The translations under genes were made by a program, and so were the position numbers. A DNA stretch of 64,000 bases from Snodgrassella sp. CFCC 13594 (GTDB taxonomy: Bacteria > Pseudomonadota > Gammaproteobacteria > Burkholderiales > Neisseriaceae), in the NCBI RefSeq assembly GCF_001590725.1, contig NZ_LQXR01000004.1:1-64000 (forward strand), read 5' to 3'. The notes beneath the pieces were generated by a model, which saw only the letters and a program-made list of their open reading frames with translations, was not told the DNA's origin and made no database searches. Positions 1 through 64,000 of this stretch are shown piece by piece. Position 1 is the stretch's first letter, and every line of letters starts with the position of its first letter.

Positions 1-535
1 GATAAAGCACAATCGTTTACCTGAGTGGACACAAGCTAGCATCATCGGTTACACCCTCTAAAGGATGCCACCTATGGTAAAGATGATGCTCTCTCTTTTA
101 TTAATTGATTAAAAAACAGGCAGTGTGATTTTATTGAATACCAACAAATCATTACTGCCTTTATCCACAGTTTATGGTCAGGTTTATGCCATCAATAGGT
201 GCTATAGCTCAGTCACTTTTATCGATCAGGCCTTGGTTTATTTAGCTAAAACGATGTCTAGCTATTACCAGCGGTTAAAACACCATCATCTAGCGTCGCA
301 ATCTCTGTTGTTTTTAGAGATTCAAATCGTCATATTTTTAAATCATCATATTTATTAGACTAGGCCAAACATCAAATAATATTAGATAAGTAATTGATTA
401 ATTCATATCAAATGGCAATAGTTGTGACTAAATGATTCACAATGTGTACTTAGCAGCATTCTTTCAATATGATTTTCTTCATCGATCCTTCTCTATCCAA
501 TACGTCTGTAATTTGACAACTGCTTAATAAGCATA
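1..535. other. non-coding or degraded stretch
   Basis: No reading frame here is convincing. A plus-strand frame from about 14 to 358 stays in phase through stops near 56 and 110 and ends in low-complexity hydrophobic sequence without a recognisable family. The stretch may be an eroded gene or a plain intergenic region. It lies next to the broken gene at 536-877, so decay is plausible but not shown. Confidence 0.3.
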
Positions 536-877
536 TCAGATCATATTGAACGGTTTTTTGCCCACTTTGGTTTGAATTTGGCCATTGGCTAAAGCAGTAA
601 ATTGACATTTACTGAGATAATTGGGGTCTTGTGGTTGCCACATGACGTCATAGTCTATCCCGCAAATTTCACCTTGAACTCGTTCTTGTATTTTAAAAGC
701 TCTTTTAAGACTAGAGTCGGCGTAATGCCTCAACGTGGCTAGTCTTTGCTGAGTGTGTATATCCTACTGATACATGGTTTTGATTGTGGCCGGCTTCTGT
801 GCAGATTAATCATCTGCAACCGCATGAATGGAAACCCCAGCTAATAAGGTATTCAATACAATATATTTTTTAAACAT
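536..877 (-). pseudogene. decayed small secreted protein, two in-frame stops
   Basis: On the minus strand an ATG at 877, preceded by AAGGAG, opens a frame that begins like a signal peptide (MFKKYIVLNTLLAGVSIHA). The same frame is cut by TAA at 808-806 and TAG at 766-764. It then runs open for about 75 codons to TGA at 538-536. The downstream part is protein-like, with a cysteine near GEICGIDYD and another near LSKCQFTA, as in small periplasmic proteins with one disulfide. No frame change is needed to join the parts, so this looks like a gene inactivated by point mutations. The family is not recognised. Internal TTG or ATG starts could still give a short cytoplasmic product, but it would lack the export signal. 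Confidence 0.6.
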
Positions 878-1162
878 GTTCTCCTTTTTCAAATAATCAA
901 ATAAAAAAATCATTCAGTCTTGGTTTTAGTGGCTGCATTTAAAACAAATAGCTAATCAAGATTCAAGGCCATAACGCTTTGAATACTATTGATGATATTG
1001 AACATTGCCAAGCTTGAGCCAAATGATTCGTTACATAAAAGCCATCGTTTACTAAGTCATATGGCGTAGTAATCATGCTACTTTCAGGCAGCTTTCAGCA
1101 TTGTGATAGTGATCTATGCTTTAGCCTAGTCTGCGTGATGGTGCTTGAGGGAGGAGCTGAGA

Positions 1163-1753
1163 ATGGAAGACAGGACATTTTGGGATCCAGAAACGTTGAC
1201 GGATATGCCGCTAGATAAGTTGGTTGTTTATGTGCTGAAATTGCATCACGATTACATCAAAAAAACGGCCCCATTACTACAGCAGCAATTGCATACTTTG
1301 GCGAATTCACATGACCAAAAGCAGCCGAAACTACGGCAAATAGCCAATTTATTTGATCAAATTTATGGGGATTTGGCACTACACCTTCATAAAGAGGAAA
1401 ACGTTTTATTCCCCTATATCATTCAATTGCAAGCTGCTTTTGTAGGGAATGTCGGCATTTCGCCGCCACAATTTGGTTCGGTACGATTTCCTGTTCGCAT
1501 GATGATGCAGGAACATCATGTCGCTGATGAGCAATTTGCTTTATTGATAGATTGGTGCGAGCCCATGATCGCTTTACCGAATACGGAAGTGCTTATCAGG
1601 GAGACTTTCTCATTATTGCTTGAATTCTTTCATGATTTTTGTCTGCATAGCCATATTGAAGATACCATTTTATTCCCTAGGGCACTGGAGGTCGAAAATT
1701 TATTATTAGAACCAAAAGTTGACGATCAAACTGAATCATGCAGGATCAAGTAA
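1163..1753 (+). CDS. Ric/YtfE/DnrN-like hemerythrin-type di-iron protein
   Basis: This 196-residue protein resembles the hemerythrin-like part of the iron-sulfur cluster repair proteins YtfE, ScdA and DnrN. These restore clusters damaged by nitric oxide or oxidants. Metal-ligand motifs are visible in order: LHHDYI near residue 28, LHLHKEENVLFP near 80, MMQEHHVADEQF near 117 and CLHSHIEDTILFP near 165. The N-terminal ScdA_N domain with its DxxC motif appears to be missing or very short, so this may be a short Ric variant. The ATG at 1163 is preferred over an upstream TTG because GAGGAG stands 7 bases before it. The gene precedes moaA and the nar cluster, which fits a role against nitric oxide made during nitrate or nitrite reduction. 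Confidence 0.8.
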   Translation: MEDRTFWDPETLTDMPLDKLVVYVLKLHHDYIKKTAPLLQQQLHTLANSHDQKQPKLRQIANLFDQIYGDLALHLHKEENVLFPYIIQLQAAFVGNVGISPPQFGSVRFPVRMMMQEHHVADEQFALLIDWCEPMIALPNTEVLIRETFSLLLEFFHDFCLHSHIEDTILFPRALEVENLLLEPKVDDQTESCRIK

Positions 1754-1799
1754 TGACCAAAAGAATAGGCGCCAGTACGGCTAGGAGCAAGATTAGGTG

Positions 1800-2777
1800 A
1801 TGAAATTAATTGATCGGTTTGGTCGAAGTATTGACTATGTACGCATTTCCATTACTGATCGCTGTGATTTGCGCTGCGCTTATTGCATCCCCAAAGGGTA
1901 TAAAGGCTTTGAGAAATCGGCCAACTGGTTGGGGTTTGATGAATATTTGCGGATTGCCCGAGCATTTGTGCAGCTGGGTGTGCGTAAATTCAGAATTACT
2001 GGAGGAGAGCCTTTATTGCGTCGGGGCGTGGTTGATTTTATCCGCCAGTTGTCGTCGCTACCAGGTGTGACAGATGTTTCAATGACCACCAATGGCACCA
2101 GGTTAGCTATTTTGGCTCAACCACTGGCATCAGCGGGGTTAAACCGACTCAATGTTAGTCTGGATTCGCTTCGGCGCGACTGCGTGCAAGAAATTACAGG
2201 TTCGGACAGCTTACCCTTGGTGATAAATGGGTTGATCCACGCACAACAAGCTGGGTTTAAGCAAATTAAGATCAATATGGTGCCTTTACTTGGTATGAAT
2301 GAATCAGACATCCGCCCGATGCTGGATTTTTGTCAAGCGCATGGTTTTATTTTAAGTCTAATTGAAGTGATGCCGATAGGCGACAGTGCACGCAGTCAAA
2401 CAGGCATGAATCTAACCAAATTAGTAGGTAGTTTGGTTGAAGATTATGGGCTTCAGGCAACCACTCATATCTATGGCAATGGCCCAGCCCGCTATTGGCA
2501 AGATGCCAGTGGCCGCTTTAAGTTGGGGTTAATTACCCCTTTATCGCAACATTTTTGCGCCAGCTGTAACCGGGTGCGTTTATCGGCTGAAGGCACAATT
2601 TACACATGTTTGGGTGAGGAATTTAATTATCCACTCAAATCTTTATTGCGTGATGGTTGTTCTGAGCGCGAATTACGTTCTGCTATTTTAGCAGCTATAG
2701 CGCAAAAACCACGTCAACATGATTTTATAAGGGCACCGGAAAAAATCATTCGCATTATGGCGAAAACCGGAGGTTAA
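1800..2777 (+). CDS. moaA: GTP 3',8-cyclase, molybdenum cofactor synthesis
   Basis: MoaA is a radical-SAM enzyme that, with MoaC, turns GTP into cyclic pyranopterin monophosphate, the first step of molybdopterin synthesis. The 325-residue protein has the N-terminal SAM cluster motif with Cys22, Cys26 and Cys29 (RCDLRCAYC). It also has the GGEPLLR region and a C-terminal second cluster motif FCASCNRVRLS, followed 13 residues later by another Cys. It ends in the double glycine typical of MoaA. An ATG at 1800 directly follows an in-frame GTG at 1797; the ATG is the more likely start. Its position just before narXL and narGHJI fits NarG's need for bis-MGD cofactor. The other moa/moe genes are not in this window. 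Confidence 0.95.
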   Translation: MKLIDRFGRSIDYVRISITDRCDLRCAYCIPKGYKGFEKSANWLGFDEYLRIARAFVQLGVRKFRITGGEPLLRRGVVDFIRQLSSLPGVTDVSMTTNGTRLAILAQPLASAGLNRLNVSLDSLRRDCVQEITGSDSLPLVINGLIHAQQAGFKQIKINMVPLLGMNESDIRPMLDFCQAHGFILSLIEVMPIGDSARSQTGMNLTKLVGSLVEDYGLQATTHIYGNGPARYWQDASGRFKLGLITPLSQHFCASCNRVRLSAEGTIYTCLGEEFNYPLKSLLRDGCSERELRSAILAAIAQKPRQHDFIRAPEKIIRIMAKTGG

Positions 2778-2983
2778 ATATTGTTCATTTTTCGAAATTA
2801 ACTCATGCCAATGATGACGAGGAATATTGTCTATACCCCTTTCGAAGGATGGGGTTTGGTTGGCGCTTAGACTACAATAAGTATCAACCTTAGGCGCAAG
2901 TGGAGCAGGGTGGTAACCTTTGTTTCAGTATAGACATCAAGGTCACATTTTGCCTGCAGGCCTATTGAGTTAATGGATGAATT

Positions 2984-4864
2984 ATGAAAAGAATATGGCA
3001 ACAGATTGACCGGTCTTTCTTGCGCGGGCAGCGACTTTCTCGAGTACTGATGGTATTTATCGCCATTTGGTTGTTGCTGGCAACTGGGCTGATTGGTTTG
3101 TCCTTAAACACTTCTTGGCGGTTGGAAGAGCGCGGCATGGCCATTAATGAAGCAGGAAGCTTGCGCAAACGGGTTTTTCATATGATGTTGCTGGCAGAAC
3201 AACCGCATGACCAAAGCCAATTGCTCAATGAATACCATGAATTCGAAAAAATTCTTAGGCATTTAAAGATGTTGCGTGAAGGTGGATTTGGTGGCAGTGC
3301 ACGCCATCAGGCATTACAAAAACAAGTAACCACAATCGACCAGCATTTTCAGGCATTTTGGCACCAAACCCTAGCCTATAGTCAAAATAAAATAGGCAGT
3401 CAAGTGTTCTTGGCGGAAGCGGAATCGTTTACAGAAGCCATCAGTGATTTGGTGCTGATTATTGAGCAGGATAATACCCGCAATATTGAGCTGTTACGCT
3501 GGTTTCAACTGTCTTTGCTGATTATGGCATTTATATCGGCATTGGCGTCATTTCGTTTGCTCCACTACTTGGTCATTGCGCCACTGTATCGTTTAAATGA
3601 AGGAATCGTACGGATTCGACAAGGACATTTTCATGCTCGTGTGGACATGTCTCAAGCCAATGAATTTGGTCAAGTTGCGCATGGATTTAACTTAATGGCG
3701 GAAAAATTAAGTGTTGTGTATGACAATTTAGAAAACTTAGTGAGTGAAAAAACACAGGCTTTGCGCAAGAAAAACCATGAATTAGCAGTATTGTATGACA
3801 TGACTTCAGTGTTTCAAGAACATCAAGAATTGTCGATTCTAGTGCAGACATTTATCCATAAAATGATGGTGTTCAGTGGAGCTGAAGGTTGCGCAGTGCA
3901 ATTAAAAAAACGACATTCTTCAGTATTTGAGGTGGTAGGTACCAGTGGCTTGCCTGAATTGGTGGTTAATGATATCCGCCAATATAAGTGCGCGCAAGGG
4001 CATTGTCAGCAAGTGATTTGTGCTGAATATGCTGACATCGCGTCACCTGTGGCGATATTACCTCAAAATTATTGTGGGATTCAGCAAGCCTTTCCCCATT
4101 GCTTGGCTTTCAGCATTCGCTCGGCTGATGATGAAATTGGCATTTTGAATTTGTATGCCCATCACCCCTTGCACGTCAGTGCCGAAGATCAGCAGTTGGT
4201 TTCAACTGTATGTAGCCAATTTGGTATTGCCATTGAAAGTCTGCGTTTAAATGAGCTCGACAAGCAAATGGCCATTTTGGAAGAGCGCAATTTGATGGCG
4301 CAAGGGTTGCATGACAGCATTGCCCAATCTTTGTCTTTTTTGAATATGCAGGTACAGGTTTTAGAAAAAGCATTGGTTGAGCAGCAAACTGAGCGCATAA
4401 CACAAACGCTCCATTTTATTGATGAAGGTATTCAGGAATGTTATGACGATGTGCGTGAGTTGCTGTCGAATTTTAGAGTGAGGTTGGCGCGCGAGGGTTT
4501 TTTGAGCTCATTGCAATCGGTGATGAGTCGTTTTGAAAAGCAAACTGGCATTACTTTAGCATGGACTGTTACGGGCGAAGCATATGAATTGGATGCAGAT
4601 GAACAGTTGCAAATGGTCTTTATTGTTCAGGAAGCCTTATCGAATATTCGCAAACATGCTCATGCAAATCATGTGCAACTTCATCTGGTGTATGCGCCAG
4701 ATGGCGTTGAGTTGACTATTCAAGATAATGGTGTTGGTTTTGATACTCAGGAATTAAGACAAAAAGAGGTGCAGGGCCATGTTGGTACCAGTATCATGAA
4801 AGAACGCGCTGGAAAAATAGATGGGCAGCTAAAAATTGTATCGAAAACTGATCAAGCACGGTGA
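2984..4864 (+). CDS. narX: NarX-like nitrate/nitrite sensor histidine kinase, frameshifted at 3' end
   Basis: Membrane sensor kinase of the NarX type that would phosphorylate the adjacent NarL. There is a transmembrane helix near residues 20-42. A periplasmic PilJ/NIT-type sensor follows, with the P-box-like RGMAINEAGSLRKRVF near 50-66. A second helix lies near 170-190, then a HAMP linker, a GAF-like region about 270-400, and a HisKA_3 helix with the phospho-acceptor His443 in GLHDSIAQSL. The ATPase domain shows QDNGVGFD and GHVGTSIMKERA. The frame stops at 4864 after SKTDQAR, but the minus-one frame continues as TVIELTVPRKN and ends at 4908, six bases before narL. This is the expected last strand of the ATPase fold. 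Adding one G near 4856 would give DQGTVIELTVP. The loss is either a sequencing error or a real truncation. Confidence 0.9.
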   Translation: MKRIWQQIDRSFLRGQRLSRVLMVFIAIWLLLATGLIGLSLNTSWRLEERGMAINEAGSLRKRVFHMMLLAEQPHDQSQLLNEYHEFEKILRHLKMLREGGFGGSARHQALQKQVTTIDQHFQAFWHQTLAYSQNKIGSQVFLAEAESFTEAISDLVLIIEQDNTRNIELLRWFQLSLLIMAFISALASFRLLHYLVIAPLYRLNEGIVRIRQGHFHARVDMSQANEFGQVAHGFNLMAEKLSVVYDNLENLVSEKTQALRKKNHELAVLYDMTSVFQEHQELSILVQTFIHKMMVFSGAEGCAVQLKKRHSSVFEVVGTSGLPELVVNDIRQYKCAQGHCQQVICAEYADIASPVAILPQNYCGIQQAFPHCLAFSIRSADDEIGILNLYAHHPLHVSAEDQQLVSTVCSQFGIAIESLRLNELDKQMAILEERNLMAQGLHDSIAQSLSFLNMQVQVLEKALVEQQTERITQTLHFIDEGIQECYDDVRELLSNFRVRLAREGFLSSLQSVMSRFEKQTGITLAWTVTGEAYELDADEQLQMVFIVQEALSNIRKHAHANHVQLHLVYAPDGVELTIQDNGVGFDTQELRQKEVQGHVGTSIMKERAGKIDGQLKIVSKTDQAR

Positions 4865-4914
4865 TTGAATTGACTGTCCCACGCAAAAACAGGCGCACAA
4901 AGGAATAAACACAC

Positions 4915-5571
4915 ATGGAAAATACCGCAGCCAAATACCGCCTATTGATTGTTGACGACCACACTTTATTTCGCAAAGGACTGCGCTCTTTGGTCGACAG
5001 CAGCACACAGTTTGAGGTGGTTGGAGAAGCCACTGATGGCTTGGAAGGCGTGAAAATGCAGCAGCAATTAAGGCCAGATGCGGTATTGTTGGATCTAGAT
5101 ATGCCCGTGATGGGGGGGATTGAAGCGTTACCTATCATGATTAGCGACCACCCTGACTTGGCCGTTTTGATGTTGACGGTTTCAGAGGATAGCCATGATT
5201 TGATGGAATGTATGCGCTTGGGCGCCCGAGGCTATTTATTGAAAAACATCGATACTCAATTCTTGCTCGACAGCATTGGCAAAGCGATTGAAGGTGATAG
5301 CGTACTCTCCCCAGAAATGACGAGTAAATTAATTACTCATTTACGACACAAAGACACGCAGCCACAGAATCAAACTGAACCACTGACACCGCGCGAAAAA
5401 GAAATTTTGCAATGGTTGGCACGTGGCGTTAGCAATAAAGTCATCGCTCGGAATCTTAATGTGACGGAAAGCACCGTTAAAGTTCATGTACAAAATATTT
5501 TGCGCAAATTGAACGTGATTAGCCGTGTGCAGGCTGCGGTGTATGCTGTGGAGCACGGCCTGGACAAATAA
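4915..5571 (+). CDS. narL: NarL-family response regulator
   Basis: Two-domain regulator of 218 residues. The receiver domain (about 1-125) carries the acidic pair in LLIVDDHTLFR, the phospho-acceptor Asp60 in LLDLDMP, the switch threonine in MLTVSED and the lysine in YLLKNID. The C-terminal LuxR/NarL helix-turn-helix shows LTPREKEILQWLARG and TVKVHVQNILRKLN. It follows narX closely, and the AAGGAA ribosome site lies inside the possible narX tail, so the two are probably co-transcribed and translationally coupled. The expected targets are the narK and narG promoters downstream. In other Neisseriales this pair responds to nitrate or nitrite. Confidence 0.93.
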   Translation: MENTAAKYRLLIVDDHTLFRKGLRSLVDSSTQFEVVGEATDGLEGVKMQQQLRPDAVLLDLDMPVMGGIEALPIMISDHPDLAVLMLTVSEDSHDLMECMRLGARGYLLKNIDTQFLLDSIGKAIEGDSVLSPEMTSKLITHLRHKDTQPQNQTEPLTPREKEILQWLARGVSNKVIARNLNVTESTVKVHVQNILRKLNVISRVQAAVYAVEHGLDK

Positions 5572-5714
5572 GCGCGCGAGGGCCGTATCATAGAGGTGAT
5601 AGAAATAATTGCTGAAGATTCGTTTTCTACCACCAAGGCTTTTTAACAGCAATGTGTTAATGGTTTCTGTCGTTTGGTTGTGACATTGAGCTTCAAACAT
5701 TGATTTTTTCAAAT

Positions 5715-5746
5715 AAAGGCTGCCTGAAATCATTCAGGCAGCCTTT
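5715..5746 (+). terminator. inverted-DUS terminator after narXL
   Basis: A 14-bp perfect stem, AAAGGCTGCCTGAA and its complement, surrounds a 4-base loop ATCA and is followed by a T run. It contains two DNA uptake 12-mers in opposite orientation (5717-5728 and 5733-5744). The arrangement is the usual dual-purpose terminator/uptake site of the Neisseriaceae. Confidence 0.85.
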
Positions 5747-5783
5747 TTGCGATTTAAATTTAGTATGGTGGAAGAAGCAACTG

Positions 5784-5816
5784 GTCGAAAGAACTAGTGA
5801 AGGTTCGTCTTTTGCC
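5784..5816 (+). promoter_or_regulatory. shared nar upstream element, copy 1
   Basis: This 33-bp segment begins GTCGAAAGAACTA and ends TCTTTTGCC. It recurs at 8534-8567 upstream of narG with 13 identical bases at the left end, a conserved right end and one gap. It ends 83 bases before the narK1 start and lies after the narXL terminator, where a promoter or operator is expected. I cannot fit it to a textbook FNR or NarL consensus. Confidence 0.5.
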
Positions 5817-5899
5817 GTGCAAATTTGACCTGTTTTGCTAATGGGTTGAGGGGGTGATATTGCGTATGCTGACACCGTCTCACTACCAGGAGTAAACAA

Positions 5900-7120
5900 A
5901 TGGATACCGCAAAGAGAAAATCCATTACTGTATTAACGTCCAGCACAGTGTCTTTTGCCATCTGTTTCATGATATGGATGGTTTTTGCCGTTTTGGGTCT
6001 GCCGATTAAGCAGCAATTTAATTTAAATGAAACTGAATTCGGGCTATTAACAGCGATGCCTGTTTTGTCAGGTTCATTGATTCGTGTGCCTTTGGGCATT
6101 TGGGCTGATCGATTTGGTGGACGCATCGTTTTTTTCTTATTGATGCTGTTTTGCGTACCGCCTGTATTTCTGCTGCAATATGCGCACAGCTATAGCCAGT
6201 TTTTATTGATTGCACTCTGGCTGGGTTTGGTGGGTGGTTCATTCTCAGTAGGTACACCCTATGTAGCCAAATGGTTTAAAAAAGAAAACCAAGGTTTGGC
6301 TATGGGTATTTTTGGCGCAGGTAATGCCGGCGCGGCCTTAAATAAATTTTTGGCGCCCGCCATCATTGCGGCCTTCGGATGGCAAATGGTGCCACGCGTT
6401 TATGCGGTTATTTTATTGGTGGTTGCTATTTTATTTTGGTGTTTTAGCTATGCTGAACCAGCTTCTCATACCACCAAAAAAACTTGTTTAAGCGATCAAT
6501 TAAAACTCATTAAAAACCCACGCGTGTTGAAATACAGCCAATATTATTCTGTTGTATTTGGCGGTTATGTGGGTATCTCGCTATGGATGGTGAGCTATTA
6601 CGTTGAAGAATACCATTTTCCTTTAGTACAAGCGGCTTTACTCGCTGCTTGCTTCTCGCTGCCTGGTGGTGTGCTGCGTGCTTTTGGCGGCTGGTTGTCA
6701 GACAAATATGGCGCACATAAGGTGACTTGGGCTGTCATGTGGGTGTGTTGGGTTGCCTTCTTTATCTTGTCTTATCCGCAAACACAACTGTCTATCCAAA
6801 CGGTTTCAGGCAACCTGAATCTGCATATGGGCCTTAATGTCGTTTTATTTACCATTATCTTATTTGTTGTAGGCGTGGCTTTGGCCATTGGTAAAGCATC
6901 TGTATTCAAGTTTATTGCCAATGAATTCCCTGATGATATGGGTACTGTATCTGGCGTTGTGGGATTGGCGGGTGGTCTAGGCGGTTTTTTCTTGCCAATT
7001 TTGTTTGGCTTATTGGTGGATTTAACTGGTATTCGTTCCAGCTCATTCATGTTGATGTATGGCACTGTGTGCGTCAGCCTGATTTGGATGCATTTCTCGT
7101 TTAAAAAAGAACATATTTGA
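5900..7120 (+). CDS. narK1: nitrate/nitrite MFS transporter, NarK1 type
   Basis: Twelve-helix major facilitator protein of 406 residues in the nitrate/nitrite porter family. The family signature lies in the fifth helix as GIFGAGNAGAALNKFLAPA. The A-loop after helix 2 reads RVPLGIWADRFGGR, and a second copy LRAFGGWLSDKYGAHKV occurs in the C-terminal half. It is shorter than the following gene and resembles the NarK1 half of the fused NarK1-NarK2 proteins of denitrifiers, often assigned as nitrate/proton symporters. AGGAG stands 7 bases before the ATG. The next transporter starts only 17 bases downstream, so both are likely on one transcript initiated beyond the 5784 element. Confidence 0.92.
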   Translation: MDTAKRKSITVLTSSTVSFAICFMIWMVFAVLGLPIKQQFNLNETEFGLLTAMPVLSGSLIRVPLGIWADRFGGRIVFFLLMLFCVPPVFLLQYAHSYSQFLLIALWLGLVGGSFSVGTPYVAKWFKKENQGLAMGIFGAGNAGAALNKFLAPAIIAAFGWQMVPRVYAVILLVVAILFWCFSYAEPASHTTKKTCLSDQLKLIKNPRVLKYSQYYSVVFGGYVGISLWMVSYYVEEYHFPLVQAALLAACFSLPGGVLRAFGGWLSDKYGAHKVTWAVMWVCWVAFFILSYPQTQLSIQTVSGNLNLHMGLNVVLFTIILFVVGVALAIGKASVFKFIANEFPDDMGTVSGVVGLAGGLGGFFLPILFGLLVDLTGIRSSSFMLMYGTVCVSLIWMHFSFKKEHI

Positions 7121-7137
7121 TATTTTAAGGAATAGTC

Positions 7138-8508
7138 ATGAGCAAAATTTTAAGCAATTGGCAGCCGGAAGATTCCCAGTTTTGGCAAACCAAAGGCCAT
7201 CGCATTGCTAATAAAAATTTGTGGATATCCGTGCCTGCGTTGTTATTGGCCTTTGCTATTTGGCAGGTATGGAGTGTTACTGTGGTTAAGCTGCCGCATG
7301 TGGGTTTCCAATATTCCAATAATCAATTATTTTGGTTAGCTGCTTTGCCTGCTTTATCTGGTGCTACGTTACGTATTTTTTACTCATTTGTGATTCCGAT
7401 TTTTGGTGGCCGAAAATGGACGACATTGTCTACAGCCAGTCTGTTGATTCCAGCAATTGGCTTGGGTTTTGCCGTGCAAAACCCAAATACGGCTTATTCA
7501 ACCATGTTTGTTTTGGCATTATTGTGCGGGTTCGGCGGTGCTAATTTCAGCTCATCTATGTCCAATATTAGCTTCTTTTTTCCTAAGGCAGCCAAAGGCA
7601 ATGCCATGGGGATTAATGCGGGGCTAGGTAATCTGGGTGTATCTGTGGTGCAGCTGGCCGTGCCTTTGGTGATTACAGCGGGTATTTTTGGTGCCTTGGG
7701 TGGCGAATCTCAAACCATCACAACACCGCAGGGAACCAGTCAAGTGTGGTTACAAAATGCTGGCTTTATTTGGGTACCATTTATTATTTTGAGTTCTTTA
7801 GCCGCGTGGTTTGGTATGGATGATATTGGTAATATCAAATCATCCTTTAAAGAACAATCCATTATTTTTAAACGTTTGCATAACTGGATTATGTGCTGGT
7901 TGTATGTGGGTACATTTGGCTCTTTCATTGGTTTTTCTGCCGCATTCCCACTGTTGATTACTCAATCTTTTCCTCACGTCGATGCCATTAAATTTGCATT
8001 TTTAGGCCCATTGGTTGGCGCTATTATGCGCGTCGTTGGTGGTTGGTTATCAGACAAGATGTCAGCAGCGAAAGTAACAGAAGTCAGCTTTGTTATTATG
8101 ATTATCGGTGTTTTGGGGGTTATTTTGTCTCTGCCTGGCGTCGAAGGTTCTGGCAACTTCAGCGGATTTTTCTTAAGTTTTATTTTACTGTTCGCATTCA
8201 GTGGTATTGGCAATGGTTCAACTTTTGCACAAACACCTCGTATTTTCTCAATGTTTCATCGCCATATACAAAAAGGAGACTCCCAAGCTGCTGAAATGCA
8301 CGCGACTAAAGAGTCCGCCACTTCTTTAGGATTTATGGGCGCTATTGGTGCCTATGGTGGTTTTTTGATCCCCAAAAGCTTCGGTACATCTATTGCGTTA
8401 ACGGGTAGTGCGCAGTGGGCATTAATTTTGTTTATTGCGTTTTATGTGAGCTGTTTGATTGTGAATTATTGGTTTTATGTACGGAAACAATCGCTTACAT
8501 GTTGTTAG
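7138..8508 (+). CDS. narK2: nitrate/nitrite MFS transporter, NarK2 type
   Basis: A second nitrate/nitrite porter, 456 residues, longer than its neighbour and closer to E. coli NarK/NarU. It shows an arginine-containing helix (LSGATLRIFYSFVIPIFGGRK), the signature GINAGLGNLGVSVVQLAVP, a periplasmic insert with TTPQGTSQVW, and a second-half motif IMRVVGGWLSDKMS. NarK2-type proteins are usually nitrate/nitrite antiporters that feed cytoplasmic NarG while expelling nitrite. Separate adjacent genes here correspond to the fused protein of Paracoccus. The start codon is preceded by AAGGAA. Confidence 0.92.
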   Translation: MSKILSNWQPEDSQFWQTKGHRIANKNLWISVPALLLAFAIWQVWSVTVVKLPHVGFQYSNNQLFWLAALPALSGATLRIFYSFVIPIFGGRKWTTLSTASLLIPAIGLGFAVQNPNTAYSTMFVLALLCGFGGANFSSSMSNISFFFPKAAKGNAMGINAGLGNLGVSVVQLAVPLVITAGIFGALGGESQTITTPQGTSQVWLQNAGFIWVPFIILSSLAAWFGMDDIGNIKSSFKEQSIIFKRLHNWIMCWLYVGTFGSFIGFSAAFPLLITQSFPHVDAIKFAFLGPLVGAIMRVVGGWLSDKMSAAKVTEVSFVIMIIGVLGVILSLPGVEGSGNFSGFFLSFILLFAFSGIGNGSTFAQTPRIFSMFHRHIQKGDSQAAEMHATKESATSLGFMGAIGAYGGFLIPKSFGTSIALTGSAQWALILFIAFYVSCLIVNYWFYVRKQSLTCC

Positions 8509-8533
8509 AAAAAGAGGGATTAGGTACGAATAA

Positions 8534-8567
8534 GTCGAAAGAACTAATGTTGAGACTTCTATTTGCC
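8534..8567 (+). promoter_or_regulatory. shared nar upstream element, copy 2
   Basis: This is the partner of the 5784 element: GTCGAAAGAACTA, a diverged middle, then TCTATTTGCC. It ends 85 bases before the narG start, against 83 bases for narK1. The conserved distance suggests a common operator or an early-leader element that coordinates transport with reduction. The 143-bp gap between narK2 and narG also means narGHJI can have its own promoter. Confidence 0.5.
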
Positions 8568-8652
8568 TCTTCCTACCAATATTAAAAAAAGCGTCATTAT
8601 TGAACAATACACAAAACCACTTTCGGGCCGCTAGCCTGAGGAGCACAAAACC

Positions 8653-11600
8653 ATGAGCCAATTTTTGGACAGACTCAATTTTCTACATAAAACCAAAGAA
8701 ACCTTTTCTAAAGACCATGGCGCGGTGGTCGCAGAAAGCCGTGATTGGGAAAATGGTTACCGTCAACGTTGGCAACACGATAAAGTTGTCCGCTCTACAC
8801 ATGGTGTGAATTGCACGGGATCTTGCAGTTGGCGTGTATTTGTTAAAAATGGCCTGATTACTTGGGAAATGCAACAAACTGATTATCCGCGTACTCGGGC
8901 AGATTTACCTAATCATGAACCACGGGGCTGCCCTCGCGGCGCATCCTATAGCTGGTATGTTTACTCGGCACAGCGTGTTAAATACCCCATGATTCGATCT
9001 TCATTGCTGCGTTTGTGGCGAGAAAAACGAAAAACCATGAATGCTATTGCTGCATGGCAAAGCATTACCCAAAGCCCTGAATCAGCCAAAGAGTATAAAT
9101 CCCAACGTGGTTTGGGCGGTTTTGTGCGCTTGGATTGGCATGAAGCCTATGAAATCATTGCCGCAGCGAATGCCTTTACCATTAAAGAATATGGGCCAGA
9201 CCGCATTATCGGTTTCTCACCTATTCCTGCCATGTCTATGGTTAGCTATGCTGCTGGAGCACGCTATTTAAGCTTATTAGGTGGTGTACCATTATCATTC
9301 TATGATTGGTATTGTGATTTGCCTCCATCAAGCCCTCAAACATGGGGGGAACAAACCGACGTGGCTGAATCGGCCGATTGGTATAACGCTAATTATTTGA
9401 TGGTGTGGGGATCCAACGTGCCAATGACGCGCACACCCGATGCTCATTTCTATACAGAAGTGCGCTATAAGGGCACCAAAACAGTTGCTGTATCACCTGA
9501 TTATGGTGAAATGGTTAAATTCAGTGATATCTGGTTGGCGCCCAAACAAGGCACAGATGCTGCATTGGCGATGGCGATGGGGCATGTGATTCTGAAAGAA
9601 TTCCACCTGAATAATCCTTCTGAATATTTTGTTGATTATTGCCGTCGTTTAACCGATATGCCGAATTTGGTGGTGTTGGATCAGCAAGCTAGCCGTTTGC
9701 TCCCGGGTTATTTTTTACGCGCCAGCCAAATTGATGGGGCTTTAAATGAAACCAATAACCCTGAGTGGAAAACATTGGTTATCGACGAAGAAAGTGGCGA
9801 TATTACCGCACCTAAAGGCTCAATTGGTTTCCGTTGGGGCGAGCATGGCAAATGGAATCTGCGTTCAGAAAAAGCCGATGGCCAGGCCATCAAACCATTG
9901 ATGACACTGGCTGAAACACACGATGATATCGTGGGTGTAGCCTTTGATTACTTTGGCGGTAAAGACGCAGGGGCCGTTTTAATCAGAAATATTCCAGTTA
10001 AAAAAATCACCAACGATAAGGGCGATACCTTACTGGTTGCCACCGTATTCGATTTGATGTGCGCCAATTATGGTATCGATCGTGGTTTTGGTGGTGAAGG
10101 CGTGACTGACGATTATATGGCTGATGTGCCTTATACGCCGTTTTGGCAGCAAAAACACACGGGTGTTAAACCAGAGTTGGTGATTCAGGTAGCACGTGAA
10201 TTTGCTCAAAATGCCGATGAAACACACGGCAGAAGTATGGTGATTGTGGGTGCAGGTTTAAATCACTGGTATCACATGGATATGGCCTATCGGGGCATTA
10301 TCAATATGCTGATGATGTGCGGTTGTATTGGACAAAGCGGCGGTGGCTGGGCGCACTATGTTGGTCAGGAAAAACTGCGACCGCAAACTGGTTGGGCACC
10401 TTTGGCCTTTGGTTTGGACTGGCATCGTCCTAGCCGTCAAATGAACGGCACCTCTTTCTTTTATGCCCACACCAGCCAATGGCGCCATGAAAAATTAGGC
10501 ATGGATGAAGTCACCGCGCCAACTCATGAAGGAGAAATGGCTGGATTAAGCCAGATTGATTTCAATGTCAAAGCCGAACGCATGGGGTGGTTGCCATCAG
10601 CACCTCAATTAACACGTAATCCGTTGGATGTGGTTCGTGATGCTGAAGCGCATGGTCAAAACCCAGTTGATTTTACCGTTGGCCAATTAAAATCCGGTAA
10701 TTTGGATATGGCTTGTAATGACCCTGACAATCCTAAAAACTTTCCGCGTAATTTGTTTGTATGGCGCTCTAATATTTTAGGTTCATCGGGTAAAGGTCAT
10801 GAATATTTCTTGAAATATTTATTGGGTACACAAAACGCTTTACTGAGTGATGAGGCTGACTGTATCAAACCCACGGACATCAATATTAGACCAGCAGCCG
10901 AAGGTAAGCTTGATTTGCTGACTGTTTTGGATTTCCGTATGTCCACAACCTGTTTGTACGCCGATATTATTTTGCCAACCGCTACTTGGTATGAGAAAGA
11001 CGATCTGAATACATCTGATATGCATCCCTTTATTCACCCCTTGAGTGAGGCCGTGCAGCCGTTGTGGGAAAGTAAATCAGATTGGGATATTTATCGCGGC
11101 TTGGCCAAAGCTTTCTCAGAAACAGCCAAGGACTATTTAGGTGTACAAAAAGATTTGGTTTTGACACCACTCATGCACGACACACCGCAAGAACTGGGTC
11201 AGCCGTTTGATCCCAAAGACTGGAAGTTGGGTGAATGTGAACCTATCCCAGGTAAAACCATGCCGCAAATGACCGTAGTTGAACGTGATTACGGCGCTAT
11301 CTACGATAAATACACTTCTATTGGTCCATTGCTGGAAAAAGTGGGTAATGGTGGTAAAGGTATTTCTTGGCAGACACAAGCGGAAGTATCGCTGTTACGC
11401 AAACTCAATCACACTCAAAAAGAAGGTGTGGCTGAAGGCCAGCCTAAATTGTATACAGCCATTGATGCGGCAGAGATGATTTTGACACTGGCGCCAGAAA
11501 CCAATGGTCATGTGGCAGTAAAAGCTTGGGCCGCCTTATCGAAAAACACGGGTATTGATCACACTCATCTGGCAATTTCTCGTGAGCATGATTCAATTCG

Positions 11601-12351
11601 ATTCCGCGATATTCAGGCACAACCACGCAAGATTATTTCTTCGCCGACTTGGTCTGGTTTAGAAAGCGAGGAAGTGAGCTATAACGCTGGGTACACCAAT
11701 GTGCATGAGCTGATTCCGTGGCGTACATTGACGGGCCGCCAGCAATTTTATCAAGACCACCAATGGATTCGTGTGTTTGGCGAAGGCTTCGTGTCTTATC
11801 GACCGGCAGTTGATTTGAAAACCACAGAAGCTGTTTTGGGTAAACATGGCAATGGCAATACAGAGATTGTTCTTAATTTTGTTACACCACATCAAAAATG
11901 GGGTATTCACAGCACTTATTCAGACAACCTACGCATGCTGACTTTGTCACGAGGCGGCCCACACATTTGGATGTCTGAAATGGACGCGCAAAAAGCAGGT
12001 TTGGTGGATAACGATTGGGTAGAAGTGTTTAACGTTAATGGCACATTGACGGCGCGTGTTGTGGTCAGTCAACGCGTACCAGAAGGTATGACCATGATGT
12101 ATCACGCTCAGGAAAAAATCGTTAATGTACCGGGTGCTGAAGTGTCTGGAAAACGAGGCGGTATTCATAATTCGGTTACCAAAGTCGTGATGAAGCCAAC
12201 ACACATGATTGGTGGTTACGCACAGTTGTCATGGGGCTTTAACTACTATGGCACTGTAGGAACTAACCGCGATGAATTTGTGGTTGTGCGCAAAATGAAG
12301 AAGGTCGATTGGTTAGATGAACCGGCCGAAGCACAATCGGTAACAGAATAA
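8653..12351 (+). CDS. narG: respiratory nitrate reductase alpha subunit
   Basis: Catalytic subunit of membrane-bound cytoplasmic nitrate reductase, reducing nitrate to nitrite with electrons from quinol. At 1232 residues it is close to the usual length of about 1240. The FS0 cluster motif with a histidine ligand is visible (HGVNCTGSCSW, then RGCPRGASYSW). The molybdenum aspartate lies in WGSNVPMTRTPDAHF near residue 260. C-terminal molybdopterin-dinucleotide binding sequences (FVTPHQKWGIHSTYSDN) are present. There is no Tat leader of the periplasmic NapA type. AGGAG stands 10 bases before the ATG. narH follows after 14 bases. Confidence 0.97.
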   Translation: MSQFLDRLNFLHKTKETFSKDHGAVVAESRDWENGYRQRWQHDKVVRSTHGVNCTGSCSWRVFVKNGLITWEMQQTDYPRTRADLPNHEPRGCPRGASYSWYVYSAQRVKYPMIRSSLLRLWREKRKTMNAIAAWQSITQSPESAKEYKSQRGLGGFVRLDWHEAYEIIAAANAFTIKEYGPDRIIGFSPIPAMSMVSYAAGARYLSLLGGVPLSFYDWYCDLPPSSPQTWGEQTDVAESADWYNANYLMVWGSNVPMTRTPDAHFYTEVRYKGTKTVAVSPDYGEMVKFSDIWLAPKQGTDAALAMAMGHVILKEFHLNNPSEYFVDYCRRLTDMPNLVVLDQQASRLLPGYFLRASQIDGALNETNNPEWKTLVIDEESGDITAPKGSIGFRWGEHGKWNLRSEKADGQAIKPLMTLAETHDDIVGVAFDYFGGKDAGAVLIRNIPVKKITNDKGDTLLVATVFDLMCANYGIDRGFGGEGVTDDYMADVPYTPFWQQKHTGVKPELVIQVAREFAQNADETHGRSMVIVGAGLNHWYHMDMAYRGIINMLMMCGCIGQSGGGWAHYVGQEKLRPQTGWAPLAFGLDWHRPSRQMNGTSFFYAHTSQWRHEKLGMDEVTAPTHEGEMAGLSQIDFNVKAERMGWLPSAPQLTRNPLDVVRDAEAHGQNPVDFTVGQLKSGNLDMACNDPDNPKNFPRNLFVWRSNILGSSGKGHEYFLKYLLGTQNALLSDEADCIKPTDINIRPAAEGKLDLLTVLDFRMSTTCLYADIILPTATWYEKDDLNTSDMHPFIHPLSEAVQPLWESKSDWDIYRGLAKAFSETAKDYLGVQKDLVLTPLMHDTPQELGQPFDPKDWKLGECEPIPGKTMPQMTVVERDYGAIYDKYTSIGPLLEKVGNGGKGISWQTQAEVSLLRKLNHTQKEGVAEGQPKLYTAIDAAEMILTLAPETNGHVAVKAWAALSKNTGIDHTHLAISREHDSIRFRDIQAQPRKIISSPTWSGLESEEVSYNAGYTNVHELIPWRTLTGRQQFYQDHQWIRVFGEGFVSYRPAVDLKTTEAVLGKHGNGNTEIVLNFVTPHQKWGIHSTYSDNLRMLTLSRGGPHIWMSEMDAQKAGLVDNDWVEVFNVNGTLTARVVVSQRVPEGMTMMYHAQEKIVNVPGAEVSGKRGGIHNSVTKVVMKPTHMIGGYAQLSWGFNYYGTVGTNRDEFVVVRKMKKVDWLDEPAEAQSVTE

Positions 12352-12365
12352 GTGAGGACACAATA

Positions 12366-13916
12366 ATGAAAATTCGTGCACAAATCGGCATGGTATTGAA
12401 CCTAGATAAATGTATCGGTTGCCATACTTGTTCCGTGACCTGTAAAAACGTATGGACCAGTCGCGATGGTGTGGAATATGCCTGGTTTAATAATGTGGAA
12501 ACCAAACCTGGTATTGGTTACCCGAAAAACTGGGAAGACCAAGAGCAATATAACGGTGGTTGGGTGCGTCAATCCAACGGCAAACTTACTTTGAAACAAG
12601 GTGGCCGCCTGAAAGTATTGGCTAATATTTTCGCTAACCCCAATTTGCCCAGTATTGATCAGTATTACGAGCCGTTTACATTTGACTACGAGCACCTGCA
12701 AAATGCACCCAAAATGAAAACACCACCCACAGCTCGTCCAGTTTCGGTGTTGACGGGTAAAAAAATGGACAAAATCCATTGGGGGCCAAACTGGGAAGAT
12801 GACTTGGGTGGTGAGTTTGCCAAACGCGCTAAAGATAAGTTATTTGACGGTATTCAAAAAGACATTTATGCCGCTTTTGAAAATACATTCATGATGTATT
12901 TGCCGCGTTTGTGTGAGCATTGCTTGAATCCCGCTTGTGTGGCCAGCTGCCCCTCAGGCTCAATTTACAAACGTGAGGAAGACGGCATTGTTTTGATTGA
13001 CCAAGACAAATGCCGCGGTTGGCGCATGTGTGTATCTGGTTGCCCTTACAAAAAGATTTATTACAACTGGACCAGTGGTAAAGCAGAAAAATGCATCTTC
13101 TGTTATCCACGTATTGAAGGTGGTCAGCCGACCATTTGCTCAGAAACTTGTGTAGGTCGCATTCGCTATTTGGGTGTGCTTTTATATGATGCAGACCGCA
13201 TCAGCGATGCCGCGTCTGTTGAGGACCCTCAAGACTTGTATCAACAACAGTTGGATGTTTTCTTGGATCCCAATGATCCAGAAGTGGCCAAAGAAGCTTT
13301 GGCACAAGGTATTCCTGCCGAATGGGTGGATGCAGCTAAGAATTCGCCAGTGTATAAAATGGCAGTGGAATGGAAAGTGGCATTCCCATTACATCCTGAA
13401 TACCGCACATTACCAATGGTTTGGTATATCCCGCCGTTGTCGCCCATTCAATCTGCCATTGAAACAGGTGTGATTGGTGAGAATGGTTTGATTCCCGATG
13501 TAGAAGAGTTGCGTATTCCCGTCGAGTATCTGGCTAATTTATTGACCGCAGGTAAGACCGAACCCATTGTAACTGCTTTGCAAACCATGATTGATATGCG
13601 TAAGTATATGCGCGCCAAAACTATTTACTCTCAAGACGAAGCAGTGGCTCAATTGTCTGCTCATTCTTTGAGCGCTACGCAAATTGAAGAAATGTATCAA
13701 ATCATGGCTATTGCCAATTACGAAGATCGATTTGTGATTCCAAGTGCACACAAAGAGATGGTAAGCGATACTTTTGAAGAAAAAGCCGCTTGTGGATTTA
13801 GTTTTGGTAATGGCTGCTCGGATGGACACAGTGGAGGCAGTTTATTCGGTAAACGCAAAGCTTCACCTATCGTATTCCATGGCTTGCGCAAAAAAAATAA
13901 TCAGAAAACACTGTAG
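12366..13916 (+). CDS. narH: respiratory nitrate reductase beta subunit
   Basis: Iron-sulfur electron-transfer subunit of 516 residues that passes electrons from NarI haem b to NarG. Four cysteine groups are visible: CIGCHTCSVTCKNVW near residue 16, CEHCLNPACVASCP near 184, KCRGWRMCVSGCPYKK near 217, and CIFCYPRIEGG with CSETCVGRIR near 243-262. The tryptophan in CRGWRMC marks the 3Fe-4S cluster site as in other NarH proteins. The C-terminal tail is rich in Gly, Ser and His, as usual. It is translated from ATG at 12366 with an upstream GAGGA. Confidence 0.97.
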   Translation: MKIRAQIGMVLNLDKCIGCHTCSVTCKNVWTSRDGVEYAWFNNVETKPGIGYPKNWEDQEQYNGGWVRQSNGKLTLKQGGRLKVLANIFANPNLPSIDQYYEPFTFDYEHLQNAPKMKTPPTARPVSVLTGKKMDKIHWGPNWEDDLGGEFAKRAKDKLFDGIQKDIYAAFENTFMMYLPRLCEHCLNPACVASCPSGSIYKREEDGIVLIDQDKCRGWRMCVSGCPYKKIYYNWTSGKAEKCIFCYPRIEGGQPTICSETCVGRIRYLGVLLYDADRISDAASVEDPQDLYQQQLDVFLDPNDPEVAKEALAQGIPAEWVDAAKNSPVYKMAVEWKVAFPLHPEYRTLPMVWYIPPLSPIQSAIETGVIGENGLIPDVEELRIPVEYLANLLTAGKTEPIVTALQTMIDMRKYMRAKTIYSQDEAVAQLSAHSLSATQIEEMYQIMAIANYEDRFVIPSAHKEMVSDTFEEKAACGFSFGNGCSDGHSGGSLFGKRKASPIVFHGLRKKNNQKTL

Positions 13917-13924
13917 CGGAGGAT

Positions 13925-14557
13925 ATGATGTTTAAGATTTTATCAATATTACTGAGTTACCCGCGCAGTCAGTGGTTGGGGCAGCTTGCGGAAATAGAAA
14001 ATTACATTCGCCAACAACACACTGATTTTTCAGGCAGCCTCGCTCCGTTTCTGACTTATTTGCGTGAACACGATGAGATTGAGCTGCAGGAGCAATATGT
14101 CAGCACATTTGATCGAGGGCGCAGCCATTCTTTGCATTTGTTTGAGCATTTGCATGGGGAAGATCGTGCGCGCGGTCAGGCGATGGTCGATTTGTTGTCT
14201 GAATATCAATCTCGTGGTTTTGAGCCAAAAGACAGTGAATTACCCGATTATTTACCCCTGTTTTTGGAGTTCTTATCAAATGTGGATGTAGCTGAAGCAA
14301 ATTCACTATTGGCAGATGCTGTCCATGTGATTGCTTATCTGGCCGAAAACTTGCGCAAAGATGATTCTGTTTATGCGCCAGTGATGGAGGCGGTTGTCAC
14401 TTTGTCTCCCGTTGCGCCAGAACCATTGCAGGCTGCGCCTGTACGCAATATGGATGAAGCATTGGAAATGTTTGGACCCACACCAGAAGGTATAGAGCCG
14501 CTATTGAGCCCAACCGTTCAACCAGTGCAATTTTTCCCACAAAAAAATTCCCTATAG
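13925..14557 (+). CDS. narJ: nitrate reductase assembly chaperone
   Basis: Dedicated chaperone (TorD/NarJ group) of 210 residues that holds apo-NarGH until the cofactor and clusters are inserted and the enzyme docks on NarI. Conserved pieces include ILLSYPRSQWL at the N-terminus, YVSTFDRGRSHSLHLFEHLHGEDRARGQAMVDL in the middle and DYLPLFLEFLS after it. Two ATG codons stand in tandem (13925 and 13928). The second is better spaced from the GGAGG at 13919-13923, so the true protein may be one residue shorter. A perfect uptake 12-mer lies inside the gene at 14029-14040. Confidence 0.93.
   Translation: MMFKILSILLSYPRSQWLGQLAEIENYIRQQHTDFSGSLAPFLTYLREHDEIELQEQYVSTFDRGRSHSLHLFEHLHGEDRARGQAMVDLLSEYQSRGFEPKDSELPDYLPLFLEFLSNVDVAEANSLLADAVHVIAYLAENLRKDDSVYAPVMEAVVTLSPVAPEPLQAAPVRNMDEALEMFGPTPEGIEPLLSPTVQPVQFFPQKNSL
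14029..14040 (-). repeat. DNA uptake sequence inside narJ
   Basis: A perfect single copy of the 12-mer, read AGGCTGCCTGAA on the minus strand. Unlike most copies in this window it is unpaired and lies in a coding region. Confidence 0.7.
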
Positions 14558-14570
14558 GCCAGGAGTGATT

Positions 14571-15260
14571 ATGAATTACCTCAATCAATTTTTCTTTGGC
14601 ATATATCCGTATATTGCCTTAAGTATTTTCTTCCTAGGCAGTCTGATTCGCTTTGATCGCGAGCAGTATTCCTGGAAGTCTGAATCCAGCCAGTTATTAC
14701 AACCAAAATATCTGCGCTTGGGTAATATTTTGTTTCATGTGGGGGTTTTGGGTTTGTTTGGCGGACATTTGGTCGGCTTGCTTACACCTGTTGTTGTTTG
14801 GGATACCTTGGGTGTACCTCATGAAGTGAAACAATTGACAGCAATGATTGCCGGCGGTGTTATGGGCTGCATGGCTTTGGTTGGCATTCTGATTTTGATG
14901 TATCGCCGTTTTACGTCAGCCCGTTTATTGGCCAATAGTACTTGGCGGGATAAATTGGTGTTGATTTGGTTGCTGATTACCCTTTTATTGGGTCTCAGCA
15001 CCATTGTCGCCTCATCTCATCATTTGGATGGTGAAGAAATGGTCAAACTGATGACTTGGGCTCAATATATTGTGACATTCAGAGGTGGGGCTGCAGATTT
15101 GTTGTCCGAGGTTAGCCTAGTATTTAAGTTACATTTGTTTATGGGCATGACATTGTTTGTTATTTTTCCATTCACTCGGCTGGTACACATATGGAGTGGG
15201 TTTGGTACGTTGGTTTATCTGAAACGCCATGCCCAACTGGTTCGAAGTAGGCGCTATTGA
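14571..15260 (+). CDS. narI: respiratory nitrate reductase gamma subunit (cytochrome b)
   Basis: Membrane anchor of 229 residues that oxidises quinol and carries two haems b. Five transmembrane helices are apparent. Candidate haem ligands are the histidines in ILFHVGVLGLFGGHLVGL (helix 2) and in FKLHLFMGMTLFVIFPFTRLVHIWSG (helix 5). The ATG at 14571 is chosen because AGGAG lies 5 bases upstream; an in-frame GTG at 14565 overlaps that ribosome site. It completes the narGHJI operon, with gaps of 8-14 bases between genes. Confidence 0.95.
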   Translation: MNYLNQFFFGIYPYIALSIFFLGSLIRFDREQYSWKSESSQLLQPKYLRLGNILFHVGVLGLFGGHLVGLLTPVVVWDTLGVPHEVKQLTAMIAGGVMGCMALVGILILMYRRFTSARLLANSTWRDKLVLIWLLITLLLGLSTIVASSHHLDGEEMVKLMTWAQYIVTFRGGAADLLSEVSLVFKLHLFMGMTLFVIFPFTRLVHIWSGFGTLVYLKRHAQLVRSRRY

Positions 15261-15361
15261 ATTAAGGCTGATGTATTTTTTACACTGAATAGAGCCAATG
15301 AAAGTTAAAACTATCAGTAGAGTCAAACTAGCCAACTTCAGAATGACATCTACCGCGACCC

Positions 15362-15397
15362 AAAGCATCTGAATTTCTGTGGCAATTCAGATGCTTT
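15362..15397 (+). terminator. hairpin downstream of narI
   Basis: A perfect 14-bp inverted repeat, AAAGCATCTGAATT and its complement, encloses an 8-base loop TCTGTGGC about 100 bases after narI. The A and T ends make it usable in both directions. It is not built from uptake sequences. Confidence 0.7.
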
Positions 15398-15759
15398 ATG
15401 ATTGCGTTTGATTGCACGAGCCATGCTCGATGAGTAGGGATTGGCTTTTAACCTAGTGAAATAGATTTTTATAGACTCCTTAAATCTGATGCAAATTGGG
15501 TGAATCTTGAATTAATCTAGGAAGCGTCAGTGACTACCAAGTCCAATTTGCCGTCCTCCATTTGAGGAAATTCAGATAAGCCCATATCAAAATCAAAGTG
15601 TCTAAGCTGTTTTTGTAGTATAAGGGTAGTGCAATCACTATTGTATCTAGTTTAAATTCCATATAAAAATTAATATTGGATATTGCAACTAAACTAGTTG
15701 ATGGGTTTAAGTCTAGCTAGTGGCAAATAAATTGAGAGGATTCATTTGCCACTATTCAT
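15398..15759. other. intergenic region with a possible LysR-gene remnant
   Basis: No intact gene. On the minus strand one frame from about 15640 to 15518 reads FDFDMGLSEFPQMEDGKLDL, then VVTDAS and a stop. This resembles the first strand and helix of a LysR effector domain, where an acidic EDGKLDLVV motif is common. It is short and bounded by stops, so at most it is a fragment. The rest is AT-rich without visible signals. Confidence 0.3.
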
Positions 15760-16794
15760 TTATATAGCAAAAACATTCGCCAACAAGACTTGCAACAATC
15801 CTCCTGCAACAATTAACCATATCAAAATTATTGAACCCAATATCAGTGGCTTAATCCCTGCGCTGCGAATCATTTTAAAACTTGTCGTTAATCCAAGAGC
15901 CGTCATGGCCATAGCCAGTAAAAATGTATCTAAATTTATTATTTTTTGAAGAATATATACAGGTATAAATTGAAAAGAATTAATAATCACGACGCCTATA
16001 AAAACAAAAGCAAACCACGGAATAGCAATTTTAGAATTCGATGCATTATTGCCTTTTGCATGTTTTCTATTCTGCCAAAAGGCCAATATCAATAACACAG
16101 GTGCCAACATCATGACCCTAATCATTTTGGTCGCCACTGCCAAGTTTGCTACTTCATCGTTAATACTTTTACCAGCAGCCACAACTTGTGCCACTTCATG
16201 AACAGTCGATCCAATATAAACACCATATTGTGTATCCGTTATTGGCCACCAATTCCATGCATGCATTTGAGGGTACAGAAACATGCCAATCGTGCCAAAA
16301 ATTACCACCGTTGCAATGGCGACGCTGACTTTAGCAGGTGTGGACTTTAATATTGGTTCTGCTGCCATGATGGCCGCTGCACCACAAATACTGCTGCCAG
16401 CACCAATCAAAATTGCAGTGTCGGAGTCTAATTTCAACCAGCGTCTTGCCAGTTCATAGGTCAAAACAAAAGTAGAGCCCAACATAATGATATCCGCCAA
16501 AATGCTCAGCCATCCGGCAGTGCCTACTTGCTGTAAAGTTAAGCGGAATCCATACAAGATAATGCCAATACGTAAAATTTTATTTTTACTAAAATTAATC
16601 CCATCATGACAGTAGGGTGCTATTTTTGGATAAACAGTATTGCCAATAATCATGCCTATAACAATGGACAAAGTCAGGGTACTGAATCCCATGCGAGACA
16701 ACCAGGGTAGATTGTTCAATACCGAAGCAATGATGGTCAGGAATGTGACTACGCATAGCCCAATGGGCCATTGACGTTTCATGGAATTATTCAT
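15760..16794 (-). CDS. yeiH: YeiH/UPF0324 family putative sulfate (sulfite) exporter
   Basis: Polytopic membrane protein of the UPF0324 family with about ten hydrophobic helices. Family hallmarks include LRIGIILYGFRLTLQQV, the glycine-rich AILIGAGSSICGAAAIMAA and GVYIGSTVHEVAQVVAAG. The function is not firmly established; members are annotated as sulfate exporters, and the neighbouring regulator gene supports a link to sulfur oxyanions. The frame opens at 16848, but I prefer the ATG at 16794 (MNNSMKRQW), with 16782 as another option. No start has a strong ribosome site. The gene is divergent from yeiE. Confidence 0.85.
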   Translation of the reverse strand: MNNSMKRQWPIGLCVVTFLTIIASVLNNLPWLSRMGFSTLTLSIVIGMIIGNTVYPKIAPYCHDGINFSKNKILRIGIILYGFRLTLQQVGTAGWLSILADIIMLGSTFVLTYELARRWLKLDSDTAILIGAGSSICGAAAIMAAEPILKSTPAKVSVAIATVVIFGTIGMFLYPQMHAWNWWPITDTQYGVYIGSTVHEVAQVVAAGKSINDEVANLAVATKMIRVMMLAPVLLILAFWQNRKHAKGNNASNSKIAIPWFAFVFIGVVIINSFQFIPVYILQKIINLDTFLLAMAMTALGLTTSFKMIRSAGIKPLILGSIILIWLIVAGGLLQVLLANVFAI

Positions 16795-16892
16795 ATTAAA
16801 GCATGAGTTTTTAAAGTTGTGATCAGCATATCCACTTATGCTAATCATTAAAAACGAATAAAATTAATTAAGCCTATCTAATTTATCGATAT

Positions 16893-17786
16893 ATGCATAT
16901 TACCTTACGTCAATTGGCCATTTTTAGAGCCATTTTGGAGCATCAATCTACAACTCAAGCCGCTGTAGTTTTGTGCTTATCTCAATCGGCAGTGAGTAGT
17001 GCGTTATCCGATTTGGAAAAACAATTAGGTGTTCAAATCTTTGAGCGAATAGGGCGCCGTTTGGTGTGCAATGAATATGGCCGAGTGCTCTATCCTAAAT
17101 GCATTTCAGTTTTAGAGCAGGCTGAAGAAATAGAAGGTTTGTTTAAGGGCCAACATGCTAACTTGCATATTGGTACCAGCACGACGATTGGAAATTATTT
17201 AATGCCATCGTTGATGGCAAAGATGATCCACGACTACCCAAATGTTCATTTCAAGCTGACTGTGGCTAATAGTAAAGAGATTGCAGAGGGTATTTCAAAC
17301 ATGAATTATGATTTGGGCTTAATTGAAGGCCAATTTAGCCATCCCGATATTTTAATGAAACCTTGGCAGTCTGATGAATTAGTGTTGTTTTCCGCCCATC
17401 ATAGTCAATGGGTATCTCATGATGAAGAACGTGTCAACTTGGCCGCATTGGCCAGTTGCCCATTGATTGTAAGAGAGACCGGCTCCGGCACTCGAATAGC
17501 GGTTGAACAACAATTATTACCACAAATGCCTAAGGTAAATATTGGGTTAGAGCTTGGCAATTCTGAAGCCATAAAACAAGCCGTATTATGTGATTTAGGT
17601 ATTGGCTGCTTATCCAAACATGTGATTGAAGCAGAGTTAGCTGATGGTAGGCTTCGAATACTCCGAGTAGCAATCGCCCCCATATATCGCACACTATGGT
17701 TATTACAAAACCGACATAAACACCATAGTGAAACGCTACAAATATTTATGAATATTTTATTTAATAATTCAGGTGTACACTATTAA
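16893..17786 (+). CDS. yeiE: LysR-type regulator, YeiE ortholog
   Basis: This 297-residue LysR regulator has an N-terminal winged helix (MHITLRQLAIFRAILEHQST, then LSQSAVSSALSDLEKQLGVQ) and a periplasmic-binding-like effector domain. Signature segments TTIGNYLMP, ELGNSEAIKQAV and GIGCLSKHVIE closely resemble E. coli YeiE, where yeiE is also divergent from yeiH. YeiE proteins have been linked to sulfite sensing and sulfur homeostasis in enterobacteria. The 98-bp gap between the start codons should hold the shared operator. Confidence 0.9.
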   Translation: MHITLRQLAIFRAILEHQSTTQAAVVLCLSQSAVSSALSDLEKQLGVQIFERIGRRLVCNEYGRVLYPKCISVLEQAEEIEGLFKGQHANLHIGTSTTIGNYLMPSLMAKMIHDYPNVHFKLTVANSKEIAEGISNMNYDLGLIEGQFSHPDILMKPWQSDELVLFSAHHSQWVSHDEERVNLAALASCPLIVRETGSGTRIAVEQQLLPQMPKVNIGLELGNSEAIKQAVLCDLGIGCLSKHVIEAELADGRLRILRVAIAPIYRTLWLLQNRHKHHSETLQIFMNILFNNSGVHY

Positions 17787-17855
17787 TTATTAATCAGATT
17801 CCGTATTTCTATTGTGATCTTTTATGCATCAAAAATAATAATTAAAATACAATCG

Positions 17856-18281
17856 CTAATTCCAACAAGCGATATACCACTTAGGTGTCATATGTTCAAA
17901 ATCTCTTCTAATACTGTTGGGAAGATTAACTGCTGAGTCTAGTACGAATTCCTCATTCCCAACTCTTTTAAAAACAACCCAATGCCAAAAATTTTTCCCA
18001 TCTTCTTTGTGATATCGTATAGACAATAATGCTAAATCAGGTAGGTCGGACCACGAAGTAAAAGATTTTTCCTTGTCTGCCGTAAAAACGCCAAATTTTT
18101 TGAGTAAACGGCGTACATATTGCGTGTCTGACCACAAAGCTTTGTCTACAGCGAATATGCCCATGCTATTAGCTACTGCTTTTATCTCGCTATAGCTTTT
18201 ACCAACAATATTGGCTACAGATGCGATGCCACATCCTGTGGTTTCTTCTTGTTTAATAGCCTTGATTTTTATTTTCGTCAT
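17856..18281 (-). CDS. papain-like (C39-type) cysteine protein of unknown role
   Basis: Hypothetical protein of 141 residues. A catalytic triad of the C39/papain-like type can be picked out: Cys17 in EETTGCGIASVANIVG, a histidine in NFWHWVVFKRV, and an aspartate in EFVLDSAVN. The order Cys-His-Asp and the spacing agree with bacteriocin-leader peptidases and related folds, but there is no ABC transporter or obvious peptide substrate nearby. There is no signal peptide, so it acts in the cytoplasm if active. It sits in an AT-rich patch with the GFA protein and the beta-lactamase, suggesting acquired DNA. Confidence 0.6.
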   Translation of the reverse strand: MTKIKIKAIKQEETTGCGIASVANIVGKSYSEIKAVANSMGIFAVDKALWSDTQYVRRLLKKFGVFTADKEKSFTSWSDLPDLALLSIRYHKEDGKNFWHWVVFKRVGNEEFVLDSAVNLPNSIRRDFEHMTPKWYIACWN

Positions 18282-18312
18282 AAATGGTATGGTTTAGAGA
18301 GTAATAAATTCT

Positions 18313-18732
18313 TTAGTTTTTTGCACTGTATAAAGCAATCACATCTGCTTCAGTCAAATTGGTTGTTTCATTTCTAAATTCGTAAAATGATGGTTTATTA
18401 TCAATATAAATTTGAGTTTTCAGAATTAAGTCATCATTGTTATGAACAATACAAAAAACATTTATATTGCAAAATTTTTGATCTTGCGTGCGCCAAAATA
18501 AAGATGTCCCGCAGTGGTTACAAAAGCCTCGCTCTCCCCGTTCTGAGGACTGATAAATGGATACATAATTCTCAGTAATCCACCTCAAACTACCTTCTTT
18601 GATATGAATATTCATATTTATACCACCAGATTGACGTCTACAAAGCGAACAATGGCAGGCAGTTACATTCTGATTCATAGTCTCAATCTCAAATTGGGTA
18701 TAGCCACATAGGCAACGGCAGTATTGGTGCAT
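18313..18732 (-). CDS. GFA-family (CENP-V/GFA) zinc protein
   Basis: A 139-residue protein of the glutathione-dependent formaldehyde-activating fold. The zinc-binding cysteines are all visible: CRCLCG near residue 5, CHCSLCRRQSG near 27-31 and FCNHCGTSLFW near 71-74. Many members have no proven substrate, so the name describes the fold rather than an activity. It lies 31 bases upstream of the papain-like gene on the same strand and may form a pair with it. Codon use is AT-rich compared with core genes. Confidence 0.8.
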   Translation of the reverse strand: MHQYCRCLCGYTQFEIETMNQNVTACHCSLCRRQSGGINMNIHIKEGSLRWITENYVSIYQSSERGERGFCNHCGTSLFWRTQDQKFCNINVFCIVHNNDDLILKTQIYIDNKPSFYEFRNETTNLTEADVIALYSAKN

Positions 18733-18780
18733 AGCAGGCCTTCAAAAATTTTCTGATTAAAAATCACATTATATTAAGTT

Positions 18781-18832
18781 TTGAGTATATCAAATTAAGA
18801 TTCCATTAGGAATCTTAATTTGATATACTCAA
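18781..18832. repeat. 24-bp-arm perfect palindrome upstream of the beta-lactamase gene
   Basis: Arms at 18781-18804 and 18809-18832 are perfect complements around the loop ATTA. The centre reads AAGATTCC, loop, GGAATCTT. There is no T run. It lies 88 bases before the beta-lactamase ATG and shares its core design with the palindrome at 20635-20670. It may be an operator for the nearby TetR protein or the scar of a mobile element. Confidence 0.75.
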
Positions 18833-18919
18833 TTGGCTAGCCTAATTGAATTTTTTCTTCTTTAGCTAGTTAATAAATAATCATTTAAAAATAAATTGAT
18901 ATTAAAGGTATTGCATTCT

Positions 18920-19738
18920 ATGAAAAAAACACTCTCTATCGGCGTCATTATGCTGTCTTTGTTGGCAGGGTGCCATGTTGTATCACAGCCTAAAGATGCT
19001 CCGATGCAGCAACAAGCCCAATCCATCCAGAGTGATTTCAGTCAAAAAAACATTAATGGTGTAATCACAATTTTTGATGGTAAAAATTACGCCAGTTATG
19101 GTAGCAATGTAGCACGAGCCAATCAGCAATTTATTCCAGCATCTACTTTTAAAATGCTTAATGCGCTTATCGCATTGGAAAATCGTATAACCACGACTAC
19201 TGAAGTTTTCAAATGGGATGGTCAAAAGCGTGGTTTTTCTACATGGGAAAAAGACATGACATTGGGTCAGGCGATGGAAGCTTCTGCTATTCCTGTGTAT
19301 CAGGACATTGCCCGCCGTACTGGGTTAACCCTGATGCAAAATGAGGTTCGTCGGGTGGGTTTTGGTAATAGTAACATAGGCACTCAAGTGGATAATTTCT
19401 GGTTAGTGGGTCCGTTAATGATTACTCCGAAGCAAGAAGCCCAATTCGCCTATCGTTTGGCAAAAGAAGAGTTACCCTTTTCCCAAAAGGTGCAGCAAGA
19501 CGTGAAAAAAATGCTGTTAATTGAACAGCAACAAGGCTACAAAGTATTTGCCAAAAGCGGCTGGGGTATGGATGTTGAGCCCGTTGTAGGCTGGTATACA
19601 GGTTGGGTTGAATCGCCCGATGGCCAGATTAAATCCTTTGCGCTTAATATTCAGATGGACAAGCAAACTCCACCCAGTATTCGCAAAGAACTAGCCATTC
19701 GGTCGCTTTCTGAGCTTGGCTTGTTCCCGAGCCATTAA
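18920..19738 (+). CDS. class D (OXA) beta-lactamase, carbapenem-hydrolysing-group features
   Basis: Serine beta-lactamase of 272 residues. It starts with a lipoprotein signal (MKKTLSIGVIMLSLLAGC), so it is probably anchored in a membrane facing the periplasm. Class D motifs in order: S75-T-F-K78, S122-A-I, F148-G-N (as in the OXA-24/40 group), Trp161 in VDNFWLVGPL and K212-S-G. Long stretches such as TTTEVFKWDGQKR and GTQVDNFWLVGPL match the Acinetobacter OXA-23, OXA-24/40 and OXA-51 groups. Phe106 and Met217 stand where those enzymes form the hydrophobic bridge over the active site. The ATG at 18920 has AAAGGT 10 bases upstream. It converges with tetR. The hydrolysis spectrum is inferred, not shown. 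Confidence 0.92.
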   Translation: MKKTLSIGVIMLSLLAGCHVVSQPKDAPMQQQAQSIQSDFSQKNINGVITIFDGKNYASYGSNVARANQQFIPASTFKMLNALIALENRITTTTEVFKWDGQKRGFSTWEKDMTLGQAMEASAIPVYQDIARRTGLTLMQNEVRRVGFGNSNIGTQVDNFWLVGPLMITPKQEAQFAYRLAKEELPFSQKVQQDVKKMLLIEQQQGYKVFAKSGWGMDVEPVVGWYTGWVESPDGQIKSFALNIQMDKQTPPSIRKELAIRSLSELGLFPSH

Positions 19739-19879
19739 ATGTTGGCGGTTCAACGATTGTTATTTTGATAAGTCAGGATGCCCCATGGGTCGCCTAGATT
19801 AGGTAAGTCATCTACGCGGCTAATCACACAACATGACCTACAAACCAGATCAGCTTGAGGTGCTTTCTCGAACGGCCAA

Positions 19880-20515
19880 TTAGGCATCTCGAGTTGGTTT
19901 ATATCCGCGTAGAAGATTTATGAATAACGCAATGGCATTATCGTCTGTGACTTTGCCGTATAGTGCTTTATCCACGGCGCTGCTGCGCACAAGTGTTATT
20001 AAGCTATTAGCCAGTTTTAAAGGTGATTCAGGTAGCCTTATGTGGGCCAAGTTAAATAAATAAGACAACAAATCGGCGTAGGTATGACGATGCCTATCCA
20101 TCATTACTGTATATTCTTTTTCAAAAGCAGCATTACGTGCAGCAAAGAGATATAGCTCGGTAGACAGTAGTGCTAGGTGTCTATCCATAGCATAGTCTTG
20201 TATCCAACTGGATACAGCAGCTAATGCTGAGTCAAAATCTGTACTGGCTTTTTTGACAACAGACAAAAGACTTTGTGCAATCTGATCGTTATGCTGATCT
20301 AATAAATTCAATATCAGATCTTCTTTGCTTTCAAAATTAGAGTGAAACGCACCTTTGGTGTATCCAGCCCCTTTTGCAATATCATTAATTGACGTGCCTT
20401 CAACACCTTTTTCGGCTACCAGAAGATAGGCTGATTCAATGAGTCGTTGCCGAGTTCGCTGCTGAGTTTCTTCACGAGAAAAACGCGTTATTTCTGCTTT
20501 GTTTATTTTTTTCAT
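19880..20515 (-). CDS. TetR/AcrR-family repressor
   Basis: DNA-binding regulator of 211 residues. The N-terminal helix-turn-helix reads RQRLIESAYLLVAEKGVEGT, then SINDIAKGAGYTKGAFHSNF, with the typical TetR ending SNFESKEDLIL. The C-terminal ligand domain is not assignable. The ATG at 20515 is chosen because GGGAG lies 6 bases upstream; the longer frame from 20554 has no such site. It faces the beta-lactamase gene tail to tail. A palindrome with an ATTCC-N4-GGAAT core lies upstream of each gene, which suggests autorepression and control of the lactamase. Confidence 0.88.
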   Translation of the reverse strand: MKKINKAEITRFSREETQQRTRQRLIESAYLLVAEKGVEGTSINDIAKGAGYTKGAFHSNFESKEDLILNLLDQHNDQIAQSLLSVVKKASTDFDSALAAVSSWIQDYAMDRHLALLSTELYLFAARNAAFEKEYTVMMDRHRHTYADLLSYLFNLAHIRLPESPLKLANSLITLVRSSAVDKALYGKVTDDNAIALFINLLRGYKPTRDA

Positions 20516-20634
20516 TTTATCTCCCGTATCCCTGTAATAGAGGGAATATTTCAACCGTCATAATTAGATGCAATTAAACATTGCAGTTTGTATGGATTGT
20601 TTAGCGATTGACATCTATTAGTTGTCATCATATT

Positions 20635-20670
20635 ACTCATTAAAAATTCCATACGGAATTTTTAATGAGT
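20635..20670. repeat. 16-bp-arm perfect palindrome upstream of tetR
   Basis: Arms 20635-20650 and 20655-20670 (ACTCATTAAAAATTCC and its complement) surround the loop ATAC. It lies 120 bases upstream of the tetR ATG. The inner bases ATTCC-N4-GGAAT are the same as in the palindrome at 18781-18832. A TetR operator is the simplest reading; a terminator is less likely because no gene ends here. Confidence 0.7.
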
Positions 20671-21187
20671 TTCGAAAAAACTAAATTTTGAGTGGTTAGC
20701 TGAAACTTTAATAATCTAGTTGCATTTTAGCAAATGTGATTCGAAGCATTGAGGATTAACTTAATGGATCTATTCAAATAATAATAGCTGGGTTGGCAAT
20801 GAGATGGACGGTTAGCCAAGCCCGTATGCCTGCCATGATGCCGATATTCATCACCGCTGGTCATCAACCCACAGACAAAGGCAAACTAGTAGCTCCAGCT
20901 ACAATGATCCACTACAACGCAAAGATAGTATCTACTTATTGCGCGCTACCACGGGCTTCTGCCAAATATAATGGTTTTTTCCCCAAGCACTCACCTTAAG
21001 CTTTCGTGATTATTAAAATTACTCAGTCATTAGTATGGAAAGTTTCGGCTAATTCTCATACCAACTTAGAAACCCAGCTTGCTGTATCTAGGTATTCATT
21101 TCAATGAATAGTTTTAATTAGATATTTAAATGGGTATTGTCGGAATGATGAAAAACTACGAATAACCAGAGTTTTATTGAAAAATAA
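20671..21187. other. intergenic region, possible gene remnant
   Basis: About 500 bases without a credible gene. Read on the minus strand between about 21000 and 20780, one frame carries a hydrophobic protein-like stretch (PAVMNIGIMAGIRAWLTVHL), but it holds four or more stops. It could be the ruin of a membrane protein once linked to the TetR regulator. I cannot identify a family. Confidence 0.3.
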
Positions 21188-21278
21188 TGGCGGAGAGGAA
21201 GGGATTCGAACCCTCGATACGCTATTCACGTATACACGCTTTCCAGGCGTGCGACTTCAACCACTCATCCACCTCTCC
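21188..21278 (-). tRNA. tRNA-Ser (anticodon GGA)
   Basis: The minus-strand sequence begins GGAGAGGTGG and ends CCTCTCC-G-CCA, giving a seven-pair acceptor stem with an encoded CCA tail. The anticodon loop CTGGAAA gives anticodon GGA, reading UCC and UCU serine codons. The T arm GGTTCGAATCC is present. A long variable arm, as expected for serine tRNAs, explains the 91-nt length. Confidence 0.95.
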
Positions 21279-21513
21279 GAGAAGGGATCAATGTAAAGCG
21301 AAGCGGGGATTATAGCGGGCAGGGCACGTTTTCGCAACCATGCATATCATAGGGATCAACCATATAAGTATTAAGTAGTTATTCAATAAATGTAGAAGCG
21401 GTACAGGTAAAATCTTTTTTGGTAATAGGACAAAAAAATTAATACCCAACGCCAGTGCAATCCCTTTAAATAATTTGCAATTTCCACATCTGAAGCACCA
21501 TGAACACAATCCC

Positions 21514-21551
21514 AATGTCAAAAAGCCAGTGTTAGCTGGCTTTTTGACATT
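21514..21551 (-). terminator. luxS terminator
   Basis: A perfect 16-bp stem (AATGTCAAAAAGCCAG and its complement) encloses a 6-base loop. It lies 12 bases past the luxS stop. On the minus strand the stem ends CTTTTTGACATT, which supplies the U-rich part inside the hairpin. An overlapping open frame at 21288-21563 has no family resemblance and is taken as chance. Confidence 0.8.
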
Positions 21552-21562
21552 AGGATTCAACA

Positions 21563-22069
21563 TCAGTGATTAATCAACTTTAAATCTAAAGCTAAATCTT
21601 GATTTCTATTAACGTCAATGTGTTTTTTCAATATGCTATTGGCTATTTCTTTGGCTTCTGCCAAAGAATGCATAGTGTAAGTACCGCATTGGTATTCATT
21701 TAGTTCTGGAATTTGATTTTGGTTTTGAACACCCAATACATCTTCCATAGATGCCTGCCAAGCTTGGGCAACGGCTTTTTCATCGGGCGTGCCAATAACA
21801 CTCATATAAAACCCTGTCCGGCAACCCATGGGGGAAATATCGATAATTTCGACACCTTGTCCATTTAAATGATTTCTCATGAACCCAGCAAATAAGTGCT
21901 CTAAGGTGTGTATGCCTTTTTCAGGCAATATCTGGTGATTTGGCACACAAAAGCGCAAATCAAAAACAGTGATGTCATCACCACTGGGGGTGCGCATATT
22001 TTTAGCAATACGCACAGCAGGTGCATGCATGCGGGTGTGGTCGACAGTGAAGCTATCCAGTAATGGCAT
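21563..22069 (-). CDS. luxS: S-ribosylhomocysteine lyase
   Basis: LuxS splits S-ribosylhomocysteine into homocysteine and DPD, the precursor of autoinducer-2, as part of the activated methyl cycle. The 168-residue protein carries the metal ligands His54 and His58 in [12 protein letters not shown] and a later cysteine in [11 protein letters not shown], together with the FDLRF and MGCRTGFYM segments. The ATG at 22069 (MPLLDSF) is chosen because GGAGGA lies 6 bases upstream; the frame is open five codons further. It follows purL on the same strand after a 24-bp gap. Confidence 0.96.
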
Positions 22070-22093
22070 GTGTAATTCCTCCAATATTCAAAA

Positions 22094-25000
22094 TTAGCCC
22101 AATGCTTTGCGCGCAGCGGCAAACAAACGATACCAACCTGACAGTTCTGGCCAATCTGTTGGTGCCCAGCTCATTTGCTTGGTTTGATACACGCGCTCAG
22201 GGTGCGGCATCATAATCGTAATACGTCCATCGTTATTGGTAACACCGGCGATACCCGAAGGGGAACCATTTGGGTTTAAGGGATAGGTTTCTGTAACTTG
22301 ATTTTGACCATCCACATACTGTAATGCGATGGCTAAATCGGCATTGTCTAGATCATCCTCGTGATGACTAAAATCAGCACGACCTTCACCATGGCTTACT
22401 ACAACAGGGAGACTACTGCCAACCATCTCGGCCAAGATCAGAGATGGCGATTGAGGAATGGTGACCATGCTCAGGCGTGCTTCAAATTGCTCCGAGAGAT
22501 TCCGTTTAAACCGAGGCCAATGAGCAGTTCCGGGCATAATTGCGGCCAAGTTACTGAGCATTTGACAACCATTACATACGCCCAAACTCAGCGTATTGGG
22601 ATTGGCAAAGAAAGCAGTGAATTGGTCACGCAATGTAGGATGAAACAAGATACTTTTGGCCCAGCCTTCTCCTGCGCCCAATACATCACCATAACTGAAA
22701 CCGCCACAAGCAGCCAGCATCTTAAAATCGGCCAGCTGAACGCGGCCACTCATCAAGTCACTCATGTGCACATCGTAAGCATCAAATCCAGCTTGGGTAA
22801 AGGCAGCCGCCATCTCTACTTGCCCGTTAACCCCTTGTTCACGCAAGATGGCAATTTTTGGCGCCACGCCACGATTGATATACGGAGCAGCTATATCTTC
22901 ATGAATATCAAACGACAATTGTGCAAACAGTCCGCTACGTTTGTCATCGCTTAAGAGAGACAGTTCGCTATCTGCACAGGACGGATTGTCCCGCAATCGC
23001 TGAATATGATGACTGGTTTCGCTCCATGCTCTTTGTAAATCAATACGCGCTTCATTGAGCAATACGGTATTGCCATTGTGAATCATCAGTCGATCAGTAT
23101 TATTGATATAACCTAAAACAAATACGGCGTCAGACAGACCAGCATCAGCAAAGGCTGCCTGAACGGCATCCAAATGATCGTTTTCAATTTGAATGACGGC
23201 GCCTAATTCTTCATTAAACAGCGTACGCACTGCGGCATCATGAAGCTTGACATTGGTGGAGCGGGTTACGGTTTGCTCAATCAAAGCAGCAATGTCCACA
23301 TTAACACCCACATGGCTGGCAAACATCATTTCCGCAAGGGTCGTCAATAATCCACCATCACTGCGGTCATGATAAGCAAGCAAGCGATGCTCATCTAGCA
23401 GGCTTTGAATAACTTGAAAGAAACCAGTCAATAGCGAAGGCTGATCTAAATCAGGTGCAGTTCCATTAATGTTTTTCCACACCTGGCCAGCCACACTACC
23501 ACCCATACGGCCTAAACCTAAACCCAAATCAATGGCCAGCAAAGTGCTGTTTGGATTGTGCTGCAAAACGGGTGTTGCCGTTTTACGCACGTCAGTTACG
23601 GGGGCAAAAGCGGTGATGATGGCGGAAAGCGGAGAAGTTACTGATTTCGCGGTATTTTGATCTGCCCACACCGTTTTCATTGACAAAGAATCTTTTCCCA
23701 CAGGAATACTCAAATTTAGCTGCTGGCAAATTTCCGATACCGCTTGCACTGTATGATAAAGGCTTGCATCTTCACCCTGATTGCCGCATGCAGCCATCCA
23801 GTTGGCGGACAACTTAATTAACCCCATGTCGCCAATATGAGTGGCAGCGATGTTGGTAATGGCCTCACCAATGGCCATACGCCCAGATGCCGGGCCTGAC
23901 AGCAAAGCCAATGGTGATTTTTCACCCATTGACATAGCCTCGCCCAGATGGGTATTAAAGCCCATCATCGTGACAGCCACATCGGCCACTGGCGTTTGGA
24001 AGCGCCCCACCATTTGATCTCGGTGGGTTAAGCCGCCCACGCTACGGTCACCAATGGTAATTAAGAATTGTTTGCTGGCCACAGTAGGGAGACGCAAAAC
24101 CCGATAAGCAGTTTCTCGTATGTCTATTTTACTGCCATCAAAAGGGAGTTCCGGGGCTGGTAAGGTTTGGTCTATGCGCGTGGTTTTTGGGGGTTTTCCC
24201 AACAATACATTGAGTGGCATATCGACTGGCGTGTTGTGAAATAGATCATCACGCACTTGCAGATGACCATCATCAGTAGCCGTACCCACCACTGCAAACG
24301 GACAACGTTCACGAGCACAAATAGCACGAAACGTTTCTAAATTTTCAGGCAGCACGGATAAAACATAGCGCTCTTGAGATTCATTACACCAAATTTGCAA
24401 AGGTGTCAGCCCGTGTTCTTCCAATGGCACCTGGCGCAATTCAAACACCGCGCCGCGTCCAGCATCATTTACCAATTCAGGGAATGCATTAGATAGGCCG
24501 CCCGCACCTACGTCGTGAATAGAGACAATTGGATTGTCCTCACCCAATTGCCAGCATCGATCAATAACTTCTTGTGCCCGACGCTCAATCTCAGGATTGC
24601 CGCGTTGTACCGAATCAAAATCCAAATCAGCACTGTTCGCCCCAGTAGCCATGCTGGAAGCAGCACCGCCACCCAAGCCAATCAACAAACCAGGGCCACC
24701 CAATTGAATCAGCAAAGCACCTTCTGGAATGATGTCCTTGTGGGTTTGACTTGCTTGAATATTGCCCAAGCCACCTGCAATCATAATGGGTTTGTGAAAA
24801 CCGCGCATTTGACCATCAAACATCTCTTCAAAAGTTCGGAAATAACCCAAGAGGTTGGGGCGGCCAAATTCATTATTGAACGCGGCGCCACCAATGGGCC
24901 CATCTACCATAATGTCTAAAGCGCTGCTGATGCGCTCTGGTTTGCCATATTGTGCTTGCGTTGCCGAATACTGTTCCCAAGGTTGTGTCGCATCAGGCAG

Positions 25001-26023
25001 ATTCAAGTTGGATACACTGAATCCAGTGAGACCCGCTTTCGGACGGGCGCCTTTGCCTGTAGCGCCTTCATCACGAATTTCACCACCAGCGCCAGTTGCA
25101 GCACCCGCAAAAGGTGCAATAGCGGTGGGGTGGTTGTGGGTCTCAACTTTCATTAAGATATGGGTTGTTTCTTCATTGAAGCGGTATCCCTGCTGTTGCG
25201 AAGCCTGCGGATAAAACCGTGCGATCTGAGTGCCTTCAATAATAGAAGCGTTGTCTTTGTAGGCAACAACAGTACCTTCAGGATGAGCCAAATGGGTATC
25301 CCGAATCATTCCAAACAGTGATTTTGGCTGTGCCACACCATCAATGATGAAGTCCGCATTGAAAATTTTGTGACGACAATGCTCAGAATTGGCTTGTGCA
25401 AACATCATCAGTTCGACATCAGTGGGATTGCGCCCCATGGCTTGATAATGGGTTACCAAATAATCAATTTCATCTTCAGACAAAGCCAAGCCCATTTCGC
25501 CATTGGCCTTTACCAGTGCAGTGCTGCCAGCACCTAGAATATCCACGCCGCTAAAAGTTTGTGCTTCTGCGCGCTCAAAAAGGGCGGAAGCAGAAGCCAA
25601 CTCATCCAATACACTTTCTGTCATGCGATCATGCAGCAAATCCGACCAAGTTGCCCGTTCGTGCTCATCTAGCTCATCTGCAAACACATAACCAATCCCT
25701 CTTTCAATGCGAAATACATCAGTTAAGCCGCAGTTATGGGCGATATCAGTGGCTTTGGATGCCCAAGGAGAAATTGTACCCAATCGAGGTACCACCAAAA
25801 AAGTAGTGGCTTCTTGTCCAGAGGCGTCCTCTGCGGTCAACAGCTCTTTCAGCTTTTGGGTATCACTTTCTGATAAAGGGTGTTTTACCGAAATAAAATA
25901 CCAATAGTGACTGGATAGCGCGACATCCTGTTTGAGTCCCAGTTTTGCAGCACGTTGGCGTAATTTTTCAATACGGAAAGGAGATAGGGCGATTTCGCCA
26001 CATAAAGACAGCACAGCGGTCAT
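22094..26023 (-). CDS. purL: phosphoribosylformylglycinamidine synthase
   Basis: Large single-chain FGAM synthase (1309 residues), fourth step of purine synthesis, using glutamine and ATP. It has an N-terminal PurS-like domain, a linker, and two AIRS-like halves ([13 protein letters not shown] and [20 protein letters not shown] near residues 220-320). The C-terminal class I glutamine amidotransferase has the nucleophile Cys in [10 protein letters not shown] and the HPERVY motif near the end. The ATG at 26023 ([14 protein letters not shown]) is preferred because homologues start there; the frame is open to 26065. No obvious ribosome site is seen. Confidence 0.97.
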
Positions 26024-26206
26024 GATGAGTGAGGCTTTTTGTGTGTGGTTTGACGATGGGCGCATTTTACGCGAAATTACTGCAGCATGCTTGGCAATTT
26101 GGTATGTACTTCAAATGCACCAAGGTAAGCTCATAGTTGTTGATCAATATTGGCATTTGAGTTTGTAAGCATAATATGATAATTTTAAATCAATGAATTA
26201 CCATAA

Positions 26207-26575
<369 letters not shown>

Positions 26576-26682
26576 ATATTATGTAGATTGAGCAGCAGCG
26601 GTGAGGATATGCTGCAATTGTTGATTATACTGCATTGAGCGCCTGCCAATAATGCTCAGCTTGCCGCAGATAATGCATCGAT

Positions 26683-26719
26683 TTAAGGCTGCCTGAATTG
26701 TTATTTCAGGCAGCCTTAA
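26683..26719 (+). terminator. inverted-DUS terminator after glnB
   Basis: A 15-bp perfect stem (TTAAGGCTGCCTGAA and its complement) with a 7-base loop TTGTTAT, made of two opposed uptake 12-mers. It lies about 105 bases past glnB. The rest of the 380-bp gap before rpsF shows no gene; the rpsF promoter must lie in its last 200 bases. Confidence 0.8.
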
Positions 26720-26955
26720 TGCAATGAATTTTCTTTGAGTGATGACGATTTGGGCATTGAATATACATGACACACAATAAGTCATAAATCGTTCAATAGA
26801 TTTCCAAATATTAGATCAACTTACTGGCGATGCAAATACTTAGAAAACAGAACAAGTTTGCGCATATTATTTTTTCCACGTACAATTATCGGTTTTCCAA
26901 CCTTGCCTTTTACTTTTCGCATGGTAAAAGGATTGATTAGCCACAAGGAGTAAGC

Positions 26956-27333
26956 ATGCGTCATTACGAAATCGTGTTTATCGTACACCCGGACCAAAGC
27001 GAACAGGTTGGTGCCATGGTGGAACGTTACAAAGCCATGGTAACCGATGCCAATGGCACTATTCACCGTTTGGAAGATTGGGGTCGTCGTCAACTGGCCT
27101 ATCCCATCAATAAAATTCACAAAGCACATTATGTGTTGATGAATGTGGAAACCACGCCTGAAGTGATTGAAGAAATCGAAACTGCGTTCCGCTTCAACGA
27201 CGCCGTATTGCGCCATTTGACTGTAAAAATGCATGCTGCAGTGACTGAACCTTCTCCTATGATGAAAGAAGAAAAGTCAAAGAATCTGCTGGCTGGCAAC
27301 ACAGCTCCGGCTGCAGAAACGGCTGAAGCCTAA
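26956..27333 (+). CDS. rpsF: 30S ribosomal protein S6
   Basis: Small-subunit protein S6 of 125 residues. It starts [20 protein letters not shown] and contains the conserved [23 protein letters not shown] and [14 protein letters not shown] segments. The C-terminal tail is longer and rich in Glu, Lys and Ala, as in other Neisseriaceae. GGAG stands 5 bases upstream. It is the first gene of the S6-PriB-S18-L9 operon. Confidence 0.97.
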
Positions 27334-27344
27334 TAGGCAACAGT

Positions 27345-27641
27345 TTGAATAACCAAGTTTGCTTAAGTGCTGAAATAAAAAGTCTGGATGACTTGCGTTA
27401 TACCCCAGCAGGGTTGCCCATTTTGCAGATGTGGCTTAGTCACGAATCATGGCAAACGGAGTTGGGCGAACGCTATTTAGCCAAGATGGAAATTCAGGCA
27501 AAGGCACTCGGTGACATGGCTTTAAACTGGCCGTATCGGCAAGGGACAATGATTGAGATCATTGGCTTTATCGCCCAAAAAGGCGTACGAAATCCGCGAC
27601 CGATACTGCACATACAACAAATTAATGAATATAAAGGTTAA
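27345..27641 (+). CDS. priB: primosomal replication protein N
   Basis: PriB binds single-stranded DNA as an OB-fold dimer and links PriA to DnaT during replication restart. The 98-residue protein matches the Neisseria type: [20 protein letters not shown] in the first half and the final IQQINEYKG. The frame opens with TTG at 27345 and no ATG lies near the N-terminus. AGG 8 bases upstream supports this non-standard start. It sits between rpsF and rpsR, its classical position. Confidence 0.92.
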
Positions 27642-27646
27642 ACGAC

Positions 27647-27877
27647 ATGGCTCGTCAATCATTTAAACGCAGAAAATTCTGCCGCTTTACCGTGGAAGGC
27701 ATCAAACAAGTTGATTATAAAGCAGTAGACTTGTTGAAAGACTTTATTGCTGAAAATGGTAAAATTATCCCGGCTCGAATTACCGGCACCAAAACCCATT
27801 ACCAACGCCAGCTGTCTACTGCTGTGAAACGCGCACGTTTCTTGGCTTTGCTGCCGTACACCGATCAACATAAATAA
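27647..27877 (+). CDS. rpsR: 30S ribosomal protein S18
   Basis: S18, 76 residues, which pairs with S6 on the small subunit. The conserved core [20 protein letters not shown] and the basic end [21 protein letters not shown] are intact. It starts 5 bases after priB; the ribosome site (AAGG) lies in the priB end. Confidence 0.97.
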
Positions 27878-27894
27878 TTTAAGGAATAGACGAC

Positions 27895-28347
27895 ATGCAG
27901 ATTATTTTGTTAGAAAAAGTCGGTGGTTTGGGTAACTTGGGCGACGTCGTTAACGTAAAAAACGGTTATGCCCGTAATTACTTGATCCCATCTGGCCACG
28001 CACAACGCGCTACTGCGGCTAATTTGGCCCAGTTTGAAGAAAAACGTGCCGAATACGAAGCACACCAAGCTGCTGTTTTGGCTGATGCTGAAGCACGCAA
28101 AGAAAAATTGGATGGCCAAACCATTACCGTGGCACAAAAAGCTGGGGTGGATGGTCGTTTGTTTGGTTCAGTTACCACCAACGACATTGCTGAAGCCATT
28201 CAGGCTGCTGGCGTAGAAGTAGCCAAAGCCAATGTTCGTTTGCCAAATGGCCCGTTGAAAGCCGTTGGTGAATACGAAATCGAAGTGGCTTTGCACAGCG
28301 ACGCAGTGGCCAGCATCACTGTAGCTGTGGTACCTGCTGCTGAATAA
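27895..28347 (+). CDS. rplI: 50S ribosomal protein L9
   Basis: L9, 150 residues. The N-terminal domain [20 protein letters not shown] with [17 protein letters not shown] binds 23S rRNA. A long connecting helix leads to the C-terminal domain with [21 protein letters not shown] lies before the ATG. It is the last gene of the operon and is followed by a hairpin with a T-rich tail. Confidence 0.97.
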
Positions 28348-28368
28348 TTCAGTATTACTTTGAATTTC

Positions 28369-28390
28369 AGGCTGCCTTTTCAGGCAGCCT
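28369..28390 (+). terminator. terminator after rplI
   Basis: Stem AGGCTGCC with GGCAGCCT, loop TTTTCA, then TTTCTTTT. The right arm is part of a perfect reverse uptake 12-mer (28379-28390). The left arm is a partial copy. Confidence 0.8.
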
Positions 28391-28456
28391 TTTCTTTTAT
28401 GGTTAGTCTGAATTTGATACACTGATTGCCTTTGTGATCAAAATGAAAAATACAAA

Positions 28457-29518
28457 ATGAAATACATGATCAGTATGGTTGCGGTACTGGGTTTGGCTGC
28501 CTGTCAAAGCACAAATCGCTTACCTGAAATGCCGCTTAAACCAACGGCCACTCATTCGCAAACATCATCTCCTGCAATTACTGATCGCGGCACCGACTTA
28601 TTGAGCCGCGGTGATGTACAACGTTTCATTCAAAATGAAGCCCGAAAAGGCCACTACTCACGAGCACAATTAGAAAGTTTTTTCAGTAATGTAGCCTATA
28701 AACCGGGAATTTTGGACGTCATGGACAAACCCGGAACGTCTCAGCCTTGGTACACATTTTGGGCCAACAATGCCAGCAGCAATCGGGTCAGCAGAGGCAA
28801 TGCTTTTATGCAGCAAAACGCCGCTATACTACAGGCAGTATCGGACCGCTATGGCGTGCCTGTTGAATTGATTACTGCCATTGTAGGCATCGAAACCAAT
28901 TATGGTACCAGTATGGGATCTTATCGGGTGGCTGATGCACTCACCACGTTAGGGTTCCATTACCCGCGCCGCGCTGACTATTTCCAGCAAGAATTGGGCC
29001 AATTCTTACAACTGGCTTATGAAGAAAAACAAGACCCTATGAGCTTTAAAGGCAGTTTTGCCGGCGCCATGGGCATGCCCCAATTCATGCCTTCTAGTTG
29101 GCGTCAATGGGCGGTAGACTGGGATGGTGACGGCCACCGGGATATCTGGCGGAATGTGGGAGACACGGCCGCATCTGTGGCTAATTATATGAAACAACAC
29201 GGCTGGCGCAGTGGCCAACCGGTTGCGGTACCGGTGGCATTGAACATAACACCGCAGTTGCAAGCTGCGATTGATGAAAAAACAGCATTGAAATACAGCG
29301 CGGGTCAGCTGCGCTCCTTGGGCGTGGTGATTCCCGAACGCGTTAGCAATGGCGAGAAAGGCGTGTTATATCGTTTAGAAAGTTCGCCCGGAATCTATGA
29401 ATATTGGTTCGGCTTAAACAATTTTTATGCTATCTGGCAATATAACCATAGCCGTTTGTATGTGGCGGCCGTGCGCCAAATTGCGAATGGTGTGAATAAT
29501 GGGGCCGCCAATCTATAG
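28457..29518 (+). CDS. mltB: membrane-bound lytic murein transglycosylase B
   Basis: Lipoprotein enzyme that cleaves peptidoglycan between MurNAc and GlcNAc with 1,6-anhydro formation. The signal MKYMISMVAVLGLAAC ends in a lipobox. The family catalytic glutamate lies in AIVGIETNYGTSMG near residue 147. Conserved MltB blocks are LTTLGFHYPRRADYF, GAMGMPQFMPSSW and DWDGDGHRDIWRNVGD. Length (353) is normal for the family. It is monocistronic, after the L9 terminator. Confidence 0.94.
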   Translation: MKYMISMVAVLGLAACQSTNRLPEMPLKPTATHSQTSSPAITDRGTDLLSRGDVQRFIQNEARKGHYSRAQLESFFSNVAYKPGILDVMDKPGTSQPWYTFWANNASSNRVSRGNAFMQQNAAILQAVSDRYGVPVELITAIVGIETNYGTSMGSYRVADALTTLGFHYPRRADYFQQELGQFLQLAYEEKQDPMSFKGSFAGAMGMPQFMPSSWRQWAVDWDGDGHRDIWRNVGDTAASVANYMKQHGWRSGQPVAVPVALNITPQLQAAIDEKTALKYSAGQLRSLGVVIPERVSNGEKGVLYRLESSPGIYEYWFGLNNFYAIWQYNHSRLYVAAVRQIANGVNNGAANL

Positions 29519-29588
29519 TCAGTGTGCCGATGCAGTGATCATAAGCCCAGCTGACTTCAGGCAACCTAAATCATTTAAAGGTTAAGCG

Positions 29589-30422
29589 ATGCATCCTTCT
29601 TTAAGCGCTAGGCCGTTTCCCCGAGTGTTGACCATTGCCGGTTCAGATTCGGGGGGCGGAGCGGGGATTCAAGCTGATTTGAAAACCATTTCTGCTTTGG
29701 GTGCTTATGGTGCAAGCGTCATTACCGCCATTACGGCTCAAAATACCGTAGGTGTTCAAGCAGTAGAAGCCATGTCGCCATCCTTAATTCGAGCACAATG
29801 CGAATCTGTTTTCAGTGATATACACATTAATGCTGTGAAAATCGGCATGCTTCCGGATGTTGCCAGCATTAGCGTGGTAGCCGAAGTATTGCAACAGCAC
29901 CAGCCTTCATTTGTGGTGCTGGATCCTGTTTTGATTGCCACTTCTGGGGATCTATTGGCTTTGGAAGACACCATTACAGCGATGATTGCACTGCTTTTGC
30001 CCTTGGCTGATGTCATCACCCCAAATTTATCTGAATTAGCGACCCTGACTCAACAATCAGTCGCAGGTACCGAGTTAATAATGCGAAAGCAGGGTGAAGT
30101 GCTCATGAATGCCGGAGCCAAGGCAGTATTGCTTAAAGGAGGGCACTGGGACAATCAAGACGAGGCCATTGATTGGTTATTGACACGAGATTTAGACCCA
30201 CAATGCTTTTGCAGTCCACGGGTGCACACCCATCATACCCATGGCACAGGCTGCACTTTGTCTTCTGCCATTGCGGCCTTGCGCCCACAGCACCATGATT
30301 TATCATCTGCAGTAGGTGCAGCCAAAAGCTATGTGCACAACGCAATTGACGCAAGCCAGTATTGGCATTTGGGTCACGGAAGTGGCCCGTTGGCACATTT
30401 TTGGCGCTTTTTTTCAGATTAG
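29589..30422 (+). CDS. thiD: hydroxymethylpyrimidine (phosphate) kinase
   Basis: ThiD phosphorylates HMP and HMP-P to HMP-PP for thiamine synthesis. The 277-residue ribokinase-like protein shows LTIAGSDSGGGAGIQADLKT at the N-terminus and TAITAQNTVGVQ after it. A VLDPV motif precedes LPLADVITPNLSELATL. The anion-hole and catalytic stretch is HTHGTGCTLSSAIAA, with the base Asp replaced or shifted to Cys as in most ThiD proteins. No other thiamine gene lies near it. Confidence 0.92.
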   Translation: MHPSLSARPFPRVLTIAGSDSGGGAGIQADLKTISALGAYGASVITAITAQNTVGVQAVEAMSPSLIRAQCESVFSDIHINAVKIGMLPDVASISVVAEVLQQHQPSFVVLDPVLIATSGDLLALEDTITAMIALLLPLADVITPNLSELATLTQQSVAGTELIMRKQGEVLMNAGAKAVLLKGGHWDNQDEAIDWLLTRDLDPQCFCSPRVHTHHTHGTGCTLSSAIAALRPQHHDLSSAVGAAKSYVHNAIDASQYWHLGHGSGPLAHFWRFFSD

Positions 30423-30552
30423 TTGCCTGAAGTTGTCTCTACAGTTTGCGAGCATGTCTGCAAAACCTGCTTTTATGGAAAAATATCTTGCAATTATTTG
30501 TTTTGTAACAATAAAATAATCAACAAGACGAAAATTAAAAAGGAGTAGGTGC

Positions 30553-31359
30553 ATGACTCATCCATGGATGTGGGCAATATTGTTGCTCAGCAGTGGTATT
30601 TGGGCAAAGCCGATTGTTACCGTAGAAGGAGAGCAGACAGAACAACAAAGCCATTGTTTCAAGGGTATCAAACAATCCGATAATTGCTCCCAATTCCGTG
30701 TTCAGTTGCCCCAATACAATTCAGCCTGGCTTAACCAAAAAATACAACATGATACCCGCCAATCGTTAGGCGATAAAACACGCCATCATACCCAATCATT
30801 GCGACAACTATTGCAAGCCGCAGCACGCCATCATACAGGCATCAGTAACGGCTACGTTTATACCCAACAAGTCAATATCACCATAAAACCACAAGGAGCC
30901 AATGAACGTTGGGCAGCCTATACGCTGATTCATGATGAATACAATAAAGGTGCTGCCCATGGGAGCACGGTATTGCTCGAAAGAGTGTGGGACGTGCAAG
31001 CCAAGAAGCCTGTTGTACTAACCGACATTTTGATTAACAGCCAGGCACAAAAACGATTATTTCAATTGGCTTACGATGCTGCCATGGCAGATTTTGTGCA
31101 CGATGGAGACTTGAGTGAAGATGAAGCCAAGGCGCAATTGGATGGTGAAATGTTTCATTTTCAGCTCACTCATAATTGGCGCCCTGTAAAAGGTGGATTG
31201 GTGCTGGTATATCAGCAATACGAAATTGCACCTTACGCCTATGGCACACCTACCTTATTTATTTCTGCTGAAGATTTAAGCGACATTGTGAAACCCGCAT
31301 TCCTAGCATATCTGCAACATTGGCCGGTAACACGAAGTGAAATAGGAGTGAAAGATTAA
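30553..31359 (+). CDS. secreted DUF3298/RsiV-like protein
   Basis: Exported protein of 268 residues with an N-terminal signal sequence ending near GIWAKP. The C-terminal half has the DUF3298 pattern: GAAHGSTVLLERVWDVQAKK, a DIL motif, then GGLVLVYQQYEIAPYAYGTP. In Bacillus the related RsiV anti-sigma factor binds lysozyme through this fold. Gram-negative stand-alone members have no agreed role, though lysozyme binding has been considered. No sigma factor lies nearby. GGAG stands before the ATG. Confidence 0.75.
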   Translation: MTHPWMWAILLLSSGIWAKPIVTVEGEQTEQQSHCFKGIKQSDNCSQFRVQLPQYNSAWLNQKIQHDTRQSLGDKTRHHTQSLRQLLQAAARHHTGISNGYVYTQQVNITIKPQGANERWAAYTLIHDEYNKGAAHGSTVLLERVWDVQAKKPVVLTDILINSQAQKRLFQLAYDAAMADFVHDGDLSEDEAKAQLDGEMFHFQLTHNWRPVKGGLVLVYQQYEIAPYAYGTPTLFISAEDLSDIVKPAFLAYLQHWPVTRSEIGVKD

Positions 31360-31458
31360 ATTTCAGTTGATGCTAAGTTAAACCGATGTGCATTGGAACT
31401 TCAATTGGAAAATTTTCCGAATACGCACAAGAAATGTTAATACACAGAGAAACAAAAA

Positions 31459-31986
31459 ATGACAGAACTTGCAATAGTATTTGCCATATTGCTAGCAATA
31501 ATACTTGCCATATTAATGGCTGTATTTGTATTTGCGAGCAGCAATAATAGTGAAAATGAAGATACAAAAAGAAGTGAACCAGAAATATGGCCGTTTTACA
31601 AAACTAGGCTAATGACAGTACCAGAACAAAAATTATACTGGAAATTAAAAAGAGCCTTGCCGCACCTAATAGTATTGGCACAAGTACAGGCAAGCAGAAC
31701 AATAAGGGTAAAAAATGGACATAGTTTTAAATATTGGTTCAATCGAATAAACAGAACAAGTTATGACTTTGTTATATGCAACAAAAACAGTTTCCCTTTG
31801 GCCGTAATAGAACTAGACGACAGCAGCCACGACAACGAAAAAAGACAAGCTGATGACAATCGGAAAAACAAAGCACTGGAAGGCGCAAAGTTAAAACTAT
31901 TTCGCTGGAGAATGAACGAAATACCAGATGAAAATGCAATAAGGGAAATATTCAAAACCTTAGAAATAAATAGTTCACCAATGTGA
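31459..31986 (+). CDS. membrane-anchored DUF2726 protein
   Basis: Protein of 175 residues with one N-terminal transmembrane helix (about residues 3-26). A cytoplasmic DUF2726 domain follows, starting at LMTVPEQKLYWKLKRALP. The domain shows a nuclease-like acidic pattern: YDFVICNK, then AVIELDDSSHDNEKRQADD and LKLFRWRM, in the order seen in restriction-endonuclease-like folds (Asp, Glu-x-Asp, Lys). Activity is unproven for the family. Codon use is clearly AT-rich (many ATA codons) compared with neighbours, so it may be recently acquired. Confidence 0.7.
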   Translation: MTELAIVFAILLAIILAILMAVFVFASSNNSENEDTKRSEPEIWPFYKTRLMTVPEQKLYWKLKRALPHLIVLAQVQASRTIRVKNGHSFKYWFNRINRTSYDFVICNKNSFPLAVIELDDSSHDNEKRQADDNRKNKALEGAKLKLFRWRMNEIPDENAIREIFKTLEINSSPM

Positions 31987-32117
31987 AGTATTTTCAGGCA
32001 GCCGCTTTTATCGGCGCTGATTGTCTATTTCGCATAATGTATATTATGTTAAATTATCTATCTATTTTTCAGGCAGCCCTAGACTACCTGAAACTGTGCT
32101 AGTTTATATATTCAAAA

Positions 32118-32648
32118 TTATTGGTTGTGCCAACGTTGCTCTGATTCTTTAATCACAGCTTTTGCTTCCTCAATGTCTCCCCAATTAACCACTTGTGTGC
32201 TACCTGCTTTTTTCAAGTCTTTATAATGATTAAAATGAAACTCAATTTGTTTAATCAATTGTGGGGGCAAATCAGCTAAAGTTTGAATGGCATTCCCGTT
32301 GTTTCGGTCATCTGCAGGTACCACAACCACTTTGTCGTCCACTTCACCATCATCAACAAATTTCATCACGCCGATTACGCGGGCTTGTAAATAAATTCCA
32401 GTACTTAAAGGCTGATCCGTAATAATCAACGCGTCCAATTCATCGCCATCTTCATCCAATGTTTGTGGGATAAAGCCATAGTTCGTAGGCTTAGCAAAAA
32501 TAATAGGCTCAACACGATCCAATTTCATCGCACCTAATTTACGGTCCCATTCAATTTTGTGGTTGGATCCCTCTGGAATCTCAACGACCACATTAATCAG
32601 GCCATTCGCTACATCACCTGCGTCCAAAATTTGATTGAAATCTGCCAT
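32118..32648 (-). CDS. ppa: inorganic pyrophosphatase
   Basis: Soluble family I pyrophosphatase of 176 residues that hydrolyses PPi to phosphate and drives biosynthesis. The metal-binding aspartates lie in DEDGDELDALI. Substrate-binding pieces IPEGSNHKIEWDRKLG, NYGFIPQT and VVVPADDRN are intact. AAGGA stands 7 bases upstream of the ATG at 32648. Two degenerate uptake copies follow at 31993 and 32068, the second forming a weak hairpin that may end the transcript. Confidence 0.96.
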   Translation of the reverse strand: MADFNQILDAGDVANGLINVVVEIPEGSNHKIEWDRKLGAMKLDRVEPIIFAKPTNYGFIPQTLDEDGDELDALIITDQPLSTGIYLQARVIGVMKFVDDGEVDDKVVVVPADDRNNGNAIQTLADLPPQLIKQIEFHFNHYKDLKKAGSTQVVNWGDIEEAKAVIKESEQRWHNQ

Positions 32649-32953
32649 GGTTTTGTCCTTCGTGTATTGAAAACACTCTTATTGTAAACAAAGCGTTCGA
32701 AATTGCCCAATGCTTTGTGTTGCGTAGTGCCATATCATGGCGTCAAAATAAACTTAAATTCATGAGCTTGTTGTAATCCATCTGTTGCCCTCTTGCCAAC
32801 TTTAAAATGGCATGGGATAGTGTGTCACGGTCATTCATTTCATTCGATTCAAAAACAAGCAATAGCCTTACTTAAAAATAAAGTGGCCTTGATGGCAGTG
32901 CTGTACAACACAAACTAGCCCAAACCAAAATCAGTATGTAAAAGGAACATGGA
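32649..32953. other. divergent promoter region
   Basis: This 305-bp gap separates ppa from the oppositely directed putrescine operon. I see no gene, RNA or clear repeat. It must hold promoters for both sides. Confidence 0.4.
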
Positions 32954-33709
32954 ATGCAAAAGCGTCCTTTAATTGGGATGCCATGCGATATTAAACGCAT
33001 CGGCAAGTGGGATTTTCATGCGGTAGGTGATAAATACATACAAGCGGTGCAACATGCTGTTGGTGATGTTATTTTATTGCCAGCGTTGGCCGACCAAACT
33101 ACGCTGGCGCGTCTTCTGCCGCTGCTAGATGGTTTGTTTCTCACTGGTGCATACTCAAATATTGAACCTCATCACTATGGGGAAGGTGCATCTCGAGATG
33201 GAACCCTGCATGATCCGGCACGCGATGGCACGACCCTACCATTGATACACACAGTTTTGGAGATGGGCATGCCTTTGATGGGGGTTTGTCGCGGTTTTCA
33301 AGAGATCAATGTGGCATTGGGCGGTACTTTGCATCAGCATATACAAGAATTGCCCGGTCACTTGGACCACAGGGAGCCCGATGCACCCATTGAAGTGCAA
33401 TATGGAGATGCCCATCCGATTCGTATTTTGGATAACACCTTACTTAAGAATTGGTTGCATACCGATACAGTTATGGTGAATTCCTTGCATCAGCAAGGTG
33501 TTAAGGATTTGGCTTCAGGACTTACGATTGAAGCCGTGGCACCCGATGGCATTATTGAAGCATTTCGTATTGATCATGCCCGGCTCTTTGGTTATGCCGT
33601 GCAATGGCATCCGGAATGGCAATATGATCAAAAAGCCCCTTCCATCGCTATTTTTAATGCCTATCGCGAGGCTTGTGAAAGCTATCACAAACTCAAGCAA
33701 GTAGAATAA
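32954..33709 (+). CDS. puuD: gamma-glutamyl-GABA hydrolase (PuuD-like)
   Basis: Class I glutamine-amidotransferase-like hydrolase of 251 residues. In putrescine breakdown PuuD/SpuA releases GABA from gamma-glutamyl-GABA. The nucleophilic cysteine is in PLMGVCRGFQEINVALGG and the His-Pro-Glu part of the triad in AVQWHPEWQ. The substrate region PHHYGEGASRDGTLHDPARD is of the PuuD type. AGGAA lies before the ATG. It heads a three-gene set with puuA and spuC. Confidence 0.9.
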   Translation: MQKRPLIGMPCDIKRIGKWDFHAVGDKYIQAVQHAVGDVILLPALADQTTLARLLPLLDGLFLTGAYSNIEPHHYGEGASRDGTLHDPARDGTTLPLIHTVLEMGMPLMGVCRGFQEINVALGGTLHQHIQELPGHLDHREPDAPIEVQYGDAHPIRILDNTLLKNWLHTDTVMVNSLHQQGVKDLASGLTIEAVAPDGIIEAFRIDHARLFGYAVQWHPEWQYDQKAPSIAIFNAYREACESYHKLKQVE

Positions 33710-33737
33710 ACAACACCCTCAAACCCAAAGGTGATTT

Positions 33738-35072
33738 ATGTATGATGATATTTTTGAATGGCTTAAAGAACATGGTATTACTGAAGTAGAATGTATTCTG
33801 CCCGATATTACAGGCGTTGCGCGCGGCAAAATTATTCCCAAAGATAAATTTATTTCCGAACCTGACATGAGGCTGCCTGAAGCCGTATTGCTGCAAACGG
33901 TCACAGGCGAATATCCGGAAACAGACATGTTGGACGAAACCGACTCTGACATGGAACTGAAACCAGATGCCGCTACATTGCGTTATGTTCCTTGGGCACA
34001 GGATCCCACTGCCTCACTGATTTTTGATTGTTTCACGCCAGATGGTTTACCAGTAGAAACTGCACCGCGTAATGTGCTCAAACGCATCCTAAAATTATAC
34101 GAAAACATGGGATTGGCGCCAATAGTGGCCCCAGAAATGGAATTCTACCTAATTTCCCCCAATCCCGATCCCGATATTCCCCTCAAACCACCTGTTGGAC
34201 GCACCGGACGCAGCGAATTTGGACGGCGCTCATACGCCATCGACGCAGTGAATGAATTTGATCCTTTGTTTGAGGAAATTTACGATTATTGCCATGCCCA
34301 AAATTTGGAAGTAGACACATTGATTCATGAAATTGGTGCAGCGCAAATGGAGATTAATTTTCTGCATGGCAATGCGTTAGAGCTCGCTGACCAAGTGTTT
34401 TTGTTTAAGCGAACGGTTCGCGAAGCGGCTTTTCACCACAAAATGTATGCCACTTTCATGGCCAAACCCATGGAAGGCGAGCCAGGCAGCGCGATGCATA
34501 TCCATCAAAGCCTTACCGATGTGAATACCGGAAACAATGCCTTCAGCAATGAAGATGGTTCTCCTTCAGAACTATTTTTCTACTTTATCGGCGGGCTACA
34601 AAAATACTTGCCATTAACCATGCCCTTTTTTGCGCCATATGTGAATTCATTCCGTCGTTTGACCCGTTACACGGCGGCGCCCACCAACGTGGAATGGGGT
34701 TACGACAATCGCACTGTTGGTTTACGTGTGCCCCGCTCTTCCCCAAAAGGCCGGCGCATTGAAAACCGATTGGCAGGCGTCGATGTGAATCCGTATTTGG
34801 CCATCGCTTGTTCTTTGGCCTGTGGCTATTTGGGGATTAAAGAAAAATTACAACCCAATGCCCCGATGACCACCAATGGCTATGCCTTACCTTACCAATT
34901 CCCTACCACATTAGAGGAATCTATCGAAAGATTGCGCGGTTGTGAGCCTTTCCATGACATCATGGGTAAGCGCTTTGTGGAAATGTATATTGCGGTTAAA
35001 GAACAGGAAGTATCTGAATATTTCCGGGTTATTAGCCCGTGGGAACGCAAATTCTTACTGTTGCATGTGTAG
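33738..35072 (+). CDS. puuA: gamma-glutamylpolyamine synthetase (PuuA/SpuI-like)
   Basis: Glutamine-synthetase-family ligase of 444 residues that probably joins glutamate to putrescine or another polyamine, opening the gamma-glutamyl pathway. Family motifs visible are VAPEMEFYLI, QMEINFLHG, GSAMHIHQSL (ATP and metal site) and RVPRSSPKGRRIENRLAG. The tyrosine adenylylation region of true GlnA is absent. The 28-bp gap after puuD and the aminotransferase behind it support the polyamine role over ammonia assimilation. A DNA uptake 12-mer lies at 33870-33881. Confidence 0.88.
   Translation: MYDDIFEWLKEHGITEVECILPDITGVARGKIIPKDKFISEPDMRLPEAVLLQTVTGEYPETDMLDETDSDMELKPDAATLRYVPWAQDPTASLIFDCFTPDGLPVETAPRNVLKRILKLYENMGLAPIVAPEMEFYLISPNPDPDIPLKPPVGRTGRSEFGRRSYAIDAVNEFDPLFEEIYDYCHAQNLEVDTLIHEIGAAQMEINFLHGNALELADQVFLFKRTVREAAFHHKMYATFMAKPMEGEPGSAMHIHQSLTDVNTGNNAFSNEDGSPSELFFYFIGGLQKYLPLTMPFFAPYVNSFRRLTRYTAAPTNVEWGYDNRTVGLRVPRSSPKGRRIENRLAGVDVNPYLAIACSLACGYLGIKEKLQPNAPMTTNGYALPYQFPTTLEESIERLRGCEPFHDIMGKRFVEMYIAVKEQEVSEYFRVISPWERKFLLLHV
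33870..33881 (+). repeat. DNA uptake sequence inside puuA
   Basis: A perfect, unpaired AGGCTGCCTGAA copy that encodes part of the puuA N-terminal region. Confidence 0.7.
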
Positions 35073-35157
35073 TCTAAGATGGTTATGGCTGCCTTTAATC
35101 GGTTGCCTGAAAAGCCCAGATCATCCAGAACACCACTTTAATTGAGGAGCGAATTCA

Positions 35158-36549
35158 ATGAGTAAAAAAAATTACGGCAAACAAGACACCCAACATCATT
35201 TGCACCCTTTCTCCGATAATGCTGCATTGAAAAATGAAGGCGTGCGCGTCATGACACATGCCAAAGGAATCTATGTTTATGATGATGAAGGGAATAAAAT
35301 CACAGATGGCATGGCTGGTTTGTGGTGTGTAAATATCGGCTATGGCCGCAAAGAATTGGCTAATGTAGCCAAAAAGCAAATGGAAACCCTTCCGTTTTAC
35401 AATACTTTTTTTAAAACTACCCACCCCGCTGTGATTGAACTGACATCCAAACTCATGGAAATCACGCCCGAAGGCTTTAACCATGTGTTTTACACTGGTT
35501 CTGGCTCAGAATCAGTCGACACCATGATGCGGATGGTTCGCCATTATTGGTCTTCGATTGGCAAGCCAGAAAAAAAAGTCATCATCGGTCGCTGGAATGG
35601 CTACCACGGCTCCACGATTGGAGGCACAAGTTTGGGCGGGATGAAAAGTATGCATGAGCAAGGTGGTCTGCCCATTGCCAATGTAGTACACATCGAGCAG
35701 CCTTGGTATTACGGTCTGGCTCAAAATGATGAAAGTGTCGAAGCATTTGGTATTCGTGCCGCCAACTGGCTGGAAGACAAAATCAAAGAAATTGGTGCAG
35801 ACAAAATTGCAGCATTTGTGGGTGAACCAATACAAGGAGCTGGAGGTGTCATTATTCCACCCAAAACCTATTGGCCACGTATTCAGGAACTTTGCCGCCA
35901 ATATGATATTTTATTGGTTGCCGATGAAGTAATTTGTGGTTATGGCCGTACAGGTCATTGGTTTGGCCATGAAGCCTTCGGATTCCAACCCGATATTTTT
36001 ACCACTGCAAAAGGGCTTTCCTCTGGCTACTTACCCATTGGCGCAGTGCTGGTCAATGACAAAGTGACTGATGGTTTGCTGGCCGGCGGCGAATTCAATC
36101 ATGGCTTTACTTACAGTGGGCACCCTGTTTCTGCGGCAGTTGCCAAAGCCAATTTAGACATTCTGGATGAAGAAGGGGTTGTTAAAAAAGTCCATGATAA
36201 AACGGGCCCTTATATGAAACAGCGTTGGAAAGAAACTTTTAGCGGCTTTAAATACGTGGATGATGTACGCAGCGAAGGCTTGATGTGTGGCTTTACTCTG
36301 GTTAAAGACAAAAACACGCGCGAGTTATTTCCAAATCCTGGCGAAATGGGACTGATGTGTCGGGACATTTTCTTCAAAAATAATTTGATTATGCGCGCTT
36401 GTGGTGATCATATTGTGGCAGCACCTCCTTTGATCATCACCAAGAAAGAAATAGACAAAATGCTCGCTACGGCAGCAGAATGTTTACGCGAATTTGAAAT
36501 AAAAGTTGATGCTCTCTTGGCTAAAAATGCAGTTGTAGAAGCCGAGTAA
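35158..36549 (+). CDS. spuC: class III aminotransferase, putrescine:pyruvate type (SpuC-like)
   Basis: PLP enzyme of 463 residues in the omega-transaminase group, close to Pseudomonas SpuC. The N-terminal HLHPFSDNAALKNEGVRVMT and GMAGLWCVNIGYGRKEL blocks are typical. The PLP lysine lies in DIFTTAKGLSSGYLPIGAV near residue 285. The aspartate that pairs with the pyridine nitrogen is in LLVADEVICGYGRTG. AGGAG stands 8 bases before the ATG. It is the last gene of the putrescine operon. The dehydrogenase that should follow (PuuC/GabD type) is not in this window. Confidence 0.88.
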   Translation: MSKKNYGKQDTQHHLHPFSDNAALKNEGVRVMTHAKGIYVYDDEGNKITDGMAGLWCVNIGYGRKELANVAKKQMETLPFYNTFFKTTHPAVIELTSKLMEITPEGFNHVFYTGSGSESVDTMMRMVRHYWSSIGKPEKKVIIGRWNGYHGSTIGGTSLGGMKSMHEQGGLPIANVVHIEQPWYYGLAQNDESVEAFGIRAANWLEDKIKEIGADKIAAFVGEPIQGAGGVIIPPKTYWPRIQELCRQYDILLVADEVICGYGRTGHWFGHEAFGFQPDIFTTAKGLSSGYLPIGAVLVNDKVTDGLLAGGEFNHGFTYSGHPVSAAVAKANLDILDEEGVVKKVHDKTGPYMKQRWKETFSGFKYVDDVRSEGLMCGFTLVKDKNTRELFPNPGEMGLMCRDIFFKNNLIMRACGDHIVAAPPLIITKKEIDKMLATAAECLREFEIKVDALLAKNAVVEAE

Positions 36550-36561
36550 GCAATGTTTTAG

Positions 36562-36603
36562 GCCGCCATAGATTGATACCAAAGTATCGGTGTCATTGGC
36601 GGC
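36562..36603 (+). terminator. terminator after spuC
   Basis: Outer stem GCCGCCA/TGGCGGC with an inner stem GATAC/GTATC and loop CAAA, followed by TTTTCCTTTT. It closes the puuD-puuA-spuC transcript 12 bases past the stop. It is not DUS-based. Confidence 0.75.
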
Positions 36604-36837
36604 TTTTCCTTTTGTGTCAAGCTTCCACACATGGGCTTCAGATTATTTGAATTTGAAGTCGTTGGATATTTGCTATTAGCGCGACTTTTGCAAATAGCTA
36701 TTAATCTATACTCTCTTATCCATTTTCAAAACCGTTGGATTATAATTTCCCAATAGTCTGCTAATGATTTGACATTAGACAAAGATGATAACTGTGGTTG
36801 AATTTTGAAATTTTATTTATTTTCAGAGGTTTATTGA

Positions 36838-38340
36838 ATGGGTAGTGTTGTTTTTCTTCAAATTGTTACCGTTATTTTTGCCCTATCCATCATCACCACT
36901 TTGATGAACAAGCGCATTTTTTCTATGCCACAGGCAATTGGCGTACCCATCGTTTCGGCCATATTGGTGTTCATTCTACAATGGGGTGTCAATCTCTTTG
37001 GGCACAATAGCTTCGTGCATGTTGATATAGAAGCTCTGCGCAAGGCGGTGCGACATGTGAATTTTTATGATTTTCTGGTCAATGGGGTAATCTGCTTTAT
37101 TCTGACCTCATCAGCTTTGAAATTCAAAATCTCGGATTTACACCGATATTGGCGTCAAATTGTTATTTTGGCATCCTTAGCGCTCTTGCTGTGTGCGCTA
37201 TTTTTTGGCGGCCTTTTGTATGGCTACCAGTATTTATTTGGGGAGCATGTCCCACTACTGATCTTGCTGTTATTGGGTTCTGCACTTGGGGCCACAGACC
37301 CCATTGGCATAAAAGGTGTACTCAACTCAGTCAAGGCCCCTCGACATTTAATGGTGAAGCTCGAGGGCGAATCTTTATTTAATGATGCCATGTGTATCGT
37401 GGTGTTTATGACTATTTTAAAATTTCTGAATGGCAGTCATATTTCTGTTGCGGGTATTTTGGAAAATTTCTTTTATGAAATCATCGTGGCTGTACTGATT
37501 GGCTTTGTGTTTGGTCTAATGGCTTTACGCTTGCTTAAAGGCAAACATGAGATGGAATCATTGATACTCACCACTGCTCTTTTGGCTTCTAGTTCTTATT
37601 TGGTCTCCTATTTTGCCCATGCATCTGGGCCTATTGCTTGTGTTGTGGGCGGGCTGATTGTGGGCAACAAATGGCAGGAAATTCTGCAAAAACAAGAAAT
37701 TGATGAAATTAATAATTTTTGGCATGCAGTTGAGGGAATCATTAACTCTTTTTTATTCACTTTAATTGGGCTAGAGTTATTTTTAGTCGATATCAGCAAA
37801 ACGCTGTTTTTAGGTGGTATAGCCGCATTTGTGTTGTTACACCTCAGCCGTTTTGCCGGCAATTTCCTTGCATTCAGTTTTTTCCCGAGAGTACGGCGCA
37901 AAAGTTATCACGGTAGCCTCACCATTTTGTCTTGGGGTGGTGTTCGTGGTGGCATTTCGTTGGCTTTGATTTTGGCCGTTGCCAATTTACCTGCTCTGCA
38001 AGCGTATAGCGATATCCTAATTGGGTATACTTTTATCTGCGTATTGCTATCAGGTGTAGTCTGTGGTTTAGGGTTGCCTGAAGTCATGAATGCCTATTAT
38101 CACAATCCCGATGAGCCGAAAACCGGTTTTCGTGGCTGGTATCAACGGCAATGCCACAAATTTAATCGCAGCGGCGTGATGTATACCATTGAAGAACGGC
38201 AAGATGGCACGGAATTTATTTCTGTGTACAATCCAGTCGCCGTGGCTACCGCAGCGGCGGATGCTGAGCACGAAGTAACCTTAAGCCCTTCAGAAGTTCA
38301 AGCCAAAGTAGACAAATTGGAGAATCCAGATAATTTCTGA
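36838..38340 (+). CDS. CPA1-family sodium/proton antiporter
   Basis: Cation:proton antiporter of 500 residues with about twelve helices and a hydrophilic tail of roughly 80 residues. The ion-binding ATDPIGIKGVL and GESLFNDAMCIVVF motifs of the NhaP/YjcE group are intact, as is SWGGVRGGISLALILA. It would exchange Na+ or K+ for protons and regulate internal pH. It has its own 3' hairpin and stands alone between the putrescine operon and the convergent GntR gene. Confidence 0.87.
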   Translation: MGSVVFLQIVTVIFALSIITTLMNKRIFSMPQAIGVPIVSAILVFILQWGVNLFGHNSFVHVDIEALRKAVRHVNFYDFLVNGVICFILTSSALKFKISDLHRYWRQIVILASLALLLCALFFGGLLYGYQYLFGEHVPLLILLLLGSALGATDPIGIKGVLNSVKAPRHLMVKLEGESLFNDAMCIVVFMTILKFLNGSHISVAGILENFFYEIIVAVLIGFVFGLMALRLLKGKHEMESLILTTALLASSSYLVSYFAHASGPIACVVGGLIVGNKWQEILQKQEIDEINNFWHAVEGIINSFLFTLIGLELFLVDISKTLFLGGIAAFVLLHLSRFAGNFLAFSFFPRVRRKSYHGSLTILSWGGVRGGISLALILAVANLPALQAYSDILIGYTFICVLLSGVVCGLGLPEVMNAYYHNPDEPKTGFRGWYQRQCHKFNRSGVMYTIEERQDGTEFISVYNPVAVATAAADAEHEVTLSPSEVQAKVDKLENPDNF

Positions 38341-38374
38341 ATTATGTCTGAGATGGTGATCCTCTGGAAAATGC

Positions 38375-38410
38375 AATATGTAGGCTGTTTATTACAACAG
38401 CCTACATATT
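38375..38410 (+). terminator. terminator after the antiporter gene
   Basis: A 15-bp perfect stem (AATATGTAGGCTGTT and its complement) with the loop TATTAC. It lies 34 bases after the stop. Confidence 0.75.
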
Positions 38411-38467
38411 AAATTTATTAAAAATCAAATACTAATTATTTCTCCCCAAGCATTTTCCTTTTTGGCT

Positions 38468-38495
38468 ATTTACATGTTGCATGCAACATGTAAAT
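38468..38495. promoter_or_regulatory. 28-bp perfect palindrome near the 3' end of gntR
   Basis: An uninterrupted palindrome with centre CATGTTGCATGCAACATG. Perfect dyads with a GTTGC/GCAAC core resemble operators of GntR/FadR-type dimers. It lies 17 bases beyond the gntR stop rather than at a promoter, so it may instead help to end the minus-strand transcript. Confidence 0.45.
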
Positions 38496-38512
38496 ATGCG
38501 GCCAAACCAAAA

Positions 38513-39220
38513 CTAATACGCTTCCAAGCGACTTAAGATGTCTACACTGCCCCATTGCTTACGTTTGTGTGCTTCCTGCGTCACCAATAATTGCGCTGTA
38601 TTGATAATGTGACAACGCATGGCCCAACCCGCACGCTCCACATCTGCCTGCTGAATGGCCTCATGCAGCGCCACGTGATCCTGATAGGTAGACAAACAAT
38701 CTCTGGATTCGGGAATGGTGCTGCGTCCACTGAGCAAAACGGTGTTGCGGCAATCGTTGATGATTTGATTGGCTTTGCCATTGCCCACAATGGCCAAAAT
38801 GGCCAAATGATAATCCCGGTCGGCCTCCAAGGTTCCTTGTACATCATTGGATTGTGCGCAAGCATAAAACTGAGCAAAGCATTGGTTTAATAGCAGTAAT
38901 TGTGATTCAGTGCGCAGCATCGCTGCCTGTTTAGTGAGGGGCACTTCGAGCATCAGCCGTATTTGGAATGTTTCGATCAGTTGGTCCAGTGAAGACGACA
39001 AAATTCGGATACCCCGATTTTTCTCGATACGCACAAAACCGGCTTTTTCCAGCCATTGTGCGGCTTCGCGCACTGGCGTGCGAGAAATACCACCGAGTTT
39101 GAGTCCCAATTCGGTGGCGGAATAAAGCTGATTAGGCATCAGCTCATTGTCCAAAATGGCTTGGCGTAGATGGGCAAAAGCCTCTTCCGCTAGAGTTTTA
39201 TTAGGTTGGATGGTTTTCAT
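38513..39220 (-). CDS. GntR-family (FadR/FCD) transcriptional regulator
   Basis: Regulator of 235 residues. The N-terminal winged helix has LAEEAFAHLRQAILDNEL and SRTPVREAAQWLEKAGFVRI. The C-terminal FCD helical domain shows likely metal ligands in LEADRDYHLAIL and YQDHVALHEAI. Such proteins sense small carboxylic acids. It is divergent from lhgO with only 32 bases between start codons, so its own promoter or that of lhgO must overlap coding sequence. The arrangement suggests it controls the lhgO-permease-aldolase-dehydrogenase locus. Confidence 0.88.
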   Translation of the reverse strand: MKTIQPNKTLAEEAFAHLRQAILDNELMPNQLYSATELGLKLGGISRTPVREAAQWLEKAGFVRIEKNRGIRILSSSLDQLIETFQIRLMLEVPLTKQAAMLRTESQLLLLNQCFAQFYACAQSNDVQGTLEADRDYHLAILAIVGNGKANQIINDCRNTVLLSGRSTIPESRDCLSTYQDHVALHEAIQQADVERAGWAMRCHIINTAQLLVTQEAHKRKQWGSVDILSRLEAY

Positions 39221-39252
39221 TCTGTTTATGAGTATTGTTTTAGGAGCAAAGG

Positions 39253-40458
39253 GTGAATCAGATTCATTATGCCATTATTGGCGGCGGCATCAACGGCTTG
39301 GCTGTGGCTCGCCAGATTTTACTGGATAAGCCACACGCTAGGGTAACCGTATTTGAAAAAGAAGCGGCAGTGGCCATGCACCAGTCAAGCCACAATTCTG
39401 GCGTGGTGCATGCGGGGCTGTATTATGAGCCGGGTAGCCTGAAAGCGCGTCTATGCCGACGTGGGGTTGAATTGGTTCGTGATTACTGCCTAACCAACCA
39501 GCTTCCCTATGATCAGTGTGGCAAGGTAGTGGTGGCGCTGGCGCACGAAGAAGAAGGCCGCTTGGAAAACATTTACCAACGCTCTATCGCCAATGAGGTG
39601 CCGGGTGTACGTATGTTGGAAGCTCAAGAGATCCAATCGGTTGAACCTAATTGTATTGGCGTTTCCGCCCTACACTCCCCTGAAACTGCCATTGTGTCCT
39701 ATCAGATCATTGCCCAAACCATGGCCAACGAAATCATCAGCCGCGGCGGCGATGTTTTACTACAACAGTCAGTATATGCGCTCACACAAACACCCAATGG
39801 CATTGAGGTCAAACTGGAGAACAACCAAATACACCCAACTCGTTTTGACTATGCAGTTAGCTGCTGCGGCTTACAATCTGATCGGTTGGCTCAGCAATCC
39901 GGCGATGAAAAAACACCTCGAATTATTCCTTTTTTTGGACAATATTATGTCATTGATGCGACCGCCAGAAATGAAGTGAAAGGCTTGATTTACCCAGTAC
40001 CCGACCCTCAATTTCCCTTTTTGGGCGTCCATTTCACCAAGCGTATTGATGGAGAAATGACCATTGGCCCCAACGCTTTTATTGCCTTTGGCCGTGAAGA
40101 TTATGCAGGTGGCCATGTTAATCTCAAGGACATGTGGGATTACCTGTCTTATCCTGGCTTTTGGAAATTTGCTTTAAAAAATGGCGCCGCCACAATACGC
40201 GAAAGCAAAACTGTATTGAGTCCCGATTACTTTCTCAAAGAGGCTGCCAAATACGTACCGAAATTGCGGCACGTGGCTATTAAACCAGCTACCCGTGGTA
40301 TCCGTGCACAAGCCATGAATGCCAATGGCCATCTCGAAGATGATTTTGTAATTCGTCAACAAGGCAATATCACACACATTCGCAATGCTCCATCGCCCGG
40401 CGCAACTTCATCAATGGCCATTGGGGAATACATCGTTCGCGAAATCATGAATCACTAA
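39253..40458 (+). CDS. lhgO: LhgO-like L-2-hydroxyacid oxidase (FAD)
   Basis: FAD-dependent oxidoreductase of 401 residues resembling L-2-hydroxyglutarate oxidase, which converts L-2-hydroxyglutarate to 2-oxoglutarate and passes electrons to quinones. The dinucleotide fold is YAIIGGGINGLAVARQIL. The family block HQSSHNSGVVHAGLYYEPGS lies near residue 45. The C-terminal cofactor contact is NAPSPGATSSMAIGEYI. It starts with GTG at 39253 after AGGAG. The neighbours include a permease and aldolase, so the physiological substrate may be another 2-hydroxyacid. Confidence 0.87.
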   Translation: MNQIHYAIIGGGINGLAVARQILLDKPHARVTVFEKEAAVAMHQSSHNSGVVHAGLYYEPGSLKARLCRRGVELVRDYCLTNQLPYDQCGKVVVALAHEEEGRLENIYQRSIANEVPGVRMLEAQEIQSVEPNCIGVSALHSPETAIVSYQIIAQTMANEIISRGGDVLLQQSVYALTQTPNGIEVKLENNQIHPTRFDYAVSCCGLQSDRLAQQSGDEKTPRIIPFFGQYYVIDATARNEVKGLIYPVPDPQFPFLGVHFTKRIDGEMTIGPNAFIAFGREDYAGGHVNLKDMWDYLSYPGFWKFALKNGAATIRESKTVLSPDYFLKEAAKYVPKLRHVAIKPATRGIRAQAMNANGHLEDDFVIRQQGNITHIRNAPSPGATSSMAIGEYIVREIMNH

Positions 40459-40524
40459 CCCGAATCAATTTAAAAGCAATAAGTGCCTTCGGCACACCTA
40501 CAAAAGACCAAGAAAGGAAACACC

Positions 40525-41844
40525 ATGCAGCATTCAGTACCACCAATACATCAAGAGACCAAACAAGAAGCCGCACAACGCAATAAAAAAGTGGCAGCGG
40601 CTACCATCTTTGGATCCATGCTGGAATGGTATGATTTTTACTTATACGCCACCATGGCCTCCATCGTGTTTAGTCATGTTTTTTTCGACAATACCGACCC
40701 TACCGTTGCTGCTCTTTTGTCGTTTTCCACGTTCGCCATCGGTTTTGTGGCTAGGCCCATTGGTGGTATGTTTTTCGGATATTTTGGGGATCGGTTTGGC
40801 CGCAAAAAAATGCTGTTCATCACTTTTTGTCTGATGGGTATTTGTACTGCGTTGATTGGCCTGATTCCATCATACGATAGCATAGGCATAGTGGCCCCCA
40901 TCCTATTGGTGATTATCCGCATTATTCAAGGTTTGGGCGCGGGTGCTGAGCTGGCTGGCGCAGCCGTAACCTCTTATGAGCATGCCGCACCAAATCGCAA
41001 AGGCCGCCAAGGTGCATGGCCAGCATTAGGCTTAAATTTGGGTCTATTGCTGTCATCATTGACCGTATGGTTGTTAACTTTAGGCGGTGATGAATTCCTT
41101 ATCAATGGCGGTTGGCGCATCCCTTTTCTGCTGAGTATTATTCTGGTTGGTGTGGGCATGTGGGTACGGAAAAGCTTGCCTGAAACACCTGAATTCCAAC
41201 ACGAAGTGGTTGAAAAGCACCAAACCGTGCGTTTTCGCGATATTTTCAAAAACAATTTGAATGGTTTGGCTGTGGTGTTTTTCCTAGCCATTGGCTACAA
41301 CGCCCTAAGCTATATTTTCAAAACATTCTCATTGGCGTATTTGACCCAATTCAAAGGGGTAACCGCACATGTGACTTCATTGTCGGTGACCATCGCCAGT
41401 TTGATTGCTATTTTTGCCGTACCATTATTTGGTTGGTTGTGTGATAAGTGGAGCAGCAAAACGGTGCTGATTATTGGCGGTGTATTATCAGTTTTATTTG
41501 CATACCCATTTATGGCTTTATTGGAAACTGGTGAAGCCAATATGGTGTATTTGACCATTGCCATCGGCACGGGTATCCTGGCACCCATGATGTTTGCCCC
41601 GCAAGGCTCGTTCTTGAGTCGCCAATTTCCCGTTAAAGTCCGCTCATCTGGCGTGGGCACCGGTCGTGAAATTGGCACCGCAGTGGCCGGTGGCTTGGCG
41701 CCTTTAGGCGGGCTGGCTATGGTGGCCAACTCACCCACCCACTCCACTACAGGCGTGGTGATTATTTTGGCGGTTGCTGCGGTGATTTTGGTCATTTCAG
41801 CCTTATTTGACCAAGGCCGAAAATACTCCCAACACAAAAATTAA
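40525..41844 (+). CDS. MHS-family metabolite:proton symporter
   Basis: Major facilitator permease of 439 residues of the metabolite:H+ symporter group (ShiA, KgtP and ProP relatives). Characteristic pieces are GSMLEWYDFYLYATMAS in the first helix, GYFGDRFGRKKML after helix 2, GLGAGAELAGAAVTSYEHA and a long central loop with VRKSLPETPEF. Members import carboxylates such as shikimate, citrate or 2-oxoglutarate. The ATG at 40525 is chosen for the AAAGGAA 6 bases upstream. It would bring in the substrate of the surrounding enzymes. Confidence 0.86.
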   Translation: MQHSVPPIHQETKQEAAQRNKKVAAATIFGSMLEWYDFYLYATMASIVFSHVFFDNTDPTVAALLSFSTFAIGFVARPIGGMFFGYFGDRFGRKKMLFITFCLMGICTALIGLIPSYDSIGIVAPILLVIIRIIQGLGAGAELAGAAVTSYEHAAPNRKGRQGAWPALGLNLGLLLSSLTVWLLTLGGDEFLINGGWRIPFLLSIILVGVGMWVRKSLPETPEFQHEVVEKHQTVRFRDIFKNNLNGLAVVFFLAIGYNALSYIFKTFSLAYLTQFKGVTAHVTSLSVTIASLIAIFAVPLFGWLCDKWSSKTVLIIGGVLSVLFAYPFMALLETGEANMVYLTIAIGTGILAPMMFAPQGSFLSRQFPVKVRSSGVGTGREIGTAVAGGLAPLGGLAMVANSPTHSTTGVVIILAVAAVILVISALFDQGRKYSQHKN

Positions 41845-41860
41845 TCATTGGATATGACCT

Positions 41861-41893
41861 CAACCAACAGGCCACTTTGTGGCCTGTTGGTTG
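41861..41893 (+). terminator. terminator after the MHS permease gene
   Basis: A perfect 15-bp stem (CAACCAACAGGCCAC and its complement) with the loop TTT. It lacks a strong T run, so termination may be partial and allow read-through into the aldolase gene. Confidence 0.65.
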
Positions 41894-42022
41894 TTGGGGC
41901 GTACACGAGATTGATGTACAACATTCAGAAAAAACGAGCCAAGGCCACAGAAAAACGAAATGGGCAAGAATCCCCTCGCTTCTTATAATAAGCCATCCAT
42001 TTTGTTGAGGAAGACAGCTACC

Positions 42023-42751
42023 ATGACGGAACATGAACAACAATTGCGCATTGATTTGGCGGCATGCTTTCGCCTATTCGCCAAACTGGGCATGCATGAA
42101 GCCGTGGCCAACCATTTCAGCGCGGCGGTTTCTGAAGATGGCAAACAGTTTTTGCTCAACCCCAAGTGGGTACATTTCTCACGTATTAAAGCCAGTGATT
42201 TAGTACTGTTGGATTTTGATAAGTTGCCTGAAAATTTGGCCGACAAAATTGACCCTACCGCATGGTCTATTCATGGGCAAATTCATTTACAGCGCCCTGA
42301 TATCAAGGTTGTATTGCACTTACACCCTGTTTACGCCACCACCATTTCCACTTTGGCCGACCCAACCATCTTACCGATTGAACAAAATACCGCACGCTAT
42401 TTTAATCGGGTGGCTGTGGATACGCTTTATGGTGGTATGGCCGATACGTTGGCCGAAGGCAAACGCTTGGCTGGTCTGTTGGGCAATAAATCGCGACTGA
42501 TGATGGGGAATCATGGCATATTGGTGGCAGGGAAAAAAATCGGTGAAGCATTCGATGACATGTATACCATAGAGCGCGCGTGTCAAATTTTGGTTCAGGC
42601 CTATGCCACGGGCCGACCAATACGTGTATTGGCCGATGAAGTAGCCGAAAAAACAGCACGCGATTGGGAAGGCATCAGTGATTTCTCACAAGCCCACTTC
42701 GAAGAAATGAAAACGGTGTTATACCAAGAGGACCCTTCTTTTGCAGATTAA
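42023..42751 (+). CDS. class II aldolase/adducin-family protein
   Basis: Zn-dependent class II aldolase-like protein of 242 residues. The zinc histidines are visible as LHLHPVYATT (two) and MGNHGILVAG (third). The N-terminal EAVANHFSAAV corresponds to the phosphate or carboxylate binding loop. Substrates in this family range from fuculose-phosphate to acyl or tetronate acids and cannot be set from sequence. It sits between a permease and a D-2-hydroxyacid dehydrogenase, suggesting retro-aldol or decarboxylation of an imported sugar acid. The ATG at 42023 (MTEHEQQ) is preferred over an opening at 41960. Confidence 0.8.
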   Translation: MTEHEQQLRIDLAACFRLFAKLGMHEAVANHFSAAVSEDGKQFLLNPKWVHFSRIKASDLVLLDFDKLPENLADKIDPTAWSIHGQIHLQRPDIKVVLHLHPVYATTISTLADPTILPIEQNTARYFNRVAVDTLYGGMADTLAEGKRLAGLLGNKSRLMMGNHGILVAGKKIGEAFDDMYTIERACQILVQAYATGRPIRVLADEVAEKTARDWEGISDFSQAHFEEMKTVLYQEDPSFAD

Positions 42752-42823
42752 TGGCACCCTTTTAGGCTGTCTCAAGCCAGTCAGCCTAAATTTGCATAAA
42801 GCCTATTCCATACGGGGGATGTA

Positions 42824-43777
42824 ATGGCTTCAACCCTGCACGTGGTGATACTCGATCAGGCTGCATTGCCACCACATGAGTTTCACTTTGAATTTCCACA
42901 CACCATGGAAATTCATGCACATACTACACCGCGAATGCTTGCTGAACGTGTGGCGCGAGCCGATGTGATCATCAATGGTGGCATAGCCATGGATGCTGAT
43001 TTGCTACGCCAAAACCCACAAATTAGGCTGATCGCGCTCGCATCAACTGGGTATGAACACATTGACGTTGCCGCCGCAAAAATGCAAGGCATCACAGTTT
43101 GTAATGTTAAAGGCTACGGCAGCGATAGCGTTGCCGAGCATGCCATGATGCTGATGTTGGCCGCCATGCGGCAATTGCCAGCATACCAAGCCGATGTGGC
43201 CGCAGGCCAATGGCAGCAAAGTCCTTTTTTCTGTTTTTTCGGGGCGCCGATGCATGACCTAAATCACAAAAACCTAGTGATTTTAGGGCGTGGCGGTATT
43301 GGTGAGTCGGTGGCAGCGCGGGCACGTGCATTTGGCATGAATATTATTTGGGCAGAACACAAAAACGCTGCTACATGTCGAACTGGTTATACTCCTTTTC
43401 ATATAGCCTTAGCACAAGCTGATGTTTTGTCTCTTCATTGCCCCCTTACTGCAGACACTCATCATGTATTGGATAAATCTGCATTGGCCTTACTGCCCAA
43501 CAGCGCGGTGATTGTCAATGTCGGCCGTGGGGCATTAATCGATGAGGCAGCCTTGCTTCATGCATTACAAAATAAGCTTCTGCGCGCCGCCGCCGTCGAT
43601 GTGTTAGAAGAAGAGCCGCCCCATTCTGACAACCTGCTATTACAGGCAGCCCTGCCAAATCTCATCATAACCCCCCATGTGGCTTGGGCCAGTGCAGAGG
43701 CCATGCGCCGCTTATTTGACATGGTACAAGAAAATATCAATGCGTTTGTTCGGGGCGAGCCTCAAAATAGTGTGTGA
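42824..43777 (+). CDS. D-isomer-specific 2-hydroxyacid dehydrogenase
   Basis: NAD(P)-dependent dehydrogenase of 317 residues (glyoxylate/hydroxypyruvate/glycerate group). The dinucleotide motif is VILGRGGIGESVAARARAFG near residue 150. Catalytic residues are Arg in VIVNVGRGALIDE, Glu in VLEEEPPH and His in LIITPHVAWAS. It probably interconverts a 2-oxoacid and its D-2-hydroxyacid. It follows the aldolase after 72 bases and is closed by a strong terminator, so it is likely the last gene of the locus. Confidence 0.88.
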   Translation: MASTLHVVILDQAALPPHEFHFEFPHTMEIHAHTTPRMLAERVARADVIINGGIAMDADLLRQNPQIRLIALASTGYEHIDVAAAKMQGITVCNVKGYGSDSVAEHAMMLMLAAMRQLPAYQADVAAGQWQQSPFFCFFGAPMHDLNHKNLVILGRGGIGESVAARARAFGMNIIWAEHKNAATCRTGYTPFHIALAQADVLSLHCPLTADTHHVLDKSALALLPNSAVIVNVGRGALIDEAALLHALQNKLLRAAAVDVLEEEPPHSDNLLLQAALPNLIITPHVAWASAEAMRRLFDMVQENINAFVRGEPQNSV

Positions 43778-43807
43778 GTATTTCTTTCATTCAAATTATC
43801 TAATAAA

Positions 43808-43846
43808 TTAAAAATCCAGCTTGATTGATTCAAGCTGGATTTTTAA
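43808..43846 (+). terminator. strong terminator after the 2-hydroxyacid dehydrogenase gene
   Basis: A 17-bp perfect stem (TTAAAAATCCAGCTTGA and its complement) with the loop TTGAT and A/T ends, so it can act in both directions. It separates the catabolic locus from the integron cassette. Confidence 0.85.
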
Positions 43847-43972
43847 GCGTGGCTGCAAGCACGATTAGACCACCGCGGCAACGATGCCAGAAAGTCGCAG
43901 CATTGCCTGCGCCGACGCAACGGCAAAACAAGCAGGCAACCGAAGCAAAGAATCAACCAGCGAAGCGCAAGC

Positions 43973-44034
43973 GCCTAACACCTCTGAATTAAGCCGCGCC
44001 GCTAAGTGGCGTCGGCTTGAATGGTTTGTTGGGC
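43973..44034 (-). repeat. integron attC recombination site
   Basis: A 62-bp site. On the minus strand it begins GCCCAAC (R'', 44034-44028) and ends GTTAGGC (R', 43979-43973). Between them, inverted L boxes AAGCCGACGCC and GGCGCGGCTT face each other around ACTTAGC. This is the standard layout of an attC site, including the imperfect inner repeat. It overlaps the last codons of the cassette gene, whose stop TAG lies in the central spacer. Confidence 0.85.
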
Positions 44035-44614
44035 ACCGGACGGGAAAACCCGCACTTTGCGTACCTCATATACAAACTTTGGCGCATTAGCATATTGCAG
44101 CGCCCTTTCCCATAATGGATTAGTACGATCTTGGAGATTGTTAGCAAGGGCTTTAATCTCCGGTGGCGCATCATCTTTAAAGAAATTTTTATTTCCAGCA
44201 TTCCTGTCATAGATAACACCTTGCAACTCAAATTTAAGTGGGATAATTCGTTTCGCCTTCTGCTGCTCAATGTCAGTGTATGCTGCTTCCCATGTTATGG
44301 CACGGGTCATCAGATAGTAACCACGCTCATCAAATTTTCCGTTTAATGTATAGTCAGAGCGAGGTGGATATTTGGGCTGAATTTTTCTCTTGTACAAGCC
44401 GCCTGCGATGAACCGAAAATGCATGGGGTCGGTGGACCTCTCATAGCGCCTAGAGTTAGTGACATCAACCCAGTGCCCTTTGGACTGCGCGAGATGTTTT
44501 TTTACAAGCAGAATGGCAAAAGCCTCTTCTGTGCTTGCGTATTCTCGATATATTTTGAGTAGTTTTTCGTCCATGTATCAACTCCCTGAAATCAATTAAT
44601 TCTCCGGTGCTTAA
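43980..44614 (-). mobile_element. single integron gene cassette, no integrase
   Basis: The cassette runs on the minus strand from just inside a GTTAAGC core (44615-44609) to the GTTAGGC core of the attC site. It is about 635 bp long and holds one gene. The GTTAAGC end, preceded by GGGCTAATTCAGGC, looks like the 3' half of another attC or of an attI site. No intI gene is visible, so this is an orphan cassette (a CALIN or SALIN-type trace) lodged between two core genes. Confidence 0.75.
44002..44574 (-). CDS. integron cassette protein of unknown function
   Basis: A 190-residue cytoplasmic protein with no family I recognise. It starts MDEKLLKIYREYASTEEAFA after GGGAG. It is charged and rich in Tyr, Lys and Arg, with a middle segment RSDYTLNGKFDERGYYLMTR and an end VYEVRKVRVFPSGAQQ that runs into the attC site. 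There is no signal peptide or transmembrane helix. Cassette genes of this size often encode toxin-antitoxin parts, phage defence or metabolic enzymes, but nothing here decides between these. Confidence 0.75.
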   Translation of the reverse strand: MDEKLLKIYREYASTEEAFAILLVKKHLAQSKGHWVDVTNSRRYERSTDPMHFRFIAGGLYKRKIQPKYPPRSDYTLNGKFDERGYYLMTRAITWEAAYTDIEQQKAKRIIPLKFELQGVIYDRNAGNKNFFKDDAPPEIKALANNLQDRTNPLWERALQYANAPKFVYEVRKVRVFPSGAQQTIQADAT

Positions 44615-44844
44615 CGCCTGAATTAGCCCCCCAGCTCAAGCACAGTCAGGCGGCTATCCAATCCGACCTATCTTCCCTCTGCCGAGGCTTGCCTTTGGTG
44701 ATTTAGGCCGCCTAAAATTCTGCCGATGGATAGGTCACAAAATGTTTCGTTGGCGTCATTATCGTAAGCGGGGGCAAGGCCCGTCAAGCTGCTTGATCAG
44801 GTGCGAACGGCTATCCGGGTGCATCACTCCGAGCAGGCATATGA
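44615..44844. other. non-coding flank of the cassette
   Basis: No gene is visible. On the minus strand the segment carries the half-site GGGCTAATTCAGGCGTTAAGC next to the cassette. A possible opposite end (GCCTAAA near 44704-44710) lies about 100 bases away, so a degenerate second attC is possible. The sequence is richer in G and C than the flanking core genes. Confidence 0.35.
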
Positions 44845-46083
44845 TTATCCTTTTTTGTGGTGCACACCTGCTCTGCGCATGCAGTTTTCATAGCGACGAT
44901 TCACGTTGCTGGCATACCAATTGGTATTGAAGTCGCGACTCAGTTTCGGCCCTGAAATCACCACTTGCGGCATAATGGCGTAGACAGGTTTTTTGCCAAA
45001 TTGGGCTTCATACAAAGCGGCAATTTTTTGATAAGTTGCAGTTTGTTCAAATTCAGGTTGTTTTTCTACAACCAAATCTTTGTGAATTTGATCTGCTTTC
45101 AAACCCAAATTATGATCGGCAGACACTTGGTTGATGACCGTTTCAGTTTGGCTCGGCAAGGTTTGGATGCTGCCATCTTTGTTGTACAACAGCATATCGC
45201 CATCCAGTGGTAATTGGCTGCCTGAAAGCTTGTTCAAGTCTTGTTGAAAAGCCGCATTGCGGCTGGAATACATGCCCGAATTGTAATCTGCAAAGCGGTA
45301 AATCGATTTATCATACGCTGCCGGATACTTCATCAGTCGATGAATGCCGTAATACAAGCCGCCTTCTTGGGTATACAGGTAATCCCGAAGTTCATTGACT
45401 TCCATTTTATTGCGTTGATGCTCAAGCGCGTATTGAACCTGTACTTGCATGGAACCAATGGTGGTAATCGGATTCATGCGTTCGCCAATGTCTTCACCCA
45501 TAAATTTGGCCGCATTGGCCAGTTGCACCGCATAGAATTGCTTGGTCACATATTCATAGATTTGGCGATAAATGACGTCCAATTGCTGCTCGGTTTTTAC
45601 CGAAGCCATTTGTTTGATAAAACTGTTATCCGGTGATGGCTCGTTACGCAACACAAAGGTAAAATAGCGCGCCACAGCGGGGCCTAATGTTGGGCCAAAT
45701 TGTTCATTGAATTTTTGCGGCATCTCATTATTAAATGCCTCAATCGCTTTTGCGCCCAATCCAGGTACTTCTGGGTTAGCAACAAAGTTGGATTCTTGGT
45801 CAACCACAGCAATGACGCTGCAAACATTTTCACGGGTTTTGGCAATGTTTTCCGCATCCATGATGTTGCTGATGTCATTGGCCCAAGATGATTTGTCAAT
45901 CGCATGATTCCGCTGTGGGATTAACTTGGCAATTTGCTTTACACTTATCACCCCGCTGTCATCATCGGGCGCATCGCCACCGCTTGACCAAATGGCCTGT
46001 TCCCCACAGCCTGCTAAGGCCAAGCTTAATCCGAAAACACCCAGCAAACGGCGCCAGAGGACAGTGCATTTTAATGGTTTCAT
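44845..46083 (-). CDS. DUF1615 lipoprotein
   Basis: Putative lipoprotein of 412 residues with the lipobox LSLALAGC near residue 25. The family (DUF1615) is found in the envelope of many Proteobacteria and has no known activity. Conserved parts include VDQESNFVANPEVPGLG, ALEHQRNKMEVNELRDYLYT and EGGLYYGIHRLMKYPA. The QESNF stretch recalls lytic transglycosylases, but I would not claim that activity. The ATG at 46083 (MKPLKC) is preferred over 46095 because it gives a standard signal peptide. Confidence 0.85.
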   Translation of the reverse strand: MKPLKCTVLWRRLLGVFGLSLALAGCGEQAIWSSGGDAPDDDSGVISVKQIAKLIPQRNHAIDKSSWANDISNIMDAENIAKTRENVCSVIAVVDQESNFVANPEVPGLGAKAIEAFNNEMPQKFNEQFGPTLGPAVARYFTFVLRNEPSPDNSFIKQMASVKTEQQLDVIYRQIYEYVTKQFYAVQLANAAKFMGEDIGERMNPITTIGSMQVQVQYALEHQRNKMEVNELRDYLYTQEGGLYYGIHRLMKYPAAYDKSIYRFADYNSGMYSSRNAAFQQDLNKLSGSQLPLDGDMLLYNKDGSIQTLPSQTETVINQVSADHNLGLKADQIHKDLVVEKQPEFEQTATYQKIAALYEAQFGKKPVYAIMPQVVISGPKLSRDFNTNWYASNVNRRYENCMRRAGVHHKKG

Positions 46084-46107
46084 CAGGCTTCTCATTCAAT
46101 CTATTCT

Positions 46108-46601
46108 TCAAGCACGGCGGTTGCGCCACCACATGGTCCAAACCCATAGCAGCACAACAGCAAAAAACAACAAACTCCACATAGGCAAAGATACCCCAAG
46201 CACCCGCTGCACTTCACCACAATTGCCTGTTCCTCGAATCAACGGCTCATACCATTGAAACAAAGGCGCATCTTGCAAACGAAAAGTCCAAGGTGCACCG
46301 CAAGACGGCTGCTTCATCGGCGGCAAACTTTGAATATAAATCTGATACACTGCGACACCCAGCCCTGCTAGAGATGGAATACTAACCAACAATGATTGTA
46401 ACAAACGCGCCCATGCTCTCTTATCTGGCATAAGGCACACAACAAAGCCACCACCGCTGTACTCATCACCGCCATGCGCTGCAAGATACACAATACACAC
46501 GGGTTCAATCCCATCACATATTGGGCAAACAAGGAAGCCGCACTGCACGCCAGAGCCAATAGAAATACACACCACATCGCTTGTCTGAATTTCATCATCA
46601 T
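46108..46601 (-). pseudogene. dsbB: disulfide bond formation protein B, frameshifted
   Basis: DsbB reoxidises periplasmic DsbA and passes electrons to quinones through a four-helix membrane domain. The first part, from an ATG near 46601 or 46595, has the active-site pair in GLNPCVLCILQRMAVMS and runs to ALLCALCQIREHGRV. Expected DsbB sequence then continues only in another frame: MPDKRAWARLLQSLL, the second cysteine pair PSCGAPW and GTGNCGEVQ, and helix 4. The change of frame lies within about 46428-46436 and equals the loss of one base. As given, the product lacks the second active site. A sequencing error cannot be excluded. Confidence 0.85.
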
Positions 46602-46639
46602 TCCTGTTGAATGTTGTCCATCATTTTCATGGTCGGCCA

Positions 46640-47974
46640 TTAATTTGACTGCCCGGCCACCGTCATCTGTGCCACCCACAACGATCCTACCTTATGAGCA
46701 CTACGCTTCAATGCGTCGTCGGCTGCGCCAACCAAGTCCAGAAACATGTCCTGCAATTGCGCGGCAATGGTGATTTCTTCAACCGGGTACGCAATGACCC
46801 CATTTTCTACCCAAAACCCAGCCGCACCACGCGAGTAATCGCCAGTAATGGTATTTACGCCTTGACCCATAAGCTCAGTGACCAATAGGCCGGTACCCAT
46901 ATCTTTGAGTAAGTCAGCTTGTGTGTCATGGGTGTGGTTGAGATACAAATTATGGGGGCCACCCGCATTGCCAGTGGTGTTCATACCCAGTTTACGCGCA
47001 CTGTAGCTACTGAGAAAATACCCAGCCACACGGCCTTGCTCAATAATATTTCTATCATGAGTGGCCACGCCTTCGGCATCAAAATAGGTGCTGGCCAACG
47101 CCTTTTTTAAATGAGGCCTTTCCTGTAAATCAACCCACGGAGCCAATACGGACTGCCCCAAACTATCAGCCAAAAAACTGGTTTGACGGTACAGTGCACC
47201 ACCACTAATCGCACCTACCAAATGACCGATCAGGCTGCCTGAAACGGTGGCATCGAATATCACAGGATAGCGCCCTGTGGGCACACTACGCGCGCCCAGA
47301 CGTCGCACCGTACGTGCCGCGGCAATATGCCCAATGTCTTCTGCACTGCTTAAATCTCGTGCATCGCGAGCGACATCATACCAATAATCCCGTTGCATAC
47401 CTTGCTCATCAGTAGCCAGCACGCTGCACGAGAGGCTGTGCCGCGTGCCACGTTGGTACGCCAGAAAGCCATGGCTATTGCCATAGACATATTGATAATG
47501 GTCAGTTTGAGTGCCGGCCCCTTCACTATTGCTGATGCGCCCATCTGTGGATAATGCTGCCGCTTCGGTGCGTTTGGCGAGCTCTATGGCCTCATCGACA
47601 CTCAACATCCACGGGTAAAACGAATCAGTGTCGCCCAATTCCGTTGCCATTAAATCAGCATCTGCCAAGCCCGCACAAGGATCCTGAGCGGTGAATTGCG
47701 CAATATTTAAAGCAGCTTGAATGGTTTGCGTGATGGCTTGGGGTGCAAAATCCGCGGTACTGGCCCGCCCACGTGCCTGTCCCACATAGACCGTAATATC
47801 CAGTGACTTGTCTTGTTGATATTCGATGTGTTCCACATCGCCTTGACGAACCTGAACCGATTGCCCAAGTGATTCGCTGATGTCGGCTTCGGCTGCTGAG
47901 GCACCTTGGCTTTGTGCTTCCGCCAAAACACCTGCACATAAAGAGGTTAACTCTTCCGAACGGTGATGAAACAT
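46640..47974 (-). CDS. pmbA: metalloprotease-related protein PmbA/TldE
   Basis: TldE-type subunit of 444 residues that acts with TldD in peptide maturation and turnover (microcin B17, CcdA). It has the family layout: DISESLGQSVQVRQGDVEHI in the N-terminal domain, GRASTADFAPQAITQTIQ, and a C-terminal GQGVNTITGDYSRGAAGFWV block. TldE lacks the zinc HExxxH of TldD, and none is seen here. It is divergent from darP, a common arrangement in proteobacteria. An uptake 12-mer lies at 47232-47243. Confidence 0.93.
   Translation of the reverse strand: MFHHRSEELTSLCAGVLAEAQSQGASAAEADISESLGQSVQVRQGDVEHIEYQQDKSLDITVYVGQARGRASTADFAPQAITQTIQAALNIAQFTAQDPCAGLADADLMATELGDTDSFYPWMLSVDEAIELAKRTEAAALSTDGRISNSEGAGTQTDHYQYVYGNSHGFLAYQRGTRHSLSCSVLATDEQGMQRDYWYDVARDARDLSSAEDIGHIAAARTVRRLGARSVPTGRYPVIFDATVSGSLIGHLVGAISGGALYRQTSFLADSLGQSVLAPWVDLQERPHLKKALASTYFDAEGVATHDRNIIEQGRVAGYFLSSYSARKLGMNTTGNAGGPHNLYLNHTHDTQADLLKDMGTGLLVTELMGQGVNTITGDYSRGAAGFWVENGVIAYPVEEITIAAQLQDMFLDLVGAADDALKRSAHKVGSLWVAQMTVAGQSN
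47232..47243 (+). repeat. DNA uptake sequence inside pmbA
   Basis: A perfect unpaired AGGCTGCCTGAA copy on the strand opposite the gene. Confidence 0.7.
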
Positions 47975-48104
47975 GTTGTACTCTAAACGGGAGAAGCGCG
48001 CATTTTAACACGCACAATCGCCATAAGTGTGGCTTTACTGGCGGATAAATGCTGAAAAAATGGACCGATTTTGATAAAATGCACACAATACCAATGCCTA
48101 CAGA

Positions 48105-48632
48105 ATGCCCATGAGCCTCACACCTTTTGAAAATGACGATGCCGACCAATGGATCAGCAAAACCCAAAAGAAAAAACAAATGGATGCCTTGCAAGATTTG
48201 GGTGTGGCATTGACCAAATTGGCGCCCGATACCTTAAAAAAAATCGGGTTGCCTGAACCCTTGCTGCAAGCCTTATTGGAACACAAAAAAATCAACTCCA
48301 ACAGTGCGTTAAAACGCCAAGTGCAATATATTGGCCGATTGATGCGTGAGGTCGATCCAGAACCCATTGCCTTGTATCTGGCCAAATTGCGTGGCGACAA
48401 CCAAGCCCATAATGCGTACATGCAACGCCTGGAAATGCTGCGCGAACGCTTGATTGCCAATGACGAAGCTTTAACGATCTTAATTGATCAACACCCACAA
48501 ATAGATGCTTCGACTCTACGGACGCTGATCCGCAATGCCCGTAAAGAGCAGGCTGAAAATAAACCGCCCAAAGCTTACCGTGCTTTATTCCAGCAATTGC
48601 GAAGCCAAATTGATGAACACGATGTCATCTGA
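48105..48632 (+). CDS. darP: ribosome-associated protein DarP (YjgA, DUF615)
   Basis: Helical, charged protein of 175 residues of the DUF615 family. It binds late 50S precursors and helps large-subunit maturation. Typical segments are KTQKKKQMDALQDLGVALTK, PLLQALLEHKKINSNSALKR, QVQYIGRLMREVDPEPI and LRTLIRNARKEQAENKPPKA. It shares a divergent promoter region of about 130 bp with pmbA. Its end overlaps the start of the hydrolase gene by 20 bases, so translation is probably coupled. Confidence 0.92.
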   Translation: MPMSLTPFENDDADQWISKTQKKKQMDALQDLGVALTKLAPDTLKKIGLPEPLLQALLEHKKINSNSALKRQVQYIGRLMREVDPEPIALYLAKLRGDNQAHNAYMQRLEMLRERLIANDEALTILIDQHPQIDASTLRTLIRNARKEQAENKPPKAYRALFQQLRSQIDEHDVI

Positions 48633-49617
48633 TGCACGCCGCCAGCAAACGCTGAAGGCACTCCCCCCATTGCGAACACCCACTTGGCTGCGCGGCGGCC
48701 ATCTGCAAACCATTTGGGCCAAAGCATTGCGTGAGGCACAACCCAATTACCGACGTGAACTACACCATGATCGTACTGGCCAAACACAAGTGGCCTATGA
48801 CTGGGTAGACAGCAGCAAGCCGTCGGCACCAGTGGTGGTTTTGTTTCATGGCCTTGAAGGCAGCAGCCACAGTCATTATGCGCGTGCATTGATGAGCCAG
48901 ATTGAAAAACGCAATTGGCAAGGTTGTGTGGCACATTTCCGCGGCTGTGGTGGCGTGCCCAATACTGCACCAGTGGCGTATCACTGCGGAGACAGTGCTG
49001 AAATCGCACATATGCTGAAGGTGGTGCATCAGGCACACCCTCAGCGCCCATTGTTTGCTGTTGGCGTATCCCTGGGGGGTAATGCCTTGGCCAAATATGT
49101 GGCCGAGCAAGGTAATTCTGCACTTTGTCAGGCGGCCGCAGTCATCAGTGCACCAGTAGATTTGCCTGTTGCCAGCACCGCATTGGACCAAGGATTGAGT
49201 TACTATTTATACAATCCTTATTTTTTGAAAACCCTATTGCCTAAGGTCAAAGCCGAAGCACCAGCATATTCAGGTATTGATTTGAATAGCGTGATGCACA
49301 GTCGCTCCCTAGGTGATTTCGACAACCGCTTTACTGCACCGGTGCATGGCTTCCATGACCGCTATGATTATTATCGCCAAAGCGCAGCCAAGCCTTTGTT
49401 GCCTGAAATAACCATCCCTACTTTGCTATTGAATGCCCGTAACGACCCTTTTATGCCGGCTTGGGCGTTGCCCGATTATGCCGACGTATCTGCCCAAGTT
49501 TATTTATTACAACCAGCAGAGGGTGGCCATGCTGGATTTATCGATAGTCAACAAGGTGTAAACTTACAGTGGTTACCCAATACCGTATTGCGATTTTTTG
49601 AATTGAGTCAAGACTGA
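48613..49617 (+). CDS. YheT-like alpha/beta hydrolase
   Basis: Alpha/beta-hydrolase of 334 residues in the YheT/AB-hydrolase-4 group. The N-terminal [15 protein letters not shown] motif is diagnostic. The nucleophile elbow is [16 protein letters not shown]. Catalytic Asp (ARNDPFMP) and His (EGGHAGFID) follow in order. Family members are weakly characterised carboxylesterases. The start at 48613 or the ATG at 48622 lies within the darP end; the frame opening at 48535 is not used by homologues. Confidence 0.88.
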
Positions 49618-49622
49618 ATAAT

Positions 49623-50410
49623 ATGAGTGATATTTTAACCAAAATATTGGCCACCAAAGCCTCAGAAGTGACCAAAGCTAAAGCCGAAATGCCATTGGCT
49701 GAGATACGGGCACAGGCTGAAGCGATTGAGCCTGCACGTGATTTTATTGGTGCTATTTTAAACAAGCACGCAGCAGGCGAAGCCGCCATTATTGCAGAAA
49801 TCAAAAAAGCAAGCCCCTCCAAAGGTTTGATTCGCAAAGATTTCAACCCCAGTGTCATTGCTACAGCATATGCAGCTGGTGGGGCAGCTTGTATGTCGGT
49901 ACTCACCGATGAAACTTATTTTCAAGCTGTGCCGACTATTTGCGTGCTGCCCGCGTAGCCGCTCCTTTACCGGCTTTGCGCAAAGACTTTATTGTGGATC
50001 CGTATCAGGTGTATCAAGCACGCGCTTGGGGCGCCGATGCCATTTTGCTGATTGCGGCAGCCTTAGAAAAAGAGCAAATGATTGAATTGGAAGAGATTGC
50101 CCATAAATTAGGAATGGCTGTTTTGTTGGAATTACATGACAAATCGGAGTTAACTAAATGTCAGGGCATGCAAACTCGCCTATGGGGTGTGAATAACCGC
50201 AATCTGCGCACTTTCGATGTAAGTCTAAATCACACCATTGAGCTGCTGCCTTATTTGGCCGACAAAATTGTGGTAACCGAGAGCGGTCTGTTTCATGATA
50301 GTGATATCCGCTACATGCAACAGCATGGGGTGAACACTTTTTTAATCGGCGAGAGCCTCATGCGTTCCGACAACATTCCCGAAGCATTGCAAAAATTAGT
50401 ACATGCATAA
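49623..50410 (+). pseudogene. trpC: indole-3-glycerol phosphate synthase, frameshifted
   Basis: TrpC makes indole-3-glycerol phosphate in tryptophan synthesis. The first frame (49623-49958) carries [16 protein letters not shown], the catalytic lysine in [16 protein letters not shown], and [10 protein letters not shown], then runs off into ICVLPA and a stop. The rest, [19 protein letters not shown] through [15 protein letters not shown] and FLIGESLM, continues in the minus-one frame. One added G near 49926 restores [15 protein letters not shown] without a gap. Every other conserved part is intact, so the lesion is either very recent or a base-calling error. If real, the cell would need tryptophan or a second TrpC. 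Confidence 0.9.
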
Positions 50411-50413
50411 TTC

Positions 50414-50441
50414 ATTCAGGCAGCCTTAAGGCTGCCTGAAT
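50414..50441. terminator. perfect inverted-DUS palindrome after trpC
   Basis: A 28-bp perfect palindrome built of two uptake 12-mers that meet at TTAA (50415-50426 and 50429-50440). It starts 4 bases past the trpC stop and would form a hairpin terminator, though it lacks a T run. Confidence 0.75.
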
Positions 50442-50514
50442 TACTTAAATAATGGGTTTTGTTGTGTGCATAGATAATTTTTAATATATTCATTAATCAT
50501 GAAGAGGAAATTCA

Positions 50515-51291
50515 ATGGCTGTGATCATCAAAACGCCTGAAGAAATAGCAGGCATGCGTATAGCTGGGCGCTTAGCTGCAGAAAGTTTGGATTATATTGG
50601 CGCGTTCATCAAGCCTGGCGTAACCACCGGTGAATTGGATCAATTGATCCATGATTATCATATTAATGTTCAAGGTGGTATTCCTGCGACTTTGGGATAT
50701 GGTAACCCACCATATCCTAAATCTTGCTGCACCTCTATTAACCATGTTATCTGCCATGGCATTCCTGATGACAAACCTTTAAAAAATGGCGATATTCTCA
50801 ATATCGACGTTACCATCATCAAAGATGGCTTTCATGGTGATTCCAGCCGTATGTTTGCCGTTGGTGAGATCAGCGCTCAAGCACGGCGACTGATTAATGT
50901 CACCCATGAATGCATGATGGCGGGCATCGGCGTGGTCAAACCCGGAGCCACCTTGGGTGATGTGGGTTATGCTTGTCAGCAAATAGCTGAAAATGCGGGT
51001 TATTCTGTCGTTCAAGAATTTTGTGGGCATGGTGTGGGCCGAGGCTTTCATGAAGACCCGCAAGTATTGCATTACGGCCGTCGCCACACAGGTTTGGTAT
51101 TAGAACCGGGCATGATATTTACCGTAGAACCCATGATCAACCAAGGTAAGCGCCACTTGCGTATTTTGGCTGATGGCTGGACGGTGGTGACCAAAGACCA
51201 CAAACTATCAGCCCAATGGGAGCATGAAGTATTGGTTACGGAAACTGGGCATGAAATTTTGACAATCAGTCCAGCCACCAATCAACCATAA
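50515..51291 (+). CDS. map: type I methionine aminopeptidase
   Basis: Removes the initiator methionine from nascent proteins. The 258-residue pita-bread fold shows metal ligands in order: Asp in GDILNIDVTIIKDGFHGDSS (two aspartates), His in FCGHGVGRGFHEDP, Glu in IFTVEPMIN and Glu in AQWEHEVLVT. GAGGAAA precedes the ATG. It stands alone between the trpC palindrome and a long AT-rich gap. Confidence 0.96.
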   Translation: MAVIIKTPEEIAGMRIAGRLAAESLDYIGAFIKPGVTTGELDQLIHDYHINVQGGIPATLGYGNPPYPKSCCTSINHVICHGIPDDKPLKNGDILNIDVTIIKDGFHGDSSRMFAVGEISAQARRLINVTHECMMAGIGVVKPGATLGDVGYACQQIAENAGYSVVQEFCGHGVGRGFHEDPQVLHYGRRHTGLVLEPGMIFTVEPMINQGKRHLRILADGWTVVTKDHKLSAQWEHEVLVTETGHEILTISPATNQP

Positions 51292-51631
51292 CGCATATGA
51301 TCAGCTAACCAATAGTCAGCCTCGTAACCATTTGATATCTCAGATTTATGAAATATTCTGCCATATTAAATTATAATTTCAATATTTAAAGGCGATTAAA
51401 AAAAATAATATTCTTGAAAATTCTGATATTTAATCAAGAGATAATGTAAAGAAGCTTGGCATAATTGATGTTTCATTAGACAATGAGTCCAGAGGAGCCT
51501 GTTTGGAGAGATGGCGCAGGTAGCTCATTATGGGGAATGTGTCTATACGGTGGTATAAACCAATAAAAACCGATAGTCCGTTGGTATTCTTTAAACAGAA
51601 ACAAACACATATTTTATTTTAAGGCAAGGAA
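51292..51631. other. AT-rich intergenic region upstream of the XRE gene
   Basis: 340 bases with no gene. The last 100 bases hold repeated GGTAT/ACCAAT words (CGGTGGTATAAACCAAT and TTGGTATTC) in direct and inverted order. They could be operator half-sites for the small HTH protein that follows, but I cannot define a dyad with confidence. Confidence 0.3.
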
Positions 51632-51919
51632 ATGAAAGCTTTCAAACCAATCAACAACATCCGTGATATTCGGAAAAAATTGGGCCTGAACCAAATTGAA
51701 TTTTGGAGTCAGGTCGGTGTCACTCAATCTGGTGGTTCCCGCTATGAGGCAGGCAGAAATATGCCCAAGCCTGTGCGTGAATTGGTGCGCTTAGTGCATG
51801 TTGAGCAGGTGGATTTGTGTAAATTAAATAAAATTGATTTACAAATTGCCGAAACATTAAAGGCAAAATATCCAGATATGTATGCTGAATTGAAGCAAGC
51901 AGTAGAAAACAAAAACTAA
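51632..51919 (+). CDS. small XRE-type helix-turn-helix protein
   Basis: DNA-binding protein of 95 residues. The helix-turn-helix is MKAFKPINNIRDIRKKLGLN, then QIEFWSQVGVTQSGGSRYEA with the typical SRYE recognition end. A short helical tail AETLKAKYPDMYAELKQAV may serve dimerisation. Such stand-alone proteins are common in Neisseria and mostly uncharacterised. AAGGA lies just before the ATG. It has its own long upstream region and its own terminator. Confidence 0.8.
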   Translation: MKAFKPINNIRDIRKKLGLNQIEFWSQVGVTQSGGSRYEAGRNMPKPVRELVRLVHVEQVDLCKLNKIDLQIAETLKAKYPDMYAELKQAVENKN

Positions 51920-51954
51920 ATCCTCATTACTTCGACAGCACGCTGCTCGATCAG

Positions 51955-52001
51955 AAATGGTTGCTTGTAATACGATCCTCTCGTCATTGCGGCAACCATT
52001 T
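51955..52001 (+). terminator. long-loop terminator after the XRE gene
   Basis: Stem AAATGGTTGC at 51955-51964 pairs with GCAACCATTT at 51992-52001 across a 27-base loop. TTCTTTG follows. It also precedes ygfZ by about 60 bases. Confidence 0.6.
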
Positions 52002-52064
52002 TTCTTTGTGATTTAAAAACCGTACAATAACTGCATACTTAATTTTCTTCAGGCGGAATTTGCA

Positions 52065-52946
52065 ATGGTGGAGTCCCAATGTAGTACCTTACCTTTTTTT
52101 GGCATTATTCGAGTGAGCGGCGATGATCGGGCCGCGTTTTTACACAACCAGCTTTCCAATGACGTTAATCATCTGCCGATCGGATCAGCCTGCTTAGCCA
52201 CTTACAATAGCCCCAAAGGCCGTGTTCTGGCGAATGTGTTGGTCCTGAACCGAGGTCATGATATTTTACTGGTTACAGCTGCAGATTTATGTGACGCATT
52301 ACTGAAACGTTTGCGCTTATTTGTATTGCGCAGTCAAGTAGTTTTGGAAAAAATGCCTGATTGGGCAGTTGCAGGATGCTGTTCTGTGGATGAGACCGAT
52401 CCTCAAATTCCTGGCCAGGCCCAACATGTGTTGGCTACAGAGCAGCAACAAGATGTCTGGTGCATTACCTTGCCCAACGGTAACATCATGATGTTAGGGA
52501 ACACTGCTTCTTTACCAGCCTACACCGAGAAAAACGCATTGATGTGGTATTGTCACCAAATCCAAAACGGTCAACCTTGGATCAATGCAGCCAGCAGCGA
52601 GACATGCGTTGCGCAAATGCTCAATCAGCACTTATTGGGTGCTATTCATTTTAAAAAAGGATGCTACCCAGGCCAGGAAATCATTGCACGTGCACAATAC
52701 CGAGGTCAGGTCAAACGCGGTTTGGTGTTGGTTGATGCGGCGGGTATCTTGCAAGACGGCGAAGCCATTTTCAATGATCAACAAGAAGAGGTAGGAATAA
52801 TCATCAATCAGGCTCCACAAGCCAACGGCAGCTTAGGACTAGCTGTAATGAAATATGGTGCCATCGGTCTACCGTTGCATACAGCCAGCCATGTTCTTCT
52901 GAGCTGTAAATTTTTCTTTTTTAATCAGCCTGAAGGTGCCGCATGA
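52065..52946 (+). CDS. ygfZ: tRNA-modifying protein YgfZ (folate-binding)
   Basis: GcvT-like folate-binding protein of 293 residues that supports iron-sulfur enzymes such as MiaB. The signature KGCYPGQEIIARAQYRGQVK is complete near residue 203 and includes the functional cysteine. The N-terminal SGDDRAAFLHNQLSNDV and CLATYNSPKGRVLANVLVL blocks are typical. The gene overlaps the next by four bases (ATGA), so the two are translationally coupled. Confidence 0.92.
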   Translation: MVESQCSTLPFFGIIRVSGDDRAAFLHNQLSNDVNHLPIGSACLATYNSPKGRVLANVLVLNRGHDILLVTAADLCDALLKRLRLFVLRSQVVLEKMPDWAVAGCCSVDETDPQIPGQAQHVLATEQQQDVWCITLPNGNIMMLGNTASLPAYTEKNALMWYCHQIQNGQPWINAASSETCVAQMLNQHLLGAIHFKKGCYPGQEIIARAQYRGQVKRGLVLVDAAGILQDGEAIFNDQQEEVGIIINQAPQANGSLGLAVMKYGAIGLPLHTASHVLLSCKFFFFNQPEGAA

Positions 52947-53440
52947 AAAAATGGCTTTTTGCAAAGTCCAGCCGTTTGCGTCATGTGCTGAACTGGTGGC
53001 CGCCGTTCTTATTTAGTGGTATTAAAATTGTTGAGCTAAGCTCAGATTACCGCTATTGCAAAGTCATTTTAAAGAATTGGCCTGGCACCAAAAATGCCAA
53101 CGGTAGCCAGTTTGGTGGCAGCCTATTTGCCATGACCGATCCAATTTACTCACTTATGTTAATGGGCATCATGGGTGGTAAATATTATGTATGGGATAAA
53201 TCAGCAAGCATTGATTTTATCAAACCAGGATTAGGGCAAGTCAGCGTCTGCTGCCACATCACTGATGAATGGCTTCATTCCGTTCAAACGCACACGGCCA
53301 GCGGTGAAAAATACTTGCCCCAAGTGGTGGATCAAATTCAAGATAGCCACAACAACACCATTGCAACGGTTACGCGCACCTTATATGTGCGCCTCAAACC
53401 TGCTTTTCGACCCCATTCGACTGATGGCGCTTCATTATAA
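52943..53440 (+). CDS. DUF4442/hotdog-fold thioesterase-like protein
   Basis: A 165-residue protein with a hotdog-fold pattern of the DUF4442/PaaI type. It has LNWWPPFLFSGIKIVELSSD at the N-terminus, the helix NANGSQFGGSLFAMTDPIYS and the strand KSASIDFIKPG. Members may be acyl-CoA thioesterases; the substrate is unknown. It is coupled to ygfZ and followed by a DUS terminator. Confidence 0.72.
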   Translation: MKKWLFAKSSRLRHVLNWWPPFLFSGIKIVELSSDYRYCKVILKNWPGTKNANGSQFGGSLFAMTDPIYSLMLMGIMGGKYYVWDKSASIDFIKPGLGQVSVCCHITDEWLHSVQTHTASGEKYLPQVVDQIQDSHNNTIATVTRTLYVRLKPAFRPHSTDGASL

Positions 53441-53460
53441 GGGACCACCAAAATAAACAG

Positions 53461-53501
53461 ATCAAACAGGCTACCTGAAAACTTCAGGCAGCCTGTTTGA
53501 T
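53461..53501 (+). terminator. inverted-DUS terminator, mixed dialect
   Basis: Two 19-base arms around AAC with one mismatch. The right arm has the perfect reverse 12-mer (53483-53494). The left arm has AGGCTACCTGAA, which is the form reported for Eikenella. The mismatch lies at the base that separates the two dialects. Confidence 0.75.
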
Positions 53502-53593
53502 GATTTGAATAATGATGGCAATAGGCGTTCCAACAAAAGCGTCAGCATTCTATGCACATTTATAAAAGGGATAAGCTAACATCCAATCGATGA

Positions 53594-53983
53594 CTACAAA
53601 GTGCCTGTCGTGTATTGTGCTTCACCAAAGCCAAAGCTCCAATCGCCTTTTTGATTACTGATAAACGATATCATCAAATCCTCACCCCGAATGCCACAGT
53701 GTTTTTCTAATTCTTCCGCTAATCGTTTCATAAACAATTGTTTTTGTTCATCACTGCGCGGGCTGGTAAAAACCCTTAACAGAATAAATTGTGTTGAGCG
53801 CTCAAATCCCAGCCCCGTATCTAAAAACACCATATTGCTGGGTTTGTGCTCATTCACCAATTGGTATCGGTCGCGTTCAGGCACGCCAAAAGCCTCCAGC
53901 ACAACATTGTGTGCCACATCCAGTATGGTTTTGATGACTTCTGGTTTGCGCCCTTCTATCACATCAAATTGCAACAATGGCAT
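53594..53983 (-). CDS. tautomerase-superfamily protein
   Basis: A 129-residue protein starting Met-Pro (MPLLQFDVIEGRKPE). After removal of Met the N-terminal proline would serve as catalytic base, as in 4-oxalocrotonate tautomerase and relatives. Two ATG codons stand in tandem (53986 and 53983); only the second places Pro at position 2. Length is about twice the smallest tautomerases, so it is of the long type with two beta-alpha-beta units. The substrate is unknown. Confidence 0.8.
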   Translation of the reverse strand: MPLLQFDVIEGRKPEVIKTILDVAHNVVLEAFGVPERDRYQLVNEHKPSNMVFLDTGLGFERSTQFILLRVFTSPRSDEQKQLFMKRLAEELEKHCGIRGEDLMISFISNQKGDWSFGFGEAQYTTGTL

Positions 53984-54260
53984 CATTTCCTCCTAGTAAG
54001 TTACATGAATGAATTGCTTGAATCATTATCCGAGAAGTCTTGCATCCGCAATAGTATTGGATTGTCGGAAATTCCGAACCTTAGCTTAGGTATTTCCATA
54101 TCATAGGAAAGAAAAATTATCTTTTGGCATGAACATCATGCGAACAGCCGGCATAGGTATCAATACCAGAGCGATGAGAATCCATATTTTGACTCGACCT
54201 CTACCAAGTACTACCATGAATGTAAATCCATTTAATCAAAATATTGAATTGAGGTGATCA

Positions 54261-55097
54261 ATGTCCGCTATCCCGATGCTTTCCTTACGAAAAGACTTTG
54301 CACTACCCGCCATTGGCTTTGGCACTTATCGTGTGAATGGGGTTGATGGTGTAGCTGAAATCAAAGCAGCCATTGATCATGGATTTCGTTTGATTGACTC
54401 TGCTTTCAACTACGAAAATGAAGGTACAGTAGGCATGGCTGTTCGTCATGCTTCTGTTATTCGTGATGAATTAACGGTGACATCTAAACTGCCCGGACGC
54501 CACCATCATTATAACGAAGCCCTGGACACCATTGCTGAATCCGTTTACCGAATGGGTTTAGACGAAATCGATGTCTATTTAATTCATTGGCCCAATCCCA
54601 AGCAAGGCTTGTTTGTAGAAGCATGGCAAGCATTAATCGAAGCACAAAAACGCGGCTGGGTAAAACACATTGGCGTGTCTAATTTTCTACCTGAACACAT
54701 TGATACATTGGTTGCAGAAACTGGCGTGTGGCCGGTGCTAAACCAAATCGAGCTGCATCCTTATTTTCAGCAAACCAAGCAGCTGGCCTATCACCAACAG
54801 CACCATATTATCACTGAAGCCTGGAGTCCTTTGGGACGAGGCGCCGTACTTCAAGAACCGATGATTCAAGCTCTGGCGCAGAAATATAGCGTAAGCAGCG
54901 GGCAGATTATCCTACGATGGTGTGTGCAACGTGGCATTATTCCGATTCCAAAATCAACCAGTGCTCAGCGGCAACAACAAAACTTGAATTTATGGGGCTT
55001 TTCTTTGAGCCCAGATGACATGGCGAAAATTGCCACATTAGACAAGCCCGAAGGCCGCATCAACCAGCAAGACCCCGCAGTATATGAAGAGTTTTAA
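54261..55097 (+). CDS. aldo/keto reductase
   Basis: NADPH-dependent reductase of 278 residues with the (beta/alpha)8 fold. The catalytic tetrad is visible as Asp and Tyr in RLIDSAFNYENE, Lys in TVTSKLPGRH and His in YLIHWPNP. The cofactor segment is IPIPKSTSAQRQQQNL. It resembles the AKR5 group (2,5-diketo-gluconate and methylglyoxal reductases). Its stop overlaps that of the convergent RNA methyltransferase gene by 4 bases. Confidence 0.9.
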   Translation: MSAIPMLSLRKDFALPAIGFGTYRVNGVDGVAEIKAAIDHGFRLIDSAFNYENEGTVGMAVRHASVIRDELTVTSKLPGRHHHYNEALDTIAESVYRMGLDEIDVYLIHWPNPKQGLFVEAWQALIEAQKRGWVKHIGVSNFLPEHIDTLVAETGVWPVLNQIELHPYFQQTKQLAYHQQHHIITEAWSPLGRGAVLQEPMIQALAQKYSVSSGQIILRWCVQRGIIPIPKSTSAQRQQQNLNLWGFSLSPDDMAKIATLDKPEGRINQQDPAVYEEF

Positions 55098-55879
55098 CCA
55101 AGCAATAAACGCTGACGTTGCTGTTCAAACAAGCACACGGTTGCAGCCATGGCTACATTGAGTGACTCTGTTTGACCACTCATGGGAATCATCACGCTAT
55201 CTGTGGCTGCCTGAAGCAAGTCATTGCTGATGCCCACGCCTTCATTGCCAAACAACCAAGCGCAAGGATGCCGTAAATCCAATCCATAAAGTCCCTTTGC
55301 ACTGTGGTTAAGGGCAGTAGCATGAATCGCATGTTGATAGCGTGTACACCAAGGCGCTAAATCGGTTTCTGGAAACAGGTGTAAATGAGCATGCGCCCCC
55401 ATGGCGGCACGCAACACTTTGGGGGCAAACACATCGGCACAATCGGGGCTCAAGACAACTTGATGAACGCCTGCAGCCAAAGCACTGCGCAAGATAGTGC
55501 CTACGTTACCTGGGTCTTGAACCCGCTCCAATAACACGCAGTCGCCAGTTATGGGGGTATTTTCTAACGCAGGAATCTCCACCACAGCCATCACATCATC
55601 GGCATCCGTAAGACTGGTGATTTTGCTCAGTGCCGTATCGCCAACCACTGTGATTAGTGCTTCAGGCAACCCCAAAAGTAACGTGGCTACTTCGCTATGG
55701 TGTAATCGGTGTTGCGGCACATAAACCTGAACGATGGGCCATTGGGCGGCCAAAAAAGTTTGTAATAGATGAACCCCTTCAATGACAGCCTGTTTTGCTT
55801 GCACCCGTGCACGCCGATGCTGCAACAATTTTGCCAGTTGCTTTAAAGTGGCATTGCTTGCAGAATGAATTGTTTTCAT
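55094..55879 (-). CDS. TrmH/SpoU-family RNA 2'-O-methyltransferase
   Basis: SPOUT methyltransferase of 261 residues with an N-terminal substrate-binding domain (MKTIHSASNATLKQLAKLLQ). Motif 1 is LERVQDPGNVGTILRSALAA, motif 2 LFGNEGVGIS and motif 3 IPMSGQTESLNVAMA, which form the SAM-binding knot. The target is probably a ribosomal RNA ribose (RlmB-like), but the exact nucleotide is unknown. It overlaps dusC by four bases (ATGA), so the two RNA-modification genes are coupled. Confidence 0.88.
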   Translation of the reverse strand: MKTIHSASNATLKQLAKLLQHRRARVQAKQAVIEGVHLLQTFLAAQWPIVQVYVPQHRLHHSEVATLLLGLPEALITVVGDTALSKITSLTDADDVMAVVEIPALENTPITGDCVLLERVQDPGNVGTILRSALAAGVHQVVLSPDCADVFAPKVLRAAMGAHAHLHLFPETDLAPWCTRYQHAIHATALNHSAKGLYGLDLRHPCAWLFGNEGVGISNDLLQAATDSVMIPMSGQTESLNVAMAATVCLFEQQRQRLLLG

Positions 55880-56871
55880 GACTGTATTTCACTGTGGTTT
55901 GCGCCATCACGCAAGACAATGGCAATGGCATCATGCTGCTGCAACGTGCGAATCCGCTCAAACAATATCAGGGCTGGCGGATAAACTGATTTCATCATGC
56001 CCAACCACTGCTTTAATCGTGCTACGGCGAATTTAGGGTTATCGCTTTTATAACGACACAACTGAAAAAAATGGGCAATCCAAGGCAATAAATCATCCCA
56101 AGACAGAGGCATTACTGATTTACCAGCGTTGTCATTGGCGATTTGACGCGCTAAATCAGGTATCATCACCGCACCACGCCCTAACATGACATCATCGCAG
56201 CCACTGATGTCGCGGATCAGTCGATAATCATGCAAACTGAATACATCGCCATTGGCCACCATCGGTAAATGGACATTCTGGCGTATTTTGGCCAACCATG
56301 ACCAATGTGCAGGCGGGCGATAACCTTCAACTTTGGTTCGGGCATGAACGGTAAGCAGTTGTGCACCCCCAGCCTCTATCGCTTGGGCACACGCTAAGGC
56401 CAAATTCTTATTGTCGTAACCCAGCCGCATTTTGGCACTGAGCATCACTTTTTCAGGCAACCGCTGACGCAATGTCCGCACAATGGATTCGATTTTGTGT
56501 GGATTCCGAAGCAACACGGCCCCTCCTTCATGGCGATTAACCGTGGGCGCTGGGCAACCAAAATTTAAATCAATGCGATCCACACCGCAAGCTACGGCAT
56601 TTAGCGCATTCACAGCCATGTTCTCTTCATCGCTGCCCAGCAACTGCATCGTTACTGGCGTACCAGCAGGCGTTAACCCATTGTTTGCCAGTTCTGGCAT
56701 GTATTTTAGCCATGTTGCACGAGAATGCACCGTGTGCGTAATGCGTACAAATTCGGTCACACAAGCATCAAACCCACCCAATTGAGTAAGAATAGTACGC
56801 ATTACGTCATCCACCAGCCCTTGCATGGGTGCGAGATAAAGTTGGGGGGAAGGAATAAGAAAATTGCTCAT
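55876..56871 (-). CDS. dusC: tRNA-dihydrouridine(16) synthase
   Basis: FMN-dependent enzyme of 331 residues that reduces a tRNA D-loop uridine. The N-terminal barrel starts LYLAPMQGLVDDVMRTIL. FMN and substrate parts are DLNFGCPAPTVNRHEGGAVL with the catalytic cysteine, SAKMRLGYDN, LTVHARTKVEGY and ANGDVFSLHD. The TEFVRIT segment favours the DusC subfamily. The ATG at 56871 (MSNFLIPS) is chosen; the frame is open to 56895, into the upstream terminator. Confidence 0.9.
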   Translation of the reverse strand: MSNFLIPSPQLYLAPMQGLVDDVMRTILTQLGGFDACVTEFVRITHTVHSRATWLKYMPELANNGLTPAGTPVTMQLLGSDEENMAVNALNAVACGVDRIDLNFGCPAPTVNRHEGGAVLLRNPHKIESIVRTLRQRLPEKVMLSAKMRLGYDNKNLALACAQAIEAGGAQLLTVHARTKVEGYRPPAHWSWLAKIRQNVHLPMVANGDVFSLHDYRLIRDISGCDDVMLGRGAVMIPDLARQIANDNAGKSVMPLSWDDLLPWIAHFFQLCRYKSDNPKFAVARLKQWLGMMKSVYPPALILFERIRTLQQHDAIAIVLRDGANHSEIQS

Positions 56872-56891
56872 GTATGCGACGGCCATAAAAA

Positions 56892-56918
56892 ACACCCGAC
56901 ACCAAAAGGTACGGGTGT
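56892..56918 (-). terminator. terminator of the PAS/PhnD-like operon
   Basis: Read on the minus strand: ACACCCG pairs with CGGGTGT and an inner ACC pairs with GGT, then a run of T. It lies 55 bases past the PhnD-like gene and just before dusC. Confidence 0.8.
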
Positions 56919-56972
56919 AATCAAGTCAATATTATACAAAAAGGTAAGCAACTTGTAATCTGCCGCCAGCCC

Positions 56973-57719
56973 TCAATCGCGTAGCGTTTCAATTAAGTCG
57001 ATCAAAAATTCTACATCTTCTTGTTTGAGCACATCAAAACCGTCATTAAAACCCAATTCGCTTAATAAATGTTGGCCTTCAGCCGAATTTTTTAAGTTCG
57101 CAAAGCCTTCCTGTAATTGGGTCTGTAACTCAGCTAAGCGAGGATGTACCAATAATACGTGCGATAAATCATTGATCCGGCTTTCAATCAAAACATGCAG
57201 CTGGTGCTTGGTCAATGCCGACAAATGATGATACGCCGAAGCCATAAAGAAGCCGACATCTACTTCGCCCTTCATGATTTTTCGGGCCACGGCTTGAAAG
57301 GTATCTGCAGCTTGCCACTTGATATCGCCTTCTTCTAAGTCAACAGCTTCCAATAAGCGCAAACCAATCAATTTGACATCAATATTATCGGTACAGACAA
57401 TACTGGTGCCTGGTTTTAAATCTGTGAGCTGCTGTAATGTAGATCCGCTTTTGCTGGCAATGACCATTTCATCAGATACATTGACCGGTCGAGCCACTGG
57501 CAAGTAGTTGCGTTCACGCACCAAATAGGCTGCATCAAAAGGATTGGCATAAATGATGTCAACAGAATCGCTGGCCAAGGCAGCTTTTTCTTCCTCTGCA
57601 TTGGCGGGTGTCAACAAATGGATGGGTTGTGATAGTACATGTTGTAGACGATTATTGAGAAAATGCCAACCTGCAAAATATTGCGGTGGAAAATCAGGGG
57701 CAATCAAAAAATTCAACAT
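56973..57719 (-). CDS. PhnD-like substrate-binding protein without signal peptide
   Basis: A 248-residue protein with the two-lobed fold of phosphate/phosphonate ABC binding proteins. Family pieces are FLIAPDFPPQYFAGW at the start, DIIYANPFDAAYLVRE near residue 54 and VGFFMASAYHHL near 155. It begins directly with the first strand (MLNFLIAPD) and has no signal peptide or lipobox, and no permease or ATPase gene lies near. It is therefore probably cytoplasmic and used for sensing rather than transport. Its ATG overlaps the stop of the PAS gene (TAATG), so the two products are made together. Confidence 0.75.
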   Translation of the reverse strand: MLNFLIAPDFPPQYFAGWHFLNNRLQHVLSQPIHLLTPANAEEEKAALASDSVDIIYANPFDAAYLVRERNYLPVARPVNVSDEMVIASKSGSTLQQLTDLKPGTSIVCTDNIDVKLIGLRLLEAVDLEEGDIKWQAADTFQAVARKIMKGEVDVGFFMASAYHHLSALTKHQLHVLIESRINDLSHVLLVHPRLAELQTQLQEGFANLKNSAEGQHLLSELGFNDGFDVLKQEDVEFLIDLIETLRD

Positions 57720-58207
57720 TATTGATTCCCTTCTGCCAATCTCATTTGGGCATACAATTCACGCATTTCTCTCACCTTGCTGCGCGATGGATTGCGGCGT
57801 ACAGAAGTATAGCCTTGAATCACACCATTGCGAATGTTAGGAATAATGGTTGCGTAAACCCAATAAAATCCGCCATCTTTGCGCAGATTTTTAACATATC
57901 CATGCCATTTTTGGCCAGCTTGGATGGTGTCCCACAAATCTTTATACGCCACACTCGGCATATCTGGATGGCGCAAAATATAATGCGGCGCACCCATCAA
58001 TTCTTCTCGTGTCCAGCCACTCATATCCACAAACACATCATTGGCATGGGTAATGATGCCTTCCAAATCGGTAGTTGAGGTAATCAAGCAACCGTCAGGA
58101 AAGCGCTTCTCTTCTTCCGTGCAATACACAGTGCGGACTTGACCATCATAATGAGTCAATTCATAGGTGCGATGCGCCACCTGTGGCAGTGGCATAGGTA
58201 AAAGCAT
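57719..58207 (-). CDS. single-domain Aer-type PAS protein
   Basis: A 162-residue protein made almost entirely of one PAS domain of the aerotaxis (Aer) type. The core reads ITSTTDLEGIITHANDVFVD, GWTREELMGAPHYILRHPDM and YWVYATIIPNIRNG, with the FAD-contact region of Aer. There is no transmembrane helix, HAMP or chemoreceptor domain and no kinase. The ATG at 58207 follows GGGGGAAAG; an open TTG at 58228 is not used. It may bind flavin and sense redox state or oxygen. It is coupled to the PhnD-like gene, hinting at a shared signalling complex. Confidence 0.8.
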   Translation of the reverse strand: MLLPMPLPQVAHRTYELTHYDGQVRTVYCTEEEKRFPDGCLITSTTDLEGIITHANDVFVDMSGWTREELMGAPHYILRHPDMPSVAYKDLWDTIQAGQKWHGYVKNLRKDGGFYWVYATIIPNIRNGVIQGYTSVRRNPSRSKVREMRELYAQMRLAEGNQ

Positions 58208-58388
58208 TTCTTTCCCCCAAAAAATCAAAATCTATGTGCCGTTTATGGCCGTTTAGCTACTCATACTGCCATCATGTAGACCACATGAAAAGAAGAAAGA
58301 GTAACTGATTTAAAAAAAATGATTTTTTTTTGATATATATTAAATTTCGGCAATATTTACCACCGATAATACCTATCTAATTAGCATA

Positions 58389-59438
58389 TTATTTTCTTTT
58401 ACTGCGCTGCCCTGGGATCGACATGCCAGCCCAACGCACAATATTGGCCACCTCAAATTGGTTCAATTCATAATACTGCCCCCGCTTCAATCGCGCAGGC
58501 AGCCCGATGGGACCAAAGCCCACCCGAACCAGCCGGCTCACCGTCAACCCTTGGCTCTCAAATAAGCGTCGAACTTCGCGATTTCGGCCTTCTTTGATCA
58601 CCACATTGTACCAACGATTCGCACCCTCACCACCTTGCTCAAACAACCGCTCGATTTTGGCCAAACCATCTTCCAACATCACGCCTTCAGTTAATGCTTG
58701 TCTTTGTTCGTCTGTCAGTTCACCCAAAATCCGAACTGCATACTCGCGTTCAACTTCAAAACTGGGATGAGCAAACCGATTCACCAATTCACCCGAAGTA
58801 GTCAAAATCAATAAACCGCTGGTATTGATGTCCAACCGGCCAATAGCCACCCACCGGCTGCTGGCGGTTTGCGGTAATCGATCAAAAATGCTCACCCGTC
58901 CTTGCGGATCATCTCGACTGACAATCTCACCTTCTTGTTTGTAATACAGCAAGATACGCGGCAACCGATCCGGCCATTTGATTTTAACTGCTTGGCCTCG
59001 AACACTGATTTCATCGTCGGGTGCAACTTTGTCACCCAATTGCGCCACTTTACCGTTTATTTTCACCAAACCTTGTGTAATCCATTGCTCCATTTCACGA
59101 CGCGAGCCCACGCCGGAAGCAGCCAATGCTTTTTGTAAACGCATTGGCTCTATATCGTGACTGCTGACGCGTTGTTCTTTTAGTTCACGTGCCCGCTCTT
59201 GGATTTTCTGGTTGGGGCTACGCACCACCAGTTTTTTGGCTCGGGATACTTGCAATTTAGGCTGTTCACTCGAGGGATGGCTGCCTGAAGCAGGCGCAAT
59301 AGTTCCCTGCTGGCCAACCTTGCCACGACGCGAAGCAGCTGATGGCATCGCTTTTTTCAGTGGTGTTTTGGGTGTTTTAGATGGACTGGCAACGCCATCA
59401 CGCATTTGACGCTTGGTCATTTTTTTAGGGGTGGTCAT
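58389..59438 (-). CDS. rluB: 23S rRNA pseudouridine(2605) synthase RluB
   Basis: Pseudouridine synthase of 349 residues. The first 90 or so residues form a basic, low-complexity extension. An S4 RNA-binding domain follows (RLQKALAASGVGSRREMEQW). The catalytic core has the aspartate in AIGRLDINTSGLLILT, then EREYAVRILG and EGRNREVRRLFES. It lies 3 bases after the YlqF-ScpB gene on the same strand; scpB and rluB are common neighbours. The long extension is larger than in E. coli RluB. Confidence 0.9.
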   Translation of the reverse strand: MTTPKKMTKRQMRDGVASPSKTPKTPLKKAMPSAASRRGKVGQQGTIAPASGSHPSSEQPKLQVSRAKKLVVRSPNQKIQERARELKEQRVSSHDIEPMRLQKALAASGVGSRREMEQWITQGLVKINGKVAQLGDKVAPDDEISVRGQAVKIKWPDRLPRILLYYKQEGEIVSRDDPQGRVSIFDRLPQTASSRWVAIGRLDINTSGLLILTTSGELVNRFAHPSFEVEREYAVRILGELTDEQRQALTEGVMLEDGLAKIERLFEQGGEGANRWYNVVIKEGRNREVRRLFESQGLTVSRLVRVGFGPIGLPARLKRGQYYELNQFEVANIVRWAGMSIPGQRSKRK

Positions 59439-59441
59439 AAT

Positions 59442-60974
59442 CTAGGCTCCCAACTCATCATCAGATGGTTCTTCTGCGGCAGGTAAAGCAGCGGCAGGTT
59501 CGGTTAATTCAGGCAAAACCAGTTCGCCCAACTCGGTTAAAGGGGGCAATTGGCACAAATCTTCCAATTGCAAATCACTCAGAAATTGCGGTGTGGTGGC
59601 CCATAAATTGGGTTGGCCCAATGTATCACGTTGGCCGATGACTTCAATCCAATTACGATCTTGTAAAATTTGCATCACATGGCTGGAAACAGCCACACCG
59701 CGAATGGCCTCAATATCGGCACGTGTTACTGGTTGCTGATACGCAATGATGGCCAGTGTTTCCATTACAGCACGTGAATAACGCGGTGCTCGTTGCTCGT
59801 TCAACCGGCTGAGACGAGAAAAGGCAGCGGGCACGACTTGAAACCGCCATCCTTCTGGCGTATGCACCAACAACAATCCACGACCTTGCCAACGGCTTTT
59901 CAGCACCGCCAAAACATCAATCAATTTATCAGCAGACATGGGTGGTTCAAATAACGCGCGCAAAGCGCGTTCGTCAAGGGCCTCATCCCGTGTCAGCAAC
60001 GCTGCTTCAATAAAGGCATCAGCCGATAACGGCGCCTGCTCAGTCATGGGAGCGCCTGAACGCTGTGCTTTGCGCGCTTCGCGTTCTGCTTTAAGCACCG
60101 CTTCGCGTTGTTGTCCAGCCTTTAACCACACCGCCCATTGATTGGGTGTTTCCAAGGTAATACACCCAATTTGACCATCACGAAAATCAGTCAGCACTCG
60201 TTCGGCCGCCTTTTGATAATCAATGCGCCCCCCTGTCAATAGCGCACCGCGCTTGCGCCCAATCCAATCGAGCCATTCATCATCGCGCCAATGTGGGCTA
60301 GTGCTCAAATCAGCCTGATAGCGTGCTTGTAGCAAAGTTAAGTAATGACGACGTAAATAATCCAGCAATTCCAGCGCCACCGTTTCTTCGTCTAACGCAT
60401 TGCGGCCCACGGCACCACTGGCCGCTAAGTGATAACCGGCCTCTTCGACAATAATTTTTGGCCATAACATACCTGGCGTATCGTAGAGCCAAAAATCATC
60501 AGCCAAAATCAATCGCTGCTCCGCTTTGGTGATGCCCGGCTCATTACCCGTTTTCGCACCTTTTTTACCCAGCATCCCATTAATCAATGTTGATTTGCCC
60601 ACATTAGGAATTCCACAAATCAATACCCGCAAAGGTTTATCCAGCCCCTTGCGGTGAGGTACCAAGGCACGACAGGCGGCTATGAGCTTGGCTGCGGCTT
60701 GGCGATCAGATGCATCTAAAGCAATGGCTTGTGTCTGACTTTGCGCTTGGTATTCAGCCAACCATAAATCCGTGCGCTGGGCATCTGCTAAATCTTGTTT
60801 ATTGAGGATTTTAAGTTTAGGTTTGTCCGCTGAAAGCTTCGCCAACAGTGGATTGGCACTGGAGGCTGGCAGGCGCGCATCCAATACCTCAATCACCATA
60901 TCCACGCTTTTTAAGCGTTCCATAATGGCTTTTTTGGCCTTGTGCATGTGCCCTGGGTACCACTGAATGGCCAT
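59442..60974 (-). CDS. in-frame fusion: ribosome GTPase YlqF + condensin subunit ScpB
   Basis: One open frame of 510 residues. Residues 1-309 are a circularly permuted GTPase of the YlqF/RbgA type: WYPGHMHKAKKAI, G4 NKQD at 58-61, G1 GIPNVGKSTLING, G2 in NEPGITK and G3 DTPGMLWP. These help late 50S assembly. Residues 310-510 are ScpB, the winged-helix partner of ScpA and SMC: YSRAVMETLAIIAYQQPVTR, then ADIEAIRGV and WIEVIGQRDTLGQP. Met310 (60047) stands where ScpB would normally start, so an internal start could still give free ScpB. No stop or frame change separates the halves. scpA is not in the window. Confidence 0.88.
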   Translation of the reverse strand: MAIQWYPGHMHKAKKAIMERLKSVDMVIEVLDARLPASSANPLLAKLSADKPKLKILNKQDLADAQRTDLWLAEYQAQSQTQAIALDASDRQAAAKLIAACRALVPHRKGLDKPLRVLICGIPNVGKSTLINGMLGKKGAKTGNEPGITKAEQRLILADDFWLYDTPGMLWPKIIVEEAGYHLAASGAVGRNALDEETVALELLDYLRRHYLTLLQARYQADLSTSPHWRDDEWLDWIGRKRGALLTGGRIDYQKAAERVLTDFRDGQIGCITLETPNQWAVWLKAGQQREAVLKAEREARKAQRSGAPMTEQAPLSADAFIEAALLTRDEALDERALRALFEPPMSADKLIDVLAVLKSRWQGRGLLLVHTPEGWRFQVVPAAFSRLSRLNEQRAPRYSRAVMETLAIIAYQQPVTRADIEAIRGVAVSSHVMQILQDRNWIEVIGQRDTLGQPNLWATTPQFLSDLQLEDLCQLPPLTELGELVLPELTEPAAALPAAEEPSDDELGA

Positions 60975-61008
60975 AACGATTCCTAAACATAAACAAACAG
61001 GCTAAATT

Positions 61009-61037
61009 ATTCAAGCAGCCTACAAGGCTGCCTGAAT
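61009..61037 (-). terminator. inverted-DUS terminator after rapZ
   Basis: Thirteen-base arms (ATTCAAGCAGCCT and AGGCTGCCTGAAT) with one mismatch. The right arm is a perfect uptake 12-mer at 61025-61036. It lies about 40 bases past the rapZ stop on the minus strand. Confidence 0.75.
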
Positions 61038-61077
61038 ATAAAATTAGAATCATTATATCGTGTTTGCCCAATTGTGC

Positions 61078-61914
61078 CTAACCATCCAATTGACGATGGC
61101 GCACCAACACCGAATAAGCCGACAATCGTGCCGCTAACGCCTCCACAATATAAACAGAACGATGCTGCCCGCCAGTACACCCCACACCTATATTCACATA
61201 GCTGCGGCTGTCTTCACCCATACGCGGCAACCACCGCTGCAAAAAGGCATCTACGCTGTCTATCATTTCAGCCATCATAGGCTGCGTGGCAAAAAAATTC
61301 CGCACTGGGTCATCCAGCCCTGTATATGGCCGCAACTGAGGATCGTAAAAAGGATTGGGCAAACAGCGCACATCGAACACATAATCCATGCTCACCGGCG
61401 CCCCAAATTTAAAGCCAAATGATTCCAGTACCACATGCAAAGGCGCCACCGGCAGACCTAGCCATTGTTGCACATAGTGGCGCAATTGTTGCGCATTCAA
61501 CAGCGAAGTATCTAGGGTATAGGCATGGTTTTGCAGAGGTGCCATATAATGACGCTCAGCCGCCAAACTCTCACTCAGAGTTTGGTGTTCACGTGCGAGC
61601 GGATGACTGCGACGCGTTTCGGAGAAGCGGCGCAATAACACAGCATCAGAAGTGGTTAAAAACAAAATATCGACACGATGACCACGCCCCCGTAGCTGAC
61701 CGATCAACGTTTCAACTTCTGCCAAACGAAAGCGGGATCGAATATCAACGCTAACCCCCAATTGCTCAATTTGGCTCCGCTGGTAATGGCGCACCAAATC
61801 AGGCAGCATGTCTACTGGAAGATTGTCTACACACACAAAGCCAACATCTTCCAATAAGCGCAACGCAATGGATTTGCCTGAGCCAGACAAACCACTAATC
61901 AGCACGATCCTCAT
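61078..61914 (-). CDS. rapZ: RNase adapter/P-loop protein RapZ
   Basis: Nucleotide-binding protein of 278 residues. In enterobacteria it steers RNase E to the GlmZ small RNA. It starts [20 protein letters not shown] with a Walker A motif, followed by [18 protein letters not shown]. The C-terminal RNA-binding part has [22 protein letters not shown] and [16 protein letters not shown]. The ATG at 61914 is used; a longer opening to 62079 belongs to the hprK frame overlap. It overlaps hprK by 20 bases. RNA targets in Neisseriaceae are unknown. Confidence 0.92.
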
Positions 61915-62857
61915 TGTTTGCTGCATCCTCTTTAAGCATGGCGTTGTGCCGATCCAAAAATTCTTTGGTGCTGTCTTTACCACGTATTTGCAAAATATAA
62001 TTGCGCACTGCTGCCTCAACCAATACCGCCAAGTTGCGCCCCACCGCCACAGGCAAGGTGACGCTGCGGATGGATACATTCAAAATGCCTTCCGTTTCGC
62101 TTTGAATACTTAACCGATCGAGATTCTGCATGTATGCATCATCAGCCAAAGCCAGATTGATGATGAGTTTTAATGGTTTTTTCGGGCGCACCGCGGTTTC
62201 ACCAAATATGGCCCGGATATTAAGCACGCCCAATCCGCGCACTTCCAAGAAATCCTTCAGCATGGGCGGGCAGCGCCCCTCCAACGTCTCAGGGCCGGTA
62301 CGGTATAATTCAACGGCATCGTCTGCCACCAATCCATGGCCGCGGGAAATCAGCTCCAGGGCCAATTCACTTTTGCCCAAACCTGATTGCCCAGTAATCA
62401 ATACACCCACTTCAAAGACATCCAAGAAAACACCATGCTTGACTGTAGAAGTAGCCAAAGTGCGTTGCAAATAAATACGCAACACATCCATCAAAAATGG
62501 GCTTTCAGTTTGAGAGGTTAGAAGTGGGACACTGTGAGTGTGGCAATAATCGCGGAGCATATAAGGCACAGGTAAATCATTGGCTACAATCACCAATGCC
62601 ATGGTTAAATCAAAGAGTTCATCAAAACTGGCTTTGACTTCGCCATTTTCCATGCGATTCAGATAATTGACTTCGGCGATGCCCAACACTTGAATCTGGT
62701 TGGGATGAATGAAGTTGAGATGGCCCACCAGCGCCAATACTGGTTTATCCGCATCGACACTGATTCGATTGTCCGCGCCTGCAGTACCTGCCGACCACGC
62801 CAGTTTGAGTTTATTTTGATTATCCTGATACAAGCGGCGGACAGAAATGCTGGGCAT
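61895..62857 (-). CDS. hprK: HPr kinase/phosphorylase
   Basis: HprK of 320 residues phosphorylates HPr (or NPr) on a serine. The N-terminal domain ends before the P-loop [20 protein letters not shown]. The catalytic loop with histidine and aspartate follows in [14 protein letters not shown], and the conserved [16 protein letters not shown] is complete. In Neisseriaceae and other Gram-negatives it belongs to a short PTS without sugar permeases. It lies between ptsN and rapZ in one operon. Confidence 0.95.
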
Positions 62858-62867
62858 GACCTCAACC

Positions 62868-63317
62868 TCAATCAGCGATTAAAATAGCATGAGCTGCTTC
62901 TGGTGTATTTGCGGCCATCAAGGCCTCACGGACACTTTTCATCGAGAATTTGTCTGCCAAGGCAGACAACACTTCCAAATGTTGACTGGAAGCATTTTCT
63001 GGCACCAATAGCACAAACACCAGAGCAACCGGTTTACCATCAGGTGAATCAAAAGACACGGGTGATTTCAAGCGGAAAAAAGCGCCCAATGTTTTTTTAA
63101 TGCCAGCATGGCGCCCATGCGGAATGGCTACGCCTTGCCCTAAGCCTGTTGAGCCCAATTTTTCCCGCGCAAATAGACAATCAAAAACATCAGCACGGCT
63201 TAAGTTAGCTTCATTTTCCAGCAGCAATCCAGCTTGCTCGAAAATGCGTTTTTTGCTGCCCACATCCAAATCCAACACCACATGTGAAAGCGGCAGAATA
63301 TCCCCGATAAGACTCAT
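62868..63317 (-). CDS. ptsN: PTS IIA-Ntr regulatory protein
   Basis: Nitrogen-type EIIA of 149 residues. The phosphorylated histidine lies in [19 protein letters not shown] near residue 68. Conserved ends are [18 protein letters not shown] and [20 protein letters not shown]. It controls potassium uptake, nitrogen and envelope responses in other bacteria. It is the first gene of ptsN-hprK-rapZ, with 10 bases to hprK. Confidence 0.95.
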
Positions 63318-63438
63318 TGCGTTCTCTAAATCAAGCCCAAGCTTGTGTTTGTCAAAACGCGCTAATTGTACTGCCGCGCCTCATTAAGCTCAACTTGTAA
63401 ATGGGGGCATCCATCAGACTGCCTGCATAAATACATTT

Positions 63439-64000
63439 TCAGGCAGCCAAATGAATCCATAGATAGTGGAGGTACAACCCCAAAAACCACGCCAAGCCAA
63501 TGCGATTATTGCGTAAAAATGTTACAAAACATGCTGTGCGATGACGTGTACGAATCACTTGGTATTGTCGCCATTGCCAATACACCACCAAAGGCAACAT
63601 AAGCCAATAAGGCCAACTGGCTTGGATACACCAGCCCAGAACTACCATCAGCAAGGTAAACACCGCATGGCAACACATGATGGCGGCAACATCGTAATCA
63701 CCAAACGTAATGGCAGAGGTACGGATGCCGATTTTTAAATCGTCTTCTTTATCAGCCATGGCATAAATGGTGTCATATGCCACTGTCCAGAATGTATTGG
63801 CTAAAAAGATTAACCATGCCAGCGCTGGCACTTGATTTTGTATTGCTGCAAACGCCATAGGAATACCAAAAGAAAAAGCCAAGCCCAAATACAGTTGCGG
63901 CAATGGGAAAAATCGCTTGGTAAACGGGTAGCTTATCGCCAAAAACAGTGCCGGCAAGCTCATCAATGCAGCCAGCCGATTTAGCGGAATCAAACACAAC
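63439..64000 (-). CDS. ubiA: 4-hydroxybenzoate polyprenyltransferase, 5' part outside window
   Basis: C-terminal 186 residues of UbiA, the membrane enzyme that prenylates 4-hydroxybenzoate in ubiquinone synthesis. The second aspartate-rich motif is present as [20 protein letters not shown]. Earlier and later helices match ([20 protein letters not shown]). The first Asp-rich motif and the start lie beyond position 64000. A partial uptake sequence lies just after the stop. Confidence 0.9.

Follow-up and report, generated by a model that had tools for sequence, protein, structure and literature searches.

In Aeromonas the class D beta-lactamase OXA-12 is under the control of the two-component system BlrAB, and in Ralstonia pickettii the enzymes OXA-22 and OXA-60 have a positive regulator, RP3, which binds to repeats upstream of the genes (PMC3660660). 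We have found no class D beta-lactamase controlled by a TetR protein in the openly accessible literature, at the level of titles and abstracts; such control would be an undescribed mode of regulation. Inverted repeats with a similar word are found in Neisseria, where the dRS3 repeat, ATTCCC-N8-GGGAAT, has about 700 copies (PMC3898611). The maintenance of palindromes by template switching is established (e.g. PMC7202029, PMC8794818).

Genes at the locus

The locus described here is found in a 64-kb stretch of DNA, which as a whole we call the window. Its genes are the following:

18313–18732, minus strand: GFA-family gene (PF04828), which diverges from OXA with palindrome 1 between them; probable co-target
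18920 (ATG) to 19738 (stop), plus strand: OXA class D beta-lactamase, intact, with motifs STFK, SAI, FGN and KSG, a signal peptide and a lipobox-like LLAGC
20515 (ATG) to 19880 (stop), minus strand: TetR/AcrR-family regulator (tetR) of 211 aa, HTH with TKGAFHSNF in the recognition-helix region

From these coordinates it follows that OXA and tetR face each other with the palindromes on their 5' sides, which confirms the arrangement given in the original prediction. Palindrome 1 is placed in the intergenic region common to OXA and the divergent GFA-family gene, 87 bp from the start codon of the former and 48 bp from that of the latter. Between palindrome 2 and the start codon of tetR there are 119 bp; the nearest gene upstream of the palindrome, a tRNA-Ser, is about 520 bp away. 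Gene remnants were looked for in positions 20680–21187, where no Pfam match was found. A small gene downstream of the GFA-family gene, in positions 17856–18281, has a weak Peptidase_C39-like match, below the cut-off.

The beta-lactamase belongs to class D (NF012161, 311.5 bits with a cut-off of 250) and has all the motifs in its translation. It falls outside the named allele families, such as OXA-51-like or OXA-286-like: its best score is 358 bits against a required 570, the NCBIfam cut-offs shown for these families being 390 to 625 bits. Judged by its sequence it is a separate, divergent OXA. The regulator is a member of the TetR/AcrR family (PF00440 TetR_N, E 9e-12, 45 bits against 24) and has relatives in the PDB; a single-sequence structure model of this protein had a pLDDT of 43 and was set aside.

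The palindromes in the window and in the genome

Three palindromes of the same type are found in the genome:

18781–18832, no strand: palindrome 1, perfect arms of 24 bp, loop ATTA, apex ATTCCATTAGGAAT in 18800–18813; proposed operator of OXA and of the divergent GFA-family gene
20635–20670, no strand: palindrome 2, perfect arms of 16 bp, loop ATAC, apex ATTCCATACGGAAT in 20646–20659; proposed operator of tetR
G000:C1:241784-241827: third palindrome, arms of 20 bp with one mismatch, ATTCC-ATAT-GGAAT, in the uvrA/pntA intergenic region

Palindromes 1 and 2 are exactly as they had been predicted, perfect in arms of 24 and 16 bp, with 4-base loops and one ATTCC-N4-GGAAT core. Both the reading of the sequence and a repeat search give this apex as common to the two, centred in each on ATTCC-AT-NN-GGAAT. 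The window has two copies of the apex word, while 0.09 are expected, and that number was reached in none of 100 shuffles. Arms longer than 11 bp were absent from six first-order Markov simulations of the window. A chance origin of palindromes 1 and 2 is ruled out by these shuffles and simulations.

Length alone does not set these palindromes apart, since 41 with an arm score of at least 13 were counted in a census of 484 kb of the genome. The three apex palindromes are the AT-richest of this census (0.75–0.80). Most of the others contain either a pair of DNA-uptake sequences or a T run, which gives them the look of terminators. The uptake word AGGCTGCCTGAA, presumably a dialect which points to Neisseriaceae, is found 13 times in the window; neither palindrome 1 nor palindrome 2 contains it, so that they are not uptake-sequence hairpins. 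Inverted pairs of this word form hairpins, probably terminators, throughout the genome, for example in window positions 5715–5746, 26683–26719 and 50414–50441. Two more long palindromes are found between convergent genes, in 38467–38496 and 38375–38410; the former (TATTTACATGTTGCATGCAACATGTAAATA) has neither loop nor T tail. No dRS3 repeat is present in the 484 kb.

In the whole genome (2.37 Mb) the apex word appears in four places: the three palindromes and C8:13411. No long-arm palindrome is found within the 12 kb which surround this last copy. We built a covariance model from the three apex palindromes and searched with it this genome and 13 congeneric genomes, the latter having neither this tetR nor OXA. 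In its own genome it found only the three sites used to build it, with 63–70 bits; a weak fourth match on C9 is a terminator with a T tail. In the congeneric genomes nothing exceeded 27 bits, and no such palindrome is found upstream of their pntA genes. The exact core of palindrome 1 has a single match in viral contigs, an unrelated terminator.

Two of the three sites lie within 1.85 kb, which has p = 0.0047 if they are randomly placed. The third one shows that the motif is not confined to the OXA/tetR module, since it is far from tetR, about 200 bp upstream of uvrA and 350 bp upstream of pntA, and it is not clearly in a promoter. The uvrA gene next to it is read in two overlapping frames (7021–7668 and 4757–7219 of the C1 stretch), likely by a frameshift, either real or due to an assembly error. 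The arms of palindrome 1 and of the third site have common outer ends, GAGTATAT, and their inner differences are mostly compensated on both arms. Such a pattern would result if one arm is corrected from the other by template switching, or if symmetry itself is selected. Given the composition of the arms, two palindromes would have an identical 5-bp apex by chance with a probability of about 0.003. The apex is constant in all three palindromes, which points to its recognition.

Promoter-like elements

Sequences similar to −10 boxes are found in or next to the palindromes of the window:

18784–18792: mirror −10-like copy, directed towards the GFA-family gene, within the left arm of palindrome 1; consensus match only
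18821–18829, plus strand: extended −10-like TGATATACT, directed towards OXA, within the right arm of palindrome 1; consensus match only
20630–20635, minus strand: −10-like hexamer TAATAT (4/6), facing tetR, at the spacing from the apex seen in palindrome 1; weak

In both outward directions of palindrome 1 the hexamer TATACT is placed 17 bases beyond TTCCNN, inside TGATATACT. The same register gives TAATAT on the tetR side of palindrome 2, with no such box on the other side; in the third site it gives TATACT towards uvrA and TATACG towards pntA. The background for such boxes is 1.5% with 5/6 matches or better and 8.7% with 4/6 or better. The registers of palindrome 1 and of the third site are not independent, because their arms are related. 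These promoters were called by matches to the consensus, in DNA that is rich in A+T; an automatic scan gave promoters no more numerous than in shuffles, so that the −10 register is a lead only. With the predicted boxes, the −35 region would coincide with the apex; it is a usual position for repressors.

Distribution and origin of the module

None of the 13 other genomes of the genus has OXA, and elsewhere in the family it occurs only once, with 39% identity. Its best relatives in genomes are the OXA enzymes of Acinetobacter populi and A. puyangensis, 60% identical over the full length. Among 83 genomes of the family and 369 of the class, none was found to have an orthologue of the TetR protein. 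In collections of genome contigs, plasmids, phages and viruses no homologue exceeds 43% identity; the best ones are plasmid proteins of Agrobacterium and Paracoccus (36–43%). Because of this patchy distribution the module of OXA and tetR has probably been acquired. The stretch between 16 and 22 kb has a G+C content of 0.385–0.39, lower than most of the window. This region runs past palindrome 1, to the GFA-family gene and the next gene, with low GC3. The neighbourhoods of luxS and pntA are not syntenic in the 12 congeneric genomes which have these genes.

We also viewed 11 plasmid neighbourhoods of TetR homologues. In one of them, Klebsiella pKPN-a41, the tetR gene (32% identity) is divergent from pntAB. 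The others adjoin genes for catalase, peroxidase, oleate hydratase, DoxX, reductases and transporters. The third palindrome is also upstream of pntA, but ten of the 11 contexts differ, so that the coincidence with pntAB is modest evidence. Upstream of TetR homologues with 30–43% identity there is no ATTCC-N4-GGAAT; these regions have other dyads or no clear ones.

Possible function of the palindromes

We consider that there is an even chance that the palindromes are operators of the adjacent TetR-family repressor, with the third one as a distant target. This is suggested by a constant apex in arms which otherwise differ, by its rarity (three sites in 2.37 Mb) and by the position of two sites upstream of tetR and of its neighbour. 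On the other side, a TetR operator does not need arms as long as 20–24 bp, and the homologues lack this dyad. The original prediction that the TetR protein represses itself and the lactamase through the common core stands in part: such sites are not widespread where tetR is missing (three in this genome, none in the 13 congeneric genomes), but one of them is far from it.

The same facts may be read in other ways. The three palindromes could be sites of a different chromosomal DNA-binding protein which controls OXA, tetR and either uvrA or pntA; the adjacent tetR would then be incidental, with an unseen operator or target of its own. The distance of the third site from tetR agrees with this, as do the upstream regions of the TetR homologues. 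However the congeneric genomes, which are expected to have the same chromosomal regulator, have no such palindromes, even upstream of pntA, and two of the three sites flank this single gene pair, so that we find another regulator improbable. As for RNA hairpins, the palindromes do fold stably as single strands and many long palindromes in this genome look like terminators. Nevertheless an intrinsic terminator has a G+C-rich stem and a T run and is found 3' of a gene. Here the stems are AT-rich, no T tail follows them and they are placed between divergent genes or upstream of tetR, some 520 bp from the tRNA-Ser, all of which argues against terminators. An Rfam search gave the tRNA as its sole real match. 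We therefore regard terminators, or RNA hairpins of another kind, as very unlikely.

Another possibility would be a small family of hairpins which move or spread, or else end marks of an acquired unit with OXA and tetR, with a lone copy at uvrA/pntA. Both genes are missing from the rest of the genus and nearly so from the family, which would fit with it, and so would the lowered G+C between 16 and 22 kb and the relatedness of palindrome 1 and the third site in their arms. But there are only three copies, all different; no transposase gene is found between the palindromes, the low-G+C region extends beyond them and the Acinetobacter relatives of OXA lack them. No credible target duplication is present either: the best word common to the flanks has 8 bp and is not exactly at the ends. 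REP/RAYT hairpins or a unit of the IS200/IS605 type were rejected, given the number of copies and the absence from the genome of any PF01797 match, that is of a Y1 transposase. An integration island at the tRNA-Ser (GGA) was also discarded, as the window contains no copy of the attachment site. The mobile unit offered as an alternative in the original prediction has thus gained no positive support, and the third palindrome is found without the module. We consider mobile hairpins or unit ends unlikely, and the interpretation as mobile ends is disfavoured.

If the palindromes are operators of the TetR protein, a dimer of it would bind the constant 14-bp dyad ATTCC-N4-GGAAT at the putative −35 region and block the transcription of OXA, of the GFA-family gene and of tetR itself. 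A ligand would release the protein and turn the genes on. The GFA-family gene would be repressed too, because palindrome 1 is symmetrical and placed between divergent genes. The uvrA/pntA intergenic site may also be a target, at a distance. A single TetR dimer would not contact the outer arms in full: probably they are kept perfect by template-switch correction of quasipalindromes, or they bind additional dimers. In this scheme we infer the promoter positions, the binding, the repression and the ligand. Taken as a whole, with a dedicated TetR protein which controls OXA through long palindromes together with the GFA-family gene and a distant locus of redox or repair function, pntAB or uvrA, it is a tentative proposal and on balance a doubtful one; it would be the first TetR-regulated OXA, inducible by a small molecule which is perhaps not a beta-lactam.

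If it is true, the expression of OXA would follow the ligand of the TetR protein and not cell-wall damage, the signal of the AmpR or BlrAB routes. Resistance could then escape routine tests, and unrelated compounds could switch it on. The locus would also illustrate how a lactamase gene comes under local control once transferred to a new family. Palindromes of this kind, whose long perfect arms enclose a short constant apex, lend themselves well to a test of template-switch maintenance around a protein site.

Comparison with known systems

TetR autorepressors with paired operators, of the AcrR/MtrR/PsrA type, have in common with our locus the TetR_N domain and a dyad upstream of their own gene and of a neighbour. 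The sites of PsrA have a 5-N4-5 dyad geometry, as in the apex found here. The differences are that our tetR is convergent, not divergent, to its supposed target, that the perfect arms are unusually long, and that the putative target is a beta-lactamase. The dRS3 repeats also have inverted ATTCC/GGAAT words and belong to what is presumably the same bacterial family, but here the spacer has 4 bases instead of 8, the arms are much longer and there are three copies instead of about 700. The OXA enzymes of Acinetobacter (OXA-51-, OXA-286- and OXA-23-like) are similar in sequence, up to the identity given above for A. populi and A. puyangensis, and have all the catalytic motifs. However in the 400 bp upstream of these genes there is no palindrome of at least 9 pairs, and no such tetR is found in the neighbourhood. 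Finally, in the BlrAB and RP3 systems, as at our locus, a class D enzyme encoded in the chromosome has a regulator of its own; the difference is that here the regulator is a TetR-family protein, presumably a repressor.
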